A stretch of DNA of 64,000 nt from NCBI RefSeq assembly GCF_000497445.1, contig NZ_CM002285.1:2270764-2334763 (forward strand), in the 5' to 3' direction. The position numbers and the translations under genes are program-made. The notes below the pieces were generated by a model. It was not told the DNA's origin. It searched no databases and saw nothing but the letters and a program-made list of their open reading frames with translations. Source of the stretch: Streptomyces roseochromogenus subsp. oscitans DS 12.976 (GTDB lineage: Bacteria > Actinomycetota > Actinomycetes > Streptomycetales > Streptomycetaceae). Positions 1 through 64,000 of this stretch are shown in pieces; position 1 is the first letter of the stretch, and every line of letters starts with the position of its first letter.

Positions 1-31
1 TATCGCGCCAAACACCTCGAAAAACAGAATG

Positions 32-69
32 TGCGTCAAACGTGCGTCACATGCGTCGAATATGCGTCA
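32..69. repeat. Four TGCGTC direct repeats at helical spacing
   Basis: TGCGTC occurs four times (starting at 32, 43, 52 and 63), three copies continuing as TGCGTCA. Start-to-start spacing is 11, 9 and 11 bp, about one helical turn, so a protein could bind all copies on the same DNA face. On the other strand each unit reads TGACGCA-like. The block is AT-richer than its surroundings and lies outside any gene I can see, just past the 3' end of the RNA methyltransferase gene. It may belong to a promoter of a gene left of the window. Its function is unknown. Confidence 0.6.
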
Positions 70-125
70 AGATATCGCCCGTAACGCCCACACCGCACAT
101 AATGCACACTCGACGTAACAGCAGG

Positions 126-1454
126 TCAGCGGCCCTTTTCGGCAGGCTCAAGGATCGCGACGCACTCCACGTGATGCGTCATCGGAAACAGATCGAACGC
201 CCGCAGCGTCCGCACCCGATAGCCGCCCTCCTTGAAGTACCCCAAGTCCCTGGCCAGCGCAGCGGGATCGCAGGCGACGTAGGCGATGCGGCGGGCGGCC
301 AGGGAGGTGAGGTGGTTGACCGTCTGGCGGCCGGCGCCGGCGCGGGGTGGGTCCAGGACGATCAGGTCGACCTCGGTGATGCCCGTGCGCGGCAGGACCG
401 ACTCGACCTTGCCCTGTTCGATGCGGACCCGGGGGAACTCGGCGAGGTTGTGCCGGGCGTCCTCGACCGCCCGCTTGCCGGACTCGATGCCGAGGACGGC
501 GCCCTTCTCGCCGAGGCGGTCGGCGAGGGCGCCGGCGAAGAGGCCGACTCCGCAGTAGAGGTCCAGGGCCATCTCGCCCTTGCGCGGCAGGAGGCCTTGC
601 ATGACCGCCGTCACCAGCGTGTCCGCCGCCTTCGGGTGGACCTGCCAGAAGCCGCCGCCTCCGACGCGGTGGGTGCGGCCGTCCGCGCGTTCCCGGACGA
701 ACGGGCGGCCGTGGACGCGGTGCACGCCGCCGGACTTCTCGTCGACCCGCAGGACCGAGACCGGCTTGTCCAGTTCGACCAGGGGGAGGCGGGCGCCTGG
801 GCGCGGGGTCAGGATGACCTGGCGGTCCTGCGAACCCGTCGCCGCGATCGCCTCGACCGACTCCATACCGGTCCAGTCCCGCCGCTCGATGCCCAGCTCG
901 GTGACGCCGGAAGCCGCGATCATGCAGTGGTCGATGCGCTCGATCTCGTGCGAGCGGTGCCGGCGCAGGCCCGCGTGGCCTTCCGCGTCGACGGCGTACT
1001 GGACACGGGTGCGCCACTGCGGGACCTGGCCCGCGGGCAGCTTGTCACCCTCGGCCGGCATCACCGTGCCGTCCCAGCCGGCCTCCTCGGGCGTGAGACC
1101 CGCGAGCCGCTTGAGCTGCTCGGCGATCACCTCGCCCTTCAGTCGGCGCTGGGCGCCCGGCTTGGCGTGCTGCCAGTCGCAGCCGCCGCAGCGGCCGGGG
1201 CCGGCGAAGGGGCAGGGGGCCTCGATGCGGTCCTTGGAGGCCTCCAGGATCCGCACGGCGTCCGCGCGCAGGAAGCGGGCGCCCTCCTCACCCTCGGTCA
1301 CCTTCGCCACCACCCGCTCGCCCGGCAGCGCGTGCCGGACGAACAGCACCTGGCCCTCGGCGGTACGGGCGATGCAGTGGCCGCCGTGGGCGACGGGGCC
1401 GATCTCGACCTCGTACTCCTCGCCCACCAGAGACTTCGTCGGTTCTGCCTGCAT
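126..1454 (-). CDS. TRAM-domain class I SAM-dependent 23S rRNA/tRNA uracil-5-methyltransferase (TrmA/RlmD family)
   Basis: This 442-residue protein has the layout of RumA/TrmA enzymes, which methylate C5 of a uridine in rRNA or tRNA. An N-terminal TRAM-like OB domain (about residues 10-68) is followed by the cysteines of an iron-sulphur site (C81, C89, C92 and probably C177). The SAM-binding motif LDLYCGVGLF is at about 297-306, the DPPR motif at 369-372, the catalytic cysteine C395 in VACDP, and the general-base glutamate near E430. The chosen ATG has GGAG 10 bp upstream; a start 19 codons earlier is open but would add a sequence unlike the family. Which uridine is modified cannot be read from the sequence. 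Confidence 0.9.
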   Translation of the reverse strand: MQAEPTKSLVGEEYEVEIGPVAHGGHCIARTAEGQVLFVRHALPGERVVAKVTEGEEGARFLRADAVRILEASKDRIEAPCPFAGPGRCGGCDWQHAKPGAQRRLKGEVIAEQLKRLAGLTPEEAGWDGTVMPAEGDKLPAGQVPQWRTRVQYAVDAEGHAGLRRHRSHEIERIDHCMIAASGVTELGIERRDWTGMESVEAIAATGSQDRQVILTPRPGARLPLVELDKPVSVLRVDEKSGGVHRVHGRPFVRERADGRTHRVGGGGFWQVHPKAADTLVTAVMQGLLPRKGEMALDLYCGVGLFAGALADRLGEKGAVLGIESGKRAVEDARHNLAEFPRVRIEQGKVESVLPRTGITEVDLIVLDPPRAGAGRQTVNHLTSLAARRIAYVACDPAALARDLGYFKEGGYRVRTLRAFDLFPMTHHVECVAILEPAEKGR

Positions 1455-1557
1455 GGCGGGGTGACTCCAGATCCAGAAAGGGAAACGGCCGCAAACCGGC
1501 GGGCCGGACAACAGCCCACCAGTCTACGGCCTCGCCGCCCCGCCTCGGTCCCCGGCC

Positions 1558-1790
1558 GCCGACGGGTCGGTCCTTCGCCGGCGACCGCTCAGTCCTTGGT
1601 CACCGACGGCAGCTCAGTCCTGAGCCACTGACATCCCAGACCTCGCCACCGACGGCTCACACCTACGCCGACGGCCGCTCAGTCCTAGGCCACTGACATC
1701 CCAGACCTCGCCACCGACGACTCAGACCTACGTCGCCGACGGCTCAGACCGACGCCGGCGCCCCCTCAGTCCTTCGCCGCCGACGGCTGC
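1558..1790. repeat. Degenerate tandem repeats derived from the 3' end of the KimA-type gene
   Basis: The gap between the methyltransferase and the KimA-type transporter is filled with variants of a CTCAGTCCTN-CCGACGG unit of about 22-25 bp. Within it a 31-bp segment is repeated exactly at 1624-1654 and 1689-1719, a 65-bp step. The unit matches the last codons of the transporter gene (Ala-Lys-Asp-stop with the Ser-Ala-Ala before it), so the 3' end of the gene has apparently been copied several times past its stop. Most copies, read on the minus strand, again contain TGA. No other gene is visible here. Confidence 0.75.
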
Positions 1791-3820
1791 TTGGGTCGCT
1801 CCACGGCCGGGCCGCGGCGCACCGCGCCCGGTGCGCTCCACTCCTGTCTCTTGCGGGCGCGCAGCTTGGCCGCCTCCGAGGAGGCCAGCTGGTAGGGGAC
1901 GGAGGTGACCATCACGCCGGGCGTGAACAGCAGGCGGCCCTTCAGGCGCAGGGCGCTCTGGTTGTGCAGCAGATGCTCGTACCAGTGGCCGACCACGTAC
2001 TCGGGGATGATCACCGAGACCGCGTCGCGCGGGGACTCCTTGCGCAGGCTCTTGACGTACTCGATCACCGGGCGGGTGACCTCGCGGTACGGCGAGTCCA
2101 GCACCTTCAGTGGTACGTCGATGCCGCGCCGCTCCCACTCCTCGCGCAGCGCCTTGGTCTCGGCCGCGTCGACGTTGACCGTCAGTGCCTCCAGGGTGTC
2201 CGAGCGCATCAGCTTGGCGTAGGCCAGGGCGCGGAGGGTAGGGCGGTGGATCTTCGAGATCAGCACCACCGAGTGGACGCGGGACGGGCGGACCAGGTCG
2301 TCGTCGTCCGGCTCCTCGGGGGCCGCGATCTCCTCGGCCACGCCGTCGTAGTGCTTCCGGATCGCGGTCATCGTCGCGTAGAAGATGCACATGCCGAGCA
2401 GGGCCACCCAGGCACCGTGCGTGAACTTGGTGACCAGGACGACGACCAGCACCAGACCGGTGAAGAAGGCACCGAACGCGTTGATCGCACGGGAGCGGAT
2501 CATGTGGCTGCGCTTGCCCGGGTCCTTCTCGACCGCCAGGTGCCGGTTCCAGTGCCGGACCATGCCGGTCTGGCTGAGCGTGAAGGACACGAACACGCCG
2601 ACGATGTACAGCTGGATGAGACGGGTCGAGTCGGCGCCGTAGAGGACCGTCAGCAGGGTCGCCGCGCCGGCCAGCAGCACGATGCCGTTGGAGAAGGCGA
2701 GGCGGTCGCCGCGGGTGTGCAGCTGGCGCGGCAGGTAGCGGTCCTGGGCGAGGATCGAGCCGAGCAGCGGGAAGCCGTTGTACGCCGTGTTCGCCGCCAG
2801 GAACAGGACCAGGGCCGTGGCCGCGGCCAGGACGACGAACAGGAAGCTGCCCTTGCCGAAGACCGCCTCGGCGACCTGGGAGATCACCGGGTTCTGGACA
2901 TAGCCGGAGCCCAGCGGGTGGCCGCCCCGGATCAGGTCGGTGGCCGGGTTCTCGGCCATGCGGACCTTGGTCGTCATGGCCAGGGCGATGATGCCGCAGA
3001 ACATGGTGACGGCAAGCCCGCCCATCAGCGCGAGCGTGGTCGCCGCGTTCTTCGACTTGGGCTTGCGGAAGGCCGGGACGCCGTTGGAGATCGCCTCCAC
3101 ACCGGTCAGCGCGGCACAGCCGGAGGAGAAGGCGCGCAGCAGGAGGAAGACGAGGGCGAAGCCCGCCAGGCCCTGGTGCTCGGCCTTGATCTCAAATGCC
3201 GCCGTAGGTGCGCGCATGGTGTCGCCGAGGACCAGGCCCCGGAACGCGCCCCACGCGATCATGACGAAGACGCCGCCGACGAACACGTACGTCGGGATCG
3301 CGAAGAGCTTGCCGGACTCCTTCACGCCGCGCAGGTTCATCAGCGTCAGCAGCACGATCACGGCGACCGCGCACAGCACCTTGTGCTCGACCACGAAGGG
3401 GATCGCGGAGCCGAGGTTCTCGATGCCGGAGGCGATGGAGACGGCGACGGTGAGGACGTAGTCCACGAGCAGGGCGCTGGCGACCGTCAGGCCGGCCTTG
3501 GGGCCCAGGTTGGTGGTGGCGACCTCGTAGTCGCCACCGCCGCTCGGGTAGGCGTGGACGTTCTGGCGGTAGGAGGCGACCACGGTGAACATCAGCACGA
3601 CGACCGCGACGGCGATCCAGGGGCTGAAGTGGTACGCCGACACGCCCGCGATGGACAGGACCAGCAGGACCTCGCCCGGTGCGTAGGCGACGGAGGACAG
3701 CGGGTCGGAGGCGAAGACGGGGAGTGCGATGCGCTTCGGCAGGAGCGTTTCGCCCAGCCGGTCACTGCGCAGTGCGCGCCCGATCAGGATCCGTTTGGGC
3801 ACGTCGGTCAGTTTGGACAC
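1766..3820 (-). CDS. kimA: KimA-type APC-superfamily potassium transporter
   Basis: About 684 residues with some 12 hydrophobic segments and a soluble C-terminal domain of about 180 residues. Motifs agree with Bacillus subtilis KimA (YdaO) as I remember it: ASDPLSSVAYAP near the N-terminus (37-48), YPSGGGDY, FSSGCAALTGVEAISNGVPAF, LAANTAYNGFP, GDRLAFSNGI and, in the cytoplasmic tail, LLHNQSAL. KimA is a high-affinity K+/H+ symporter inhibited by c-di-AMP. Annotation pipelines often call this family amino-acid permease. Two RCK proteins and KdpDE nearby fit potassium transport. The GTG start has no clear ribosome site, but TACCAT lies 8 bp before it, so a leaderless mRNA is possible. The open frame runs 64 codons further upstream and would overlap the small divergent gene. 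Confidence 0.8.
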   Translation of the reverse strand: MSKLTDVPKRILIGRALRSDRLGETLLPKRIALPVFASDPLSSVAYAPGEVLLVLSIAGVSAYHFSPWIAVAVVVLMFTVVASYRQNVHAYPSGGGDYEVATTNLGPKAGLTVASALLVDYVLTVAVSIASGIENLGSAIPFVVEHKVLCAVAVIVLLTLMNLRGVKESGKLFAIPTYVFVGGVFVMIAWGAFRGLVLGDTMRAPTAAFEIKAEHQGLAGFALVFLLLRAFSSGCAALTGVEAISNGVPAFRKPKSKNAATTLALMGGLAVTMFCGIIALAMTTKVRMAENPATDLIRGGHPLGSGYVQNPVISQVAEAVFGKGSFLFVVLAAATALVLFLAANTAYNGFPLLGSILAQDRYLPRQLHTRGDRLAFSNGIVLLAGAATLLTVLYGADSTRLIQLYIVGVFVSFTLSQTGMVRHWNRHLAVEKDPGKRSHMIRSRAINAFGAFFTGLVLVVVLVTKFTHGAWVALLGMCIFYATMTAIRKHYDGVAEEIAAPEEPDDDDLVRPSRVHSVVLISKIHRPTLRALAYAKLMRSDTLEALTVNVDAAETKALREEWERRGIDVPLKVLDSPYREVTRPVIEYVKSLRKESPRDAVSVIIPEYVVGHWYEHLLHNQSALRLKGRLLFTPGVMVTSVPYQLASSEAAKLRARKRQEWSAPGAVRRGPAVERPKQPSAAKD

Positions 3821-3981
3821 GACAGAGGATGGTAGGCCGTCGACCGGCCACTGGCCCACCCGGTGTCTGAGATCTGCCTCACGAGTGAAATCAGGGGCGC
3901 ACTGAACTGCGGATTCCGTGGTCCGCGCGCTCCCCGTGCCTAGATGGCAGACCCCGTCCGTCATCGCACCTCGGAGGTCCC

Positions 3982-4119
3982 ATGCCCGCGACCGCGGAGC
4001 TGATCGGGGCACTGCTCGCCCTGCTCGGCCTCGGAATCCTGACCCTGTGCAGCGTGCGCAGTATCACTCGGCGGCGCCCGCCCCCGGCGATCACCCCGCT
4101 CGCCGACCCGGACGGCTGA
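3982..4119 (+). CDS. 45-residue single-span membrane peptide upstream of trkA pair
   Basis: A short gene with a GGAGG ribosome site 4 bp before ATG. The product has one hydrophobic segment (about residues 7-24, rich in Leu, Gly and Ile), then a basic RSITRRR stretch and a Pro-rich tail, so the N-terminus is probably outside and the tail cytoplasmic. It lies between the divergent KimA-type transporter and the first TrkA gene, in the same direction as the latter. By size and position it resembles small subunits of K+ systems such as KdpF, but there is no clear sequence match, so a role in potassium uptake is inference from context. Confidence 0.65.
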   Translation: MPATAELIGALLALLGLGILTLCSVRSITRRRPPPAITPLADPDG

Positions 4120-4263
4120 CGCCGCCCACACGCATGATCGCGGACCGTGATCACGCCGAACCGGCGTAGGGGGTGCCCACCTCCCTGCGCGCGTGTGTAG
4201 CTTTGGGCGTCGGTCTGAGACCCTGATGCTGAGCAGTAACTTTTGGACACCGGAAGGACGGTC

Positions 4264-4935
4264 GTGCACATCGTCATCATGGGCTGCGGAAGAGTGGGTT
4301 CCGCTCTTGCCCAGACCCTGGAGCAACAGGGCCACACGGTCGCCGTGATCGACCAGGACCCCACCGCCTTCCGCCGACTGGGCCCGGGATTCGGCGGTCG
4401 CCGGGTCACCGGGGTCGGCTTCGACCAGGACACCCTGCGCGAGGCGGGCATCGAGGAGGCCGGCGCCTTCGCCGCCGTCTCCAGCGGTGACAACTCCAAC
4501 ATCATCTCCGCGCGTGTGGCCCGCGAGATGTTCGGCGTGGAGAACGTCGCCGCCCGTATCTACGACCCGCGCCGCGCCGAGGTCTACCAGCGCCTGGGCA
4601 TCCCCACCGTGGCCACGGTGCGCTGGACGGCCGACCAGATGCTGCGCCGGCTGCTGCCGTCGGGTGCCGAGCCGCTGTGGCGCGACCCCACCGGCGGGGT
4701 GCAGCTCGCCGAGGTGCACGCCTCCCCCAAGTGGGTCGGCCACAAGATCAGCAAGCTGCAGGAGGAGACGGGCGTCCGCGTGGCGTTCCTGACCCGCCTG
4801 GGCGAGGCGATCCTGCCGACCTCGCAGACGGTGCTGCAGGAGGGCGACCTCGTGCACGTGATGATGCGGACGGACGACGTGGACGAGGTCGAAGCGTCGT
4901 TCGCCCAGGGTCCGGAAGAGGAGGGCGGTCACTGA
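4264..4935 (+). CDS. trkA: TrkA/RCK NAD-binding potassium channel regulator, first copy
   Basis: A 223-residue cytoplasmic protein with an N-terminal Rossmann fold (RCK_N): GCGRVG at residues 7-12 and the acidic end of the second strand at IDQD. A C-terminal RCK_C/TrkA_C domain (about 135-215) has the usual WVGHKISKL and EEGDLVHVM elements. Such proteins gate Trk/Ktr channels or related transporters in response to NAD(H) or ATP, and in other bacteria RCK_C domains bind c-di-AMP. The GTG start is preceded by GGAAGG at 6 bp. The stop overlaps the next gene's start as ATGA, so the two are translated together. No TrkH/KtrB channel gene is in the window; the neighbouring KimA-type transporter is the obvious candidate partner. 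Confidence 0.9.
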   Translation: MHIVIMGCGRVGSALAQTLEQQGHTVAVIDQDPTAFRRLGPGFGGRRVTGVGFDQDTLREAGIEEAGAFAAVSSGDNSNIISARVAREMFGVENVAARIYDPRRAEVYQRLGIPTVATVRWTADQMLRRLLPSGAEPLWRDPTGGVQLAEVHASPKWVGHKISKLQEETGVRVAFLTRLGEAILPTSQTVLQEGDLVHVMMRTDDVDEVEASFAQGPEEEGGH

Positions 4936-5606
4936 TGAGGGTCGCCATTGCCGGAGCCGGCGCCGTCGGCCGCTCGATCGCGGCCGAGCTGCTGGAGAAC
5001 GGCCACGAGGTCCTGCTCGTCGACAAGGCCCCGACCGCCATCTCGGTGGAGCGGGTGCCGCAGGCGGAGTGGCTGCTGGCCGACGCCTGCGAGATCACCT
5101 CCCTGGACGAGGCGGCGCTGCAGCGCTGCAACGTCGTCATCGCCGCGACCGGCGACGACAAGGTCAACCTGGTCGTCTCGCTGCTCGCCAAGACGGAGTA
5201 CGGCGTCCCGCGCGTCGTCGCCCGCGTCAACAACCCGAAGAACGAATGGCTGTTCAACGAGGCCTGGGGCGTGGACGTGGCGGTCTCCACCCCGCGTCTG
5301 ATGTCGGCCCTGGTCGAGGAGGCGGTCTCGGTCGGCGACCTGGTCCGTCTGCTCCGCTTCAGCCACGGTGACGCCAACCTCGTCGAGCTGACCCTGCCCG
5401 AGGAGTCGGCCCTGGCCGGCACCCAGGTCGGCGACGTCGAGTGGCCGGAGGACACCTCCCTGGTCACGATCATCCGCGGCACCCGCGTCCTGACCCCCTC
5501 CAAGGAGGACTCCCTGGAGGCGGGCGACGAACTCCTCTTCGTGGCGGCTCAGGCCCGGGAGGAGCAGCTGGAGGAGCTGCTGTCGGTGCGGCGGGAAGAG
5601 TCCTGA
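4935..5606 (+). CDS. trkA: TrkA/RCK NAD-binding potassium channel regulator, second copy
   Basis: The second RCK protein, 223 residues, has GAGAVG at 7-12, VDKAP at the end of strand 2, and a C-terminal TrkA_C domain ending in EAGDELLFV. It is a paralogue of the preceding gene. Paired small RCK proteins (CeoB/CeoC type) form hetero-octameric rings in actinobacteria. The ATGA overlap ensures coupled synthesis. A strong hairpin follows the stop, so this ends the rightward unit. Confidence 0.9.
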   Translation: MRVAIAGAGAVGRSIAAELLENGHEVLLVDKAPTAISVERVPQAEWLLADACEITSLDEAALQRCNVVIAATGDDKVNLVVSLLAKTEYGVPRVVARVNNPKNEWLFNEAWGVDVAVSTPRLMSALVEEAVSVGDLVRLLRFSHGDANLVELTLPEESALAGTQVGDVEWPEDTSLVTIIRGTRVLTPSKEDSLEAGDELLFVAAQAREEQLEELLSVRREES

Positions 5607-5619
5607 CGCAGACGGCGAA

Positions 5620-5645
5620 GGGCGCCCCTGTTGCCAGGGGCGCCC
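5620..5645. terminator. Bidirectional hairpin between trkA and DUF3159 genes
   Basis: A perfect 11-bp inverted repeat, GGGCGCCCCTG with TTGC loop, lies between two convergent genes and can stop transcription from both sides. There is no long T run, as is usual for Streptomyces. Confidence 0.8.
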
Positions 5646-5667
5646 GTCGCCGTCGTACGACCGCTGT

Positions 5668-6435
5668 CTACGCGTCCCTGCGGTGCCGTCCGCCGGACAC
5701 GTCACCGCCCTCGGCGGCCAGCGCGGCCTTGCGCTCCTGCTCGGCCTTCTCCTCCGCCTCCATCTCCGCGAACACGTCGATCGGCGCGGGCGCCTTCGCC
5801 AGGAAGACCCAGGTGAGCCAGACCGCCAGCAGGAACGGCGGGATCTTCAGGGCGACCAGGACCCAGCCGAGCTTGGTGGTGTCGGACCACCAGTAGAGCG
5901 GGAAGAGGATCGCGCACTTGGCGAGCAGGATCAGGCCCCAGGCCCAACTCGCCTTCGCGTAGGCCTTCTTGCGGCCGGGGTTGCGGGTGCGCCAGGAGAG
6001 GTTCTCCTTGAAGACCGGGCCGAGGATGAGACCGATCAGCGGCACACCGGCGAGGGTCGTCACGATGTACGCCACCGCCAGGCCCAGCGTGTAGAGCATG
6101 CCGGGGAGGTAGAAGTCCTTGGCGTTGCCGGTGAACATCGCGAACACGACACCGAAGGCCACCCCGAACACACCACTGAAGGCGTGCTTGACGGTGTCCC
6201 TCATGGCGAGCCGGACCACGACCAGGACGAGAGAGACGATCAGCGCGGCGATCGCCGACACGTGCAGGTTCTTGTTGACCGTGAAGATCGCGACGAAGAG
6301 CAGGCCCGGCACGACCGTCTCGACCATGCCACGGACCCCGCCGAACGCCTCGAACAGCGCGGCCTCGGTCACCGCCCGGGCGTCGTCGGTCGGCGCCTGA
6401 CCGGCGTCTTCGGTCGGCTTGTCGAGGGACGTCAC
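5668..6435 (-). CDS. DUF3159 multi-pass membrane protein
   Basis: A 255-residue protein with about five or six hydrophobic segments between residues 40 and 215, a soluble N-terminus and a charged Glu/Lys-rich tail. It looks like the actinobacterial DUF3159 family, whose function is not known. The GTG start is 3 bp downstream of the stop of the OB-fold gene, so the two form one unit. It is convergent with the trkA pair and shares its terminator. Closeness to K+ genes may be coincidental. Confidence 0.8.
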   Translation of the reverse strand: MTSLDKPTEDAGQAPTDDARAVTEAALFEAFGGVRGMVETVVPGLLFVAIFTVNKNLHVSAIAALIVSLVLVVVRLAMRDTVKHAFSGVFGVAFGVVFAMFTGNAKDFYLPGMLYTLGLAVAYIVTTLAGVPLIGLILGPVFKENLSWRTRNPGRKKAYAKASWAWGLILLAKCAILFPLYWWSDTTKLGWVLVALKIPPFLLAVWLTWVFLAKAPAPIDVFAEMEAEEKAEQERKAALAAEGGDVSGGRHRRDA

Positions 6436-6438
6436 CGG

Positions 6439-6837
6439 CTACTCCCGTCCGAGGGGTCGCAGTTCGTATTTGGGGTTGAACAGCACGCGGCGGCCCCGGC
6501 TCATCGAGATCCGGCCCGATGCGATCAGCTTGCGCCCCGGTTCTATGCCCACGATGGAACGCCTGCCGAGCCACACCACGTCCAGCGCGGCGGAGCCGTC
6601 GAACAGCTCGGCTTCCAGGGCGGGGACCCCGGCGCGCGGTCGCAAGGTAACCGTGCGCAAGGTACCAGTTACGGTGACGATCTGCCGGTCGTGGCAGTCA
6701 CCGATCTTGGTACAGCCCGCTGTCTCGGCGTCCTCGCGCAGCTCCTCGGACTCCAGGTCCTCCTGCGACGAGGAGAGCCGGTCGAGCATGCGCCGGAACC
6801 GGCCGGCCGGCTTTTCGGATCGAGGAACAGCACTCAT
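6439..6837 (-). CDS. OB-fold nucleic-acid-binding protein
   Basis: A 132-residue protein. Residues about 45-130 form an OB-fold with the pattern VTVTGTLRTVTLRPRAGVPALEAELFDGSAALDVVWLGRR, where the last part resembles the ssDNA/tRNA-binding core of RecG and RecJ wedge domains. The N-terminal third is charged and probably flexible. I started at the second in-frame ATG because the extra seven codons upstream lack a ribosome site. It is cotranscribed with the DUF3159 gene. The exact nucleic-acid target is not known. Confidence 0.8.
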   Translation of the reverse strand: MSAVPRSEKPAGRFRRMLDRLSSSQEDLESEELREDAETAGCTKIGDCHDRQIVTVTGTLRTVTLRPRAGVPALEAELFDGSAALDVVWLGRRSIVGIEPGRKLIASGRISMSRGRRVLFNPKYELRPLGRE

Positions 6838-6894
6838 ACGTGAAGCGTACCGGGGCACACCGACGGCACCGTAGCCCAGCTCACTTCCGAGCCC

Positions 6895-7581
6895 TCACTT
6901 CTCGAACCGGTATCCCATCCCCGGCTCCGTGATGAAGTGCTTCGGGTGCGACGGGTCCGTCTCCAGCTTGCGGCGCAGCTGGGCCATGTATACGCGCAGG
7001 TAGTTGGTCTCGGTGCCGTACGACGGCCCCCACACCTCCTGCAGCAGCTGCTTCTGGCTGACCAGCCGGCCGGTGTTGCGGACCAGCACCTCCAGCAGAT
7101 GCCACTCGGTCGGGGTGAGCCGGACGTCCTTGCCGGCGCGGTTGACCTTCTTGGCGGCCAGGTCGACGGTGAAGCCCTCGGTCTCGACGGTCGTCAGGTC
7201 GTCGTCGCCGGGTCCGACCGGCTCGGCCCGGCGCACGGCGGCCCGCAGCCGGGCCAGCAGCTCGTCCATGCCGAAGGGCTTGGTGACGTAGTCGTCGGCG
7301 CCCGCGTCGAGCGCCTCCACCTTCTCGTCGGAGGAGTGCCGGGCGGACAGCACCAGGATGGGTACGCGCGTCCAGCCGCGCAGCCCCTTGATCACCTCGG
7401 TGCCGTCCATGTCGGGCAGACCCAGGTCGAGCACGACCACGTCGGGATGGCGGGAGGCGGCGAGTTCGAGGGCGGTCCTGCCGTCGGCGGCCGCGTCGAC
7501 CTCGTACTTGCGCGCCTTGAGGTTGATCACGAGGGCGCGCACGATCTGCGGCTCGTCGTCGACCACGAGCACCCGGGTCAT
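6895..7581 (-). CDS. kdpE: KdpE-type response regulator
   Basis: An OmpR/PhoB-family regulator of 228 residues. The receiver domain has acidic pocket D8-D9, phospho-acceptor D52 in VLDLGLPDMDG, and conserved K in VTKPF. The C-terminal winged helix has TPTEWHLLEVLVRN and the YLRVYMAQLRRKLE recognition region typical of KdpE. KdpE activates kdpFABC when K+ is low. The start codon overlaps the stop of kdpD as ATGA. No kdpFABC is in the window, so its target operon must lie elsewhere. Confidence 0.93.
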   Translation of the reverse strand: MTRVLVVDDEPQIVRALVINLKARKYEVDAAADGRTALELAASRHPDVVVLDLGLPDMDGTEVIKGLRGWTRVPILVLSARHSSDEKVEALDAGADDYVTKPFGMDELLARLRAAVRRAEPVGPGDDDLTTVETEGFTVDLAAKKVNRAGKDVRLTPTEWHLLEVLVRNTGRLVSQKQLLQEVWGPSYGTETNYLRVYMAQLRRKLETDPSHPKHFITEPGMGYRFEK

Positions 7582-10160
7582 AGGGTCTGCCTTTCTGGTT
7601 CTGCGATGTCCTCCCCGACGGGGGGCTCTGCGGTGTGCTCCCCCGCGGGAAGCGGCTCGGGACGCGCTCCTGCCGCGCGGAGGCTGAGGACCATGGTGAG
7701 TCCGCCACCCGGTGTGTCCTCGGCGTTGAGGGTGCCGCCCATGGCCTCGGCGAAGCCCCGGGCGACCGCGAGTCCGAGCCCGACCCCGGCGCCGCGCGGA
7801 GCGTCGCCGTAGCGCTGGAAGGGTTCGAATATGCGGTCCTTCGCCTCGTCCGGTACGCCCGGCCCGCGGTCCACGATGCGCACCTCGACCCGGTCGGCGA
7901 TGGCGCTGGCGGAGACCAGCACGGGCCGCCCGCGCGGGCTGTACTTGACGGCGTTCTCCACCAGGTTGGCCACGGACCGCTCCAGCAGCCCGGGGTCGAC
8001 CTCGACGATCGGCAGCGTCTCGGGGATGTCCAGCTCGACGCTGTCCTCGGGTACGCCGCCCAGAGCCATCGGGACCACCTCGTCCACGTCGATCTCGCGG
8101 ATGATGGGGGTGACCGTGCCGGTCTGCAGGCGGGACATGTCCAGCAGGTTGCCGACGAGGTGGTCGAGCCGGTCGGCGCCCTCCTCGATGCCCTCCAGCA
8201 ACTCCGCCCGGTCCTCCTCGGACCAGGCCACGTCGTCGGAGCGCAGCGAGGAGACGGCGGCCTTGATGCCGGCCAGCGGGGTGCGCAGGTCGTGGCTGAC
8301 GGCGGCCAGCAGGGCGGTGCGGATGCGGTTGCCCTCGGCGAGTGCACGGGCCTGGTCGGCCTCCTCCTGCAGACGCCGGCGGTCCAGGGCGATGGCGGCC
8401 TGCGCGGCGAAGGCGGCGAGCACCCGGCGGTCCTCGGCGGGCAGCACCCGGCCGGTGAGCGCGAGCGCCATGTGGTCGCCGACCGGCATGTCGACGTCGG
8501 CGTCCTCGGGCCGCTCCAGCGGGCGCCCGAATCCGGCGCGCCCGGCGCAGGTCCACGGCTCGACGTCGCCCGCCCGCTCCAGCAGCGCGGCGGACTCCAT
8601 CGCGAAGGTCTCCCGGACCCGCTCCAGCAGTTCCTCCAGGCTGGTCTCGCCGCGCAGCACGTTCCCGGCGAGGAAGGAGAGGATCTCGGACTCGGCGCGC
8701 AGCCGAGCGGCCTGGTGGGTGCGCCGGGCGGCGAGGTCCACGACGGAGGCCACCGACACGGCGACGCACAGGAAGATCGCGATGGCCACGATGTTCTTCG
8801 GGTCGGCGATCGTCCACTGGTGCAGCGGCGGTGTGTAGTAGTAGTTCAGCAGCAGCGAGCCGAAGGCCACCGAGGCCAGCGCGGGCAGCAGGCCGCCGAG
8901 CAGGGCCGCCGCGACCGTGACGGCCAGGAACAGCAGCATGTCGTTGGCGAGGCCGACATCGACGGCGTTCAGCAGCACCGCCAGCGCGACCGGGCCGCCG
9001 AGCCCGACCAGCCAGCCCGAGATGATCCGGGCCCGGCCGAGCCGGGCGCCCCGGGCCACGGGCAGTCCGCGCCCCTTGGCGGCCTCCTCGTGGGTGACGA
9101 TGTGGACGTCGAGGTCGGGGCCGGACTCGCGGGCGACCGTGGCGCCGACGCCGGGTCCGAGGACGTACTGCCAGGCCTTGCGGCGCGAGGAGCCCAGCAC
9201 GATCTGGGTGGCGTTCACGCCCCGCGCGAAGTCCAGCAGGGCGGCCGGTATGTCGTCGCCGACGACATGGTGGAAGGTGCCGCCGAGGTCCTCCACAAGG
9301 GTCCGCTGGACGGCCAGCTCCTTCGGAGAGGCCGAGGTCAGACCGTCGCTGCGGGAGATGTAGACGGCGAGCACCTCGCCGCCGGCGCCCTTCTCGGCGA
9401 GCCGCGAGGCACGCCGTATCAGGGTGCGCCCCTCGGGGCCGCCGGTCAGGCCGACCACGATCCGCTCCCGCGAACCCCAGATCTTGGAGACCCGGTGTTC
9501 GCTGCGGTAGGCGTTCAGGTACTCGTCGACCCGGTCGGCCACCCACAGCAGGGCCAGCTCGCGCAGGGCGGTCAGGTTGCCGGGGCGGAAGTAGTTGGAC
9601 AGGGCCGCGTCGACCTTGTCCGGCTGGTAGATGTTGCCGTGCGCCATACGGCGGCGCAGCGCCTCCGGGGACATGTCGACCAGCTCGATCTGGTCGGCCC
9701 GCCGTACGACCTCGTCCGGGACGGTCTCCTGCTGCCGCACCCCGGTGATCGACTCCACGACATCGCCGAGTGATTCGAGGTGCTGGATGTTGACGGTGGA
9801 GATCACGTCGATGCCGGCCGCGAGCAGTTCCTCGACGTCCTGCCAGCGCTTGGCGTTGCGGGAGCCGGGGACGTTGGTGTGGGCTAGTTCGTCCACCAGG
9901 GCGACGGCGGGGGCCCGGCGCAGTACGGCGTCCACGTCCATCTCGGTGAAGACGGCCTCCCGGTACTCCAGACGCTTGCGCGGCACCAGCTCCAGGCCGT
10001 GCAGCATCACCTCGGTGCGCGGCCGGTCGTAGTGCTCCACGTAGGCCACGACACAGTCGGTGCCCCGCTCCACGCGGCGATGTGCCTCGGCGAGCATGGC
10101 GTAGGTCTTGCCCACACCGGGTGCCGCACCGAGGTAGATCCGAAGCTTGCCGCGTCCCAT
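7578..10160 (-). CDS. kdpD: KdpD-type osmosensitive K+ sensor histidine kinase
   Basis: An 860-residue kinase with full KdpD architecture: KdpD N-terminal domain with Walker A GAAPGVGKT (11-19), a USP-like domain (about 230-360), four membrane helices (about 380-475, DUF4118), a GAF-like domain (about 500-595), phospho-acceptor H623 in VSHDLRTPLAG, and a C-terminal ATPase domain with VENAVKYSP and GVGLGLAVARGFAEAMGG. I chose the ATG before GRGKLRIYLGAAPG; the open frame continues 35 codons upstream but without family similarity. It senses K+ or turgor and phosphorylates KdpE. Confidence 0.93.
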   Translation of the reverse strand: MGRGKLRIYLGAAPGVGKTYAMLAEAHRRVERGTDCVVAYVEHYDRPRTEVMLHGLELVPRKRLEYREAVFTEMDVDAVLRRAPAVALVDELAHTNVPGSRNAKRWQDVEELLAAGIDVISTVNIQHLESLGDVVESITGVRQQETVPDEVVRRADQIELVDMSPEALRRRMAHGNIYQPDKVDAALSNYFRPGNLTALRELALLWVADRVDEYLNAYRSEHRVSKIWGSRERIVVGLTGGPEGRTLIRRASRLAEKGAGGEVLAVYISRSDGLTSASPKELAVQRTLVEDLGGTFHHVVGDDIPAALLDFARGVNATQIVLGSSRRKAWQYVLGPGVGATVARESGPDLDVHIVTHEEAAKGRGLPVARGARLGRARIISGWLVGLGGPVALAVLLNAVDVGLANDMLLFLAVTVAAALLGGLLPALASVAFGSLLLNYYYTPPLHQWTIADPKNIVAIAIFLCVAVSVASVVDLAARRTHQAARLRAESEILSFLAGNVLRGETSLEELLERVRETFAMESAALLERAGDVEPWTCAGRAGFGRPLERPEDADVDMPVGDHMALALTGRVLPAEDRRVLAAFAAQAAIALDRRRLQEEADQARALAEGNRIRTALLAAVSHDLRTPLAGIKAAVSSLRSDDVAWSEEDRAELLEGIEEGADRLDHLVGNLLDMSRLQTGTVTPIIREIDVDEVVPMALGGVPEDSVELDIPETLPIVEVDPGLLERSVANLVENAVKYSPRGRPVLVSASAIADRVEVRIVDRGPGVPDEAKDRIFEPFQRYGDAPRGAGVGLGLAVARGFAEAMGGTLNAEDTPGGGLTMVLSLRAAGARPEPLPAGEHTAEPPVGEDIAEPERQTL

Positions 10161-10315
10161 GGCCCCATTGTCTTCCAGTAGCGCTTGCGTACGCAGCGTC
10201 GACCTTACGGCCAGCAATTGCGGCAATAGGGACAGGAGGGCGGGCAGCGGGCAACTTTGACGCAACCCTGATGAGCCGTACGGCCTGGTGGGCGCCCTGT
10301 GCCGGTGCTACCGGT

Positions 10316-10441
10316 TCAGTGCTCGATGATCTCGCCGTCCCGCAGTTCCAGCACCCGGTCGGCCGGATCCAGCAGGGTCGCGTCGTGCGTGGCGACCAGG
10401 GCGGACGGCGTCCGCCCGGCTCGGCCCAGGCCGGCCCCGCA
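10316..10441 (-). pseudogene. C-terminal remnant of an ABC-transporter ATP-binding protein
   Basis: Reading leftward, the frame gives VATHDATLLDPADRVLELR followed by a Glu-Ile-Ile-Glu-His end and TGA. This is the H-loop (THD) and the last strand of a LolD/MacB-type ABC ATPase. Upstream of ALVATHD similarity stops abruptly in Arg/Gly/Pro-rich sequence, with no Walker A, signature or Walker B motif. The rest of the gene has therefore been deleted. What remains is about 30 recognisable codons. Confidence 0.7.
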
Positions 10442-10533
10442 CTGCGTTCGGGTGGGGGGCGAGGGCGCGGGCGAGGCGACCCTCCCTCAGTGACTCAAGG
10501 GCCTGGAGACGTCACGCAGGGCGTGGAAGCGCT

Positions 10534-10581
10534 TCAAAGGGGCGCGGGGAACTGCGCGACCAGCCGCCCACGGGCCCGCAC
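10534..10581. repeat. Dispersed Streptomyces intergenic repeat (GGGGCGCGGGGAACTGCGCG type)
   Basis: The core GGGGCGCGGGGAACTGCGCG followed by ACCAGCC and a GGCCCGCA end is, from memory, a very common intergenic sequence in Streptomyces chromosomes. Its role is not established. It marks this gap as a place where sequence has been inserted or rearranged, next to the ABC gene remnant. Confidence 0.6.
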
Positions 10582-10619
10582 CCGGCAATGGCGGGCCCCA
10601 CGATGGCGCGCCCCCGCAA

Positions 10620-10654
10620 AAACGGGCCGCACCCCTCAAAGGCACGGCCCGTTT
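10620..10654. terminator. Hairpin terminator downstream of DUF3710 gene
   Basis: AAACGGGCCG pairs with CGGCCCGTTT across a 15-base loop. The flanking A and T tracts give a rho-independent-like signal on either strand. It lies just past the stop of the leftward DUF3710 gene. Confidence 0.7.
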
Positions 10655-10670
10655 CCGGCTGCTGAAGCCG

Positions 10671-11438
10671 TCAGCGGACTTCCGTGATCTCCGGTCCGCG
10701 CTGCAACTGCCCCATACCGCCCGAGAACCGCGAGCCCTCCTCCTGCTGGATGCCCTCGGGGACCATCTGCGCGTCGTTGGGCAGCTTGAGGACGATCGGG
10801 TCTCGGGGCGCCATCGGGCCCTCGCCGCGGACCACGACGGTGTCCCGGAAGATCTGCTCCAGCAGACCCGCGGCCTGCGGCTGCACGGCGCCCTGGCCGG
10901 AGATCACACCGCGCAGGAACCAGCGCGGGCCGTCCACACCGACGAACCGTACGACCTGGAAGCCGCCGGTGCCGTCGGGCAGCTGCACCGGCACCTGGGC
11001 GCGCAGCTCCCAGCCGAGCGGGCCCTCGACCTCGTCGACGATGCCACCCTGCTGGGTGATACCGCTCCCGATCTCCTCGCGGACCTCACCCCAGATGCCC
11101 TCGCGCTTGGGCGCGGCGAACGCCTGGAGCTGAATGGCGCTGTCGCGCAGCACGACCGTCGCGGCGACGATCGCGTCACCGGCGACCTCGACCCGCAGCT
11201 CCATCCCTTCCACGCCCGGGACGAACATCCCGCCGAGGTCCACGCGGCCCTCGGCCGCATCGCGCACCTCTTCGCTGTCCCAGGGCCCGTCGGGCCGGGG
11301 CCCGGGCTCCAGCCGGACGCGCTCGCGCCCGCCCTCTTGCGCTTCCTCGTCCGCCTCGGTGTCGACGCTGTCGACGACCTGCTCGGCCTCGCCGGCCGCG
11401 TCCTCGGCGGCACCCTTCTTCTTGCGACGTCCGAACAC
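10671..11438 (-). CDS. DUF3710 domain protein
   Basis: 255 residues, starting with a basic GRRKKKG patch, then a long acidic Glu-rich stretch (about 15-45) and a compact domain (about 60-230) of the actinobacterial DUF3710 family, function unknown. The GTG start has GGAAGG at 8 bp and lies 1 bp after the dUTPase stop, so translation is coupled. The Lys-rich start and acidic linker suggest a soluble protein with a disordered N-terminus. Confidence 0.85.
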   Translation of the reverse strand: MFGRRKKKGAAEDAAGEAEQVVDSVDTEADEEAQEGGRERVRLEPGPRPDGPWDSEEVRDAAEGRVDLGGMFVPGVEGMELRVEVAGDAIVAATVVLRDSAIQLQAFAAPKREGIWGEVREEIGSGITQQGGIVDEVEGPLGWELRAQVPVQLPDGTGGFQVVRFVGVDGPRWFLRGVISGQGAVQPQAAGLLEQIFRDTVVVRGEGPMAPRDPIVLKLPNDAQMVPEGIQQEEGSRFSGGMGQLQRGPEITEVR

Positions 11439-11439
11439 G

Positions 11440-11985
11440 TCACTGTCCTTCCCGGTCGGATACAACCGAAGCGTATCGATTCCCACCCGTCGGACCGCCC
11501 ATGGCGGCCTGACCGCATGTGCCGCTCCCGCCGCCCACCGCGGCATGGCCACCGGTGGACCCGAAGCCCCCCTCGGCCCGCGCCGAGCCGGGAAGTTCCA
11601 CCACCTCCTGGAAGCGGACCCTCTCGACCTGCTGGACGACCAGTTGGGCAATCCGGTCGAAGCGCTCGAACCGCACGCTGTCGCGCGGGTCGAGATTCAC
11701 CACGATCACCTTGATCTCCCCACGGTACCCGGCATCAACCGTCCCCGGGGCATTCACGAGGGCGACACCGCAGCGGGCGGCGAGGCCGGAACGCGGATGC
11801 ACGAAGGCGGCGTACCCCTCGGGCAGGGCGATCGACACCCCCGTGGGAAGTACAGCCCGCTCGCCGGGCTTCAGCTCGCACGGCTCGGTGGTGCGCAGAT
11901 CGGCTCCGGCGTCCCCGGGGTGCTCGTACGCCGGAAGCGGCACGTCCGGGTCGACTCGGCGGATGAGTACGTCGAGAGGGCTCAC
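11440..11985 (-). CDS. dut: Deoxyuridine 5'-triphosphate nucleotidohydrolase (dUTPase)
   Basis: A 181-residue trimeric-type dUTPase, which cleaves dUTP to dUMP and pyrophosphate, keeping uracil out of DNA and feeding dTMP synthesis. All conserved motifs are seen: motif 1 PGDAGADL (23-30), motif 3 NAPGTVDAGYRGEI with the uracil-binding loop, the RIAQLVVQ motif, and the C-terminal ATP-loop-like RAEGGFGSTG. Past motif 5 there is a Gly-rich extension of about 30 residues. The GTG start overlaps the stop of the thioesterase gene by 4 bp (GTGA). Confidence 0.95.
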   Translation of the reverse strand: MSPLDVLIRRVDPDVPLPAYEHPGDAGADLRTTEPCELKPGERAVLPTGVSIALPEGYAAFVHPRSGLAARCGVALVNAPGTVDAGYRGEIKVIVVNLDPRDSVRFERFDRIAQLVVQQVERVRFQEVVELPGSARAEGGFGSTGGHAAVGGGSGTCGQAAMGGPTGGNRYASVVSDREGQ

Positions 11986-12566
11986 GGGTTCACCTCGAAG
12001 GCGCGGGTGCGCCGGATCTGGTCCGGGTCGCTCATGGCGGCCTGGATCTCCTCCTTGCGGCCGTGGTCGATGAAGTGGTCGACCTTGACCTCGATGAAGA
12101 GGGCGTCGGCGCGTACGGCGACGGGCCCGTCGGGGGCGCCGACGCGTCCGGTGGCGGTGGAGTAGATCTTCCGCCCGGCGACGGCGGTGACCTCGGCCTC
12201 CAAGTAGAGCGTGGTGCCCACCGGAACGGGCCGCACGAAGTCGGTCTCCAGCCGGCCGGTGACGGCGATGGTGCGCAGCAGCCAGTTCAGCGAGCCGAGG
12301 GTCTCGTCGAGGGCCGTGGTCAGCACTCCGCCGTGCGCGAGGCCCGGGGCGCCCTGGTGGGCGGGCTGGACGGTGAACTCGGCGGTCAGCGAGACACCCT
12401 CGCCGGCCCGGGCCTCCAGGTGCAGTCCGTGCGACTGCCCGGGGCCACAACCGAAACAGTGTTCGTAGTGGGCACCGAGGAGTTCTCCGGGCGCGGGTGC
12501 GTCGGGGTGCCGTACCGGTTTCACCGCGTCGGCGGGAGGCTGAAGACGTGCGGAACTACCACTCAC
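11982..12566 (-). CDS. PaaI-family hotdog thioesterase
   Basis: A 194-residue protein with a single hotdog domain. HYEHCFGCGPGQSHGLHLEA at the start and HQGAPGLAHGGVLTTALDETLG match the PaaI/YbgC acyl-CoA thioesterase pattern, with the catalytic Asp or Glu in ALDE. The substrate is unknown. Translation overlaps dut. The GTG is the first plausible start after the divergent promoter gap of 58 bp shared with the DUF3093 gene; the frame upstream would run into that gene. Confidence 0.85.
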   Translation of the reverse strand: MSGSSARLQPPADAVKPVRHPDAPAPGELLGAHYEHCFGCGPGQSHGLHLEARAGEGVSLTAEFTVQPAHQGAPGLAHGGVLTTALDETLGSLNWLLRTIAVTGRLETDFVRPVPVGTTLYLEAEVTAVAGRKIYSTATGRVGAPDGPVAVRADALFIEVKVDHFIDHGRKEEIQAAMSDPDQIRRTRAFEVNP

Positions 12567-12624
12567 AGCCGCAGACCTTACCCGCGCGTCGGCCGTATCA
12601 GGTTCCCGTGCCAAGCTTGGCCTC

Positions 12625-13089
12625 ATGCAGCTCTCCGCCACCCCGTACGAAGAACGCCTCACCGCCCCCCGTTCGTGGTGGTTGATCAGCTTTCTCGTGG
12701 GTGTCTCGTTCGCCTTGATCCTGCTCCCCTTCGGCACCCTGCCGCTGCTCGGCGGCCTGGTCGGCGGTACGGCCGCGGCGGCGGTGGTCGCGAGCGCGTA
12801 CGGCTCGCTGCGCATCCGTGTCGTGGGTGACTCACTGATCGCGGGCGAGGCGAAGATCCCGGTGTCGGCGCTGGGCGAGGCTGAGGTGCTGGACGCGGAG
12901 GAGGCCCGCGCCTGGCGGACGTACAAGGCCGACACGCGCGCGTTCCTGCTGCTGCGGGCCTACATCCCCACGGCGCTGCGGGTGGAGGTCACGGACCCGC
13001 AGGACCCGACGCCGTACCTGTATCTGTCGACGCGGGAGCCGGAGAGGCTGGCGGCAGCGATCGCGACGGCCCGCACGGCGAACTCCTAA
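12625..13089 (+). CDS. DUF3093 membrane protein
   Basis: 154 residues with two adjacent membrane helices (about 18-62) and a cytoplasmic C-terminal domain containing RIRVVGDSLIAGEAKIPVSALGEAEVLD, typical of DUF3093, an actinobacterial family of unknown role. It is transcribed away from the thioesterase-dut-DUF3710 unit. Its TAA stop overlaps the TAG stop of the convergent gene. Confidence 0.85.
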   Translation: MQLSATPYEERLTAPRSWWLISFLVGVSFALILLPFGTLPLLGGLVGGTAAAAVVASAYGSLRIRVVGDSLIAGEAKIPVSALGEAEVLDAEEARAWRTYKADTRAFLLLRAYIPTALRVEVTDPQDPTPYLYLSTREPERLAAAIATARTANS

Positions 13090-14009
13090 GACTCTTCGGC
13101 CTCTTCGGGGAAGTCGCGCAGTTGCAACGGCTCTGCCGGCTTCTCCAGCGGCGGGAGCTCCTCCAGCTCGTCCCAGGGCACCTGAATCCTGCGCAGGTCG
13201 GTACGGATGCGGGCGGCGAGCCGCTTCGTGCTCCGGCGGTTCATGACGGCGCCGACCGCCGCGCCCACCATGAACGGCATGAGGTTGGGCAGGTCCCGGA
13301 CCACGCGCTTCATGATCTGCTGGCGCAGTTCGCGCTTCATGTGGCCGCCGAGAGCCGTGTCGTACGTCGACGGCTTCATCACATCTATTCCGCGCTCCCC
13401 CGACCAGGAGGACAGATACGCGGTGCTGCGGCTCTTCAGGCTCCCCGGCGGTCGTACGCCGTAGACCTCGTGGAGTTCGGCGACGAGCTTCAGCTCGATC
13501 GCGGCAACCCCGGTGATCTCCGCGGCCAGCTCGGTCGGCATGGCCGGGGGCACCGGCAGCATCGCCGCCGCTCCGATCCCGGCTCCGATCGTCGATGTTC
13601 CGGCCGCCGCGCCCGCCACGAGCTTGTCGGCGAGTTCTTCGGGCCCGAGGCCCGGGAACTGCCTGCGCAAAGTCGCGAGGTCGCGTACGGGGACACGAGG
13701 GGCGATGTCGATGATCCGGTCCGCGAGGTAGGACAGGCCCGCGCGGGCCCGGCTACCGCCCCTGCGCACCCCTTCCCGGGCCATGTCCCGGGCTTTGTCA
13801 CGCATCACCGCGGCCCGTCGCCGAGCGACGGGCGCGGGCTGCCTCACCGGCTCCGGGTGGTCGGCCCGGTCGGTCGCCGGTTCGAACGGGGCCACCGCTG
13901 CCGGTGAGCCCCGCCCTTCGTCACGCGCGCTGTGCGAGCCGTCGGACGGCCCTTCGTCCGCCTTTCCCAGGGAGAAGCGGCGCTTCCTTGGAGGGGTCGA
14001 GCCAGTCAT
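13086..14009 (-). CDS. Conserved hypothetical protein with glycine-rich amphipathic core
   Basis: 307 residues. The N-terminal 80 residues are basic and Pro-rich and likely disordered. The core contains LVAGAAAGTSTIGAGIGAAAMLPVPPAMPTELAAEITGVAAIELKLVAELHEVYG, a moderately hydrophobic helical stretch, and a second small-residue patch FMVGAAVGAVMNRRSTKRLA. The pattern is reminiscent of EcsC-like proteins, but I cannot confirm this. Association with the membrane is likely. I used the second ATG because the first lies inside the next gene without a ribosome site. Confidence 0.7.
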   Translation of the reverse strand: MTGSTPPRKRRFSLGKADEGPSDGSHSARDEGRGSPAAVAPFEPATDRADHPEPVRQPAPVARRRAAVMRDKARDMAREGVRRGGSRARAGLSYLADRIIDIAPRVPVRDLATLRRQFPGLGPEELADKLVAGAAAGTSTIGAGIGAAAMLPVPPAMPTELAAEITGVAAIELKLVAELHEVYGVRPPGSLKSRSTAYLSSWSGERGIDVMKPSTYDTALGGHMKRELRQQIMKRVVRDLPNLMPFMVGAAVGAVMNRRSTKRLAARIRTDLRRIQVPWDELEELPPLEKPAEPLQLRDFPEEAEES

Positions 14010-14022
14010 GGCCGACCCGACC

Positions 14023-14319
14023 TCAGTCGCAGTCGCGGCAGATCGGCTGACCGTTCTTCTCACGGGCCAGCTGGCTGCGGTGGTGCACCAGGAAGCAGCT
14101 CATGCAGGTGAACTCGTCCTGCTGCTTCGGCAGCACCCGGACGGCCAGCTCCTCGTTCGAGAGGTCGGCGCCGGGCAGTTCGAGGCCTTCGGCGGCCTCG
14201 AACTCGTCGACGTCGACCGACGAGGTGGACTTGTCGTTCCTCCTGGCCTTCAGCTCTTCAAGACTGTCCGAGTCGACGTCGTCGTCGGTCTTGCGTGGAG
14301 TGTCGTAATCGGTTGCCAT
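14023..14319 (-). CDS. DUF4193 zinc-ribbon-like protein
   Basis: 98 residues, acidic N-terminal half with many Asp and Ser, and a C-terminal four-cysteine module, CMSC followed by CRDCD, which should bind zinc. It belongs to DUF4193, found across actinobacteria; RbpA-like small zinc proteins have a similar size, but the family function is not known to me. The ATG is preceded by GGGGGAG. It lies downstream of cutS, separated by a 415-bp gap with two palindromes that may control it. Confidence 0.85.
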   Translation of the reverse strand: MATDYDTPRKTDDDVDSDSLEELKARRNDKSTSSVDVDEFEAAEGLELPGADLSNEELAVRVLPKQQDEFTCMSCFLVHHRSQLAREKNGQPICRDCD

Positions 14320-14734
14320 ATCGCTCTCCCCCTCTGGGTGTCTGCGGTGTCTCCAGCGCACGTAACGCGTGAGAGGCCGGACTTGTGCCCGACCTGAGGC
14401 GGAGATTTTGCCTCACATCAAGGTCTGTTACTCAATCGACACCCAACCCGACCCCTCAAGAGTGATCGACTTGGATGGCGGTGAGGACCGTACACGGTTC
14501 GAATGTCGCACCTCAAAGGCGCCTCACCGTGTACTTCCCGTGATCAAGACCCCTGAAAACTAGGACTTTCCCGGCATTCTTGCATGTTTCGTGATCACGG
14601 AGAGTACATGGCTGAAAATCCGCCTTTGTGATCGATCACACAACAGGAAGCTCATTCGGCGGCTGAAAAATTCCGCCTGAAGCGAACATCCCTCGCGTGT
14701 GTCAGCCCCCGGTTCGTGGCGGCCCCGTCGAGAA
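14320..14734. promoter_or_regulatory. Long upstream region of DUF4193 gene with two palindromes
   Basis: No gene is visible in these 415 bp. TGTGATCGATCACA (14627-14640) and CGTGATCACG (14590-14599) are perfect palindromes sharing a GTGATC core, 27 bp apart. The region is relatively AT-rich, as promoters here are. The palindromes are candidate operators for the leftward DUF4193 gene. I could not fix a promoter. Confidence 0.45.
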
Positions 14735-15982
14735 TCACAGCGGCAGCGTGACCCGCATCACCAGGCCGCCGCCCTCGTGGGGCTGCGCCACGATGTGGCC
14801 GCCGTGTGCGCGGGCCACCGACCGGGCGATGGACAGGCCGAGGCCGACACCCTTGTCGCTGCCCGTGCGCTCCGTGCGGAGCCGTCTGAAGGGCTCGAAG
14901 AGGTTGTCGATCTCGTACGCCGGCACCACCGGCCCGGTGTTCGTGACGGTCAGCACCGCCTGCCCGTGCCGGACCTCGGTGGTCACCTCGACCCAGCCGT
15001 CCTCGCCCACGTTGTACCGCACCGCGTTCTGCACCAGGTTCAGGGCGATCCGCTCCAGCAGCACGCCGTTGCCCTGCACCACGGCGGGCTTGCGCTCGCC
15101 GCAGATCTTCACGCCCTTGGCCTCGGCCTCGGCGTGCACCTGGTCGATGGCCTGGGTGGCCACCTCGGCCAGGTCGACCGGCTTGCGCTCGACGATCTGG
15201 TTGTCACTGCGGGCGAGCAGCAGCAGGCCCTCTACCAGTTGCTCGCTGCGTTCATTGGTGGCCAGCAGCGTCTTGCCGAGCTGCTGCAGCTCCACCGGGG
15301 CGTTCGGGTCCGACAAGTGTACTTCGAGAAGCGTTCTGTTGATCGCGAGCGGGGTGCGCAGCTCGTGGGAGGCGTTGCCGACGAAGCGCTGCTGGGCGGT
15401 GAAGGCGCGCTGCAGCCGCTCCAGCATGTCGTCGAAAGTGTCCGCCAGCTCCTTCAGCTCGTCGTCCGGGCCGTCCAGCTCGATCCGCCGGGACAGGTCG
15501 GAGCCGGCCACCTGACGGGCGGTGCGGGTGATCCGGCCGAGCGGGGACAGCACCCGGCCGGCCATCGCGTAGCCGAACGCGAAGGCGATCACGGCGAGAC
15601 CCAGCAGGGCCAGCAGCGAACGGCTGAGCAGGTCGTCCAGGGCCGTCTGGCGCTGCTGGTCCACGCAGTGGGCGATCGCGTCGTTGAAGTCCGACAGTGG
15701 CAGGCTGGTCGTGTTGATCGCGGGGCAGTTGTCGCTGGAGACCCGTATCGACGTACCGCTGACGATCTTGAACAGGGGCTGGTTGCCCGTGCTGATGGCC
15801 TGCGCGGCGAGCAGGTAGATGATCGACAGCAGCAGGATGCCGGCGATCAGGAACATGCCGCCGTACAGCAGCGTGAGCCGTATCCGGATGGTGGGGCGCA
15901 GCCACGGGAACGGGGCCTGCGGCCTCCTGGGGTCCCAGGTGGGCTTCGGTGGCGCCTGCGGCGGCGCGGGTGTCGCGGCCAT
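14735..15982 (-). CDS. cutS: CutS sensor histidine kinase
   Basis: A 415-residue membrane kinase: Pro-rich N-terminus, transmembrane helices at about 38-60 and 121-142, a HAMP domain, phospho-acceptor H206 in NASHELRTPLA, and an ATPase domain with NLVQNAVRYN and GVGLGLSIARSVARAHGG. The extracytoplasmic loop of about 60 residues contains exactly two cysteines, C86 and C106, which fits the view that CutS monitors disulphide or secretion status outside the membrane. CutRS was first described in S. lividans in connection with copper; later work links it to secretion stress. It starts 6 bp after the cutR stop. Confidence 0.9.
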   Translation of the reverse strand: MAATPAPPQAPPKPTWDPRRPQAPFPWLRPTIRIRLTLLYGGMFLIAGILLLSIIYLLAAQAISTGNQPLFKIVSGTSIRVSSDNCPAINTTSLPLSDFNDAIAHCVDQQRQTALDDLLSRSLLALLGLAVIAFAFGYAMAGRVLSPLGRITRTARQVAGSDLSRRIELDGPDDELKELADTFDDMLERLQRAFTAQQRFVGNASHELRTPLAINRTLLEVHLSDPNAPVELQQLGKTLLATNERSEQLVEGLLLLARSDNQIVERKPVDLAEVATQAIDQVHAEAEAKGVKICGERKPAVVQGNGVLLERIALNLVQNAVRYNVGEDGWVEVTTEVRHGQAVLTVTNTGPVVPAYEIDNLFEPFRRLRTERTGSDKGVGLGLSIARSVARAHGGHIVAQPHEGGGLVMRVTLPL

Positions 15983-15988
15983 GGCGGA

Positions 15989-16642
15989 TCAGATCCGGTA
16001 GCCGGAGCCGGGGACGGTCACGATCACCGGCGGCTCGCCGAGCTTGCGGCGCAGGGTCATCACCGTGACGCGCACGACGTTGGTGAACGGGTCCGTGTTC
16101 TCGTCCCAGGCCTTCTCCAGCAGCTGCTCCGCCGAGACGACCGCGCCCTCGCTGCGCATCAGCACCTCCAGCACCGCGAACTCCTTGGGCGCGAGCTGGA
16201 TCTCCTTGCCCTCGCGGAAGACCTCGCGACGGTTGGGGTCGAGCTTGATCCCGGCGCGCTCCAGGACGGGCGGCAGGGGCACGCTCGTACGGCGGCCGAG
16301 GGCGCGCACGCGCGCGATCAGCTCGCTGAACGCGAAGGGCTTGGGCAGATAGTCGTCGGCGCCGATCTCCAGGCCCTCGACACGGTCGCTGACGTCGCCG
16401 GAGGCCGTGAGCATGAGCACGCGCGTGGGCATGCCCAGCTCGACGATCTTGCGGCAGACATCGTCGCCGTGCACGAGCGGGAGGTCGCGGTCGAGGACGA
16501 CCACGTCATAGTCGTTGACGCCGATGCGCTCCAGGGCGGCCGCACCGTCGTACACGACGTCGACGGCCATGGCCTCCCGGCGCAGTCCGGTGGCCACCGC
16601 GTCGGCGAGCAGCTGCTCGTCCTCGACGACGAGTACGCGCAC
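15989..16642 (-). CDS. cutR: CutR OmpR-family response regulator
   Basis: 217 residues. The receiver has phospho-acceptor D51 in VVLDRDLPLVHGD and K in LPKPFAF; the winged helix has APKEFAVLEVLMRSEG and NVVRVTVMTLRRKLGEPP. The gene starts with GTG after GGAAGG. It is the first gene of the cutRS operon. The promoter region upstream carries a tandem direct repeat placed like an OmpR-family site, so autoregulation is likely. Confidence 0.92.
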   Translation of the reverse strand: MRVLVVEDEQLLADAVATGLRREAMAVDVVYDGAAALERIGVNDYDVVVLDRDLPLVHGDDVCRKIVELGMPTRVLMLTASGDVSDRVEGLEIGADDYLPKPFAFSELIARVRALGRRTSVPLPPVLERAGIKLDPNRREVFREGKEIQLAPKEFAVLEVLMRSEGAVVSAEQLLEKAWDENTDPFTNVVRVTVMTLRRKLGEPPVIVTVPGSGYRI

Positions 16643-17057
16643 GTCGCTTGTCCTTCCTCATGTCCACCCGCGTAGCGCGCCGTGGACGCGTGCAGGCAGG
16701 GGCCTTCGTAGGGTGTGACCTCCATCCTGCCCTTTTTAGCCGTAAGTCGGCTGTAAGGCGGGTTGCGGGCCGCACGGATCCGCGTTCCGGGGCAGGAATA
16801 CGAGATTTTCTCTTCCGGTTGAGGTTTCCGGGGGCGGGAGTGGGGGGAGGACGGTTTACACCCCGCGATCACGCTCTGCATGTGCCGCAGCACCATGCGG
16901 TACATCGCGATCCGCTTCGCCAGAGTGGGCGCGGGTGTCCGGCACCGTCGCCGCCCGGCAGGGCAGCGCTGGGCACCTGTGAGAGACGTGATCGCCCCTT
17001 TCCCAACCGGCACACCCCCGTGCCACCGACCCACGACCCAGGACGAGGGGGCGCAGC
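16643..17057. other. Divergent intergenic region between cutR and a small gene
   Basis: 415 bp without a gene I can support. It holds the cutR promoter with its direct repeat (see separate entry) and the leader of the rightward 57-codon gene. Confidence 0.6.
16724..16757 (-). promoter_or_regulatory. Candidate cutR promoter with OmpR-type tandem repeat
   Basis: On the minus strand, CTTACAG and CTTACGG lie 11 bp apart start to start, the spacing used by OmpR/PhoB dimers. They are followed by CAGGAT, a good -10 hexamer, exactly 17 bp after the position of a poor -35. A weak -35 covered by a regulator repeat is the layout of an activated promoter. The cutR start is about 80 bp downstream. Confidence 0.5.
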
Positions 17058-17231
17058 ATGGACGCTTTCACCGCAGGACTTCTGCAGCGCATAAGGGCGA
17101 CCGAGTCCGACCTGTCGCGGGCTCGTGACGAGGGTGACGACTTCCTTGTCGAAGTGGAGCAGGCAGAGCTCGACGACCTGCGACGCCTCGCCGCCGAACA
17201 CGGTGTGGAGGTCGGCGCGTCACGCGTCTGA
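17058..17231 (+). CDS. 57-residue acidic protein
   Basis: A small gene with GAGGGG before its ATG. The product, beginning MDAFTAGLLQRI, is strongly acidic and predicted to be mostly helical: RATESDLSRARDEGDDF, then VEQAELDDLRRLAAEHGV. A short coiled coil or helical hairpin is likely. A strong hairpin directly follows. I do not recognise a characterised family; such short conserved proteins occur in Streptomyces. It is expressed divergently from cutRS. Confidence 0.7.
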   Translation: MDAFTAGLLQRIRATESDLSRARDEGDDFLVEVEQAELDDLRRLAAEHGVEVGASRV

Positions 17232-17251
17232 TCGGCCCGAAAGCACAAGAG

Positions 17252-17282
17252 GGGACCCCGGCGAATCCAGCGCCGGGGTCCC
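17252..17282. terminator. Strong bidirectional hairpin terminator
   Basis: A perfect 12-bp stem (GGGACCCCGGCG) with a 7-base loop is followed by TTT. It separates the small acidic-protein gene from the convergent inositol monophosphatase gene. Confidence 0.85.
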
Positions 17283-17312
17283 TTTGCGCTCATCGGCCGG
17301 GGACGGTCGCGC

Positions 17313-18128
17313 TCAGTCGTGCCACGCTCCGAGGTCCTCCAGCAGCTCCTGCAGCGGCTCGAACACCCCTGGCGACCCAGCCACGGTCAGATCCCGCGAC
17401 GGCCGCTCCCCGCGCCGCCCGCCGACCAGTGCACCCGCCTCCCGGGCGATCAGATCCCCGGCGGCGAAGTCCCACGCGTTGAGCCCCCGCTCGTAGTAGC
17501 CGTCGAGCCGGCCGCAGGCCACGTCGCACAGGTCGACCGCCGCCGACCCGCTGCGCCGGATGTCCCGCAGCAGGGGGATCAGCCTGCCCGCCACCTCGGC
17601 CTGATGGGCGCGCACCTCGGCCACATAGTTGAAGCCAGTGGAGACCAGCGCCTGGTCCAGCGGCGGCGCGGGACGGCAGGCGAGTGCCCGCTCGCCCTCC
17701 CACGCGCCCGTCGCCCACGCGCCGTCCCCGCGCACGGCGTGGTACGTCTCGCCGCGCATCGGAGCCGCAACGACCCCGGCGACGGTCTCGCCGTCCTGCT
17801 CGGCGGCGATGGACACCGCCCAGGTCGGCAGGCCGTACAGGTAGTTCACCGTGCCGTCGAGCGGGTCGATCACCCAGCGGATGCCGCTGGTGCCCGCGCT
17901 GGAGGCGCCCTCCTCGCCGAGGAAGCCGTCGTCGGGCCGCCGGCCGGAGATCAGGTCGGTGATCAGCTTCTCGGCCGCGATGTCCATCTCGGTGACGACG
18001 TCGATCGGGCTGGACTTGGTCCTCGCCACGGCCAGGTCGGCCGGGCGGCCGTCCCGCAACAGCTCTCCGGCCCGGCGTGCGGCCTCCTGGGCCAGTTCCA
18101 GCAGTTCCCGGTGCAGGGGGTCGGTCAC
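17313..18128 (-). CDS. Inositol monophosphatase family protein
   Basis: 271 residues with the lithium-sensitive phosphatase signature: metal-ligand E in LGEEG, WVIDPLDGTVNY with both Asp ligands and the DGT motif, and C-terminal WDFAAGDLIAREAGA. It hydrolyses inositol-1-phosphate or a related sugar phosphate (histidinol phosphate in some members). I chose GTG (TDPLHREL) because GAGGAG lies 5 bp before it; an ATG 4 codons upstream overlaps the ferrochelatase stop and lacks a site. It is the second gene of a unit with hemH. Confidence 0.9.
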   Translation of the reverse strand: MTDPLHRELLELAQEAARRAGELLRDGRPADLAVARTKSSPIDVVTEMDIAAEKLITDLISGRRPDDGFLGEEGASSAGTSGIRWVIDPLDGTVNYLYGLPTWAVSIAAEQDGETVAGVVAAPMRGETYHAVRGDGAWATGAWEGERALACRPAPPLDQALVSTGFNYVAEVRAHQAEVAGRLIPLLRDIRRSGSAAVDLCDVACGRLDGYYERGLNAWDFAAGDLIAREAGALVGGRRGERPSRDLTVAGSPGVFEPLQELLEDLGAWHD

Positions 18129-18136
18129 GGGGCTCC

Positions 18137-19264
18137 TCATGTGTAGGGGCTGTCGGCGCCGGCGGCGGCCGGGTGGGAGGCGCGGGCCGGGCAGCAGCCG
18201 ACCGGGCAGAGGTTGTGGGACGGGCCGAGGGCGCCCAGGGCGCAGGGGGTGACCTCCTGGCCGCGCTCCACGGCGGCGCGCTCGGTGATCAGCTCGCGGA
18301 CGGCGGCGGCGAACCGCGGGTCGGCGCCGACCGTGGCCGAGCGGCGCAGGGGCAGGCCCAGTTCCTCGGCCTTGGCCTTGGCCTCGGTGTCGAGGTCGTA
18401 CAGGACCTCCATGTGATCGGAGACGAAGCCGATGGGTGCCATGACGACGGCGGGGACGCCCTGGGTGTGCGCCGCCTCCAGGTGGTCGCAGATGTCCGGC
18501 TCCAGCCACGGGATGTGCGGGGCGCCGGAGCGGGACTGGTAGACCAGCCGCCAGGGGTGGTCGATCCCGGTGCGCTCGCGGACGGCGTCGGCGATCAGCT
18601 GGGCCACGTCCAGATGCTGCTCGACGTAGGCTCCGCCCTCCCCGTGGACCTCGACGGGGCCGGAGGTGTCGGCGGCGGAGGTCGGGATGGAGTGCGTGGT
18701 GAAGGCGATATGAGCGCCCGCGCGGACGTCCTCGGGGAGCTCTTCGAGGGAGCGCAGCACGCCGTCGATCATGGGCTCGACGAAGCCCGGGTGGTTGAAG
18801 TAGTGGCGGAGTTTGTCGATCTTCGGCAGCTCCAGGCCCTCCGTCTCCAGCGTCGCGAGCGCGTCCGCGAGGTTCTCGCGGTACTGACGGCAGCCCGAGT
18901 AGGAGGCGTAGGCGCTGGTGGCGAGCACGAGGATGCGGCGGCGGCCGTCGGCGACCATCTCGCGCAGGGTGTCCGTCAGATACGGCGCCCAGTTGCGGTT
19001 GCCCCAGTAGACGGGCAGGTCGAGGCCGTGCTCGGCGAAGTCCTTGCGCAAGGCGTCCAGCAGGGCGCGGTTCTGGTCGTTGATGGGGCTAACCCCACCG
19101 AACAGGAAGTAGTGCTGCCCGACTTCCTTCAGGCGTTCCTTCGGGATGCCGCGCCCGCGTGTGACGTTCTCCAGGAAGGGGACCACGTCGTCCGGGCCTT
19201 CGGGGCCGCCGAAGGAGAGCAGGAGCAGGGCGTCGTACGGGGTGGCATCGAGCGCGTCTGGCAT
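18137..19264 (-). CDS. hemH: Coproporphyrin III ferrochelatase
   Basis: 375 residues. It inserts Fe2+ into a porphyrin late in haem synthesis; in actinobacteria the substrate is coproporphyrin III (CpfC). It shows [14 protein letters not shown] at the start, the conserved His in FTTHSIPTS, the YQSRSG motif and [19 protein letters not shown]. The C-terminus carries C341, C353, C357 and C358, matching the [2Fe-2S] ligands of actinobacterial enzymes. CAGGAT lies 6 bp before the ATG, so the mRNA may be leaderless. Confidence 0.93.
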
Positions 19265-19400
19265 GTCTCGATCCTGCCACCCGCCTCTGACAGCCGGGGA
19301 ACAGCGGGGTGACGAGTCGGGTTCCAGTAGGTTTAGACCGGTTTTTACCCAGTCAATCCCCGGTCATTCCTCAGCCATTCCCTGGTCATCCGGGGTGCCA

Positions 19401-19414
19401 TTAGGGTCCCCTAA
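19401..19414. promoter_or_regulatory. TTAGGG-TC-CCCTAA inverted repeat upstream of MFS gene
   Basis: A 6-2-6 inverted repeat in the 204-bp divergent gap between hemH and the MFS gene, 55 bp before the MFS start. It could be an operator for either gene. No regulator is known for it. Confidence 0.4.
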
Positions 19415-19468
19415 CTCGTAAGCTGTATCAGCCGCATTCGCGCCTTACCGAGCCGCCCCGGAGACCAC

Positions 19469-20707
19469 GTGCCCAGCCCCTACAGAGCCCTGTTCGCCAT
19501 GCCCGGCACCAAGGGCTTCTCCGCCGCGGGATTCGTCGGCCGGATGCCGCTGTCGATGATGGGCATCGGCGTGGTCACCATGATCTCCCAGCTGACCGGG
19601 CGGTACGGGCTCGCGGGCGCGCTGTCGGCCACCATCGCGCTGGCCGCCGCGGCGATCGGGCCCCAGATATCCCGGCTGGTGGACCAGCACGGGCAGCGCC
19701 GGGTGCTGCGTCCCGCGACCCTGGTGGCGCTCACCGCGGCGGCCGGGCTGCTGCTGGCCGCGCACTTCCGGTGGCCGGACTGGGTGCTGTTCGTGTGCGC
19801 GGCCGGGATCGGCTCGGTGCCTAGCCTGGGCGCGATGATCCGGGCCCGCTGGGCGGCGCTGTACCGGGGCACCGAGAAGCTGCACACCGCCTATTCGTTC
19901 GAGTCGGTCGTCGACGAGATCTGCTTCATCTTCGGCCCGATCATCTCCATCGGACTGTCCACGGTCTGGTTCCCGGAGGCCGGGCCGCTGCTCGCCGCCT
20001 GCTCCCTGGCCACCGGCGTCTTCTGGCTCACCGCCCAGCGCGCCACCGAGCCGGCGCCGCACCCGCGCGAGCACCACGGCGGTGGTACGGCACTGCGCTC
20101 GGCGGGGCTGCAGGTCCTGGTGGCCACCTTCATGGCGACCGGCGCGATCTTCGGGTCGGTGGACGTGGTCACCGTCGCCTTCGCCGACGAGCGCGGCCAC
20201 AAGGGCGCGGCCAGCGTGGTCCTCGCGTTGTACGCGTCCGGTTCGTGTGTGGCCGGGGTGGTCTTCGGGCTGCTGAAGTTCGCCGGGGCACCGGAACGCC
20301 GCTGGCTGCTGGGCGTGGCAGCCATGGCCGTGAGTATGATCCCCCTCCTACTGGTCGGAAACTTGCCGCTTCTGGCCGTGGCGCTGTTCGTTGCGGGGCT
20401 GTCCATCGCACCGACGATGATCACGACGATGTCCCTCATCGAAGAGCACGTACCTCGCGCGAAGATCACCGAAGGCATGACCTGGGTGAGCACCGGCCTC
20501 GCGGTCGGGGTCGCGCTCGGCTCGTCCGTGGCCGGCTCGGTGATCGACGCAGCCGGCGCGCGGGCCGGGTACGGGGTTCCGGCCGTGTCCGGGGCCGCCG
20601 CGGTCGCGGTGGGTTTCCTCGGGTACCGCCGGCTGCGCAGGCCGGCCGCGGGTCGGGGAGGCACCGTTGAGCAGCACGGCGAACGGGAAGAACGGCACCT
20701 GGCGTAA
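19469..20707 (+). CDS. MFS transporter
   Basis: 412 residues with about 12 membrane helices, a conserved RLVDQHGQRR-type loop after helix 2 (the MFS motif A position) and a basic cytoplasmic tail. It is probably an exporter; substrate unknown. GTG follows GGAGA at 5 bp. The last 41 bp overlap the start of the lactone oxidase gene, so the two proteins may act on one pathway. Confidence 0.85.
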   Translation: MPSPYRALFAMPGTKGFSAAGFVGRMPLSMMGIGVVTMISQLTGRYGLAGALSATIALAAAAIGPQISRLVDQHGQRRVLRPATLVALTAAAGLLLAAHFRWPDWVLFVCAAGIGSVPSLGAMIRARWAALYRGTEKLHTAYSFESVVDEICFIFGPIISIGLSTVWFPEAGPLLAACSLATGVFWLTAQRATEPAPHPREHHGGGTALRSAGLQVLVATFMATGAIFGSVDVVTVAFADERGHKGAASVVLALYASGSCVAGVVFGLLKFAGAPERRWLLGVAAMAVSMIPLLLVGNLPLLAVALFVAGLSIAPTMITTMSLIEEHVPRAKITEGMTWVSTGLAVGVALGSSVAGSVIDAAGARAGYGVPAVSGAAAVAVGFLGYRRLRRPAAGRGGTVEQHGEREERHLA

Positions 20708-21995
20708 CTGGGGCGGGAACGTCACCGCCCGGCCCGCCCGGCAGGTCGCGCCGGCGTCGGTGGAGGAGCTGGCCGCGGCGGTGCGCCGGGCCGCCGAGGA
20801 CGGCCTGAAGGTGAAGGCGGTCGGGACCGGCCACTCCTTCACGTCGATAGCGGCCACCGACGGTGTGTTGATCCGCCCTCAACTGTTGACCGGTATCCGC
20901 AACATTGACCGGGAAGCCATGACCGTCACGGTCGAGGCCGGCACCCCGCTCAAGAGACTCAATGCGGCTCTGGCCCGCGAGGGTCTGTCGCTGGCCAACA
21001 TGGGCGACATCATGGAGCAGACCGTCTCCGGCGCCACCAGCACCGGCACGCACGGCACGGGCCGGGAGTCCGCCTCCATCGCCGCCCAGATCACAGGGCT
21101 CGAACTCGTCACGGCCGACGGTTCCGTGCTCACGTGCTCCGAGGAGGGGACCGCCGAAGAACGCGCCGTCTTCGCGGCCGCCCGAATAGGCCTCGGCGCC
21201 CTCGGCATCGTCACCGCGATCACCTTCGCCGTGGAGCCGCTGTTCCTGCTCACCGCGCGCGAGGAGCCGATGCCCTTCGAACGGGTCCTCGCCGAGTTCG
21301 ATCAACTGTGGGCGGAGAACGAGCACTTCGAGTTCTACTGGTTCCCGCACACCGGCAACACCAACACCAAGCGGAACAACCGCAGCGCCGGTCCCGAGCA
21401 GCCCGTAGGGCAGCTGGCCGGCTGGTTCGAGGACGAATTCCTCTCCAACGGCGTCTTCCAGGTGGCCCAATGGGTCGGCCGCGCGGCCCCCGCCGCCATT
21501 CCCGCCATCGCCCAGATCTCCAGCAAGGCTCTCTCCGCGCGAACGTACACGGACATCCCGTACAAGGTCTTCACCTCGCCACGCCGGGTGCGCTTCGTGG
21601 AGATGGAGTACGCCGTCCCGCGCGCGGCCCTGGTGGAGACGCTGCGCGAGCTGAAGACCATGGTCGAGCGCTCGGGGCTGCGCGTCAGCTTCCCGGTCGA
21701 GGTGCGCACCGCCCCGGCCGACGACATCACGCTGTCCACCGCCTCCGGGCGGGACAGCGCCTACATCGCCGTCCATATGTTCCGGGGCACGCCGTACCAG
21801 GCCTACTTCACCGCGGCCGAGCGGATCTTCACGGCGCACGAGGGCCGGCCGCACTGGGGCAAGGTGCACACCCGGGACGCCGAGTACTTCGCACGTGTGT
21901 ACCCGCGCTTCGGCGAGTTCACTGCGCTGAGGGACCGCCTTGATCCGGAACGGCTGTTCCAGAACGACTACTTGCGGAGGGTTCTGGGGGCGTAG
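20667..21995 (+). CDS. FAD-linked D-arabinono-1,4-lactone oxidase-type enzyme
   Basis: A 442-residue flavoprotein of the VAO/aldonolactone oxidase family. The N-terminal FAD domain contains VGTGHSFTSIAATDG and SGATSTGTHGTG; the C-terminal ALO domain ends with the diagnostic RPHWGKVH active-site motif and RLDPERLFQNDYL. It oxidises an aldono-lactone or a related polyol with O2. The start is TTG, supported by GGGGAGG 6 bp upstream; the first family-like residues (WRNWGGNV) follow directly. It lies within the end of the MFS gene. Confidence 0.88.
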   Translation: MSSTANGKNGTWRNWGGNVTARPARQVAPASVEELAAAVRRAAEDGLKVKAVGTGHSFTSIAATDGVLIRPQLLTGIRNIDREAMTVTVEAGTPLKRLNAALAREGLSLANMGDIMEQTVSGATSTGTHGTGRESASIAAQITGLELVTADGSVLTCSEEGTAEERAVFAAARIGLGALGIVTAITFAVEPLFLLTAREEPMPFERVLAEFDQLWAENEHFEFYWFPHTGNTNTKRNNRSAGPEQPVGQLAGWFEDEFLSNGVFQVAQWVGRAAPAAIPAIAQISSKALSARTYTDIPYKVFTSPRRVRFVEMEYAVPRAALVETLRELKTMVERSGLRVSFPVEVRTAPADDITLSTASGRDSAYIAVHMFRGTPYQAYFTAAERIFTAHEGRPHWGKVHTRDAEYFARVYPRFGEFTALRDRLDPERLFQNDYLRRVLGA

Positions 21996-22686
21996 GCGTC
22001 GCGGCGGACCCGCTGGGCGTGGGGGTCGGGGAAGACGGGCTCGGGCCGTCGCCCGGCTCCCCGCTCGGGGAGTTCCCGGGCGTCGGGGTCGCGCTATGGG
22101 TCGTACCACCGCCTGGGTCGGGCGCGTGCCGGCGGGACGGCGTCTCCGAAGGGCGCGGTGACCCGTCGGACTCGGAAGGGGATTCGGTTGTGGAGGCGGA
22201 CGAGCCCCGGAAGGTGACGGCGTCGCTGACCGTCGTGCCCGTACCGCCGCTGAAGCTGCTGCCGGACACCAGCTCGTACGTCGTGATCCCGGCCATCGTC
22301 ACCCCGAACACAAGGGCGGCCGCGACCGCCGGCCGGCGCCAGCTCTTCACACGCGCGCGGTAGACGGTGCCCTCGGTGAACTCGCCCGGCGCCGACGGCA
22401 CTTGTGCCCGGGTGCGGGACCGGCCGCTGCCGTCCGGCACGTGTTCGCCGGGGCGGCCCACGACCGTCGCCTCCCTCAGCTGCTCCCCGGTCCGCTTGAA
22501 GAAGTGCTGGAACAGCGTGCCCCCGCAGGTGGCGACGATGCTGACGACTCCCGCGCCGAGGATCGTGCCGTACACCCCGAAGTACGACGCCAGTTTGGCC
22601 GCCACGACCGCCGCCAGGGCACTGCCCGCGACCTGGGGGACGCTCAGGTCGATCCGTTGGCGACCCGTATCGGGCGTTTCACGCAT
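21919..22686 (-). CDS. Membrane protein with Pro/Ser/Thr-rich exported tail
   Basis: 255 residues. A hydrophobic region at about 13-55, a soluble basic linker and a second helix at about 116-138 are followed by a long tail made almost only of Ser, Thr, Pro and Gly, probably outside the cell and possibly glycosylated. No domain was recognised. The last 77 bp overlap, in antisense, the end of the lactone oxidase gene. The ATG is preceded by GGAAGG at a longish 12 bp; another ATG 13 codons upstream has no ribosome site. Confidence 0.7.
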   Translation of the reverse strand: MRETPDTGRQRIDLSVPQVAGSALAAVVAAKLASYFGVYGTILGAGVVSIVATCGGTLFQHFFKRTGEQLREATVVGRPGEHVPDGSGRSRTRAQVPSAPGEFTEGTVYRARVKSWRRPAVAAALVFGVTMAGITTYELVSGSSFSGGTGTTVSDAVTFRGSSASTTESPSESDGSPRPSETPSRRHAPDPGGGTTHSATPTPGNSPSGEPGDGPSPSSPTPTPSGSAATPTPPEPSASSRSGTAVPDQGGPSAQ

Positions 22687-23167
22687 ACCCGGAACTACCC
22701 TTCCTTTCCCTTGCTTGATCGACATTGGCCAACCGACTGCACGAGATAGGGACGTACGGTCGAAACCATTAGTTCCGTTTCTGGGGATTGCGTGAACTTC
22801 GCCACGTTCATGATCCGCAAAACCGGTTGCCAGGGGCCAAGTCGCCACCCTTACGAGAAGTTGGGCGGCGCGCCCATCCACGCACATGGTCCAAATGGAG
22901 TACTGTTGCGAGCCCTGGGTCCGGTCTCCCACCAGGGTGTCCGCGGCCTTGCAGGACCGCCGGGAGGGGGGCTGGTTGCACAGGGTGACAGATGTGGTCA
23001 CTTTGCGTTGCGAACAGGTAACCGTGCCATAACGGCGGCCCAGGGCCAGTGCCCGACACGCCGGGCAACTCGGCAAGGTTGTGGCAGGCTGCACCCGGGC
23101 AGGCCACACTCGACTAGCGGAAGCAGCGACGCACGTGACGTCGGCAGGCACCACCCGGGAGGTCCCC
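22687..23167. other. Divergent intergenic region upstream of sepH
   Basis: 481 bp with no gene I can support. A 136-codon open frame crosses it and continues out of frame into sepH, but its composition is not protein-like. It should hold promoters for sepH and the leftward membrane-protein gene. Confidence 0.5.
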
Positions 23168-24208
23168 ATGCCCGAACTGCGTGTCGTGGCCGTCTCGAAT
23201 GACGGCACACGGCTGGTGCTGAAGGCTGCCGACTCAACGGAGTACACGCTTCCGATCGACGAACGGCTGCGCGCAGCCGTGCGCGGCGACCGGCCGCGCC
23301 TCGGCCAGATCGAGATCGAGGTCGAGAGCCATCTGCGCCCGCGTGACATCCAGGCGCGTATACGCGCCGGTGCCACCGCGGAAGAGGTCGCCCAGCTCGC
23401 CGGCATCCCCGTCGACCGGGTACGGCGCTTCGAGGGCCCGGTGCTGGCCGAGCGCGCCTTCATGGCCGAGCGCGCCCGCAAGACCCCGGTCCGCCGTCCC
23501 GGCGAGAACTCCGGCCCGCTGCTCGGCGAGGCCGTCCAGGAGCGGCTGCTGGTGCGCGGCGTCGAGAAGGACTCCGTGCAGTGGGACTCCTGGCGCCGCG
23601 ACGACGGCACCTGGGAGGTCCTCCTCGTCTACCGGGTCGCGGGCGAACCGCACTCGGCGAGCTGGACGTACGACCCGCCCCGGCGACTGGTACAGGCCGT
23701 GGACGAGGAGGCGCGCTCGCTCATCGGCGAGTCCGACGACCTCGCCGTGCCCGAGCCGAGCTTCCCGTTCGTCCCGCGCATCGCCCGCCTCCCGCGCGAG
23801 CGTTCGATGGACCGCGCGCTCGAGCGGAGCGAGCGGGAGCGGCCGAGCCTGCCCGCGCAGCCGTCCGAGCCCGCCGAGGAGAGCACGGGCGAACGCGACT
23901 CGCTGACCAGCCTGCTGGAGGCCGTCCCTAGCTTCCGGGGCGACCTGGTGGTGCCGGAGCGCCCGTCGGAGACGCCGGAGGAGCCCGCCGAGGAACCGGC
24001 CGCCGAGGAACCGCCGGCTCCTGCCGCCTCGGCCGGTTCGGCCTACGCGGACGTCCTCATGCCGCGCTCGGTGGGCAGCCACCGCGACCGGCTCATCGGC
24101 GCGACCGACCGGCAGGCCGAGGCCGACGGCGTCCGCCCTGGCCGCCGCGCCGCCGTGCCGAGCTGGGACGAGATCGTGTTCGGCACACGCCGTAAGAAAC
24201 AGGAGTAA
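23168..24208 (+). CDS. sepH: SepH cell-division protein (DUF3071)
   Basis: 346 residues. The N-terminal DUF3071 domain (about 1-180) contains a helix-turn-helix-like segment, RPRDIQARIRAGATAEEVAQLAGIPVDRVRRFEGP, and the rest is a charged, Pro/Glu-rich, low-complexity C-terminal region ending in RRKKQE. SepH binds FtsZ and promotes its assembly in sporulation and vegetative septation in Streptomyces. The ATG has GGAGG 5 bp upstream. It is followed by a long perfect hairpin. Confidence 0.92.
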   Translation: MPELRVVAVSNDGTRLVLKAADSTEYTLPIDERLRAAVRGDRPRLGQIEIEVESHLRPRDIQARIRAGATAEEVAQLAGIPVDRVRRFEGPVLAERAFMAERARKTPVRRPGENSGPLLGEAVQERLLVRGVEKDSVQWDSWRRDDGTWEVLLVYRVAGEPHSASWTYDPPRRLVQAVDEEARSLIGESDDLAVPEPSFPFVPRIARLPRERSMDRALERSERERPSLPAQPSEPAEESTGERDSLTSLLEAVPSFRGDLVVPERPSETPEEPAEEPAAEEPPAPAASAGSAYADVLMPRSVGSHRDRLIGATDRQAEADGVRPGRRAAVPSWDEIVFGTRRKKQE

Positions 24209-24228
24209 CGGGCCGTACGGAAACGGAG

Positions 24229-24258
24229 AATTGGGGGCACGCGTGCGTGCCCCCAATT
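24229..24258. terminator. Perfect 14-bp hairpin between sepH and sulfurtransferase genes
   Basis: AATTGGGGGCACGC pairs with GCGTGCCCCCAATT around only two central bases. A partial second copy (GCACGCGTGCGTGCCCC) follows at once. It serves both convergent genes. Confidence 0.85.
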
Positions 24259-24295
24259 TCGGCTGCACGCGTGCGTGCCCCGTCTCCCGCTGCCG

Positions 24296-25147
24296 CTACT
24301 GCGGATCCGCGCCCACGGCCACCGGCCGGGACGGGTCCGAGGACCACTCGGACCAGGAACCGACGTACAGCTCCGCCGGAATACCGGCCACCGCGAGCGC
24401 GAGGACCTCGTGGGCGCCGGAGACGCCCGATCCGCAGTACACGCCGACCTCGGTGTCCGCGGACGCGCCCAGGGCCTTGAACCGGTCGCTCAGCTCCGCC
24501 GCGGGCAGGAAGCGGCCGTCGGGGCCCACGTTCTCCGTCGTCGGCGCCGATACCGCACCCGGGATGTGCCCGCCGACCCGGTCGATCGGCTCCACCTCGC
24601 CGCGGTACCGCTCCCCCGCGCGCGCGTCCAGCAGCACGCCCGTGCGGGCCAGGGCGGCGGCCGCGTCCGCGTCGAGCAGCCCGGTGGCGGCCGGCTGCGG
24701 CCGGAAGTCGCCCTGGGCCGGTTCCGGTTCCCGCGTGGACAGTTCGCCCTGCCAGGACGGCAAGCCGCCGTCGAGGACCCGCACGTCCGGGTGACCCGTC
24801 CAGCGCAGCAGCCACCAGGCACGCGCGGCCGCCCAGCCCTGGCCACCGTCGTAGACGACGACCGGGCAGCCGGCCGACACACCCGCACGGCGCATCGCCG
24901 CGCCGAACTCCGCGAGGTCCGGCAGCGGATGCCGGCCGTGCTCCCCGGGCTCCCCGGCCAGTTCTCCGTCCAGGTCGACGAAGACCGCGCCGGGGATGTG
25001 CCCGGCCGCGTACTCGGCCCGCCCGTCGAAGGCCGGCGCGCCCGCCGCCTTGGCCATGCTCAGCTGCCAGCGCACGTCCAGCAGCACCGGCGGGCGCTCC
25101 TCAGTCAACTCATGCGCGAGTCCGGTTGCGGTGATGATGGCTCTCAT
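24296..25147 (-). CDS. Thiosulfate/3-mercaptopyruvate sulfurtransferase (tandem rhodanese)
   Basis: 283 residues with two rhodanese domains: an inactive N-terminal one (LLDVRW to VVVYDGG, where the cysteine position is Asp) and an active C-terminal one with persulphide C238 in YCGSGVSGAHEV. It moves sulphur from thiosulphate or mercaptopyruvate to cyanide or thiol acceptors. The GSGVSG loop is closer to mercaptopyruvate or thiosulphate enzymes than to single-domain rhodaneses. I used the second in-frame ATG, three codons after the first. Confidence 0.9.
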   Translation of the reverse strand: MRAIITATGLAHELTEERPPVLLDVRWQLSMAKAAGAPAFDGRAEYAAGHIPGAVFVDLDGELAGEPGEHGRHPLPDLAEFGAAMRRAGVSAGCPVVVYDGGQGWAAARAWWLLRWTGHPDVRVLDGGLPSWQGELSTREPEPAQGDFRPQPAATGLLDADAAAALARTGVLLDARAGERYRGEVEPIDRVGGHIPGAVSAPTTENVGPDGRFLPAAELSDRFKALGASADTEVGVYCGSGVSGAHEVLALAVAGIPAELYVGSWSEWSSDPSRPVAVGADPQ

Positions 25148-25468
25148 GGGGTCCATCCATACGCCAGGGGTGGCCGCGGCGTCCAGGTCCGGCTACTCTG
25201 CTCGGCCGGACAGGCTCGATCACGAGGCGTACGGGATCGAGCACGTGCTGTACAGCCGGCGGACACCCGTCGGCCATCGTCAGGAAGCGGCGACAAGCGA
25301 CAGATCGGGCATCCTCCCGGGGGCAGGTCCGGGCGGCGGCGCGGAATCGCACGCGGCGCCGTGGAGGATGCGGGGACCGGCACGGGCGCGCCCGCCGCCG
25401 GCGTGCACACCCCTTCCGGGAAGCGGAAGCGACACGGCCACCGCGAGGGGCCGGGGAGAGAGTGATCG
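25148..25468. other. 321-bp divergent gap upstream of VOC gene
   Basis: High-GC sequence between divergent genes. Open frames crossing it are Arg/Gly/Pro-rich and lack a ribosome site. I see no gene or clear operator. Confidence 0.5.
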
Positions 25469-26260
25469 ATGACGGAGGCACGGGAGCCGGCCGGTCCGCA
25501 CGCGCGGCGCGCGCCCGGCACGCCCTGCTGGGTGAGCCTGATGGCGCACGGGCTGGCCGCCACCGAGGAGTTCTACGGTGAGCTGTTCGGCTGGGAGTTC
25601 CGGCCGGGCCCGCAGCAGCTCGGCCCGTATGTGCGGGCGCTGCTCGACGGGCACGAGGTGGCGGGCATGGGCCAGCTGCCGCCGGACCGCCGGCTGCCGA
25701 TCGCCTGGACGCCCTACCTCGCCTCGGACGACGTGGACCAGACGGCCGAGGCGGTACGGCTGTGTGGCGGAACGGTGGCGGTGGGCCCGCTGGATGCCGC
25801 CGAAGCGGGGCGGATCGCCATCGCCGCGGACCCCTCCGGGGCGGTGTTCGGCATCTGGCAGGGCTCCGCACACCTCGGCACCGCGATCCACGGTGTGCCC
25901 GGGACGCCGGCCTGGAACGAGCTGGTGACCTTCGAGACCGAGAGCGTCTCCAAGTTCTACGCGACGGTGTTCGGCTACGAACGGGAGCCGGTGGTGTCCG
26001 CCGACTTCGACTACGTGACCCTGTACCTCGCCGGCCGTCCGGTGGCCGGACTGCACGGCGTGGGCCATGGCCTGCCCCGCGACCGTGGACCGCACTGGCA
26101 GACGTACTTCGAGGTCGCCGACGCCGACGCGACGGTGCGGCAGGTCGCGGACCTCGGCGGCCAGGTCGTACGGCAGCCGCACGACAGCCCGCACGGCCGG
26201 GTGGCGACGGTGGCGGACCCGGAGGGCGCGGAGTTCTCCGTGATCCAGAACCCGCGCTGA
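25469..26260 (+). CDS. VOC (glyoxalase/bleomycin-resistance fold) family protein
   Basis: 263 residues made of two VOC modules. Each has a helix with FYGELFGWEF or FYATVFGYE and a strand pair ending in DPSGAVFGIWQ or DPEGAEFSVIQ, the typical paired beta-alpha-beta-beta-beta units. Glu and His positions that could bind a metal occur, but the substrate is unknown. The ATG is preceded by GGGGAGAG. It is convergent with the thymidine kinase gene. Confidence 0.85.
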   Translation: MTEAREPAGPHARRAPGTPCWVSLMAHGLAATEEFYGELFGWEFRPGPQQLGPYVRALLDGHEVAGMGQLPPDRRLPIAWTPYLASDDVDQTAEAVRLCGGTVAVGPLDAAEAGRIAIAADPSGAVFGIWQGSAHLGTAIHGVPGTPAWNELVTFETESVSKFYATVFGYEREPVVSADFDYVTLYLAGRPVAGLHGVGHGLPRDRGPHWQTYFEVADADATVRQVADLGGQVVRQPHDSPHGRVATVADPEGAEFSVIQNPR

Positions 26261-26285
26261 GCCGGCGGGGCCGCTCGGGGCGGGT

Positions 26286-26936
26286 TCAGCCGGACGAGAC
26301 CGGCAGGACGTCCGGGGAGAGGGCCGCCGCGCGGGCCGACGCGGCGGTCATCCGGCGCCGGTGATGGCGGCGGCACAGCACCTCGTAGCCGACCTCGCCC
26401 GCCGCGTGGTCCACATCGCCGACGACCACCTGGGCGCCCTCGACCACCATCTGGCCGCCCACCGTGCGGGCGTTGTGCGTGGCGCGGGCGCCGCACCAGC
26501 ACAGCGCCTCCACCTGGAGCACCTCGATGCGGTCGGCCAGCTCCACCAGCCGCTGCGAGCCGGGGAAGAGCTTGGAGCGGAAGTCGGTGGTGATCCCGAA
26601 GGCGTACACGTCCAGGCCGAGATCGTCCACCACGCGAGCGAGCTGGTCGATCTGCCCGGGCGCGAGGAACTGCGCCTCGTCCGCGATCACGTAGTCGGCC
26701 CGGCGGCCCTGGGAGAGGTGGTCCACCAGACAGGCGTACAGGTCCTGGTCGTCCGCCACCTCCACCGCGTCGGTGACCAGGCCGAGCCGGGAGGACAGCT
26801 TGCCCTCGCCCGCGCGGTCGTTCCGGGTGAAGATCATGCCGACGAGGCCGCGCGCGGAGCGGTTGTGCTCGATCTGCAGAGCCAGCGTCGACTTCCCGCA
26901 GTCCATCGTTCCGCAGAAGAACACCAGCTCGGGCAT
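26286..26936 (-). CDS. tdk: Thymidine kinase
   Basis: 216 residues, type II thymidine kinase, phosphorylating thymidine with ATP in the salvage pathway. P-loop GTMDCGKST at residues 9-17; Mg-binding DEAQF; lasso region; zinc ligands in CWCGARA and near CRRHH. It is slightly longer at the C-terminus than E. coli TK. I preferred the ATG five codons inside the frame, since the upstream GTG directly abuts its only purine-rich run. It is the last gene of the leftward five-gene run. Confidence 0.9.
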   Translation of the reverse strand: MPELVFFCGTMDCGKSTLALQIEHNRSARGLVGMIFTRNDRAGEGKLSSRLGLVTDAVEVADDQDLYACLVDHLSQGRRADYVIADEAQFLAPGQIDQLARVVDDLGLDVYAFGITTDFRSKLFPGSQRLVELADRIEVLQVEALCWCGARATHNARTVGGQMVVEGAQVVVGDVDHAAGEVGYEVLCRRHHRRRMTAASARAAALSPDVLPVSSG

Positions 26937-26982
26937 GAGGAGTTCGAGCACCTTTCGGTGGGAGTGGTCATGGCAGGGAGCG

Positions 26983-28173
26983 TCAGGAGCGTACTTCGAG
27001 CAGTGGGACCAGCTGCTCGGCGGGCGTCATCGAACCGTGGTTGCCGACCAGCGCCGACTCCTTCGGCTCCCGCTCGGTGGCGATGATCAGGACGTCGTCG
27101 TGGGCGGCCGCGATCACGTCCCCAAGCCGGGCGTACACCCGCTCGTCGATGTGCGGCCCGAACCAGCCCGCCGCGATCGCCTCGTCCCGCGAGGCCACCC
27201 AGAACTGCTCGCCGAGCACCTCGCGCCAGCAGGTGAGCACGTCGTTCTCGGCGCCCGGCACCGCGTACACGTGCCGGGCCCGGCCCTCGCCGCCCAGCAG
27301 GGCGACCCCGGCGCGCAGCTCCCAGTCCGTGTCGAAGTCGAAGCGGTGCTCGTCGTCGAACGGGACGTCGACCATGCCGTGGTCGGCGGTGACGTAGAGC
27401 GCGCTGCGCGGCGGCAGTTGCTCGGCGAGGCGCTGGGCGAGCCGGTCGACGTACATCAGCTGGCCGCGCCAGGTGTCGGAGGCGACGCCGTAGCGGTGTC
27501 CGGCGCCGTCCAGCTCGGAGTAGTACGTGTAGACCAGCGAGCGGTCCCCGGCGGCCAGTTGCCCGGCCGCCAGGTCCATGCGCTCCTCACCGCTGAGCCG
27601 GCCGTGGAAGCCGCCGCCGCTGAGCGCGATCTGGGTGAGCGGAGTGTGCTCGAAGGCGGGCGAGGTCACCTGTGCGGTGTGCACTCCTGCCTCGTGGGCC
27701 AGCTGGAAGACCGTGGGATACGGCTGCCAGGCCCGCGGATCGGTGTACGGCTGCCAGCGGAGCTGGTTCATCAGCGCGCCGGTGGCCGGGTCGCGCACGG
27801 TGTAGCCGGGCAGGCCGTGCGCGCCGGGCGGCAGGCCGGTGCCGACGGAGGCGAGGGAGGTCGCGGTGGTCGCCGGGTAGCCGGCGGTGAGGGGGCGGCC
27901 GGTGCCGCCGCGCGAGCTGCCGAGCAGCGAGGCCAGGAAGGGAGCCTCGTCGGCGTGGGCCCGCAGCTGCTCCCAGCCGAGCCCGTCGATCAGGAAGACA
28001 CAGACCCGGTCGGCCGCGGTCAGTTCCGGAATGGTGGCGGTCATACCGGCCACACCCAGGCCGGCGGCCAGGGTGGGCAGCAGGTCGGCGAGGGAGCCGG
28101 TGCCGTACTCGGGCAGCGGCGCGGTGTCCAGGGCGAGCGGTTCCGGGTGGTCCCAGGCGGAGAGCTGCGACAT
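26983..28173 (-). CDS. Alkaline-phosphatase superfamily nucleotide pyrophosphatase/phosphodiesterase-like protein
   Basis: 396 residues. Metal and nucleophile motifs of the type I phosphodiesterase family are visible: FLIDGLGWEQL (Asp), GYPATTATSLAS with the nucleophilic Thr, YYSELDGAGHRYG and VTADHGMVDV. No signal peptide, so it is probably cytosolic. Such proteins hydrolyse phosphodiester or phosphonate bonds; the substrate is not predictable. Its ATG overlaps the DUF5998 stop (TGATG). Confidence 0.88.
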   Translation of the reverse strand: MSQLSAWDHPEPLALDTAPLPEYGTGSLADLLPTLAAGLGVAGMTATIPELTAADRVCVFLIDGLGWEQLRAHADEAPFLASLLGSSRGGTGRPLTAGYPATTATSLASVGTGLPPGAHGLPGYTVRDPATGALMNQLRWQPYTDPRAWQPYPTVFQLAHEAGVHTAQVTSPAFEHTPLTQIALSGGGFHGRLSGEERMDLAAGQLAAGDRSLVYTYYSELDGAGHRYGVASDTWRGQLMYVDRLAQRLAEQLPPRSALYVTADHGMVDVPFDDEHRFDFDTDWELRAGVALLGGEGRARHVYAVPGAENDVLTCWREVLGEQFWVASRDEAIAAGWFGPHIDERVYARLGDVIAAAHDDVLIIATEREPKESALVGNHGSMTPAEQLVPLLEVRS

Positions 28174-28760
28174 CAGCGGGTGAGGTCCGCGGTCGCCTCC
28201 GAGATGGCCTGTGCGAAGTCGAGCGCCTGGCGCACCGTCTCCGGGCCGTCCCCGGCCTCGCTGACGCGCAGGCTGAGGTCGTCCGCCGTGGAGTTGCCCG
28301 TGTATCCGTGGTCGGCGTCGCAGTTGGGGTCGCCGCAGGCGGCGGGCTCCAGGTCGATGCGGCTGACCGCGCCCCAGCCGATGGTCAGCACGACCTCGCG
28401 GGGCAGCGTGCCCGGCTTGTACTGCTCGGGGTTCGCGACCACACGGCTGACCACGACCGAGGAGATCCGGCCGAGCTTCACGGACTCGGTGGAGGTGGTG
28501 GCGTACGGCGTCGGGGAGGTCGTGTCGGCGGCCTGCTCGTCGGTGTGGCTGACGATGAAGCGGTTGCCGGTGAGGACCAGCACGGTCACATGCCGGCGGA
28601 CCTCGTTCTGGTCGAACGTCGTCTCCTGGTGGACCAGGTACGACCGGATGGGCTCGCCGCCCACAGCGGCCTCCACCGCCTCGGCCACGAGGGCCGGGTA
28701 GTAGCCGCTGCGCTCGATCGCCGCGCGCAGCCCCTGGGTCGTCGTACCTGTCTTGGCCAT
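28173..28760 (-). CDS. DUF5998 protein
   Basis: 195 residues, a conserved actinobacterial family of unknown role. The fold looks alpha/beta with a run of strands, YLVHQETTFDQNEVRRHVTVLVLTGNRFIVSHTDE, and a cysteine pair in CGDPNCDADHGYTG. I chose the ATG before AKTGTTTQ, with AGGATGG upstream; another ATG lies three codons earlier. Tightly linked to the phosphatase-like gene. Confidence 0.8.
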   Translation of the reverse strand: MAKTGTTTQGLRAAIERSGYYPALVAEAVEAAVGGEPIRSYLVHQETTFDQNEVRRHVTVLVLTGNRFIVSHTDEQAADTTSPTPYATTSTESVKLGRISSVVVSRVVANPEQYKPGTLPREVVLTIGWGAVSRIDLEPAACGDPNCDADHGYTGNSTADDLSLRVSEAGDGPETVRQALDFAQAISEATADLTR

Positions 28761-28770
28761 GGCGTCCATC

Positions 28771-29184
28771 CTAATCCGTGGGCAAGGGGGGTCCAGGCCA
28801 GTCGCGGGGACCGGCGGCGGCCTCCGCAGGCGCGCACGGACGCCTCTGGACAAGTCCCGGCACGATGTCCAGCGCCTCCGCGGCGATCAGACAGGAGGCG
28901 GGCGCGGAGCCGCCGGCGGCCGCCTCGAACGCGACCACGACGGGCGGTGTTTCGCCGAACACCCGCCGCAGCCGGGCCGTCTCCTCGGGGATGGGTTCGC
29001 GGAAGACGGGGTCCTGGGAGGCGGCGGGGCACGAGACGAAGCCGGGACCGGTGAAGATGATCTCCCGGCCGTGGCGATGCATGAGGTGGTACCCGGCAGC
29101 CGGCCGCGGCTGCCCGCCGTCCCAGATGATCAGCTCCCAGTCCCACCATCTGCCCCGGGGCAGCCGCCGCCCGGCGATCTCCAT
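28771..29184 (-). CDS. Hypothetical protein of 137 residues
   Basis: An excellent ribosome site (GGAGGGGG) precedes the ATG, and the gene fits between its neighbours with gaps of 10 and 32 bp, which supports it as real. The first half, with WWDWELIIWDGG and HGREIIFTGPGFVSCP, looks folded; the last third is Ala/Pro-rich. I do not recognise the family. Confidence 0.65.
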   Translation of the reverse strand: MEIAGRRLPRGRWWDWELIIWDGGQPRPAAGYHLMHRHGREIIFTGPGFVSCPAASQDPVFREPIPEETARLRRVFGETPPVVVAFEAAAGGSAPASCLIAAEALDIVPGLVQRRPCAPAEAAAGPRDWPGPPLPTD

Positions 29185-29216
29185 GCGGTCCCCCTCCCCC
29201 GGTCGGCAGGCCCCGG

Positions 29217-32060
29217 TCAGTACGCCGGCATCGTGCGCGGACCCAGGTCGTCACGGGCGGGCGGCGGCGCGAGCCGTACCGTGGCGCCGAGGACGCTCAC
29301 GCCGCGCCCGGCGACGACGACCGGCTCCAGGGTGACGGCGACCACCTCCGGGTGATCGTCGACCAGCCGGGACACCCGCAGCAGGAGCTCCTCCAGCGCC
29401 GGGGTGTCCACGGGGGTGGAGCCGCGCCAGCCGAACAGCAGCGGTGCCGTGCGGATCGACCGCACCAGCGAGGTCGCCTCGCGGTCGGTGACCGGGACCA
29501 GCCGGTGCGCCATGTCTCCGAGCAGCTGCGAGGCGGCCCCGGCGAGCCCGAAGGACAGCACGGCCCCGGCGGCGGGGTCGATCACCGCGCGTACGACCGT
29601 GTCGACCCCCCTGGGCGCCATCCCCTGCACCACCGGCCGCAGCTCCTGCGGCGGCCCGAACAGCTCGGTCAACTCGGCGTACGCCCGGCGCAGTTGCTCC
29701 TCGTCCGCGAGGTCCAGGCGTACGCCGCCGAGGTCGGCGCGGTGCCTGAGGTGCGGGGCGGTGGCCTTGAGGGCCACCGGGTAGCCGAGGGCGCGGGCGG
29801 CTTCGGCGGCGGCGTCGGGGGTGGGAGCGGGGAGCGCGCGTCGCACCGGGATGCCGTACTCGCCGAGCAGCTCGCAGGTCTCCGCGTCGGAGATGGTGAG
29901 CCCTTCCCCGCGCGCGAGCAGCTCACCGATCAGCCGCGCGGCTCCCTTCTCGTCGATGTCGTCGTACTCGGGCACCTTCCCCGGATCCGTCGCCTCCCGC
30001 CGCCACTGCCCGTAGTTGACCGCTTCGGCCAGTGCCCGGACGGCACGCTCGGCGGCGGGGTAGGCGGGGATGAGCCGGGGTTCGCCCTGAGGGGATTCCG
30101 AGCCGGGTTTGTCTGGTGCCGCCACCGCGGCGGGCCATCGTTCCGCACGGCGGAACTCAGTGCCGGGTGCCTTCTCAACGGCCTGTGGTGCCGTACTGGC
30201 CGCAGCCGACAACGCCTCCGCGAGCCCCCCGAGCTCGACATGCACCACCAGCACCGGCTTACCGGGAACTGCGGCCGCCGCCGATCTGAGCGCCTCCGCC
30301 AGCTCCGCGTCCCCCGGCGACGCTTCCCCGATGGCAGGGATCGCCGTCACCACGACGGAGTCGTACGTGTCGTCGGCCAAGGCCCGCGCCAGCGCCCCGT
30401 GGAAGTCCTCCGCCGTCGCCCCGGTCGTCAGATCCAGCGGCCGCGCCGGCCGCAACCCCTCCGCCAGGCACCGGTCGTACGTCAGCACGCCCAGCGACTC
30501 GGAGTTGCCGAGGATCGCCACCCTCGGCCCGGCGGGCAACGGCTGCCGGGCGAGCAGCAGCCCCGCGTCGACCAGCTCGGTGATCGTGTCGACCCGGATC
30601 ACCCCGGCCTGCCGCAGCAGCGCGGAGACGGTGGCGTGCGGCAGCCGGGTCGCCCGTACCGCGTGTCCCTGCGGCGCGGAACCGACGCCCTGCACCACGA
30701 CCAGCGGTTTCGCCGCCGCCGTCCGCCGGGCGAGGCGGGTGAACTTGCGTGGATTGCCGATGGATTCCAGGTACATGAGGACGACGTCGGTCTCGGGGTC
30801 GTCGTACCAGTACTGGAGGACGTCGTTGCCGGAGACGTCCGCACGGTTGCCGGCGGACACGAAGCTCGACAGGCCGGTGACCCCGGTGACCCCTCCCCCG
30901 CGCCGGTGCAGCCGGGACAGCAGAGCGATGGCGATGGCGCCGGACTGGGCGAACATCCCGATCCGGCCGGGGCGGGGCATCTCGGGGGCCAGGGAGGCGT
31001 TCAGCCGGACGCCCGCTGCGGTGTTGATGATCCCGAAGGCGTTCGGGCCGATGATCCGCATGCCGTACGCGCGCGCCTGCCGCACGAGCGCCCGCTGCCT
31101 CTCACGCCCCTCGGGCCCGCTCTCGGCGTATCCGGCGGAGAGCACGACGAGTCCCTGCACCCCGTGTTCTCCGCACTCGGCGACCACACCGGGCACGTAC
31201 TCGGCCGGTACGGCTACGACGGCGAGGTCGACGGGGTCCTCGATGTCCCGCACGGACCGGTAGGCCGGCACCCCGTCGACCTCCTTGAGGGGCTCGGGGA
31301 AGGCCTTGTTCACGGCGTGCAGCCGGCCGCCGTAGCCGGCGTCGCGGATGTTGCCGAGGACGCTGCGGCCGACCCCGCCGGGGGCGCGGCCGACGCCGAC
31401 GACCGCCACGGAGCCGGGCGCGAGCAGCCGTCGTACCGAGCGGGCCTCGGCGCGCTGTTCCCGCGCGCGCTGCACGGCGAGGGAGCGGTCGGTGGGTTCG
31501 AGGTCGAACTCCAACCGGACCACGCCGTCCTCGAAGCTGCGCTGCTGGGTGTAGCCGGCGTCCGTGAACACCTTGATCATCTTGGTGTTGGCGGGCAGCA
31601 CCTCGGCGGCGAAGCGGCGGATACCACGCTCGCGGGCGACGGCCGCGATGTGTTCCAGCAGGGCGGAGGCGACCCCGCGGCCCTGGTGCGCGTCCTGCAC
31701 CAGGAAGGCGACCTCGGCCTCGGCGGCCGGCGCGGAGGCGGGCATGCCGTCGGCGCCGATGCGGTCATAGCGTACGGTGGCGATGAACTCGCCGCCGATG
31801 GTGGCCGCGAGTCCCACCCGGTCCACAAAGTCGTGGTGCGTGAAGCGGTGGACGTCCTTGGCGGACAGGCGTGGGTACGGCGCGAAGAAGCGGTAGTACT
31901 TCGACTCGTCCGAGACCTGCTCGTAGAAGCTGACCAGGCGGTCGGCGTCATCAGCGGTGATGGGCCGGATGCGCGCGGTACCTCCGTCGCGCAGCACTAC
32001 GTCCGCCTCCCAGTGGGCGGGGTACTCGTGCCGGTCGTGCCGGTCCGCCGGGGTCTGCAT
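29217..32060 (-). CDS. Fusion of GNAT acetyltransferase and NDP-forming acyl-CoA synthetase (Pat-like)
   Basis: About 947 residues. A GNAT domain comes first (about 20-165; acetyl-CoA loop in QDAHQGRGVASALL), followed by a CoA-binding Rossmann domain (VGVGRAPGGVGRSVLGNIRDAG), a succinyl-CoA-synthetase-like ligase domain (about 330-660) and an ATP-grasp domain at the end. Proteins of this make-up act as lysine acetyltransferases that switch off acyl-CoA synthetases (Pat in Salmonella, PatA in Streptomyces lividans), but there the GNAT domain is C-terminal, so this is the reversed order. The ligase half is often catalytically dead and senses acyl-CoA; I could not judge that here. First gene of the leftward run. 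Confidence 0.85.
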   Translation of the reverse strand: MQTPADRHDRHEYPAHWEADVVLRDGGTARIRPITADDADRLVSFYEQVSDESKYYRFFAPYPRLSAKDVHRFTHHDFVDRVGLAATIGGEFIATVRYDRIGADGMPASAPAAEAEVAFLVQDAHQGRGVASALLEHIAAVARERGIRRFAAEVLPANTKMIKVFTDAGYTQQRSFEDGVVRLEFDLEPTDRSLAVQRAREQRAEARSVRRLLAPGSVAVVGVGRAPGGVGRSVLGNIRDAGYGGRLHAVNKAFPEPLKEVDGVPAYRSVRDIEDPVDLAVVAVPAEYVPGVVAECGEHGVQGLVVLSAGYAESGPEGRERQRALVRQARAYGMRIIGPNAFGIINTAAGVRLNASLAPEMPRPGRIGMFAQSGAIAIALLSRLHRRGGGVTGVTGLSSFVSAGNRADVSGNDVLQYWYDDPETDVVLMYLESIGNPRKFTRLARRTAAAKPLVVVQGVGSAPQGHAVRATRLPHATVSALLRQAGVIRVDTITELVDAGLLLARQPLPAGPRVAILGNSESLGVLTYDRCLAEGLRPARPLDLTTGATAEDFHGALARALADDTYDSVVVTAIPAIGEASPGDAELAEALRSAAAAVPGKPVLVVHVELGGLAEALSAAASTAPQAVEKAPGTEFRRAERWPAAVAAPDKPGSESPQGEPRLIPAYPAAERAVRALAEAVNYGQWRREATDPGKVPEYDDIDEKGAARLIGELLARGEGLTISDAETCELLGEYGIPVRRALPAPTPDAAAEAARALGYPVALKATAPHLRHRADLGGVRLDLADEEQLRRAYAELTELFGPPQELRPVVQGMAPRGVDTVVRAVIDPAAGAVLSFGLAGAASQLLGDMAHRLVPVTDREATSLVRSIRTAPLLFGWRGSTPVDTPALEELLLRVSRLVDDHPEVVAVTLEPVVVAGRGVSVLGATVRLAPPPARDDLGPRTMPAY

Positions 32061-32197
32061 GGGGCCCAGAGTACGGCTCGCGTCCGACAACGGCGCGGGG
32101 CAGTCTGTGGAGGACGGAAGTCGGATCGAGGCCGCGGTCCGACGACACTCCGGGACAGGACGAAGGTCCGATCCGGGCAGGCTTCACGATATGGGAA

Positions 32198-32213
32198 ACT
32201 GGTCTAGACAACC
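32198..32213. promoter_or_regulatory. DasR operator (dre) upstream of ptsH
   Basis: ACTGGTCTAGACAACC differs from the dre consensus ACTGGTCTAGACCACT at two positions in the right arm and keeps the GGTCTAGAC core. It lies 24 bp before the ptsH start. DasR is the GntR repressor of the N-acetylglucosamine/PTS regulon and is relieved by glucosamine-6-phosphate. Confidence 0.88.
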
Positions 32214-32237
32214 CTGAAGACTGAAGGGCAGCAACAC

Positions 32238-32519
32238 ATGGCTGAGCGCCGCGTCAACGTCGGCTGGGCCGAGGGCCTCCACGCCCGTCCCGCCTCCATC
32301 TTCGTCCGAGCCGCCACGGCCGCAGGCGTCCCGGTGACGATCGCCAAGGCCGACGGGAACCCCGTCAACGCGGCCTCCATGCTGGCCGTCCTGAGCCTCG
32401 GTGCCCAGGGTGGCGAGGAGATCGTCCTCGCCTCCGACGCCGAGGGCGCGGACATCGCCCTGGACCGTCTGGCGAAGCTGGTCGCCGAAGGCCTCGAGGA
32501 ACTGCCCGAGACGGTCTGA
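32238..32519 (+). CDS. ptsH: Phosphocarrier protein HPr
   Basis: 93 residues. HPr passes phosphate from enzyme I to EIIA of the sugar phosphotransferase system. H15 in GLHARPAS is the active site; MLAVLSLGAQGGEEI contains the regulatory-site serine region (S around 47). The ATG follows GAAGGG. It is monocistronic, with a dre operator before it and a long hairpin after it, as in S. coelicolor. Confidence 0.96.
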   Translation: MAERRVNVGWAEGLHARPASIFVRAATAAGVPVTIAKADGNPVNAASMLAVLSLGAQGGEEIVLASDAEGADIALDRLAKLVAEGLEELPETV

Positions 32520-32538
32520 GCCCCGGCGCACAGATATT

Positions 32539-32577
32539 CCGGAACCGCGTCGCCCTTTTCGGGCGGCGCGATTCCGG
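32539..32577 (+). terminator. ptsH terminator hairpin
   Basis: A 17-bp stem with one mismatch and one G-U pair surrounds a TTTTC loop and is followed by CTTTT. It is placed 20 bp past the ptsH stop. Confidence 0.8.
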
Positions 32578-32669
32578 CTTTTCCGGGCCCACTGCACGCA
32601 CACCGGAATCAGGGCAACGTGAAATACACGGCGCCGAATAACTCCACTTCTTTGTATACGGCGCCCGTG

Positions 32670-33356
32670 TTAATGCCGAAGGCCCGACATGTTTACGGCG
32701 TGTTGCGAAGTCCTCACACGCTCGCCGGCCCCGGGAAATCGCAGCCGGTGCGCGCCCGTCGCGCGCTCGGTGTGCAGCGCCGTGACCGCCCGCGCGCGCT
32801 CGCCGTCGCCGCGCGCCACCGCGTCGACGATGGCGCCGTGCTCCGCCCAGGACTCCACCGGGCTCGGCGACGCCTCCACCGTGTACATCCAGGCGATCTT
32901 GTGGCGCAGCTGGCTGAGCATCGCGGTCAGTGAGGGGCTGCAGGAGGCCTGGGCGAGCGTCTCGTGGAACCAGCCGCCGAGTGAGCGCAGATCCTCGCTG
33001 TGCCCCCGCCTGGCCCGCTCCTGGCCCAGCCTGACCAGGCCACGCAGCACCTTCAGATGGGCCTCGGTGCGCCGCTGTGCGGCCCGGGCGGCCCCGAGCG
33101 GCTCCAGGAGCATGCGCATGTCGAGCAGATCGGCGGCCTCCTGCTCGGTCGGCTCGGCCACGCACGCGCCCGCGTGCCGGCGGGTCACCACGAAGCCCTC
33201 GGCCTCCAGGGTGCGCAGGGCCTCACGGACGGGGACGCGCGAGACGCCGTAGCGGCGGGCCAGGACTTCCTCGGTGAGGCGGCCGCCGCGCGCGTGGACA
33301 CCGGCGACGATGTCGTCCCGGATCGCCGTGCACACCGAGTGCGCCGGAATACGCAT
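32670..33356 (-). CDS. GntR-family transcriptional regulator (FCD type)
   Basis: 228 residues. An N-terminal winged helix, GGRLTEEVLARRYGVSRVPVREALRTLEAEGFV, is followed by an all-helical FCD ligand domain (about 85-215) with LLDMRMLLEPLGA and FHETLAQASCSP. The ATG is preceded by GGAGG. No metabolic genes sit beside it, so the effector and targets are unknown. An imperfect inverted repeat (GGAATTTCCGAC / GTCGGATTCC) 75-100 bp upstream could be its own operator. Confidence 0.88.
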   Translation of the reverse strand: MRIPAHSVCTAIRDDIVAGVHARGGRLTEEVLARRYGVSRVPVREALRTLEAEGFVVTRRHAGACVAEPTEQEAADLLDMRMLLEPLGAARAAQRRTEAHLKVLRGLVRLGQERARRGHSEDLRSLGGWFHETLAQASCSPSLTAMLSQLRHKIAWMYTVEASPSPVESWAEHGAIVDAVARGDGERARAVTALHTERATGAHRLRFPGAGERVRTSQHAVNMSGLRH

Positions 33357-33508
33357 GACCGACCTCCGCCTTAATCCCCGTGAAACGTCGACGATGGACG
33401 CGTGTTCCGTGACTCTATTCCAATGCGCCGGAATTTCCGACGGCGGGTCGGATTCCATGGATATTTTTTGGTCAGCGAGTACGGTCTGCACCGCGCAAAA
33501 CGGCGAAA

Positions 33509-33531
33509 GCCCCGGCTCGGTGAGCCGGGGC
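33509..33531 (-). terminator. Terminator of M23 peptidase gene
   Basis: GCCCCGGCTC and GAGCCGGGGC form a 10-bp stem with a 3-base loop, followed on the minus strand by TTTCGCCGTTTT. Confidence 0.8.
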
Positions 33532-33555
33532 GGCGGATACCGCGTGCGCGGAGGG

Positions 33556-34311
33556 TCAGACGTTCACGCCGTGCTTGCGGAGGTAGGCGACGGGGTCGAC
33601 GTCCGAGCCGTAGTCGGGGGTCGTACGGGCCTCGAAGTGGAGGTGCGGGCCGGTGACGTTGCCGGTCGCGCCGGACAGGGCGATCTGCTGGCCCGGGGTG
33701 ACCCGCTGGCCTACCGAGACGCCGATGGACGACAGATGGCCGTACTGGGTGTACATGCCGTCGGCCATCCGGATCACGATCTGGTTGCCGTATGCCCCTC
33801 CCCAGCCGGTGGAGACGACGGTGCCGGAGCCGACCGCGTGGACGGGCGTGCCGGCGGCCGCGTGGAAGTCGATGCCGGTGTGCGAGCCGGAGGACCACAG
33901 GGAGCTGCTGGCCTTGTAGCCCGTGGAGACATAGGAGTCGGCTATCGGGGCGACGAACGCGTTCAGCCGCGCGCGCTCGGCCTCGCGGGCGGCGCGGGCC
34001 TGGGCTTCGCGCTCCTGCCTGGCCTTCTCCGCCGCCGCCTTGGCCGCGGCCGCCTCGGCAGCCTTCCCCTCGGCGGCCTGCTTCTGGGCGGTGGCCTGCG
34101 CGTCGATGTGCTCGGCGATGTCGTCGCCGACGGTGATCACCGGGGTGAGGCCGGTCTGCTCGACGGAGTTCTGGGCGGCGGACGCCGGGGCGGCCGCGAG
34201 GGTGCCGATGACACCGGTGGTCGTGAGGGCCGCGATGCCGGCCGCCTGAGCGGTGGTGCGCTTGACCCGGCCGGGCTTGCGGTGCTTCCCGGTGGCGCAT
34301 ATGAACGCCAT
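33556..34311 (-). CDS. Secreted M23 (LytM) family peptidoglycan endopeptidase
   Basis: 251 residues. A basic start and hydrophobic stretch end at APASA (about residue 45), a likely signal peptide. An Ala/Lys/Glu-rich coiled coil (about 70-115) precedes the M23 domain. Zinc and catalytic residues are complete: H144 and D148 in HTGID, H192, H223 and H225 in HLHFE. It cuts peptide cross-links in the wall. A c-di-AMP riboswitch precedes it, as for several Streptomyces wall hydrolases, linking it to growth and osmotic state. Confidence 0.92.
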   Translation of the reverse strand: MAFICATGKHRKPGRVKRTTAQAAGIAALTTTGVIGTLAAAPASAAQNSVEQTGLTPVITVGDDIAEHIDAQATAQKQAAEGKAAEAAAAKAAAEKARQEREAQARAAREAERARLNAFVAPIADSYVSTGYKASSSLWSSGSHTGIDFHAAAGTPVHAVGSGTVVSTGWGGAYGNQIVIRMADGMYTQYGHLSSIGVSVGQRVTPGQQIALSGATGNVTGPHLHFEARTTPDYGSDVDPVAYLRKHGVNV

Positions 34312-34324
34312 GAAGTGGCTGGTC

Positions 34325-34470
34325 CTTTCCTTCCCTCTCGCCTACCGGGTTAGCTGACGGGTTCGGAGCAGGAAGGTCTCCTACGGGCCCCCTCGCTGCC
34401 GCGCGGGCGCCCGATTCACCCCAGGGACGGTGGGTCCCCGGCTCCCCTGGCTCGCGCCGTACGGGGACTC
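34325..34470 (-). ncRNA. ydaO-type c-di-AMP riboswitch
   Basis: Read on the minus strand, the leader contains the hallmark blocks of the ydaO/yuaA class in the right order: AGCCGGGGACCCA, GGGGTGAATCGGGCGCC, a variable stem, AGACCTTCCTGCTCCGAAC, CCGTCAGCTAACCCGGTAGGC and GAGAGGGAAGGAAAGGA. The last block contains the ribosome site. In Streptomyces these elements lie before cell-wall hydrolase genes and turn expression off when c-di-AMP is high. Ends are approximate. Confidence 0.88.
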
Positions 34471-34647
34471 GGCGATGGCTGTCCGGTGCCGCGGGTGCGG
34501 CGCACTGCCTGACGAACAGCCCGGCCGACGCTACGGAAGCCCGCTTTCCAACCCCAAACGGATCCGGGCTTTTGTAGCGCATCCCACAGGGCAGACAGGC
34601 AACCTCCGGAGCAAATCGGGCATCTGGGGAAGGGAGTGGAACAGCAG

Positions 34648-34679
34648 GGGCCCTGACGACCCGTAGGTCGTCAGGGCCC
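34648..34679. terminator. Terminator of M16 protease unit
   Basis: A perfect 13-bp stem (GGGCCCTGACGAC) with a 6-base loop directly past the stop of the second M16 gene. Confidence 0.85.
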
Positions 34680-34695
34680 TCACACGCGCGTGCCC

Positions 34696-36084
34696 TTACT
34701 CGGCCGCCACCACGGTCACTTCGCCGATGCCGAGCGCCTCCACCGGCGCCTTGATCTGGGCGGCGTCACCGACGAGGACGGTCACCAGCCGGTCCACCGG
34801 GAAGGCGTTGACGACGGCCGCCGTGGCCTCCACCGTGCCCGTCACCGCCAGCTGCTGATAGAGCGTCGCCTGGAAGTCGTCGGGCAGGTGCTGCTCGACC
34901 TGGTCGGCCAGCGTGCCCGCTACGGCCGCAGCGGTCTCGTACTTCAGCGGCGCCACCCCGACGAGGTTCTGCACGGCCACGTCCCGCTCGGCGTCGGTCA
35001 GGCCGTCTGCGGCGAGGGTGCGCAGCACCTTCCACAGGTCGTCCAGCGCCGGGCCGGTATTGGGGGTGTCCACCGAGCCGCTGATGGCGAGCATCGAGGC
35101 GCCGGTGCTGTCCGGGGCGGAGCGGAGGACCTGCCCGAACGCGCGCACACCGTAGGTGTAGCCCTTCTCCTCGCGCAGGACGCGGTCCAGGCGGGAGGTG
35201 AGGGTGCCGCCGAGGCAGTAGGTGCCGAGCACCTGCGCGGGCCACACGCGGTCGTGCCGGTCGGGGCCGACGCGGCCGATCAGCAGCTGCGTCTGGACCG
35301 CGCCGGGGCGGTCCACGATGACCACACGGCCGGTGTCGTCGGCGGTCACCGGCGGCACGGGCCGCGGCTCGCCCTGGGTGCCGCTCCAGGCGCCCAGGGT
35401 GTCGCCGAGCAAGGCGTCCAGGTCGATCCCGGTGAAGTCGCCGACCACGACCGCGGTGCCCGTGGCGGGGCGTACATGCCGGTCGTAGAAGGCGCGTACG
35501 GCGGAGGCGTCGATCTTCTCGACCGTGTCCTCGGTGCCCTGGCGCGGGCGGGACATCCGCGAGGTCGCCGGGAAGAGCTCCTTGGAGAGTTCCTTGGCGG
35601 CGCGGCGGGAGGGGTTGGCCAGCTCGTGCGGGATCTCGTCCAGACGGTTGCGGACCAGCCGCTCGACCTCGCTCTCGGCGAACGCGGGCGCGCGCAGGGC
35701 GTCGGCGAGCAGGCCGAGGCCCTTGGCCAGGCGGGAGGCCGGAACCTCCAGGCTGAGCCGGACGCCGGGGTGGTCGGCGTGCGAGTCCAGCGTGGCGCCC
35801 GCGCGCTCCAGCTCGGCGGCGAACTCCTCGGCGGAGTGCTTGTCGGTGCCCTCGGAGAAGGCCCGCGCCATGATCGTGGCGACGCCGTCCAGGCCGGCCG
35901 GCTCGGCGTCCAGGGGCGCGTCCAGCAGCACCTCGACGGCGACGACCTGCTGGCCGGGGCGGTGGCAGCGCAGCACCGTCAGGCCGTTGTCGAGCGCGGT
36001 GCGCTCGGGGGCCGGGAACGCCCACGGCTTGGCCGCGCCGGGCTGCGGCTGGGGGTGGAAGTCCATGGTGGCGAGCTCGGTCAC
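34696..36084 (-). CDS. M16-family protein lacking the zinc site (non-catalytic partner)
   Basis: 462 residues with two M16 halves. The position of the HXXEH zinc motif reads GLDGVATIMARAF, so no zinc can be bound. The C-terminal half keeps the substrate-binding pair region EEKGYTYGVRAF. This matches the alpha-like subunit of heterodimeric bacterial M16B peptidases related to mitochondrial processing peptidase. The GTG start overlaps the stop of the catalytic partner (GTGA), which should give equal amounts of the two. Confidence 0.9.
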   Translation of the reverse strand: MTELATMDFHPQPQPGAAKPWAFPAPERTALDNGLTVLRCHRPGQQVVAVEVLLDAPLDAEPAGLDGVATIMARAFSEGTDKHSAEEFAAELERAGATLDSHADHPGVRLSLEVPASRLAKGLGLLADALRAPAFAESEVERLVRNRLDEIPHELANPSRRAAKELSKELFPATSRMSRPRQGTEDTVEKIDASAVRAFYDRHVRPATGTAVVVGDFTGIDLDALLGDTLGAWSGTQGEPRPVPPVTADDTGRVVIVDRPGAVQTQLLIGRVGPDRHDRVWPAQVLGTYCLGGTLTSRLDRVLREEKGYTYGVRAFGQVLRSAPDSTGASMLAISGSVDTPNTGPALDDLWKVLRTLAADGLTDAERDVAVQNLVGVAPLKYETAAAVAGTLADQVEQHLPDDFQATLYQQLAVTGTVEATAAVVNAFPVDRLVTVLVGDAAQIKAPVEALGIGEVTVVAAE

Positions 36085-37484
36085 TTGGCCGTCTCCTCGT
36101 TCTCGTTTCCGGCCTCTACGGTCGCTTCCTGCTCCGGGTCCTCACCGCGCCCCGCTTCCTCGGTGTGCTCGGCGGACTCGGCGGACAGCGGCTCGTAGAC
36201 GAGGACCGCGCGGTTGTCGGGACGCAGGCGGGCCTTGGCGACCTCCTGGACCTCCTCGGGGGTGACCTCCAGGACACGCTTGACGGCGGTCAGGGCGAGC
36301 TGCGGGTCGCCGAACAGGACGGCGAACCGGCACAGTTCGTCGGCGCGGCCGGCGACCGTGCCGAGCCGGTCCAGCCACTCGCGCTCCAACTGGGCCTGGG
36401 CGCGCTCCATTTCCTCGGGCGTGGGGCCCTCCTCGGCGAACCGGGCCAGCTCCTCGTCGATGGCGGACTCGATGACCGGCACCTCGACGTCCCCGGAGGT
36501 CTTCACGTCCAGCCAGCCCATCGAGGGCGCGCCGGCCAGGCGCAGCAAGCCGAAGCCGGCCGCGACGGCCGTACGGTCGCGGCGCACCAGCCGGTTGTAC
36601 AGCCGGGAGGACTCGCCGCCGCCGAGGACCGTCAGGGCCAGGTCGGCCGCGTCGCACGCGCGCGTGCCGTCCTGCGGGAGCCGGTAGGCGGCCATCAGGG
36701 CGCGTGCCGGGACCTCCTCGACGACGACCTCGCGCTTCTGCTCGCCGATGACGTCCGGCAGGGAGCCGTCGCGCGGCGCGGGCTTGCCGTCGTGGGACGC
36801 GATCGACCCGAAGTACTTCTCGATCCAGGCGAGGGTCTGCACGGGGTCGATGTCTCCGACCACCGAGAGCACCGCGTTGTTCGGCGCGTAGTAGGTGCGG
36901 AAGAACCGTCGGGCGTCCTCCAGGGTGGCCGCGTCCAGGTCCGCCATCGAGCCGATCGGCGTGTGGTGGTAGGGATGGCCCTCCGGGTACGACAGGGCGG
37001 TCAGCTTCTCGAAGGCGGTGCCGTAGGGGACGTTGTCGTAGCGCTGGCGGCGTTCGTTCTTGACGACGTCCCGCTGGTTCTCCATGGACTCGTCGTCCAG
37101 GGCGGCCAGCAGCGAGCCCATGCGGTCGGCCTCCAGCCAGAGGGCGAGCTCCAGCTGGTGGGCGGGCATGGTCTCGAAGTAGTTGGTGCGCTCGAAGCTG
37201 GTGGTGCCGTTGAGCGAGCCGCCGGCGCCCTGCACCAGCTCGAAGTGGCCGTTGCCCTTGACCTGCGCCGAGCCCTGGAACATCAAGTGCTCGAAAAGGT
37301 GAGCCAGGCCGGTGCGTCCCTTGACTTCGTGGCGGGAGCCGACGTCGTACCAGAGGCAGACCGCCGCCACCGGGGTCAGGTGGTCCTCGGAGAGCACCAC
37401 GCGCAGACCGTTGGCCAGGCGGTGCTCGGTCGCTGTCAGGCCCCCGGAGCCTGCCTCGGCTGTGGTCGTGTGACCCATGGGCAT
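36081..37484 (-). CDS. M16-family zinc metallopeptidase, catalytic subunit
   Basis: 467 residues. The inverted zinc motif HLFEH is at 62-66 with the distal Glu ligand at about 144 in NERRQ. It is the beta-like half of the pair; the second half of the protein ends in an acidic Glu-rich tail. No signal peptide, so the complex is probably cytoplasmic and degrades peptides. The ATG is preceded by GAAGGG. Streptomyces M16 pairs often lie next to core genes, as here beside parC. Confidence 0.92.
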   Translation of the reverse strand: MPMGHTTTAEAGSGGLTATEHRLANGLRVVLSEDHLTPVAAVCLWYDVGSRHEVKGRTGLAHLFEHLMFQGSAQVKGNGHFELVQGAGGSLNGTTSFERTNYFETMPAHQLELALWLEADRMGSLLAALDDESMENQRDVVKNERRQRYDNVPYGTAFEKLTALSYPEGHPYHHTPIGSMADLDAATLEDARRFFRTYYAPNNAVLSVVGDIDPVQTLAWIEKYFGSIASHDGKPAPRDGSLPDVIGEQKREVVVEEVPARALMAAYRLPQDGTRACDAADLALTVLGGGESSRLYNRLVRRDRTAVAAGFGLLRLAGAPSMGWLDVKTSGDVEVPVIESAIDEELARFAEEGPTPEEMERAQAQLEREWLDRLGTVAGRADELCRFAVLFGDPQLALTAVKRVLEVTPEEVQEVAKARLRPDNRAVLVYEPLSAESAEHTEEAGRGEDPEQEATVEAGNENEETAK

Positions 37485-37745
37485 GTACGTCCCTTCGCGA
37501 GCGGAGGCGGTTGTGCAAACCGCGGTCTTCCTGCCGTTCCTGCCACTGTATGCAACGTGTGGGGGGCCTCGGCGAAGTTCCCGCGGGACGTACGCCCACA
37601 GCGGATCCCGTAGCCTGCCCCGAACCCGCCCGGAGGCGCCGGGAAGCCCGCCGGGACCGGGTCGTGGCGCGGGTTGTCAGTGCCTCGGTCCACAATGGTC
37701 CGCGTCAGATCCATCAAACGCTTCAGTAGCAAGGAGCCGGCAGCG

Positions 37746-40205
37746 ATGGCCCGCCGCAGCACGAAGACCCCGCCGCCCGACGATTCGTACGAGGAGAAGA
37801 TCCTTGACATCGACGTCGTGGACGAGATGCGTGGCTCCTACCTCGAGTACGCGTACTCGGTCATCTACTCACGCGCCCTGCCGGACGCCCGCGACGGTCT
37901 CAAGCCGGTGCACCGCCGGATCGTGTACCAGATGAACGAGATGGGCGTGCGCCCCGACCGCGCCTATGTGAAGTGCGCGCGCGTCGTCGGCGAGGTCATG
38001 GGCAAGCTGCACCCGCACGGCGACGCGTCGATCTACGACGCCCTGGTGCGCATGGCCCAGCCCTTCTCCATGCGCGTGCCGCTGGTCGACGGCCACGGCA
38101 ACTTCGGCTCGCTGGGCAACGACGACCCGCCGGCCGCCATGCGGTACACCGAGTGCCGGATGGCCGATGCCACGAGCCTGATGACCGAGTCGATCGACGA
38201 GGACACGGTCGACTTCGCGCCGAACTACGACGGCCAGGAGCGGGAACCGGCGGCACTCCCCGCCGCCTTCCCAAACCTGCTGGTGAACGGCTCCTCGGGC
38301 ATCGCGGTCGGCATGGCGACGAACATGCCGCCGCACAACCTCGGAGAGGTGATCGCGGCCGCCCGCCATCTGATCCGGCACCCGAACGCGGACCTGGACG
38401 CGCTGATGAAGCACGTCCCCGGACCGGACCTGCCCACCGGCGGCCGGATCGTCGGCCTGGACGGCATCCGTGACGCGTACGCGACGGGCCGCGGCACCTT
38501 CAAGATGCGTGCGACGGTGTCGGTGGAGACCGTGACCGCCCGCCGCAAGGGACTGGTCGTCACCGAACTGCCCTTCACGGTGGGCCCCGAGAAGGTCATC
38601 GCGAAGATCAAGGACATGGTCAACGCGAAGAAGATCCAGGGCATCGCCGACGTCAAGGACCTCACCGACCGCGAGCACGGCCTGCGTCTGGTCATCGAGG
38701 TCAAGAACGGCTTCGTGCCGGAGGCGATCCTGGAGCAGCTGTACAAGCTGACCCCCATGGAGGAGACCTTCGGCATCAACAACGTGGCGCTGGTGGACGG
38801 CCAGCCGCTCACACTGGGCCTGAAGGAGCTGCTGGAGGTCTACCTCGACCACCGCTTCGACGTCGTCCGGCGCCGCAGCGAGTTCCGCCGCGGCAAGCGC
38901 CGCGACCGGCTGCACCTGGTCGAGGGCCTGCTCACCGCGCTGGTCGACATCGACGAGGTCATCCGGCTGATCCGGTCCAGCGAGAACTCCGCGCAGGCCA
39001 AGGAGCGCCTGATGGAGCGCTTCTCGCTGAGCGACGTGCAGACGCAGTACATCCTCGACACGCCGCTGCGTCGGCTCACCAAGTACGACCGCATCGAGCT
39101 GGAGGCGGAGAAGGACAAGCTCACCGCGGAGATCGCGGAGCTGACCCGGATCCTGGAGTCCGACGCGGAGCTGCGCAAGCTGGTCTCGGCCGAACTGGCC
39201 GCCGTGGCCAAGAAGTTCGGCACCGACCGGCGTACGGTCCTGCTGGAGTCCGGGGGCGCGCCGGTGGCCGCCGTGCCGCTGCAGGTCGCCGACGACCCGT
39301 GCCGGGTGCTGCTGTCCTCGACGGGTCTGCTGGCCCGTACGGCGACCGACGAGCCGTTCCCGGAGCAGGCGGGCGCCAGGCGCGTCAAGCACGACGTGAT
39401 CGTCTCGGCGGTCCCGGCGACCGCGCGCGGCGAGATCGGCGCGGTGACCTCGGCGGGCCGCCTGCTGCGGATCAACGTGGTCGACCTGCCCCAGCTGCCG
39501 GAGGCCACGGCGGCACCGAACCTCTCGGGAGGCGCGCCGCTGGCCGAGTTCGTCTCCCTGGAGGACGACGAGACGGTGGTCTGTCTGATCACGCTGGACG
39601 AGTCGTCCCCGGGTCTCGCGCTCGGCACCGAGCAGGGTGTCGTCAAGCGCGTGGTGCCCGACTACCCGTCCAGCAAGGACGAGTTGGAGGTCATCACCCT
39701 CAAAGAGGGCGACCGGATCGTCGGCGCGGTGGAGCTGCGCACCGGCGACGAGGACCTGGTCTTCATCACCGACGACGCACAGCTGCTGCGGTTCCAGGCG
39801 TCCATCGTGCGTCCGCAGGGCCGCCCGGCGGGCGGTATGGCGGGCATCAAGCTCGGCGAGGGCGCGAAGGTCATCTCCTTCACGGCCATCGACCCGGCGG
39901 CCGACGCGGTGGTGTTCACGGTGGCGGGCTCGCGCGGCACGCTGGACGACTCGGTGCAGACGACGGCCAAGCTGACCCCGTTCGACCAGTATCCGCGCAA
40001 GGGCCGGGCCACCGGTGGTGTGCGCTGCCAGCGGTTCCTGAAGGGCGAGGACTGCCTGGCGCTGGCCTGGGCGGGCCCGGTGCCGGCGCGCGCGGCACAG
40101 AAGAACGGCGCCCCGGCGGACCTGCCGGAGCTGGACCCGCGCCGGGACGGTTCGGGCACCTCGCTGCCGAAGACGGTGTCGGTGGTCGCGGGGCCGGTGT
40201 TCTAG
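37746..40205 (+). CDS. parC: DNA topoisomerase IV subunit A
   Basis: 819 residues, a type IIA topoisomerase breakage-reunion subunit. Catalytic Y134 lies in [10 protein letters not shown]; the quinolone-determining region reads [17 protein letters not shown]; the C-terminal beta-pinwheel blades are visible as repeated GRLLRIN / QGVVKRV / DAQLLRFQ motifs. With ParE it separates sister chromosomes. I call it ParC rather than GyrA because gyrA normally sits beside gyrB near oriC and the start and end resemble SCO5836-type proteins. The frame is open 24 codons upstream, but the AAGGAG ribosome site supports the given ATG. Stops interlock with cobW. Confidence 0.93.
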
Positions 40206-41314
40206 ACGGGCGGAACTTCCAGACTCTGAGCTGGGGGATCTTCCAGGCTCTGGGCGGGCGGATCTTCCAGGTCCGCACCGTCCGGGCCCTGTACGTAGCG
40301 CAGGACGCCCCACATGCCGTGCTCGTCGGCGTGCGGGGCGTGGTTCTTGCACGCCTCCAGTTCCTTGCCGAGGGCGCCCGCGTCAATGCCGGAACCGATC
40401 AGGACGAGCTGGGTCAGGCGGGCGTCGGCGGGCGGCCAGGGCTCGGGGTAGAAGCGCAGGAACCGGCCGACGGCGTGGACGGCGTACCGGTTGACGGTGT
40501 CGTGGGGCCCGAAGTCGACGTATCCCTTGATCCGGTACAGCCCCTCCGGACGGCTGTCGAGGAACTGCATCAGCCTGCGGGGTTCCATCGGCAGGTCGGC
40601 GCCGAAGGACAGGCTGTCGTAGCCGGTGTGCAGATGACCGGCATGGTCGTGGCCGTCGTCGCCGTGCTCGTGCAGGTCGTCGAAGGACAGCTGCCCGATC
40701 CGCTCCTCGCTCGGCCGGCAGTCGAAGAGGAACTCCGGGTCGATACGGCCGTAGGTGGCGGGGACGACGGCGGCACGGTCCGCCAGGGACCGCACCAGAC
40801 CGAACACCCGGTCGCCGTCCGTGGCCCGGTCGAGTTTGTTGACCACCACCAGGTCGGCGAGGGCGAGATGGCGGTCGATCTCGGGGTGCCGGGCTCGGGT
40901 GTCGTCGAACTCGGCGGCGTCCACGACCTCGACGAGGCCGCCGTAGACGACCCTCGGGTGCTCGCTGGCCAGCAGCATCCGCACGAGTTCCTGGGGTTCG
41001 GCGAGCCCGCTGGCCTCGATGACGATCACGTCGATGCCGGTGTCCGGGTCGGCGAGCCGGTCCAGGTAGAGGTCGAGTTCGCTCGCGTCGACGGCACAGC
41101 AGAGGCAGCCGTTGCCGAGCGAGACCGTCGAGTCGCCGAGGGCGCCCGCGACGGCCATGGCGTCGATCTCGATGGCGCCGAAGTCGTTGACGATCGCCCC
41201 GATACGGCTGCCTCCGCTGCGGTGCAGGAGGTGGTTGAGGAGCGTGGTCTTCCCGGAGCCCAGAAATCCGGCGAGTACGACGACCGGGATCTGCGGGCCG
41301 TTGCTGTTCCCCAA
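40202..41314 (-). CDS. CobW/G3E-family GTP-dependent metallochaperone-like protein
   Basis: About 370 residues. P-loop GFLGSGKTT (16-24), the metal-binding CLCC motif (70-73), NKLD (159-162), a His-rich loop HEHGDDGHDHAGHLH (215-229) and a CobW C-terminal domain. G3E proteins insert or traffic Zn, Co or Ni. I chose a TTG start that follows GAGAGAGG by 6-8 bp; the frame upstream would encode only repeat-derived Gly-Pro-Pro. The C-terminus carries two copies of EDPPAQSL from a 24-bp repeat. No Zur box was seen upstream. Confidence 0.85.
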   Translation of the reverse strand: MGNSNGPQIPVVVLAGFLGSGKTTLLNHLLHRSGGSRIGAIVNDFGAIEIDAMAVAGALGDSTVSLGNGCLCCAVDASELDLYLDRLADPDTGIDVIVIEASGLAEPQELVRMLLASEHPRVVYGGLVEVVDAAEFDDTRARHPEIDRHLALADLVVVNKLDRATDGDRVFGLVRSLADRAAVVPATYGRIDPEFLFDCRPSEERIGQLSFDDLHEHGDDGHDHAGHLHTGYDSLSFGADLPMEPRRLMQFLDSRPEGLYRIKGYVDFGPHDTVNRYAVHAVGRFLRFYPEPWPPADARLTQLVLIGSGIDAGALGKELEACKNHAPHADEHGMWGVLRYVQGPDGADLEDPPAQSLEDPPAQSLEVPPV

Positions 41315-41331
41315 CGGGTGACCTCTCTCAT

Positions 41332-41444
41332 GTGGACCTGGTGGACCGGGTGAACCAGGTGGACCAGGTGGACCAGGTGGACCAGGCCGGGTTGACCAGG
41401 TTGACGGGGTTGACCAGGCGGGCCATGTGGATCGGGCGGACCAC
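41332..41444. repeat. 9-bp minisatellite immediately upstream of cobW-like gene
   Basis: About 12 head-to-tail units of GTGGACCAG and variants (GTTGACCAG, GTGGACCGG), three of them identical in a row, with one 5-bp interruption. The array lies within the promoter or leader of the leftward CobW gene. Confidence 0.85.
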
Positions 41445-41495
41445 ATGACCGACTGCCGGTCCAGCATAAGAGAGCCTTGCGTCAGCTCGCGGCGG

Positions 41496-42662
41496 TCACA
41501 GCGCGGCCGGTACCGGGACCGGCGGCTGGGGTCCCACATATCGCGCCACCGGCCGGATGATCTTTGAATCGGCCGCCTGTTCCAGGATGTTGGCGCTCCA
41601 GCCCACCACCCGTGCGGCGGCGAAGGTGGGAGTGAACATCTCGCGGGGCAGACCGCAGAGTTCCATGACCACGCCGGCGTAGAACTCGACGTTGATGTGG
41701 AGTTCACGGCCGGGCTTCAGCTCGGCGAGGATCACCTCGACCCGGCGCTCCACCTCCACCGCCAAGTCCACACGCGGACCGCCGAAGCCGAGGGCGATCT
41801 CCCGCAGCATCCGCGAACGGGGGTCCTCCGTACGGTAGATGGCGTGTCCGAAGCCCATGATCCGCTCACCGGCGAGCACGCGCTCCCGGATCCAGGGGTC
41901 GATCCGGTCCGGCGTGCCGATGGCGTCCAGGGTGTCCAGGGCCCGGCTGGGCGCGCCTCCGTGCAGCGGCCCCGACAGGGCGCCCACGGCTCCGGTCAGA
42001 CAGGCCGCCACGTCGGCGCCGGTGGAGGCGATGACGCGGGCGGTGAAGGTTGATGCATTGAATCCATGATCAATGGTTGAGATCAGGTATTGCTCGACCG
42101 CACGGGCCCGCCGCGGATCGGGCTCCTCCCCGTTGAGCATGTACAAGTAGTTGGCCGCGTACGGCAGATCCTCGCGCGGCTCGACCGGGTCGAGGCCCTG
42201 ACCGAGCCGGTACAGCGCGGTGAGCAGCGTGGGCACGGCCGCACAGACGGCCACGGTGTCGGCGCACCGCCGGTCCGCGTCGATGTCGTACACCGGTCGC
42301 AGCCGCCGCGCCGACCCCAGCAGCGACAGCGCCGTACGCAGCCCGGACAGCGGGCCGGAGACGCGGCTCGCCGCGGCGATCGCGGGCAGCGCCGCACGGA
42401 CCTCCTCGGGCAGCCGCCGCAACGCCGCGATCTCCGCCAGGAAGGCGGCGCGGCGCTCCGCGTCCGGGAGCGTGCCGTGGACCAGGAGATGCCAGACGTC
42501 CTCGAACCCGCGGGTCCGCGCGAGTTCGACGGCCGAGTACTGGCGGTAGTGGTAGAAGCCCTCCCTCCCCCGGACGTCACCGATCTCGGTCTCGGTGACG
42601 ACGACGCCGGCAAGTCCGCGCGGTGCGTCGATGAGCGGGGTTGCGGTCCTGTTGATGGCCAT
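41496..42662 (-). CDS. Citrate synthase (CitA/methylcitrate-synthase type)
   Basis: 388 residues, condensing oxaloacetate with acetyl-CoA or propionyl-CoA. Active-site histidines H234 (GPLHGGA) and H273 (MGFGHAIY) are present. The third catalytic position, normally Asp in NVDFYSG, is Glu here (E326 in NVEFYAG). The ATG follows GGGAGGAG. It lies head to head with the HTH-bearing paralogue, with operators between them. A shorter N-terminus than hexameric GltA suggests a dimeric type. Confidence 0.9.
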   Translation of the reverse strand: MAINRTATPLIDAPRGLAGVVVTETEIGDVRGREGFYHYRQYSAVELARTRGFEDVWHLLVHGTLPDAERRAAFLAEIAALRRLPEEVRAALPAIAAASRVSGPLSGLRTALSLLGSARRLRPVYDIDADRRCADTVAVCAAVPTLLTALYRLGQGLDPVEPREDLPYAANYLYMLNGEEPDPRRARAVEQYLISTIDHGFNASTFTARVIASTGADVAACLTGAVGALSGPLHGGAPSRALDTLDAIGTPDRIDPWIRERVLAGERIMGFGHAIYRTEDPRSRMLREIALGFGGPRVDLAVEVERRVEVILAELKPGRELHINVEFYAGVVMELCGLPREMFTPTFAAARVVGWSANILEQAADSKIIRPVARYVGPQPPVPVPAAL

Positions 42663-42697
42663 GGTTCTCCTCCCTGTACTTGATCTGACTGTCCATG

Positions 42698-42735
42698 ATT
42701 GACTAAATTCCTGTCAATATTGATTTAATCAATAT
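42698..42735. promoter_or_regulatory. AT-rich operator region between the two citrate-synthase genes
   Basis: ATATTGATTTAATCAATAT (42717-42735) is a perfect 9-1-9 palindrome in very GC-rich DNA. Touching its left side, ATTGAC-N9-GTCAAT (42698-42718) is a second inverted repeat with related half-sites. Both lie in the 102-bp divergent promoter gap and are good candidate sites for the MerR-type domain encoded next door. Confidence 0.75.
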
Positions 42736-42764
42736 GCCGATCAACCTATACGAGGGCGGCTACG

Positions 42765-44033
42765 GTGATCCCCATGCGTGATGACGAACCCGTTCCCGGC
42801 CGTCCCGGGCGAAGGCTGACCACCAACGAGACCGCCGAACTGCTCGGCGTGAAGCCGGAGACGGTGTACGCATATGTGAGCCGCGGCCTGCTCAGCAGCA
42901 GACGCGAACCCGGCGGCCGCGCCAGCTCCTTCGAGGCGAAGGAGGTCGAGGCCCTCGCCCGGCGCCACCGGCGCGAGGCGGCCGGAAGCCCCGGCTCCGG
43001 CGGGGACCTGTCCGTGCGGACCCGCATCACGCTGATCGAGCAGGACCGGTACTACTTCCGGGGCGTGGACGCCGTCGAGCTGGCTCTCCGGCACTCCTAC
43101 GAGGAGGTCGCGGAGTGGCTGTGGACGGCCCGGCTGACCCCGGGCGTCACCTTCGCCGCGCCCGGCCCCACCGTCGAGGTCGCCCGCCGCGCGGTGAACG
43201 CCCTGTCCGAGCACGCCTCCCCCACCGACCGGCTGCGCGTGGCGGCGGTCGCCGCGGCGGCCGAGGACCCGCTGCGCTTCGACCTGTCGGAGGACGCCGT
43301 GCTGAACACCGCGCGGATCCTCATCCCCACACTCGTCGCCGCGCTGCCGCCGGCCCGGCATGCCCACAAGGACGACGGGCCGCTCGCCCACCGGCTCTGG
43401 GGCCGGCTGACCGGCCGACCCGCCGACGAGGCGTCCCTGCGCGTCCTGGACACCGCGCTCGCCCTGCTCGCCGACCACGACCTGGCCGCCTCCACTCTCG
43501 CGGTCCGCGTCGCCGCCTCGGCCCGCGCACACGCCTACGCGGCCGTCTCGGCCGGGCTCGGCGTCCTGGAGGGCCCGCTGCACGGCGCCGCGAGCGGGAT
43601 GGCCCACCGCATGCTGCTCGACGTGCTCGACCAGGGCACCGCGGTCCCGGTGATCGCCGACGAGCTGCGCGCGGGCCGCCGCGTCCCCGGGCTCGGCCAC
43701 CGGCTGTACGCCGGCGAGGATCCCCGCGCGAGCGTGCTGTTCGGCCTGCTGGAGCACGTCCCGCGCGCGGAGTCGGCCCTGCTGGCCGCCCGGGACATCG
43801 TCGCCACGACCGCCCGGCACACCCCCCTGCACGCCAATGTCGACCTGGCCCTGGCGGTGTTCACCGCGTCCAGCGGCATGCCCGCAACGGCCGGTGAGAC
43901 GATCTTCGCCGTAGCCCGGACGGCGGGCTGGATCGCGCACGCTCTGGAGGAGTACGGCGAGCGCCCCCTGCGCATGCGCCCCGTCGGCCACTACGTCGGC
44001 GTACGGCCCCCGCAGCCGCTCCCGGCGACTTGA
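42765..44033 (+). CDS. Citrate synthase-like protein with N-terminal MerR-type DNA-binding domain
   Basis: 422 residues. Residues about 18-66 form a helix-turn-helix of the MerR/excisionase kind: TTNETAELLGVKPETVYAYVSRGLLSS, then GGRASSFEAKEVEALARR. The remaining 340 residues are a complete citrate-synthase fold keeping all three catalytic positions: H273 (GPLHGAASG), H312 (GLGHRLY) and D360 (NVDLA). It could be an enzyme, a metabolite-sensing regulator, or both. The GTG start has GAGGG 8 bp upstream; an ATG three codons on is also possible. Divergent from a citrate synthase gene, it probably controls it. Confidence 0.88.
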   Translation: MIPMRDDEPVPGRPGRRLTTNETAELLGVKPETVYAYVSRGLLSSRREPGGRASSFEAKEVEALARRHRREAAGSPGSGGDLSVRTRITLIEQDRYYFRGVDAVELALRHSYEEVAEWLWTARLTPGVTFAAPGPTVEVARRAVNALSEHASPTDRLRVAAVAAAAEDPLRFDLSEDAVLNTARILIPTLVAALPPARHAHKDDGPLAHRLWGRLTGRPADEASLRVLDTALALLADHDLAASTLAVRVAASARAHAYAAVSAGLGVLEGPLHGAASGMAHRMLLDVLDQGTAVPVIADELRAGRRVPGLGHRLYAGEDPRASVLFGLLEHVPRAESALLAARDIVATTARHTPLHANVDLALAVFTASSGMPATAGETIFAVARTAGWIAHALEEYGERPLRMRPVGHYVGVRPPQPLPAT

Positions 44034-44090
44034 CCCCCATCCCCTCCCGAAGCCGGACACGGCGGCGGCCGGAAGTCGCCCCGGAGAGAG

Positions 44091-44109
44091 TCAGGTTAGG
44101 CTCACCTCT
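44091..44109. promoter_or_regulatory. Iron box (DmdR1/IdeR operator)
   Basis: TCAGGTTAGGCTCACCTCT matches the 19-bp consensus TTAGGTTAGGCTAACCTAA at 15 positions. It touches the GTG start of the next gene and overlaps a TAGGCT -10 hexamer, so a DtxR-type repressor bound there would block the promoter when iron is plentiful. Confidence 0.75.
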
Positions 44110-45051
44110 GTGAGTAGGTGCGCGACCGTCTCCCGGAGCCTCGACGAGCCCGTTTCCGGCACGGCGGCCACGGCGACGACGTGGCTGCTGCTGGAACAGC
44201 CCGGCCCGTGGGGCGTCCAGGCGCTCACTTCGAGCCATCTGGACCCCACGCTGGGCCGGGCACTGGAGGCGGCCGCCGAGGGAACGGGCGTACGCGTCGC
44301 GCTCATCCGGCACCCCGGGCGCCACGCCGACCCCGGCAGGACCGCCCTCCGGCAGGTGTACGCCGCCCACACGGTGCCGGGCCGCGTGTGGCTGCACAGC
44401 GCCACGACCCGCGATCCGCGGCGGCTGCTCGGCCTCGACTTCGCCGCCCTCGGAGCGGGCGATCACCGTTCCTTCGCCACCGCGCTCGGCGGGCGGCCGC
44501 ACCCAGGCGACCCGCTCGCGCTCGTGTGCACCAACGGCAAGCGCGACCGCTGCTGCGCCCTGCTGGGCCGCCCCCTCGCCGCCGAACTGGCCGCCTCGGG
44601 AGTGCGCGGAGTCTGGGAGGTGACCCATCTGGGTGGACATCGCTTCGCGCCGACGGTGCTCGTCCTGCCGTACGGCTACGCCTACGGCCGCGCCGAGGCG
44701 CACACCATCAAGGAGGCGCTGCACGGCGCCCAGGAGGGGCGCGTGGTGGTCGAGGGGTGCCGCGGCTGCTCGGCCTGGGAACGGCCCGGTCAGGCGGCCG
44801 AGCTGGCCGTCCGCACGGCCGCGGGCGAGTACCGGGCGGGAGTGCTGAGTGTCGTACGGACCGAGGGCGCGGCCCCGCGCTGGCAGGTCACCGTCCAACA
44901 CACCGACGGACGCCGCTGGCGGGTGACCGTGGCGCGGGGCGCGTCGCTGCCGCCCCGCCCGGAAAGCTGCGGTGCGGCGGTGCTGGGCACGCCCGCGCGG
45001 ATGGACGTGATCGCCGTGCGCGAGTTGCGGACTACGGCGCTGGCGAGCTGA
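44110..45051 (+). CDS. Sucraseferredoxin-like family protein
   Basis: 313 residues. The thioredoxin-fold ferredoxin motifs of the sucraseferredoxin-like family are present: CTNGKRDRCC and, downstream, EVTHLGGHRFAPTVLVLPYG, with an extra cysteine pair in EGCRGCSAW. These suit a [2Fe-2S] cluster. Together with the iron box this suggests a role in iron release or redox. The GTG start is 7 bp after a -10-like TAGGCT, so translation is probably leaderless. Confidence 0.85.
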   Translation: MSRCATVSRSLDEPVSGTAATATTWLLLEQPGPWGVQALTSSHLDPTLGRALEAAAEGTGVRVALIRHPGRHADPGRTALRQVYAAHTVPGRVWLHSATTRDPRRLLGLDFAALGAGDHRSFATALGGRPHPGDPLALVCTNGKRDRCCALLGRPLAAELAASGVRGVWEVTHLGGHRFAPTVLVLPYGYAYGRAEAHTIKEALHGAQEGRVVVEGCRGCSAWERPGQAAELAVRTAAGEYRAGVLSVVRTEGAAPRWQVTVQHTDGRRWRVTVARGASLPPRPESCGAAVLGTPARMDVIAVRELRTTALAS

Positions 45052-45154
45052 GCGGCCGCCTCCCCAAGGACGGCCGCCATCTTCAAGAAATGGTCAAGAG
45101 ATCCGCACCACACCCTCTGGGGCGCTTCGGGCCTTCCCACATACGGTCGTGCGT

Positions 45155-46834
45155 ATGAGCCCCACTCCTCCCGCGCGCCGGTTGCGCCTCGGACTGCCCC
45201 GGCGGGTGTTCTCGCAGGTGCTGCTGATGCAGGTGGCGATCGCCGCGGGGGTCGCGGTGCTCGCGACCGGGCTGTTCCTCGCGCCGCTGAGCAAACAGCT
45301 GGACCAGGAGGCGATGCGCAGGGCGCTGGCGATCGCGGAGACCACGGCCCAGGACCCGCAGATCACCGAGGGCGTCCTGACCACCCCGCCGACCGCGGAC
45401 GGCCCGGTGCAGAAGGAGGCCGAGCGGATCCGGAAGGCCACGCACGCCGAGTACATCGTGGTGCTGGACCGGAGGGGCGTGCGCTGGTCACACACCACGC
45501 CCTCGCAGATCGGTCAGGTCGTCTCCACCAGCCCTGAGGTCGCCCTCGCCGGCAACGAGGTCATGGAGATCGACAACGGCACCCTGGGCCGCTCCGCCCG
45601 CGGCAAGGTGCCGTTGTACGACGCCCGCCACCGCGTCATCGGGGCGGTCTCGGTCGGCATCGCCTACGACAGCGTGCGGGCGCGGCTGATCAGCGCGATC
45701 CCGGGCTTGTTCGCGTACGCCGGCGGCGCGCTCGCTGTGGGCGCGCTGGCCGCCTGGCTGATCTCCCGCCGGGTCCAGCGGCAAACCCGGGACCTGGCCT
45801 TCTCCGACATCTCGGCGCTGCTCGCGGAGCGCGAGGCGATGCTCCACGGCATCCGGGAGGGCGTGGTCGCGCTCGACCGGGGCGGCCGCGTCCGCCTGCT
45901 CAACGACGAGGCGCGACGGCTGCTGGGTATCGGTGACGAGGCCGTCGGTCAGACCCCGGACGAGGCGCTCGGCGCGGGCCGTACGACGGACGTGCTGGCC
46001 GGCCGGGTGACCGGCACCGATCTGCTCACCGTGCGCGGCCAGCGCGTACTGCTCGCCAACCGCATGCCCACCGGCGACGGCGGCGCCGTGGCCACTCTGC
46101 GCGACCGCACCGAACTGGAGCGGCTGGGGCGCGAACTCGACTCCACGCGCGGGCTGATCGACGCCCTGCGCGCCCAGGACCACGAGCACGCCAACCGCAT
46201 GCACACCCTGCTCGGACTGCTGGAACTGGACATGTACGACGACGCAGTGGAGTTCGTCGGCGAGGTGGTCGGCGACCATCGGGTCACCGCCGAGCAGGTG
46301 ACCGAGAAGATCCGGGATCCACTGCTGGCCGCGCTGCTGGTCGGCAAGGCGACCGTCGCGGCCGAGCGCGGGGTCGCGCTGTGGGTGTCGGAGCGCACCC
46401 GGCTGCCGGACCGGCTGATCGATCCGCGGGGTCTGGTCACGGTGGTGGGCAACCTGGTGGACAACGCCCTCGACGCGGTCGCTGGCGCGCTCCACGCACG
46501 CGTGGAGGTCGAGTTGCGCACCGAGCGCCGTACGGTCGTACTCGGAGTGCGCGACACGGGCCCCGGAATCCCGGCAGAGCAAAGAGAGTTGATCTTCACC
46601 GAGGGGTGGTCCACCAAGCGGCCGCCCGCGCACGGCAAACGCGGCATCGGGCTCTCTCTGGTGCGCCGGCTCGCCGAACGGCAGGGCGGGAGCGCGACGG
46701 TGGGCACGGCCGATGGCGGTGGCGCCGAGTTCACCGTGGTCCTGCCGGAGGCACTGACCGAGCCGGAGCTGGACCCCGTGGTGACCGAGGAGTCCCGCCA
46801 ACCCGCCGCCGTCGCCGAGGAGGAGGCGCGATGA
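45155..46834 (+). CDS. CitA/DcuS-type sensor histidine kinase
   Basis: About 559 residues: two transmembrane helices (about 23-45 and 184-207) enclosing an extracytoplasmic PAS-like sensor domain, a cytoplasmic PAS domain (about 230-320), and a kinase core of the CitA family with QDHEHANRMHTLLGL (phospho-acceptor His near 345), VGNLVDNALDAV, GPGIP and GIGLSLVRRL. Such sensors detect di- or tricarboxylates. TACGGT lies 7 bp before the ATG, so the mRNA may be leaderless; a GTG two codons upstream is an alternative. The stop overlaps the regulator start (ATGA). Confidence 0.88.
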   Translation: MSPTPPARRLRLGLPRRVFSQVLLMQVAIAAGVAVLATGLFLAPLSKQLDQEAMRRALAIAETTAQDPQITEGVLTTPPTADGPVQKEAERIRKATHAEYIVVLDRRGVRWSHTTPSQIGQVVSTSPEVALAGNEVMEIDNGTLGRSARGKVPLYDARHRVIGAVSVGIAYDSVRARLISAIPGLFAYAGGALAVGALAAWLISRRVQRQTRDLAFSDISALLAEREAMLHGIREGVVALDRGGRVRLLNDEARRLLGIGDEAVGQTPDEALGAGRTTDVLAGRVTGTDLLTVRGQRVLLANRMPTGDGGAVATLRDRTELERLGRELDSTRGLIDALRAQDHEHANRMHTLLGLLELDMYDDAVEFVGEVVGDHRVTAEQVTEKIRDPLLAALLVGKATVAAERGVALWVSERTRLPDRLIDPRGLVTVVGNLVDNALDAVAGALHARVEVELRTERRTVVLGVRDTGPGIPAEQRELIFTEGWSTKRPPAHGKRGIGLSLVRRLAERQGGSATVGTADGGGAEFTVVLPEALTEPELDPVVTEESRQPAAVAEEEAR

Positions 46835-47511
46835 TCGAGGTCCTGGTCGTGGACGACGACACCCGCGTCGCCCAGGTGAATGCCGCGTACGTGGAGAAGG
46901 TGCCGGGATTCCACGTCGCCGCCGAGGCGCACAGCGCGGCGGAGGCGCTGCGCCTGGTGGAGGCGCTGCCGCGACTGGACCTGGTGCTCATGGACCACTA
47001 TCTGCCCGACGACACCGGTCTCGCGGTGGTCCAGGAGATGCGCAGGCGCGGCCACCAGACCGACGTGATCATGGTGACGGCGGCACGGGACGTCTCGACG
47101 GTCCAGGCCGCGCTGCGGCAGGGGGCGCTGCAGTATCTCGTGAAACCGTTCGCCTTCGCCGGTCTGCGCGCCAAGCTGGAGGCGTACGCCGAGCTGCGGC
47201 GCACCCTGGACGGCGGCGGAGAGGCCGAACAGGCGCAGGTGGACCGCATCTTCGGCGCCCTCTCCGCGCCGTCGGAGCCCGGGTTGCCCAAGGGGCACTC
47301 CCCCACGACGGCCGAGCTGGTGCGCCAGGCGCTGCTGAACGCCGAAGGGCCGCTGTCCGCCCAGGAGATCGCCGAGCGGACGGGGGTGAGCCGGCAGACG
47401 GCCCAGCGGTATCTGAAACTCCTGGAGCGCACCGGACGGGCGCGGCTGACCCTCAAGTACGGCGACGCGGGCCGCCCGGAACACCGTTACGTGTGGGCGG
47501 CCCGCGGCTGA
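46831..47511 (+). CDS. CitB/DcuR-type response regulator
   Basis: 226 residues. The receiver has D8-D10 and phospho-acceptor D55 (LVLMDHYLPDD) and K in LVKPFAF. The C-terminal domain has an HTH, SAQEIAERTGVSRQTAQRYLKLLERTGRARL. It is cotranscribed with the kinase and faces the ABC importer genes, which are likely targets. A close paralogue lies on the other side of that importer. Confidence 0.92.
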   Translation: MIEVLVVDDDTRVAQVNAAYVEKVPGFHVAAEAHSAAEALRLVEALPRLDLVLMDHYLPDDTGLAVVQEMRRRGHQTDVIMVTAARDVSTVQAALRQGALQYLVKPFAFAGLRAKLEAYAELRRTLDGGGEAEQAQVDRIFGALSAPSEPGLPKGHSPTTAELVRQALLNAEGPLSAQEIAERTGVSRQTAQRYLKLLERTGRARLTLKYGDAGRPEHRYVWAARG

Positions 47512-47529
47512 GTGTGTGTCACGCGGCGG

Positions 47530-47600
47530 TCAGTTGACTCATGGAGCCGTCACTTGACTCATGGAGTGATTACTTGACCTCGGAGCAGCTACTTGACCGC
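47530..47600. repeat. 20-bp tandem repeats at the 3' end of the binding-protein gene
   Basis: Three full units of about 20 bp (starting 47530, 47550, 47570) and a partial one at 47590 share TCACTTGACTCATGGAG. On the minus strand each unit repeats the end of the gene, Val-Lys-stop, as GTCAAGTAG, GTCAAGTAA, GTCAAGTGA and GTCAACTGA. The last copies thus supply back-up stops. Confidence 0.85.
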
Positions 47601-48647
47601 CTTGACGAACTCGGTCGTGTACGTCTTGCTCAAGTCGACCTTGGCGTTCTTGATGGTGGGGTTGAACGACTTGAGGACCTTCTCAACGGTCTCGGGGCCG
47701 CCCTGGGGCATCACGCCGTCGTCGGTGAACATCGGAAGGGTGCTCTTGATGGCCTGTGCGTAGAGCGCCTTGTCGCCCTGGGAGTAGTCGGCGGGCATCT
47801 GGGCGGCTATCTCGTCGGCGCTGTGGGTGGACATCCACTTGAGCGTCTTGACGAATGCATTGACCAACTTCTGGACGGTGTCCTTGTGTCCGTTCACCCA
47901 GTCCGTCTGCATGTACAGACTTGACGACGGGTACGGCCCACCCAGCGCCTGCTGCGAGCCCCCGGGGGTGCGCATGTCGAGGAGGACCTTCCCCGCTTTC
48001 TTGTCCAGGATCGTCGCGACGGTGGGGTCGGTGGTCATACCGCCGTCGATCGCCCCCTTCTGGAGTGCCGCGATGAACGTCGGTCCGGCCCCTACGGCGA
48101 CGGGCGTGAACTCGCTGACGTTCACGCCGTTCCTGACCGCCAGGTATTTGGTGAGGAAGTCGGTGGACGAGCCGAGCCCGGTCACGCCCAGCTTGCGGCC
48201 CTTGAAGTCCTTGGGCGAAGTCAGGCTGCCCGCTGCCTTGTCCGAGACGACCTCGACCTCGCCGGGCGCGTGTGAGAACTGCACGACCGACTCCACCGAC
48301 TTGCCCTTCACCTGAAGGTCGAGGGTGTGGTCGTAGAAGCCGACCGCTCCCTGCACCTGGCCGGCGACGAGTGCGGTCTCGGCCTGGACACCGGCGGGCT
48401 CGCTCAGGAGTTGGACATTCAAACCCTCGCCCTTGAAGTAGCCGAGGCGCTGGGTGAGCATCGCGGGCAGATAGATGACCTTGTCCAGGCCGCCGACCAT
48501 GATCTTGACGGTCTCGCCCTTGCCGCCGCCTCCGCCGCTTCCGGAGTCGGCCGTGGAGCCGGCCGCGTCGTTGGCACAGGCGGTGAGCGAGGAGAGCGCG
48601 AGCAGGCCGGCGGCGGCCAGGGAGGCGTATCTGACGGTGTTGCGCAT
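47589..48647 (-). CDS. ABC transporter substrate-binding lipoprotein (NMT1/SsuA type)
   Basis: 352 residues. An N-terminal signal ends in LTAC, a lipobox, so Cys becomes lipid-anchored; a Ser/Gly-rich tether follows. The body has the two-lobed fold of the nitrate/sulfonate/taurine/thiamine-precursor class, with LDKVIYLPAMLTQRLGYFK and GLGSSTDFLTKYL. The substrate is unknown; control by a CitA-like pair hints at an organic anion. AAGGA precedes the ATG by 10 bp. Third gene of the importer in the direction of transcription. Confidence 0.9.
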   Translation of the reverse strand: MRNTVRYASLAAAGLLALSSLTACANDAAGSTADSGSGGGGGKGETVKIMVGGLDKVIYLPAMLTQRLGYFKGEGLNVQLLSEPAGVQAETALVAGQVQGAVGFYDHTLDLQVKGKSVESVVQFSHAPGEVEVVSDKAAGSLTSPKDFKGRKLGVTGLGSSTDFLTKYLAVRNGVNVSEFTPVAVGAGPTFIAALQKGAIDGGMTTDPTVATILDKKAGKVLLDMRTPGGSQQALGGPYPSSSLYMQTDWVNGHKDTVQKLVNAFVKTLKWMSTHSADEIAAQMPADYSQGDKALYAQAIKSTLPMFTDDGVMPQGGPETVEKVLKSFNPTIKNAKVDLSKTYTTEFVKAVK

Positions 48648-48736
48648 GCGGTTCACGTCCTTGTGAGAGGGCGGTGCGGGGAAGGCGTGGAGGCTGGCCC
48701 GTAACGGCGTGGGGGGTGAGTCCGGAGGGGTTCCGG

Positions 48737-49600
48737 TCAGCTGTCGGAACCGGTGGACTTCCAGCGGAAGATGCGGCGTTCGGCGAAGGTCAGCAGTCCT
48801 TCGGCGGCGAGGGCGACGACCGCGAGGATGACCATCGCGGCGTAGACGCCGGCGGCATTGAAGGTGTTCTGCGACTGCGCGACGAGCAGGCCGATGCCCT
48901 TGGTCGCGCCGATGTACTCGCCGACGATGGCGCCGATGAGCGCGAAGCCGAAGCTGACATGCAGGCTGGTGAAGATCCAGGAGGTGGCCGACGGGATGAC
49001 CACCTGGAGCGTCACCCTGCGGTCGCTGGCGCCCAGGATGCGGGCGTTGGCCACCAGGTTGCGGTCCACCTCCCGGGCACCCTGGAAGGCGTTGAAGAAC
49101 ACCGGGAAGAAGACCAGCACGACGGCTGAGGCGACCTTGGAGGACGGCCCGAGCCCGAACCAGATCAGGAAGATCGGCGCCAGGACGATCCGGGGGATCG
49201 AGTTGAGCACCTTGATGTATGGACCAAGGACCTCGGCGAGCAATCTGATCCGCCCGAGTGCGATACCCAGCAGCACACCGGCGACCACACCGATGACCCA
49301 GCCGAGCAGTGCCTCGTAGAGCGTGTACCAGATCTGTTCGCCCAGTGAGCCGAGCGCCGTCCCGTGCGTGACCCAGGTCCAGATCTGGTCCCAGATCTTC
49401 GACGGCATCGAGAAGTTGAACGGGTCGATGACCTTGGCTCGGGACAGTCCCTCCCACAGCCCGAGAACGGCCACCAGCAGCAGCACGCGCGCGAGGGCGA
49501 CGAGGGCCTTGCGGCGGCGGGCGGCCCGGGCCCGGGTCTGCGCGCGGTCGGGGACCTTGGCGGTGTCGACCACCGCGGGCTTGAGAACCTCAGGCGACAT
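48737..49600 (-). CDS. ABC transporter permease (SsuC/TauC type)
   Basis: 287 residues with six membrane helices and the cytoplasmic EAA loop in AREVDRNLVANARILGASDRRVTLQVVIPSATSWI. A basic N-terminus of about 35 residues is cytoplasmic. The ATG has GAGG 8 bp upstream and lies 11 bp inside the end of the ATPase gene, so the two are coupled. Confidence 0.92.
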   Translation of the reverse strand: MSPEVLKPAVVDTAKVPDRAQTRARAARRRKALVALARVLLLVAVLGLWEGLSRAKVIDPFNFSMPSKIWDQIWTWVTHGTALGSLGEQIWYTLYEALLGWVIGVVAGVLLGIALGRIRLLAEVLGPYIKVLNSIPRIVLAPIFLIWFGLGPSSKVASAVVLVFFPVFFNAFQGAREVDRNLVANARILGASDRRVTLQVVIPSATSWIFTSLHVSFGFALIGAIVGEYIGATKGIGLLVAQSQNTFNAAGVYAAMVILAVVALAAEGLLTFAERRIFRWKSTGSDS

Positions 49601-50405
49601 GGGCGGCACCTCTTTCGCGGGTGATGCGGACCTCTTCGCCGAGGGACTCCCAGATCTCGCGGTAGATCTCGATGAACCGCGGCTCCAGGCGCACCGACTC
49701 GACCTTGCGCGGCCGGGGCAGGTCGATGGCGAAGACCTGCTTCACGGTCGCGGGTCCAGCGGTCATCACGACGACCTTGTCGGCGAGCGCGATGGACTCC
49801 TCCAGATCGTGGGTGACGAAGACGACGGAGGCGCCCGTGCCCTCCCACAGCTCCAGCAGCTCGTCCGACATCAGGGCCCGGGTCTGCACGTCCAGCGCCG
49901 AGAACGGCTCGTCCATCAGCAGGATCTCGGGGTCGTTGACGAACGTGGCGGCGAGGGCGACGCGCTTGCGCTGGCCACCGGAGAGCTGGTGCGGATAGCG
50001 GTCCTCGAAGGCGGCGAGTCCGACGCGGGCCAGCCACTCCCGGGCCCTCTGCCTGGCCTCGGCCTTCGGTACGCCCCGGAAGCGCGGGCCGGCCATGACG
50101 TTGGACAGGACCGTGCGCCAGGGGAACGTGGCGTCCTGCTGGAAGACGAAGCCGACCTTGTCGCCGACGCCACGGGCCGGCTCGCCGGCCACCAGCACCT
50201 CGCCCTCGGTGGGCTCCTCCAGGCCGCTGACCAACGTCAGCGTGGTGGACTTGCCGCAGCCGGTCGGGCCTACGACGGCCACGAACTCGCCGCGCTCGAC
50301 AGTGAGGTCCAGACCGCGCACGGCCGTATGCAGTTCCCCGGACGGGGTTCTGAAGGTCTTGCTCGCGCCCCGCAGCTCGATGGCGGGGCTGGTGTGTGCG
50401 CTCAT
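49590..50405 (-). CDS. ABC transporter ATP-binding protein (SsuB/TauB type)
   Basis: 271 residues. Walker A GPTGCGKST, Q-loop FQQDATFPW, signature LSGGQRKR, Walker B ILLMDEPFSALD and switch His in VTHDLEE are all present. It energises the neighbouring permease. First gene of the leftward importer operon; the promoter lies in the 158-bp gap shared with the divergent orphan regulator. Confidence 0.94.
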   Translation of the reverse strand: MSAHTSPAIELRGASKTFRTPSGELHTAVRGLDLTVERGEFVAVVGPTGCGKSTTLTLVSGLEEPTEGEVLVAGEPARGVGDKVGFVFQQDATFPWRTVLSNVMAGPRFRGVPKAEARQRAREWLARVGLAAFEDRYPHQLSGGQRKRVALAATFVNDPEILLMDEPFSALDVQTRALMSDELLELWEGTGASVVFVTHDLEESIALADKVVVMTAGPATVKQVFAIDLPRPRKVESVRLEPRFIEIYREIWESLGEEVRITRERGAAHVA

Positions 50406-50450
50406 GGGCCGGGACGGTAGGTGCGGCCCCGGCCACGGCAGGAGTCTTGT

Positions 50451-50503
50451 GAGCGCAAGCCGTTCTTTTGCTCGCAAGAGCCTGTTGTGCTCTTTTTGCT
50501 CGC
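50451..50503. promoter_or_regulatory. TTTTGCTCGC direct repeats in importer/regulator promoter gap
   Basis: TTTTGCTCGC occurs twice, at 50466-50475 and 50494-50503 (28 bp apart). An inverted relative, GAGCGCAAG, lies at 50451-50459. They fall between the divergent ABC importer operon and the orphan regulator and are likely binding sites for one or both CitB-type regulators. Confidence 0.55.
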
Positions 50504-50563
50504 GCTACAACTGCGGAGCCGACACACGGGCTTAACGCTCGTCGGCCTTGAAGGAGAGGCCCG

Positions 50564-51256
50564 ATGATTGACGTCCTGGTCGTGGACGACGACTTCCGCG
50601 TCGCGGAGATAAACGCCAAGTACGTGGGAAAGGTTCCCGGCTTCCGGGTGACCGCCCGCGCGCACAGCGCCGCCCAGGCCTTGGCCGCCGTCGAACGCGC
50701 CACCATCGATCTGGTCCTGCTCGACCACTATCTGCCGGACCAGACCGGGCTCGACCTCGTCCACCGCATGCGGGAAGAGGGTCACGGCACGGACGTCATC
50801 ATGATCACGGCGGCCAGTGATGTGTCGACCGTCCAGCAGGCGATGCGGCTGGGCGCGCTGCACTATCTGGTCAAGCCCTTCACCTTCGCCGCCCTGCGCG
50901 CCCGCCTCGACTCCTACGCCGCCCTGCGCCGCACGGTCGACCGGGTCGGGGGCCGGGGTGTGACGGGCCAGGAGCAGGTCGACCGGATCTTCGGGGCGCT
51001 GCGGACGGCTCCCGCACCGTCCGCGCCCGGCCTGCCGAGCGGTCACTCGGAGCCGACGACCGATCTGATCTGCGGTGTCCTGCACCATGCCGGCCAGCCG
51101 TTGTCGGCCCATGAGGTGGCCGCCAGGACTGGCCTGAGCCGCTCCACGGCCCAGCGCTACCTCCGCCACCTGGAACAGGCCGGCCGCCTACGGCTCTCCC
51201 TGAGGTACGGCGACACCGGCCGGCCGGAGCACCGGTACGCCTGGGTGGCGCCGTAG
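50564..51256 (+). CDS. Orphan CitB/DcuR-type response regulator
   Basis: 230 residues, clearly a paralogue of the regulator 3 kb to the left: the same D-D-D pocket, phospho-acceptor D54 in LVLLDHYLPDQTGLD, LVKPFTF, and an HTH with SAHEVAARTGLSRSTAQRYLRHLEQAG. It has a strong AGGAGAGG site. No kinase gene adjoins it; the CitA-like kinase beyond the importer could serve both regulators. Confidence 0.92.
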   Translation: MIDVLVVDDDFRVAEINAKYVGKVPGFRVTARAHSAAQALAAVERATIDLVLLDHYLPDQTGLDLVHRMREEGHGTDVIMITAASDVSTVQQAMRLGALHYLVKPFTFAALRARLDSYAALRRTVDRVGGRGVTGQEQVDRIFGALRTAPAPSAPGLPSGHSEPTTDLICGVLHHAGQPLSAHEVAARTGLSRSTAQRYLRHLEQAGRLRLSLRYGDTGRPEHRYAWVAP

Positions 51257-51307
51257 GGCAGCCCTGGCCGATGGCCGCGCTTCGCCCGGCTGAACGGTTC
51301 TGCCCGG

Positions 51308-52912
51308 CTACACAGCTCCCGCGCCGGTCAGTGACCGGACCTCCGTCTCGGCGTACTTGGCCTCGTCCGCGACCTCGTCGGAGGTGATCGTGCCGAGCCA
51401 GCCGGCGAGGAAACCGAGCGGGACGGACACGATGCCCGGGTTCTGCAGCGGGAAGTACTGGAAGTCGACGTCCGGGAAGAGCGAGGCCGGACTGCCGGAC
51501 ACCACCGGGGACAGCAGCACCAGCCCGAGCGCCGGGATGAGTCCGCCGTAGACGGCCCACACCGCACCGCGGGTGGTGAAGCCGCGCCAGAACAGCGAGT
51601 ACAGCAGCACCGGAAGGTTCGCCGACGCGGCGACGGCGAAGGCGAGGCCGACGAGGAAGGCGACGTTGAGATCACGGGCCAGCAGACCGAGCGCGATCGC
51701 CACGACGCCGATGCCGACCGCCGCCCACCGCGCCACCGCCACCTCGCTGCGCTTCTTGCCACCCGCCGTGCCGCGCGTCCGCCGCAGCGACGCATACAGA
51801 TCGTGCGCCACCGACACCGACGAGGCCAGGGTGATGCCGGCGACCACGGCGAGGATCGTGGCGAAGGCAACGGCGGCTACGATCGCGAACAGAACCGTGC
51901 CACCGGTGGAGCCCGCGCCGCCGCCCAGGTCCAGGGCGAGCAGCGGCACCGCCGTGTTCCCAGCCGCGTTCGAGCCGCGCACCGCCTCCGTCCCCACCAC
52001 CGCGGCCGCCCCGAAGCCGAGGACGATCGTCATCAGGTAGAAGCCGCCGATCAGCCCGATGGACCACACGGCGGAACGGCGGGCCGCCCGCGCGGTGGGC
52101 ACGGTGTAGAAACGGGACAGGATGTGCGGCAGCCCCGCCGTGCCCAGCACCAGGGCGAGTCCCAGGCTGATGAAGTCGAGACGGGCGGTCCAGGTCCCGC
52201 CGTACTTCAGGCCCGGCGCCAGATACGCCCTGCCGTGACCGCTGCGGTCCGCGGCCGTGATCAGCAGCCGGTCGACGTCTCCGTGGAAACGCAACAGGAC
52301 GAGCGCGGTCAGCGCGATCGTGCCGGCCAGCAGCAGCACCGCCTTCACGATCTGGATCCAGGTGGTGGCCCGCATCCCTCCCAACGACACATAGATCACC
52401 ATGAGCGCGCCGACCCCGGTGACCGCCCAGGCCCGGTCCGCCGCGCTCGTCTGCCCCAGCAGCAGTGCCACCAGACTGCCCGCGCCGACCATTTGCGCCA
52501 CCAGATACAGAACGGACACCGTGACCGACGAAGTTCCCGCGGCGATCCGCACCGGCCGCTCGCTCATTCGCGCGGCCACCACGTCGGCCAGCGTGAACCG
52601 CCCGCAGTTGCACACCAGTTCTGCCACCAGGAACAGCACGACCAGCCAGGCCACGAGGAAGCCCACGACGTACAGCATCCCGTCGTACCCGTACAGCGCG
52701 ATGAGCCCGGTGACCCCGAGGAAGGAGGCGGCCGACATGTAGTCACCCGCGATGGCAAAACCATTCTCCATGGGCGAGAACAGCCGCCCTCCCGCGTAGA
52801 ACTCCTCCGCCGAACCGTGCCGGCGACGGCTCACCCATGTCGTGATCCCGAGGGTGACGGCCACAAAGCCGCTGAACAGCAGTAGCGCCAGCATCTGATG
52901 GTGACCGGTCAC
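51308..52912 (-). CDS. Sodium:solute symporter (ActP-like, SSS family)
   Basis: 534 residues with about 13 membrane helices. Conserved SSS features are visible: SAEEFYAGGRLFSPMENGFAIAGDYMSAASFLG, and GTAGLPHILSRFYTVPTARAARRSA. With a DUF485 protein encoded just before it, this matches acetate/short-chain monocarboxylate permeases (ActP with YjcH). The GTG overlaps the DUF485 stop (GTGA). Confidence 0.9.
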   Translation of the reverse strand: MTGHHQMLALLLFSGFVAVTLGITTWVSRRRHGSAEEFYAGGRLFSPMENGFAIAGDYMSAASFLGVTGLIALYGYDGMLYVVGFLVAWLVVLFLVAELVCNCGRFTLADVVAARMSERPVRIAAGTSSVTVSVLYLVAQMVGAGSLVALLLGQTSAADRAWAVTGVGALMVIYVSLGGMRATTWIQIVKAVLLLAGTIALTALVLLRFHGDVDRLLITAADRSGHGRAYLAPGLKYGGTWTARLDFISLGLALVLGTAGLPHILSRFYTVPTARAARRSAVWSIGLIGGFYLMTIVLGFGAAAVVGTEAVRGSNAAGNTAVPLLALDLGGGAGSTGGTVLFAIVAAVAFATILAVVAGITLASSVSVAHDLYASLRRTRGTAGGKKRSEVAVARWAAVGIGVVAIALGLLARDLNVAFLVGLAFAVAASANLPVLLYSLFWRGFTTRGAVWAVYGGLIPALGLVLLSPVVSGSPASLFPDVDFQYFPLQNPGIVSVPLGFLAGWLGTITSDEVADEAKYAETEVRSLTGAGAV

Positions 52913-53457
52913 GAGGCGTCTCCCCGCACTCCGCGGGCCAGCTCCTGGGTGTCCCAGCGCAGCTCCAGCGCCGCCCGGTCCCGGCGCAGCCGGGCGTGCC
53001 GGGCGTAGGCCCAGGTGAGCAGGAACGTGGTGAGGAACTGTCCGAGTCCGGCCAGCATGCCCACGTTCACCGCTCCGGTCACGGACCGGGCCATGAGCCC
53101 CGGAGCGGCCGTGGCGGTGACCAGATAGCCCATGTACCAGACGAGGAAGGCGGCGACGCCCGGCACCACGAACCGCCGGTATGTGGCGCGCACTTCCTGG
53201 AAGGCCGGGCTGCGCTGCACCTCCATGTACACGTCGCGGGCGCGAACCGCTCCTCCGCCCCGCTCCCCGCGAGCGGGCGGCACCGTCGGCGCCGGCGCTC
53301 CGGTACCGTCCACTTCGCCCCAGCCGGAGGCCAGCGCGTCGTACCAGGGGTCCTCGTACGTCACGTCGCGGGAAGGTGCGCCGTGGTCTTGCTGGTTCTC
53401 GGCCGAGCGCTCGGAACCGTCCCCGGCGCCACGGTCACGGCCATTGCTTGACTGCAT
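52909..53457 (-). CDS. DUF485 membrane protein, symporter partner
   Basis: 182 residues. The N-terminal 75 residues are polar and probably disordered. The DUF485 domain (about 80-165) has two membrane helices, with SPAFQEVRATYRRFVVPGVAAFLVWYMGYL and AYARHARLRRDRAALELRWD. YjcH-type proteins of this family accompany acetate permeases; their role is unclear. The ATG has no clear ribosome site. Confidence 0.88.
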   Translation of the reverse strand: MQSSNGRDRGAGDGSERSAENQQDHGAPSRDVTYEDPWYDALASGWGEVDGTGAPAPTVPPARGERGGGAVRARDVYMEVQRSPAFQEVRATYRRFVVPGVAAFLVWYMGYLVTATAAPGLMARSVTGAVNVGMLAGLGQFLTTFLLTWAYARHARLRRDRAALELRWDTQELARGVRGDAS

Positions 53458-53526
53458 GCCCAAGGATGGACAGATCGGGAAGATCCCTGACTCTTCTTCC
53501 CCCGGCTCTTCACCCCATCAGGTGAT

Positions 53527-54216
53527 TCACTCCGTGGGCGGCCGCACCAGCCCCTTGCTGTACGCGTAACGCACCGCCTGCGCCCGGTCCTTGAGGCCTG
53601 TCTTGGCGAAGAGGTTGTTGATGTGTGTCTTCACGGTCGCGGTCGACACATGCAGCCGGCGGGCGATCTCCTGATTGCTGAGCCCTTCGGCGATCAGCTG
53701 CAGGACCTCGGTCTCCCGCGCGGTCAGTCCGTCGGGCGGTGCCTCCGCGGTCGCCGGCAGACCCGGCTCGGGCTGTGACAGCCGCTCCAGCAACCGGCGT
53801 TGGACACTCGGGGACAACCCCGCGTCCCCCGACAGCACGCTCTCCACCGCACGCACGATCTCGTCACCGCCGGCGTCCTTGGTCAGATACCCCCGTGCGC
53901 CTGCGCGCAGCGCGGGGAACAGCGACTCGTCGTCCGCGTACGTGGTGAGCACCACGACCTGGGTCGCCGGATACTGTGCCCGGATCCGCCGGGTGGCCTC
54001 CACTCCGTCGCAGCGGGGCATCCGGAGATCCATCAGGACGACGTCCGGGGCCAGTTCCCGCACCAGTTGCACCGCTTCCTCGCCGTCTCCCGCGGCGCCC
54101 ACGACCTCCACTCCGGGCAGCAGCCCGAGCAGCATCACGATGCCTTCCCGGACCACGGTCTGATCGTCGGCGACCACCACCCGTGCGGGCTTCCTCTCCC
54201 CTTCCGTCTCGGTCAT
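53527..54216 (-). CDS. NarL/LuxR-family response regulator
   Basis: 229 residues. The receiver has D17-D18 and phospho-acceptor D63 (VVLMDLRMPRCDG) and K in LTKDAGGDE; the LuxR HTH has LTARETEVLQLIAEGLSNQEIARRLHVSTATVKTHINNLFAKTGLKDRAQAV. Its start overlaps the kinase stop (ATGA). It is 69 bp upstream of the DUF485-symporter pair in the same direction, which it probably controls. Confidence 0.93.
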   Translation of the reverse strand: MTETEGERKPARVVVADDQTVVREGIVMLLGLLPGVEVVGAAGDGEEAVQLVRELAPDVVLMDLRMPRCDGVEATRRIRAQYPATQVVVLTTYADDESLFPALRAGARGYLTKDAGGDEIVRAVESVLSGDAGLSPSVQRRLLERLSQPEPGLPATAEAPPDGLTARETEVLQLIAEGLSNQEIARRLHVSTATVKTHINNLFAKTGLKDRAQAVRYAYSKGLVRPPTE

Positions 54217-55364
54217 ACAGGCACCTTCAGCGTCACCACGAACCCCTCCTCGTCCGGCCCCGCGTCGAGTGAGCCGCCCAGCAGCTCGGCACGCTCGCGC
54301 ATCCCCAGCAGACCGTACCCGCCTCCGGACCTGGTGAGTTCGCCCGGCCGTCCGCCCGAGTCCCGTACGCCCAGCGTCACTTCGTGCTCGCCATAGTCAA
54401 GTCGCAGCTGCACCTTGGCGCCCTGGGCGTGCTTGCGGACGTTCGTCAGGGCCTCCTGGGCGACCCTGCGCACGGTCTGGGAGGCCTCGGCCGACAGGGG
54501 TCTGCGCTCACCCGTCACGGTGACCTCGGCTCCCTCGGCCCCGCTGACGAGTTCGCTCAGGAAGTCCTCCAGCGGGGTCAGCTCGCCGCGCAGTGCCGAC
54601 AGGGCCTGCCGGGTCTCGGCCAGTCCGTCGCGGGCCATGCCCCGGGCGGCCACCACCCGCTCCAGGATCCGCTCGCGGTCCGCGCCGTTCTCGATCAGCA
54701 GCCGGGCCGCCTCCAGGTGCACCAGCTGTGCGGAGAGGCTGTGGGCCAGCACATCGTGGATCTCCCGAGCGATGCGGGTCCGCTCGGCGAGCGCCGCGGA
54801 CTCCGCCTCGGCCGCCCGGGCGGCGCGCTCCTGGGCGAGGAGTTGCTGCGCGCTGCCGCGGGCCTCCGCGTCCAGCCGCAGGACGTATCCGGCGAGAGCC
54901 ATGCCCGCCACCGTGGCGGCCGTGGTCAGCCAGACGTCGTTGTTGAACGCGGAGAAGGAGGCCAGTCCCACGCACGCCACGGGTACGGCCGCGGCGAGCG
55001 GAAGCCGCTCCAGGGCGCTGATTCCGCAACCGCACCAGAGCACCAGGGCCGGTCCTCTGAAGCCCGTGGCCTCGGCGGCGACCGCGAGGGCCAGGAGCAC
55101 GCCTATCAGTGCCAGGGAGGGCACCAACCGATGCTGGTAAGTGGTCCGGAAGAAGCCCCAGGAGACAACAGCGGCGAGGAGGACCCCCGCGGCTGCCGCG
55201 ATCGCCCCGCCGATGCCGACGTGATTCTGGCTGAACGCGCCCCACAAGAGCAGCGCGACCACGAGCAACCTGATTGCCCAGGCGAGCATGCGCCGGGGTC
55301 GGGGTGTGCCCGCACGGCCGAGCGCCTCCCGCGACGGCCAGCGGGTCCAGACGTTCTCCGTCAC
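54213..55364 (-). CDS. HisKA_3-type sensor histidine kinase
   Basis: 383 residues. Four or five membrane helices (about 28-165) have short loops, so it probably senses membrane or cytoplasmic cues. A short coiled coil precedes HisKA_3 with phospho-acceptor H203 in REIHDVLAHSLSAQLVHLE, and a DesK/NarX-like ATPase domain ends in GGYGLLGMRERAELLGG. GTG with GGAAGGAG upstream; overlaps the previous gene as GTGA. Confidence 0.92.
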   Translation of the reverse strand: MTENVWTRWPSREALGRAGTPRPRRMLAWAIRLLVVALLLWGAFSQNHVGIGGAIAAAAGVLLAAVVSWGFFRTTYQHRLVPSLALIGVLLALAVAAEATGFRGPALVLWCGCGISALERLPLAAAVPVACVGLASFSAFNNDVWLTTAATVAGMALAGYVLRLDAEARGSAQQLLAQERAARAAEAESAALAERTRIAREIHDVLAHSLSAQLVHLEAARLLIENGADRERILERVVAARGMARDGLAETRQALSALRGELTPLEDFLSELVSGAEGAEVTVTGERRPLSAEASQTVRRVAQEALTNVRKHAQGAKVQLRLDYGEHEVTLGVRDSGGRPGELTRSGGGYGLLGMRERAELLGGSLDAGPDEEGFVVTLKVPV

Positions 55365-55882
55365 ACGCGCTCCTTCCAGGCCGGCCGCATGTCGTCACCG
55401 TACGCCGGTGCGGGACGGGTCGCGGTGCCGAGGGACTGTGCCCTCCAGAACAGGATTCCGCTGCGGACCAGCAGGGTGACGGCGAAACCGAGCATCAGGG
55501 CGGAGCTGGCCTGGTGCAGGCCGAGCGCCCTGCCGAGGGCGTAGAGACCGATCCGCAGGGCGACACCCACGACCCATACGGCGATGCTCGCCTTGGTGCT
55601 CTTGGTCCATACGACACCGTCCGAGGCCGTCCAGACGCGGGTCGTCCAGGCCCAGCCGGCGCCCGTGGCCACACCGATTACCAGCTCCACCGCGAGGAGG
55701 ACGGCGGATTCGGCGCGGTGGTGACCGTCGAGGATGCCCGGCTCGCGCAGCGCGACGACACCGAGGATCACGGGGAGCAGCCACCAGCGCCGGTCGGTGT
55801 CGATCGCCTGAGCGCGGAACTGCCGCGCGATCACTATGGCAGCGACAGCCACGATCACCAGCGCGTTGACGAGCCCGGACAT
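55361..55882 (-). CDS. Small multi-pass membrane protein (CcdC/DUF1453-like)
   Basis: 173 residues with four or five helices. Features such as VIARQFRAQAIDTDRRWWLLPVILGVVALRE and GAGWAWTTRVW agree with the DUF1453/CcdC-like family as I remember it. The chosen ATG has GGAGG 7 bp upstream; the frame opens 17 codons earlier without a site. It begins the run kinase-regulator-DUF485-symporter, all overlapping or closely spaced. Confidence 0.7.
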   Translation of the reverse strand: MSGLVNALVIVAVAAIVIARQFRAQAIDTDRRWWLLPVILGVVALREPGILDGHHRAESAVLLAVELVIGVATGAGWAWTTRVWTASDGVVWTKSTKASIAVWVVGVALRIGLYALGRALGLHQASSALMLGFAVTLLVRSGILFWRAQSLGTATRPAPAYGDDMRPAWKERV

Positions 55883-56353
55883 CAGAGCCTCCGTGAGCGA
55901 AAGAGCGGTGCCGGGAGCAGGCGCTGCCGACACCTACGAAGCTACGGAAAAGCGCAGGTCGGGAGATCGGAGCCGGGGTGGATCACGGGTGGAAACCTGA
56001 AGCGGCTCTTCTCCACCCACGGGTGTAGATCCCACGGGATCCCACGGCTGTAGATGTAGATACCGGGCAGGTGCGGATGCGGAGGCCGGTCGAGGCAAGG
56101 CTCCGATAGCCGACCGGCGGAGGACGACCGACCGGCGGAAGACGACCAGCCGTCGCCCTCCGCCGGCCATCCGGCCCCGCCGCCCTGTGCACCGGCCCGC
56201 TCCGCCTCGGGCAAGCCTCCGTCGCCCCGCTCGGCGGCCAGCACCGCACGTAGCGCGCCCCGCCTCAGGCACCCCGTCGTCCCCGCCTCGGGCGACGCCG
56301 CACGCACGCCGCACGTCAGGCAAGCCCCCGTAGGCCGAAGCCCGGCGCGGCAG
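55883..56353. other. 471-bp gap between parE and the two-component run
   Basis: No gene seen. The right part repeats a GACGACCGACCGGCGGA unit twice near 56115-56150, and near 56020-56065 GTAGAT and CCCACGG recur. Open frames here have repetitive composition. The promoter for the leftward membrane-protein gene must lie near 55900-55990. Confidence 0.5.
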
Positions 56354-58477
56354 CTACGCGTCGATGCGCGACCGGTCCAGCGTCGCGGCCGAGCTGGAGA
56401 TGAACTCCTTACGGGGCGCCACCTCGTTGCCCATCAGCAGATCGAAGACCTGCTCGGCGGCCTCGAGGTCGGACAGGTTGATCCTGCGCAGCGTGCGGTG
56501 GCGCGGGTCCATCGTGGTCTCGGCCAGCTGGTCCGCGTCCATCTCACCCAGACCCTTGTAGCGCTGGACCGAGTCCTTGTACCGGATGCCCTTGCTCTGG
56601 AACTCCATGAGCTTGTCGCGCAGTTCACGGTCCGAGTACGTGTAGACGTACTTGTCCTGGCCCTTCTTCGGCTGGATGATCTCGACGCGGTGCAGTGGCG
56701 GCACCGCGGCGAAGACCCGGCCCGCCTCGACCATCGGCCGCATGTAGCGCTGGAACAGCGTGAGCAGCAGGCAGCGGATGTGGGAGCCGTCCACATCGGC
56801 GTCGGTCATCATGATGATCTTGCCGTAGCGGGCCTGGTCGAGGTCGAAGGTCCGGCCCGAGCCCGCTCCTATGACCTGGATGATCGCGCCGCATTCGGCG
56901 TTCTTGAGCATGTCGGTCACCGAGGACCGCTGCACGTTGAGGATCTTGCCCCGGATCGGCAGCAGGGCCTGGAACTCTGAGTTCCGGGCCAGCTTGGCCG
57001 TACCGAGCGCGGAGTCGCCCTCGACGATGAACAGCTCGCTGCGGTCGACGTCGTCGCTGCGGCAGTCGGCGAGCTTGGCCGGCAGGGACGAGGACTCCAG
57101 GGCGGTCTTCCGACGCTGGGCGTCCTTGTGCTGGCGGGCCGCGACGCGTGTACGGGCGGCGGCGACCACCTTCTCCATGACGACCCGGGCCTGCGCGGCG
57201 GCGTCCCGCTTCGTGCTGGTCAGGAACGCCTTCAGCTCCTTGGTGACCACGTTGTTCACGATCCGGCGGGCCGCCGAGGTGCCCAGGACCTCCTTGGTCT
57301 GGCCCTCGAACTGCGGCTCGGCCAGGCGCACGGTCACGACGGCGGTGAGGCCCTCCAGGGCATCGTCCTTGACGATGTTGTCCTCGGCCACCCGGAGCAG
57401 CTTCTTGGCGCGCAGCACGTCGTTGAACACTCCCGTCAGGGACTGTTCGAAGCCGGAGACGTGGGTGCCGCCCTTGGGGGTGGCGATGATGTTGACGAAG
57501 GACCGGATGGTGGTGTCGTACCCCGTGCCCCAGCGCATCGCGATGTCCACGCCCAGTTCACGGGTGACCTCGGTGGGGGTCATCTGCCCGTGTTCGTCCA
57601 GGACGGGAACGGTCTCCTTGAAGGTGCCCTTGCCGGAGAAGCGGACGACATCGCAGACCGGCTTGTCGCCCGCGAGGTACTCGCAGAACTCGCTGATGCC
57701 GCCGTCGAAACGGAAGGACTCCTCGCCCTTGCTGCCGCCCTCGCCGAGGCCGAACTCGTCGCGCACGACGATGGTCAGGCCCGGCACCAGGAAGGCGGTC
57801 TGCCGGGCGCGCTGGTGCAGGTTGTCCAGGGAGAGCTTGGCGTCCTTGAGGAAGATCTGGCGGTCGGCCCAGTAGCGTACGCGCGTGCCGATGCGGGTCT
57901 TGGGGATCTTCTTGGTCTTGCGCAGGCCGCTCTTTGCCTCGAACTTCGCGTCGGCGCCGTCAGCCGCAAAGACGCCGGGCACCCCACGCCGGAAGCTGAC
58001 GGCGTGGGTGTGGCCACCGCGGTCCACCTCGACGTCGAGACGGGCGGAGAGGGCGTTGACCACGGAGGCGCCGACGCCGTGCAGGCCGCCGGAGGCGGCG
58101 TACGAGCCGCCGCCGAACTTGCCACCCGCGTGGAGCTTGGTCATGACGACCTCGACGCCGGACAGGCCGGTCCTGGGCTCGACGTCCACGGGGATGCCCC
58201 GGCCGTTGTCGCGCACCTCGACGGAGCCGTCGTCGTGGAGGATGACCTCGATGTGGTCGCAGGCGCCCGCGAGGGCCTCGTCCACGGAGTTGTCGATGAT
58301 CTCCCACAGGCAGTGCATCAGACCGCGGCTGTCGGTCGAGCCGATGTACATTCCCGGGCGCTTGCGCACGGCCTCGAGGCCCTCGAGGACGAGCAGGTGC
58401 CGCGCGGTGTAGTTGGAACCGTCCCGGTCTGCTCCTGCCAGCAGCGCTGTGGACGGCACGGACGTATCGGCGGTCAC
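56354..58477 (-). CDS. parE: DNA topoisomerase IV subunit B
   Basis: 707 residues, ATPase subunit of topoisomerase IV. GHKL motifs: EIIDNSVDEALAG, DNGRGIPV and KLHAGGKFGGGSY...GLHGVG; the TOPRIM domain has IVEGDSALG and MTDADVDGSHI; C-terminal RYKGLGEMDADQL. It pairs with ParC, encoded about 16 kb to the left. The GTG start has GAGGAG 8 bp upstream. Confidence 0.94.
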   Translation of the reverse strand: MTADTSVPSTALLAGADRDGSNYTARHLLVLEGLEAVRKRPGMYIGSTDSRGLMHCLWEIIDNSVDEALAGACDHIEVILHDDGSVEVRDNGRGIPVDVEPRTGLSGVEVVMTKLHAGGKFGGGSYAASGGLHGVGASVVNALSARLDVEVDRGGHTHAVSFRRGVPGVFAADGADAKFEAKSGLRKTKKIPKTRIGTRVRYWADRQIFLKDAKLSLDNLHQRARQTAFLVPGLTIVVRDEFGLGEGGSKGEESFRFDGGISEFCEYLAGDKPVCDVVRFSGKGTFKETVPVLDEHGQMTPTEVTRELGVDIAMRWGTGYDTTIRSFVNIIATPKGGTHVSGFEQSLTGVFNDVLRAKKLLRVAEDNIVKDDALEGLTAVVTVRLAEPQFEGQTKEVLGTSAARRIVNNVVTKELKAFLTSTKRDAAAQARVVMEKVVAAARTRVAARQHKDAQRRKTALESSSLPAKLADCRSDDVDRSELFIVEGDSALGTAKLARNSEFQALLPIRGKILNVQRSSVTDMLKNAECGAIIQVIGAGSGRTFDLDQARYGKIIMMTDADVDGSHIRCLLLTLFQRYMRPMVEAGRVFAAVPPLHRVEIIQPKKGQDKYVYTYSDRELRDKLMEFQSKGIRYKDSVQRYKGLGEMDADQLAETTMDPRHRTLRRINLSDLEAAEQVFDLLMGNEVAPRKEFISSSAATLDRSRIDA

Positions 58478-58917
58478 GCGGTTCGCTCCTCGCTGAATTT
58501 CAGTTGGCCCCCTACTGGGTGAGGGGGCGGCTTCGGTCGCCGCTCAGAGGGTACCGAGGCCTGGTAGAGCAGGTGTAACGCCACCCTCGTCAGGAACTCA
58601 GACTAGTCCAGGCTCGCATGCGTGTTCGATCCCTCGATGGAGTGAAGTACATATCACGTTCCCTCGGAGGCATGAACCATTTAGGCTCCGGGCACGTCCT
58701 CATGAACAACAGGCAACCCGGCCTGGAGGACCGAGACACAACACCGCGCGAAACCGTAAGCACCACAAGAGACGCACTACGGCACATTCGCCGCCAACCG
58801 GCAGCAGACAGCCGCCTCGGAAGATTTTTTCCAGGAAAAGCCACGAGCGGGAACGTTTTCGGGCTGGTTGGATGTTGACCCTGGTACGACAGCTCGTCGA
58901 GCTAGAGAAGAGGCGAC
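58478..58917. other. Divergent promoter region parE / zinc-ribbon gene
   Basis: 440 bp, relatively AT-rich, without a convincing gene. An 86-codon frame (58618-58878) exists but lacks a ribosome site and typical codon usage. TTGACC at 58875 could be a -35 for the rightward gene, but no -10 fits well. Confidence 0.5.
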
Positions 58918-59148
58918 GTGACTACTGTTCTGACCCCCGCGAGCCCGCTGACGGCCGCCGATCGCTGCGACCGCTGCGGCGCCCAGGCATACCTGCGCGT
59001 CGTCCTGCTGAGCGGCGGAGAACTGCTCTTCTGCGCCCACCACGGTCGCAAGTTCGAGCCAGAACTCAAGAAGATCGCCGCTGAGATACAGGACGAGACG
59101 GAGCGGCTGACGTCCGTTCCGAACATCGCTTCCGAAGAAGAGCGCTGA
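58918..59148 (+). CDS. DUF7455-type zinc-ribbon protein
   Basis: 76 residues. C17-x2-C20 and C39-x2-H42 (CDRCGAQAY, FCAHHGRKF) make a likely zinc-binding knuckle pair; the second half is a charged helix. The family is conserved in actinobacteria beside parE and hrdB; function unknown. GTG preceded by GAAGAGG. Confidence 0.85.
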   Translation: MTTVLTPASPLTAADRCDRCGAQAYLRVVLLSGGELLFCAHHGRKFEPELKKIAAEIQDETERLTSVPNIASEEER

Positions 59149-59193
59149 CATCTCGCACACACGACGAGCCAGCCCCGGCACAGGCCGGTGTAC

Positions 59194-59223
59194 GGCGGCC
59201 GCTCCTCCCCAGGAGCGGCCGCC
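59194..59223. terminator. Hairpin terminator after zinc-ribbon gene
   Basis: A perfect 13-bp stem (GGCGGCCGCTCCT) with a CCCC loop between convergent genes. Confidence 0.85.
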
Positions 59224-59248
59224 GTGCTACGTCCCCGTTGCGGGCGCT

Positions 59249-60118
59249 TCACGAGCCCCAGTGGGGCCGTTTCTGGCCAGCTGAGGCCGTGTCGGCCGAG
59301 CCCAGGTCGCGTACGACCTCGGAGATACGCGTGTACACGCCAGGGCTGCCCGCCTTGCCGCAGCCGCTCCCCCAGGACACGAGACCGATCAGCCGCCCCG
59401 CCGCCACCAGCGGGCCACCGCTGTCTCCCTGACAGGCGTCCTTGCCCCCGCCGGACTCTCCGGCGCAGAGCATGCTGGCGGCCCGGTAGGCACCACCGGG
59501 ACCGCCCGGATAGGCACGGGCACAGACATCGTCAGCCAGCACGCGCAGGTGTGCGGCGTACAGCCTGCGCGGGTAGGCACCCTCGCCGGTGGTGTCCCCC
59601 CATCCGGACACCAGGGCCTGCGTGCCCGGCGTGTAGGCCGGGTCGCCGGCGCCCGCCATGGCGACGACCGCGCTCTGCGGCAGCGCCTTGGCCAGCGTGA
59701 GCACGGCGAAGTCGCCGCTGTTGGTCCTGCTGTCGTACCCGGGGTTGATCCGGGCGTCGCGTACGGCGATCTCCTGACCCTCGCTGGACAGCAGTTGAGT
59801 GCGGCCGGCGATGACGCGGAGGTCGCGCACGCGGTTCGGGGGAGCCCCGAGGACGCTCTCACCCAGGCAGTGGGCCGCGGTGAGCACCGTGGTACGGCCG
59901 ACCGCCACGCCGCCGCAGAACTGGCCCGCCCGCGTACCCCCGAACCGGTCACGGCTGGACAGCGCGACGGTCCACGGGGCCTGCGAGACGTCGATCGGAA
60001 AGCCCCCGACCACGACGCTGCCGGCGGCCGCGGGAGCCGCGTTCGCCAGGGGTATGAAGGTCAGGCCGGCCGCCATTGCGAGCGGCCGAATCAGTGCGCG
60101 GGCAATGGAACGGCGCAT
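59249..60118 (-). CDS. Secreted trypsin-like serine protease
   Basis: 289 residues. A signal peptide (about 1-33, cut after an Ala-Ala-Gly region) precedes VVVGG, the new N-terminus after activation. Catalytic triad H83 (TAAHC), D136 and S233 (GDSGGP) is complete, and D227 at the pocket base predicts cutting after Arg or Lys. Cysteines fit three disulphides. GAGGAG precedes the ATG. Confidence 0.93.
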   Translation of the reverse strand: MRRSIARALIRPLAMAAGLTFIPLANAAPAAAGSVVVGGFPIDVSQAPWTVALSSRDRFGGTRAGQFCGGVAVGRTTVLTAAHCLGESVLGAPPNRVRDLRVIAGRTQLLSSEGQEIAVRDARINPGYDSRTNSGDFAVLTLAKALPQSAVVAMAGAGDPAYTPGTQALVSGWGDTTGEGAYPRRLYAAHLRVLADDVCARAYPGGPGGAYRAASMLCAGESGGGKDACQGDSGGPLVAAGRLIGLVSWGSGCGKAGSPGVYTRISEVVRDLGSADTASAGQKRPHWGS

Positions 60119-60186
60119 GCGTGCTCCTCACTCCGTGGTTCCGCTGGGACACCCAGAGTCAGTCATGGGAGCTGCGCGCGCAGCAC

Positions 60187-60220
60187 GAAGGCCCGGCTCC
60201 CCGCGGGGAACCGGGCCTTC
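60187..60220. terminator. hrdB terminator
   Basis: GAAGGCCCGG and CCGGGCCTTC enclose an inner TCCCC/GGGGA stem, giving a 15-bp helix with one mismatch, 20 bp past the hrdB stop. Confidence 0.85.
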
Positions 60221-60239
60221 GCCGTCGTACGACCGCGAC

Positions 60240-61781
60240 CTAGTCGAGGTAGTCGCGCAGCACCTGGGAGCGCGACGGGTGACGCAGCTTCGACATGGTC
60301 TTGGACTCGATCTGGCGGATGCGCTCACGCGTCACGCCGTACACCTTGCCGATCTCGTCGAGGGTCTTCGGCTGACCGTCGGTGAGACCGAACCGCATGG
60401 AGACGACACCGGCCTCGCGCTCGGACAGGGTGTCCAGAACCGAATGCAGCTGCTCCTGCAGAAGCGTGAAGCTGACGGCGTCGGCCGGGACGACGGCCTC
60501 GGAGTCCTCGATGAGGTCACCGAACTCGCTGTCGCCGTCCTCACCGAGCGGGGTGTGCAGCGAGATGGGCTCACGGCCGTACTTCTGGACCTCGATGACC
60601 TTCTCCGGGGTCATGTCGAGCTCCTTGGCCAGCTCCTCCGGGGTGGGCTCGCGGCCCAGGTCCTGGAGCATCTGACGCTGCACGCGCGCGAGCTTGTTGA
60701 TGACCTCGACCATGTGCACCGGGATACGGATGGTGCGGGCCTGGTCGGCCATGGCGCGGGTGATGGCCTGGCGGATCCACCAGGTGGCGTACGTGGAGAA
60801 CTTGTAGCCCTTGGTGTAGTCGAACTTCTCGACCGCGCGGATCAGACCGAGGTTGCCCTCCTGGATGAGGTCCAGGAAGAGCATGCCGCGGCCGGTGTAG
60901 CGCTTGGCCAGGGAGACCACCAGACGGAGGTTGGCCTCCAGGAGGTGGTTCTTGGCGCGGCGGCCGTCCTCGGCGATGATCTCCAGCTCGCGCTTCAGCT
61001 TCGGCGCCAGCTTGTCGGCGTTGGCCAGCTTGTCCTCGGCGAACAGACCCGCCTCGATACGCTTGGCCAGCTCGACCTCCTGCTCGGCGTTGAGCAGGGG
61101 GACCTTGCCGATCTGCTTCAGGTAGTCCTTGACCGGGTCGGCGGTGGCGCCGGCCGCGGCGACCTGCTGCGCGGGCGCGTCGTCCTCGTCCTCGTCGGAC
61201 AGGACGAAGCCCGCGCTCTCGGCGCCCTCGGGCTCCTCGGCGACCTTGGTGTCCTCGATCACCTCGTCCTCGAGAAGCTCGGCGTCGTCCTTCTTGCCCG
61301 TGGTCTTCTTGGCAGCCGTCTTCTTCGCGACGGTCTTCTTGGCGGCCGCCTTCTTGGCGGTCGTCTTCTTGGCCGCGGCCTTCTTGGCGGGTGCGGCTTC
61401 CTCGGCGGAATCGGCTGCGACCGGAGCAGTGGGCGCCACGGGGGCGGCAGTGGTGGCGGTGGCCTTCCGGGTCGTCACCGTCTTCGCCGCGACCGTCTTG
61501 GTGGCGGTGCGCTTGGCCGGACTCTTCGCTGCGACGCTCTTGCGGGTGCGCTTGGGCTCTGCGGCACTGACCATCAGCGTCACACCCTCTTCCTCAAGGA
61601 TCTGGTTGAGGCTGCGCAGTACGTTCTTCCACTGAGTGGCCGGAATCTGGTCAGCTTCGAAGGCCCGACGCACATCGTCGCCGGCGATCTGCCCCTCAGC
61701 CTTTCCCCGCTCAATGAGCGCCATGACAGAGACGGACTCGGCGATCTCCGGCGGGAGCGTACGGGATGTGCTGGCCGACAC
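60240..61781 (-). CDS. hrdB: Principal RNA polymerase sigma factor HrdB
   Basis: 513 residues, very close to S. coelicolor HrdB from memory. The N-terminal region (about 1-70) is followed by a Lys/Ala-rich low-complexity stretch (about 75-165) with repeats of AAKKT, an acidic segment, then regions 1.2 ([11 protein letters not shown]), 2 ([32 protein letters not shown]), 3 and 4 ([30 protein letters not shown]). It directs housekeeping transcription. The GTG with GAGAGG upstream fits the known start [11 protein letters not shown]. Confidence 0.97.
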
Positions 61782-61943
61782 GAACAACCTCTCGGAACGT
61801 TGGAAAACGACTTCCGGCACCGTCCACTGCGGACAGGAGCCGACCACCGGCCTGGGGATGGGCCGACGGAGCGGGCGGGGCCGGGAAGATGCACAGCGCC
61901 TTTCATGGCGTCCGTATTCCCTCCGCGGCTGTCACCTCTTAGG

Positions 61944-61970
61944 TCATCGCGCTGTTTCCACGAGTGTTAC
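61944..61970 (-). promoter_or_regulatory. Candidate ECF-sigma promoter of hrdB
   Basis: On the minus strand GTAAC (61970-61966) and CGATGA (61949-61944) are separated by 16 bp, the geometry of ECF sigma promoters. It lies about 165 bp before the start codon. hrdB in streptomycetes is known to be driven by an ECF factor (ShbA in S. griseus); whether this exact pair is used is inference. Confidence 0.4.
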
Positions 61971-62089
61971 GCCCAATCTGCGTGGCCCGAGTCACACCCC
62001 GTAAGTGGTCAAAAACAGTCAGACACGGACAGAGAAGATCACCGATGCCGTCAGGCCCGGTCCCGCGCATGGCCCGCGGCGGCCCGTCG

Positions 62090-62138
62090 CCCCGCCGGAC
62101 CCTGCCGGACCGCACTGGTCCGGCAGGGTCCGGCGGGG
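62090..62138. terminator. 22-bp perfect hairpin between whiH and hrdB
   Basis: Two 22-nt arms (62090-62111 and 62117-62138) pair without mismatch around a GCACT loop, each arm itself containing a GCCGGACC near-repeat. It lies 89 bp past the whiH stop and should prevent read-through into hrdB. Confidence 0.85.
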
Positions 62139-62226
62139 CCCGGCGACGGCCGGCAAGACCCCCGCACCGCCACGAGCACCACGAGGACGCCGCACACCGG
62201 CGACCGCACCGCCTCGGCCGTGAGGG

Positions 62227-63114
62227 TCAGTGCTCGCGCGGGGCGGGCACCACGCGCTCGACCTCGGGGTGGACCGTGAGCAGTTGGCGCATGGCCGCCT
62301 CGGCCGCCGTGCCGTCGCCGGTGCCGAGCGCGTCGACGATCCGCGCGTGCTGTGCGAGTGACGTCTCGTTCGCCCGGTCGCAACCCGTGACGGGGCCGCC
62401 GGAGACCTGGAGGGCCGCCGAGACGATCCCGGAGAGGTGCTCCAGCATGCGGTTGCCGGCGGTCTGGATGAGCAGCGCGTGGAACTCGCCGTCGGCGCGC
62501 GAGTACGTCAGGGCGTCGCCCTGCGCCATGGCGTGGCTCATGATCTCGACCATGTCACAGAGGCGCTGCTGCACCTCCTCGCGTCCGTGCCCGGCGGCGA
62601 GGCGGGCGGCGAGCGGCTCGATCGTCCAGCGCAGCTCGCTCAGCTCTCGGCGCTGGTCGTCGCGCTGGGGGCCGAAGGCCCGCCACTCGATGATGTCGGG
62701 ATCGAGCAGGTTCCAGTCACTGACGGGCCGCACGCGCGTGCCGACGTTCGGGCGGGCGCTGACGAGGCCCTTGGCCTCGAGGACGCGGAGGGACTCGCGG
62801 ACGACGGTGCGGGAGACCTCGAAGCGCTGGCCGATCTCCTCGGGCACCAGCGGACGGTCCGCGCCCAGGTCGCCGGAGACGATCATCTGTCCCAGCTGCT
62901 GAACGAGTTGGCCGTGCAGTCCACGGCCGCGGCTGCCCGCGGCACGCCGGCCGACGCGGCCCAGATCGGGGTCCGCACCTTCCCAGGAGGGCGCTCCGAC
63001 GCGATCGGCCACCTGGGGCTCCGCGTAGGGGTAGCGGTCGAGTTCGCCCGGGCCGGCCAGACCGGAGTCGGTGGAGCGGGCGGCGGTCATCATGGTGTGC
63101 GCAAGGGTACTCAC
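62227..63114 (-). CDS. whiH: WhiH, GntR-family sporulation regulator
   Basis: 295 residues. About 65 variable residues are followed by a GntR winged helix, GHGQLVQQLGQMIVSG-like sequence reading LVPEEIGQRFEVSRTVVRESLRVLEAKGLVSARPNVGTRV, and an FCD domain (FHALLIQTAGNRMLEHLSG). Position beside hrdB and the STLAHTMMTAARS start agree with S. coelicolor WhiH (SCO5819). WhiH acts in aerial hyphae before septation. The GTG has AAAGGA only 3 bp upstream; ATG codons 7-8 codons later are less likely. Confidence 0.9.
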   Translation of the reverse strand: MSTLAHTMMTAARSTDSGLAGPGELDRYPYAEPQVADRVGAPSWEGADPDLGRVGRRAAGSRGRGLHGQLVQQLGQMIVSGDLGADRPLVPEEIGQRFEVSRTVVRESLRVLEAKGLVSARPNVGTRVRPVSDWNLLDPDIIEWRAFGPQRDDQRRELSELRWTIEPLAARLAAGHGREEVQQRLCDMVEIMSHAMAQGDALTYSRADGEFHALLIQTAGNRMLEHLSGIVSAALQVSGGPVTGCDRANETSLAQHARIVDALGTGDGTAAEAAMRQLLTVHPEVERVVPAPREH

Positions 63115-63206
63115 GGATCCTTTGTCGGCGCCGTCTCCAACTCCCTTGAGGTCTTTGGTGAAAAGCACACGAAAGGGTGATCGCTCACCCCGTCGCAATT
63201 GACGCC

Positions 63207-63231
63207 TTATCGGAAAGAAATGGGCTTTCCG
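63207..63231 (-). promoter_or_regulatory. WhiG-like -10 and overlapping inverted repeat at whiH
   Basis: TCCGATAA (63214-63207 on the minus strand) matches the GCCGATAA -10 of WhiG sigma promoters at 7 of 8 positions; a TAAA -35 at proper spacing is not clear. CGGAAAG-N7-CTTTCCG (63211-63231) overlaps it and could be an operator for WhiH itself. whiH is known to depend on WhiG in S. coelicolor. Confidence 0.5.
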
Positions 63232-63277
63232 ATGGGGAGTTGTGACCATGCTGGGATCGGGAGTGCACGCTTGCCCG

Positions 63278-64000
63278 TCACCGGAACCGGGTGCGCAGCG
63301 TCGTGACGAGGTACGCGCACAGCAGTGCCGAGAGCGACAACACCAGTGCGCTGCCCACGGGTTGGGCGAGCACCCGCGCCATCCCGAGCAGGTAGCGCTC
63401 GCCGCCGAAGGGCCACTGCAGCAGGAGCACCTCCCGCATCCGCGCCGGGAATCCGGCGGCCATGCGCAGCGCGGGCCCCCGCATCGCCTCGTGCACGAGG
63501 GGCACGACGACTACGGGTACGGCGAGTACGGCGGCCAAACCGCCCGCGGTGGACCGGAACACACCGGCCGCCAGCACACCGGCCCAGGCGCAGCCGACGA
63601 CGAGACCGAACCAACTCACACTCAACGAAAGCCAGTCCGCGGGAACTTGTGTCAGATCCCGTCCGTAGACGACATAGAGCACTTCGGCGTCGCAGCCCAT
63701 GGTGGCGAAGGCCAGCAGCACCGCGGTGGCTCCGGAGACGAGCAGTTTCGCGGTGAGCAGCCCCAGTCGGCGGGGCACGGTGCCGCGGTCCGCCGCGAGG
63801 GCGGGGTGGCGGAACTCGTCCCCGAAGGCCAGCGCACCGAGCAGCCCCGCGGCGAGCGCCGAGGGCGGCAGCGGCAGCTCCCGCGGCCACGCGGCGAACA
63901 GTCGCTCCTGCGGGGTGTGCCCGAGCCGGGCGAGCAGTACGGCGGTGAGCGCGGACAGCACCAGGACGGCACCGCAGGTGAGGAAGCCGACGCCGATCCC
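63278..64000 (-). CDS. ABC-2-type membrane protein, 5' end beyond the window
   Basis: At least 240 residues with six or so hydrophobic segments; the frame stays open to the window edge, so the N-terminus is missing. The stretch FGDEFRHPALAADRGTVPRRLGLLTAKLLVSG is the typical first cytoplasmic loop of ABC-2 permeases. Partner ATPase would be expected just outside the window. Substrate unknown. Confidence 0.75.
   Translation of the reverse strand, partial: GIGVGFLTCGAVLVLSALTAVLLARLGHTPQERLFAAWPRELPLPPSALAAGLLGALAFGDEFRHPALAADRGTVPRRLGLLTAKLLVSGATAVLLAFATMGCDAEVLYVVYGRDLTQVPADWLSLSVSWFGLVVGCAWAGVLAAGVFRSTAGGLAAVLAVPVVVVPLVHEAMRGPALRMAAGFPARMREVLLLQWPFGGERYLLGMARVLAQPVGSALVLSLSALLCAYLVTTLRTRFR

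What the first reader, a model, noticed from the sequence alone, without database searches (positions are those of the whole stretch)
42698..44033. Citrate-synthase fold fused to a DNA-binding domain, facing a citrate synthase across a perfect 19-bp palindrome
Seen: MerR-type HTH (about residues 18-66) ahead of a complete citrate-synthase domain; ATATTGATTTAATCAATAT plus a neighbouring ATTGAC-N9-GTCAAT in the 102-bp divergent gap. Known: citrate synthases bind oxaloacetate and acyl-CoA; MerR-type domains bind short AT-rich palindromes as dimers, and citrate synthases are dimers. Inferred: the protein is an enzyme-derived metabolite sensor that controls the adjacent citrate synthase and itself, a direct feedback link between TCA or methylcitrate flux and transcription.
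Basis: partly seen in the sequence, partly recalled or inferred. Interest (0 to 1): 0.8.

Follow-up and report, generated by a model that had tools for sequence, protein, structure and literature searches.

The report
Citrate-synthase-based DNA-binding regulator family
A gene filed as a citrate synthase is most likely a DNA-binding regulator built from a citrate-synthase sensor, with a conserved DNA site next to the genes it appears to control; binding and its ligand have not been tested at the bench.

Summary
The window (a Streptomyces genome) encodes a 419-residue protein with a helix-turn-helix (HTH) ahead of a complete citrate-synthase (CS) domain, divergent from a stand-alone CS (citA4) across a gap holding the 19-bp palindrome. 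Comparison shows one case of a wide HTH-CS family (Actinomycetota, Alpha-, Beta- and Gammaproteobacteria, Deinococcus) that forms one clade, with a near-invariant recognition helix. The palindrome is part of a three-half-site operator, GTCAAYNTTGAT-N-ATCAA. It lies upstream of 75 of 80 Streptomyces HTH-CS genes, and at the promoter of the HTH-CS gene or operon in 21 of 22 chosen plasmid loci, whatever the neighbour: CS, CoA transferase, homocitrate-synthase-like enzyme, or 2-hydroxyacid dehydrogenase with transporter. Shuffled upstreams gave no exact site. The window's genome has one other place with exact sites, before a CoA transferase whose homologues sit beside HTH-CS in proteobacteria. 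The papers I found treat the Streptomyces orthologue (SCO5831/citA3) as an enzyme. Most likely mechanism: an autoregulating one-component regulator, probably a repressor, whose CS domain reads a 2-oxoacid, acyl-CoA or citrate-like ligand. DNA binding is strongly inferred; ligand and sign are not shown. New variant of a known kind.

The parts
42774..44033 (+). HTH-CS regulator gene (orthologue of S. coelicolor SCO5831/citA3 by gene order); stop codon included
   Evidence: ORF, Pfam, conserved ATG after TACGGTG box
42816..42968 (+). HTH_17 DNA-binding domain with recognition helix TVYAYVSRG
   Evidence: Pfam 32.2 bits vs cut-off 27; T[VLI]YAY[VA]SRG in 64 of 68 aligned HTH-CS proteins
43011..43979 (+). 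Citrate-synthase domain, proposed ligand sensor; catalytic His, His, Asp and the oxaloacetate-binding Arg/His positions all present (residue roles recalled)
   Evidence: Pfam 9.1e-61; alignment
41496..42662 (-). Divergent stand-alone citrate synthase (citA4), proposed target
   Evidence: Pfam 2.6e-110; of 121 Streptomyces genomes 73 have both genes, 4 HTH-CS only, 2 citA4 only, 42 neither
42713..42733 (+). Proposed operator GTCAA-TA-TTGA-N5-TCAA-T (three half-sites)
   Evidence: Exact form upstream in 75/80 Streptomyces, 33/48 class-level and 16/22 plasmid loci; shuffled 0/800, 0/480, 0/220
42717..42735 (.).
42698..42718 (.). ATTGAC-N9-GTCAAT inverted repeat overlapping the operator's left half-site; a TTGACA-like -35 for citA4 on the minus strand lies at the operator's left edge
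   Evidence: related TTGAY-N7..9-[GT]TCAAYnTTGA in 71 of 80 loci; the -35 reading is inference
42680..42695 (.). Counterpart of the S. coelicolor MtrA-bound site (TTGACTTAACTGTCCA)
   Evidence: PMC12323332 section 10; similar element in 66 of 80 loci
42761..42766 (+). Conserved TACGGT, likely -10 of a leaderless HTH-CS transcript
   Evidence: TACGGTG..ATG in 71 of 80 loci; promoter role inferred

Best explanation
The protein is a one-component transcription regulator. The N-terminal HTH binds GTCAAYNTTGAT-N-ATCAA in the shared gap, probably as the dimer given by the CS fold. There it controls its own gene and the divergent citA4, and in the window's genome probably also a family III CoA-transferase gene elsewhere. 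The CS domain keeps the oxaloacetate- and acyl-CoA-type active site as a sensor for a 2-oxoacid, acyl-CoA or citrate-like product, and ligand binding changes the hold of the HTH on DNA. The operator overlaps the likely -35 region of citA4 and ends a median 42 bp before the HTH-CS start, so repression relieved by ligand is the more likely sign. Shown by comparison: the domain fusion, the single HTH-CS clade, the operator and its co-conservation. Inferred: DNA binding itself, dimer geometry, sign, ligand.
For: Exact operator upstream of HTH-CS: 75/80, 33/48, 16/22 loci against 0/800, 0/480, 0/220 shuffles (one mismatch allowed: 79/80, 34/48, 16/22 against 2/800, 0/480, 1/220) and 2, 0 and 5 exact sites in the rest of the same loci. 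The 5 in the plasmid group are all at the promoter of the HTH-CS operon in 5 Burkholderiaceae loci, and the 2 in the Streptomyces group lie in L055 (before the displaced citA4) and L074. The site goes with the HTH-CS transcription unit while the neighbour differs. Genome level: exact site in 68/77 Streptomyces genomes with HTH-CS against 4/44 without (Fisher 1e-18, not corrected for relatedness), 66 of the 77 within 400 bp upstream and all 66 in the same orientation. Rearrangements: in L055 the site lies 51 bp before a citA4 2.3 kb away; in G326 it precedes citA4 with HTH-CS following in the same direction; in G101 and G307 it stays with HTH-CS unlinked from citA4. One clade for the 68 HTH-CS proteins in the tree, on the CS domain alone (FastTree support 0.94). 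T[VLI]YAY[VA]SRG in 64 of 68. HTH and operator are kept in three members that lost the second catalytic His (L112, L115, L116). Second own-genome place before a CoA transferase 43% and 46% identical to those beside HTH-CS in Ewingella and Azospirillum.
Against: No binding, knockout or ligand data exist in what I could read. The catalytic triad is intact in 64 of 68 aligned members, so the domain may still be an enzyme. 13 of 32 non-Streptomyces class loci lack the exact three-half-site form (11 of them, from one genus, keep only TTGATT-N4-TCAA), and L141 has no site at all near its HTH-CS. 11 of 77 Streptomyces genomes with HTH-CS lack an exact site within 400 bp, among them G018, G112 and G398, which have no citA4. 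One genome without detected HTH-CS (G400, a fragmented draft) still has the site before citA4. The CoA-transferase association rests on few independent events (2-5 pairs; sign test not significant) and is confined to close relatives (1 of 24 and 0 of 22 among more distant copies). The plasmid loci were picked by me from the hit lists and include near-copies. The structure model is only moderate (pLDDT 73.9) and says little on domain arrangement.
Confidence: 0.77

Rival explanations
1. Trigger enzyme: the protein is both an active citrate or methylcitrate synthase and a repressor, switching between catalysis and DNA binding with substrate supply.
For: Catalytic His/His/Asp kept in 64 of 68 members and substrate Arg/His positions in 65 or more of 68; proteomics groups SCO5831 with TCA enzymes (PMC8981147, passage).
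Against: Members without the second catalytic His (L112, L115, L116) keep HTH and operator, and L141 lost the whole triad while keeping the HTH; the oxaloacetate-type His is Gln in L138, L142, L144. A separate CS sits next door in many genomes.
Confidence: 0.3
2. The conserved site belongs to another regulator (MtrA, GlnR, or a Crp/FNR-type protein, since TTGAT-N4-ATCAA resembles an FNR box as recalled) and the HTH of the CS is vestigial.
For: MtrA binds the same gap in S. coelicolor and citA3/citA4 rise in the mtrA mutant at late times (PMC12323332, section 10); GlnR acts on citrate synthase genes in Saccharopolyspora erythraea (review PMC10704036, passage). Non-Streptomyces actinobacteria often have the FNR-like spacing (6 between TTGA and TCAA in 11 of 19).
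Against: The MtrA-bound sequence TTGACTTAACTGTCCA is a neighbouring element. The operator goes with HTH-CS in Actinomycetota, three classes of proteobacteria and Deinococcus with different neighbours; Streptomyces genomes without HTH-CS rarely have it (4 of 44). The spacer between TTGA and TCAA varies from 5 to 9, unlike a fixed FNR box.
Confidence: 0.06
3. HTH-CS is a CS subunit that pairs with CitA4 as a heteromer; the HTH is a protein-interaction or localisation domain and the palindrome is only a promoter element.
For: The two genes co-occur strongly in Streptomyces (73 both, 4 HTH-CS only, 2 citA4 only, 42 neither of 121).
Against: 16 of the 20 proteobacterial HTH-CS loci examined have no neighbouring CS; the recognition helix is nearly invariant; the site recurs at other genes.
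Confidence: 0.06

Closest known systems
MocR/PdxR regulators (winged HTH of GntR type fused to a fold-type I aminotransferase; recalled, no call)
   Same: A metabolic enzyme fold used as the sensor of a one-component regulator, often divergent from a target of related chemistry.
   Different: Different HTH and different enzyme fold; here citrate synthase, with the catalytic residues mostly kept.
Stand-alone citrate/2-methylcitrate synthases (PF00285, TIGR01800)
   Same: Whole CS domain with His/His/Asp and substrate Arg/His residues.
   Different: N-terminal HTH, separate clade, far below the NCBIfam cut-offs, own operator.
BldC / MerR-type HTH proteins
   Same: HTH_17-like domain; weak matches to BldC, excisionase and MerR models and to four solved small DNA-binding chains at E 0.02-0.4, one of them RacA.
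   Different: Below BldC (26 vs 77 bits) and MerR cut-offs; C-terminal CS instead of a small dimer helix or ligand domain.
SCO5831/citA3 of Streptomyces coelicolor
   Same: The orthologue by gene order (next to SCO5830 sucrase/ferredoxin-like and the SCO5829/5828 two-component system; PMC9739823, passage).
   Different: Described as a citrate synthase or citrate-synthase-like TCA protein; no regulator role proposed in the passages and section read.

Membership tests
Citrate synthase (PF00285) | Match to the CS domain model | tested here: met
   206.3 bits vs cut-off 27
Citrate synthase (PF00285) | Catalytic His, His, Asp present | tested here: met
   His270, His309, Asp357 in the 419-residue numbering
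Citrate synthase (PF00285) | Citrate synthase activity | not testable with these tools
   No assay
Citrate synthase II / 2-methylcitrate synthase (TIGR01800) | Score over curated cut-off | tested here: not met
   159.9 vs 421.3 bits
MerR family regulators | Match to MerR or MerR_1 over cut-off | tested here: not met
   27.3 vs 28.2 and 21.0 vs 21.6 bits
MerR family regulators | Operator palindrome within a long -35/-10 spacer | tested here: inconclusive
   Operator ends at varying distance from the HTH-CS start (28-88 bp); promoters not mapped
BldC family (NF033787) | Score over curated cut-off | tested here: not met
   26 vs 77 bits
HTH_17 (PF12728) | Score over curated cut-off | tested here: met
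   32.2 vs 27 bits
One-component regulators with an enzyme-derived sensor | DNA-binding domain and enzyme-fold domain in one chain, with a conserved site at own and neighbouring genes | tested here: met
One-component regulators with an enzyme-derived sensor | Ligand binding alters DNA binding | not testable with these tools
   Needs purified protein

The most novel reading that the evidence does not exclude
A phylum-spanning family of transcription regulators that still catalyse the Claisen condensation: each protein measures acyl-CoA and 2-oxoacid supply by turning it over, and its catalytic state sets DNA occupancy at operons for organic-acid and acyl-CoA metabolism, including operons whose enzyme (a homocitrate-synthase-like protein) performs similar chemistry with an unrelated fold.
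Probability: 0.25. Interest if true: 0.88.

Novelty: new variant of a known kind. Interest (0 to 1): 0.74.

Why it matters
A gene annotated and used as a TCA-cycle enzyme in Streptomyces omics (SCO5831) would be a regulator, and a class of proteins now named 'citrate synthase family protein' or 'citrate synthase' in soil bacteria would be transcription factors with a predictable DNA site. The site gives direct, cheap tests and a way to assign function to the CoA transferase, 2-hydroxyacid dehydrogenase and transporter operons that carry it. It would also give a genetically encoded sensor for an oxaloacetate-, acyl-CoA- or citrate-like metabolite.

Tried and rejected
Chance palindrome: rejected. 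'MerR protein': not filed, below cut-offs. FNR box: rejected because the spacing varies between clades. Palindrome alone as the operator: replaced by the three-half-site element once other phyla were read. A first regex reading of active-site motifs was unreliable and was replaced by an alignment; three members with open frames over 600 residues (L107, L120, L124) were left out of that alignment and of the tree, and L119 has no HTH in its frame. The first CoA-transferase scan missed 15 of 30 loci through a bad motif and was redone with tblastn. The CoA-transferase correlation was checked on a tree and is not significant with independent pairs. Literature: searches found no paper describing an HTH-CS regulator in the held library, mostly judged from listings; subscription papers are mostly missing, among them Liao et al. 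2014.

Full report
What is there. The window lies at 2,270,764-2,334,763 of contig 1 of a 9.78-Mb Streptomyces genome (79 of the 80 named relatives kept are titled Streptomyces, the other 'Actinobacteria bacterium OV320'). The gene at 42774-44033 encodes an HTH (Pfam HTH_17, residues 18-68 of the longer reading) and a CS domain (83-405). Divergently lies a stand-alone CS, 42662-41496. The genome has four CS-domain matches. Downstream are a sucrase/ferredoxin-like gene and a sensor kinase/response regulator pair, the order reported for SCO5831-SCO5828 of S. coelicolor (PMC9739823, passage); I take SCO5831 as the orthologue on that ground, not by sequence. The conserved start is ATG 42774 after a TACGGTG box (71 of 80 loci), so the transcript is probably leaderless.

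The operator in Streptomyces. In 80 Streptomyces loci (the best 80 of 485 confirmed relatives, from a capped scan), TCAA-N2-TTGA-N3..9-TCAA lies within about 320 bp upstream of HTH-CS in 75 exactly and in 79 with one mismatch. Shuffled upstreams gave 0 of 800 exact and 2 of 800 with one mismatch; the remaining 1.42 Mb (both strands) of those loci gave 2 exact sites, in L055 and L074. The spacer between TTGA and TCAA is 5 in all 75. The site starts a median 52 bp from the citA4 start (IQR 51-53, range 50-101, n = 70) and ends a median 42 bp from the HTH-CS ATG (IQR 39-43.5, range 28-88, n = 75). In the window the left half-site carries a TTGACA-like -35 on the citA4 strand; this is inference.

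The operator in other clades. Among 48 class-level loci with the HTH in frame (49 taken, L119 without it), 33 have the exact site: 14 of 16 Streptomyces and 19 of 32 others. Shuffles gave 0 of 480. Eleven of the 13 others without it belong to one genus (g37) and keep only TTGATT-N4-TCAA in the same place; L135 has a one-mismatch form and L134 none. I also took 22 plasmid loci (L137-L158), chosen by me from the two hit lists (205 and 169 records with any match), with near-copies among them. 16 have the exact site directly upstream; shuffles gave 0 of 220 exact and 1 of 220 with one mismatch. In five Burkholderiaceae loci (L143, L146-L149; two on one plasmid) HTH-CS is the last gene of an SDR-MFS-VOC operon, and the exact site lies instead in the gap between the operon's first gene and a divergent D-glycerate dehydrogenase gene. 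Only L141 (Cupriavidus oxalaticus) has none. That gives 21 of 22. The spacer is 5-8 in the non-Streptomyces class loci and mostly 9 (12 of 16) in the plasmid group.

The neighbours differ. In actinobacterial class loci plus Embleya a stand-alone CS lies divergently in 40 of 50. Elsewhere HTH-CS is divergent from a 2-hydroxyacid dehydrogenase or an MFS transporter followed by one (Caballeronia, Comamonadaceae, Paraburkholderia, Thioclava, two Comamonas), a CoA transferase (Ewingella, Azospirillum), a DUF2332 gene, porin and MFS genes, or a stand-alone CS (Agrobacterium pusense and vitis, two Chelatococcus). In Deinococcus (L140) and three actinobacterial loci (L124, L130, L131) the divergent gene encodes a homocitrate/isopropylmalate-synthase-like protein (best NCBIfam match homocitrate synthase, E 2.5e-27 and 1e-68 to 1e-73, all below the curated cut-offs). 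The common theme, 2-oxoacids and acyl-CoA, is inference.

The site follows the genes. In 121 Streptomyces genomes (same set in four searches, not independent of the 80 loci above) HTH-CS is in 77 and citA4 in 75; both in 73, HTH-CS only in 4 (G391 a fragmented assembly), citA4 only in 2, neither in 42. An exact site exists in 68 of 77 genomes with HTH-CS and 4 of 44 without; 66 of 77 have it 0-400 bp upstream, all in the same orientation. One of the four, G400 (a fragmented draft), has it before citA4. These genomes are related, so the Fisher values (1e-18, 2e-25) overstate independence. In L055 citA4 lies 2.3 kb away and the site lies with it, 51 bp from its start. In G326 citA4 and HTH-CS run in one direction behind the site; in G101 and G307 the genes are unlinked and the site stays with HTH-CS. 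In the seven of 80 loci where no citA4 was found within the 4-kb flank, 4 keep the exact site and 3 keep it with one mismatch. Against this, 11 of 77 genomes with HTH-CS have no exact site within 400 bp; three of them, G018, G112 and G398, have no citA4.

A second target. The only other exact sites in the window's genome form one compound place before a family III CoA-transferase gene. Its readable part (411 residues) is 43% and 46% identical, over 332 and 314 columns, to the CoA transferases beside HTH-CS in Ewingella and Azospirillum. Of 79 Streptomyces genomes with a homologue I read 76 upstreams (three were partial or at a contig edge): a TTGA-N5-TCAA or near TTGAT-N3-ATCAA site is present in 20 of 47 with HTH-CS and 1 of 29 without (Fisher 1.4e-4). 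Among the 30 closest copies, by a stricter count, it is in 19 of 23 against 0 of 7 (1.6e-4); the one HTH-CS-negative genome counted above (G057, among the 7) has TTGACTGAGTCAA. Among the other 46 copies it is in 1 of 24 against 0 of 22. G018, G112 and G398 keep this site. On a tree only 2-5 independent pairs exist; random pairings never went the opposite way, but the sign test is not significant. So this target is likely in close relatives and not proven.

One family. On the CS domain alone the 68 HTH-CS sequences in the tree form one clade (FastTree 0.94; rooted on the window's CitA), apart from 33 divergent partners and 6 other citrate synthases. The helix T[VLI]YAY[VA]SRG is present in 64 of 68. 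Catalytic His/His/Asp is intact in 64 of 68, and in 80 of 80 Streptomyces loci by motif. Three related actinobacterial members have Met, Ile or Ala for the second His, and L141 has lost all three residues; the first three keep HTH and operator. The roles of these residues are recalled from the citrate synthase literature.

What is in print (held library only). S. coelicolor SCO5831 (citA3) and SCO5832 (citA4) are called putative citrate synthases; MtrA binds a probe from their gap by gel shift and both rise in the mtrA mutant at late times (PMC12323332, section 10 read). SCO5831 is more abundant in phosphate proficiency and grouped with TCA enzymes (PMC8981147 and PMC9739823, passages). It is listed under TCA cycle in an RNA-seq table (PMC7324645, passage). 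GlnR acts on citrate synthase genes in Saccharopolyspora erythraea (PMC10704036, passage); the original paper is not held. Ten searches found no HTH-CS regulator described.

Mechanism and verdict. I commit to an autoregulating one-component regulator with a citrate-synthase-fold sensor, more likely a repressor than an activator because the site overlaps the likely citA4 -35 region and sits close to its own promoter. DNA binding by the HTH is strongly inferred from co-conservation; ligand, sign and residual catalysis are open. It works like MocR-type regulators (enzyme fold as sensor; recalled) but is not a member of the MerR or BldC families tested. Novelty: new variant of a known kind.

Noticed in passing
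window 45149-47511: A two-component system with an sCache_3 / SpoOB-type sensor kinase (CitA/DcuS-like, as recalled) lies downstream of HTH-CS and a sucrase/ferredoxin-like gene, and may sense an organic acid outside the cell.
   Followed up: no
L141:3962-5206: Cupriavidus oxalaticus plasmid HTH-CS has lost all three catalytic residues (Ser, Arg, Val) while keeping the HTH, and has no recognisable operator upstream.
   Followed up: partly
L112, L115, L116: A group of actinobacterial HTH-CS proteins has Ala, Ile or Met in place of the second catalytic His but keeps HTH and operator.
   Followed up: partly
L124, L130, L131, L140: HTH-CS is divergent from a homocitrate/isopropylmalate-synthase-like gene, an unrelated fold (recalled) doing similar chemistry.
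   Followed up: partly
L074:2530-2550: A second exact operator about 1.4 kb upstream of HTH-CS in Streptomyces aurantiacus, on the other strand, with no citA4 found nearby; its gene was not identified.
   Followed up: no
L139, L140, L150, L151 upstream of HTH-CS: Two overlapping operators in opposite orientation share the central GTCAAYNTTGAT, giving four half-sites.
   Followed up: no
window 40202-41320: A CobW-type GTPase gene follows citA4 in the window and in most of the 80 loci, at varying distance.
   Followed up: no
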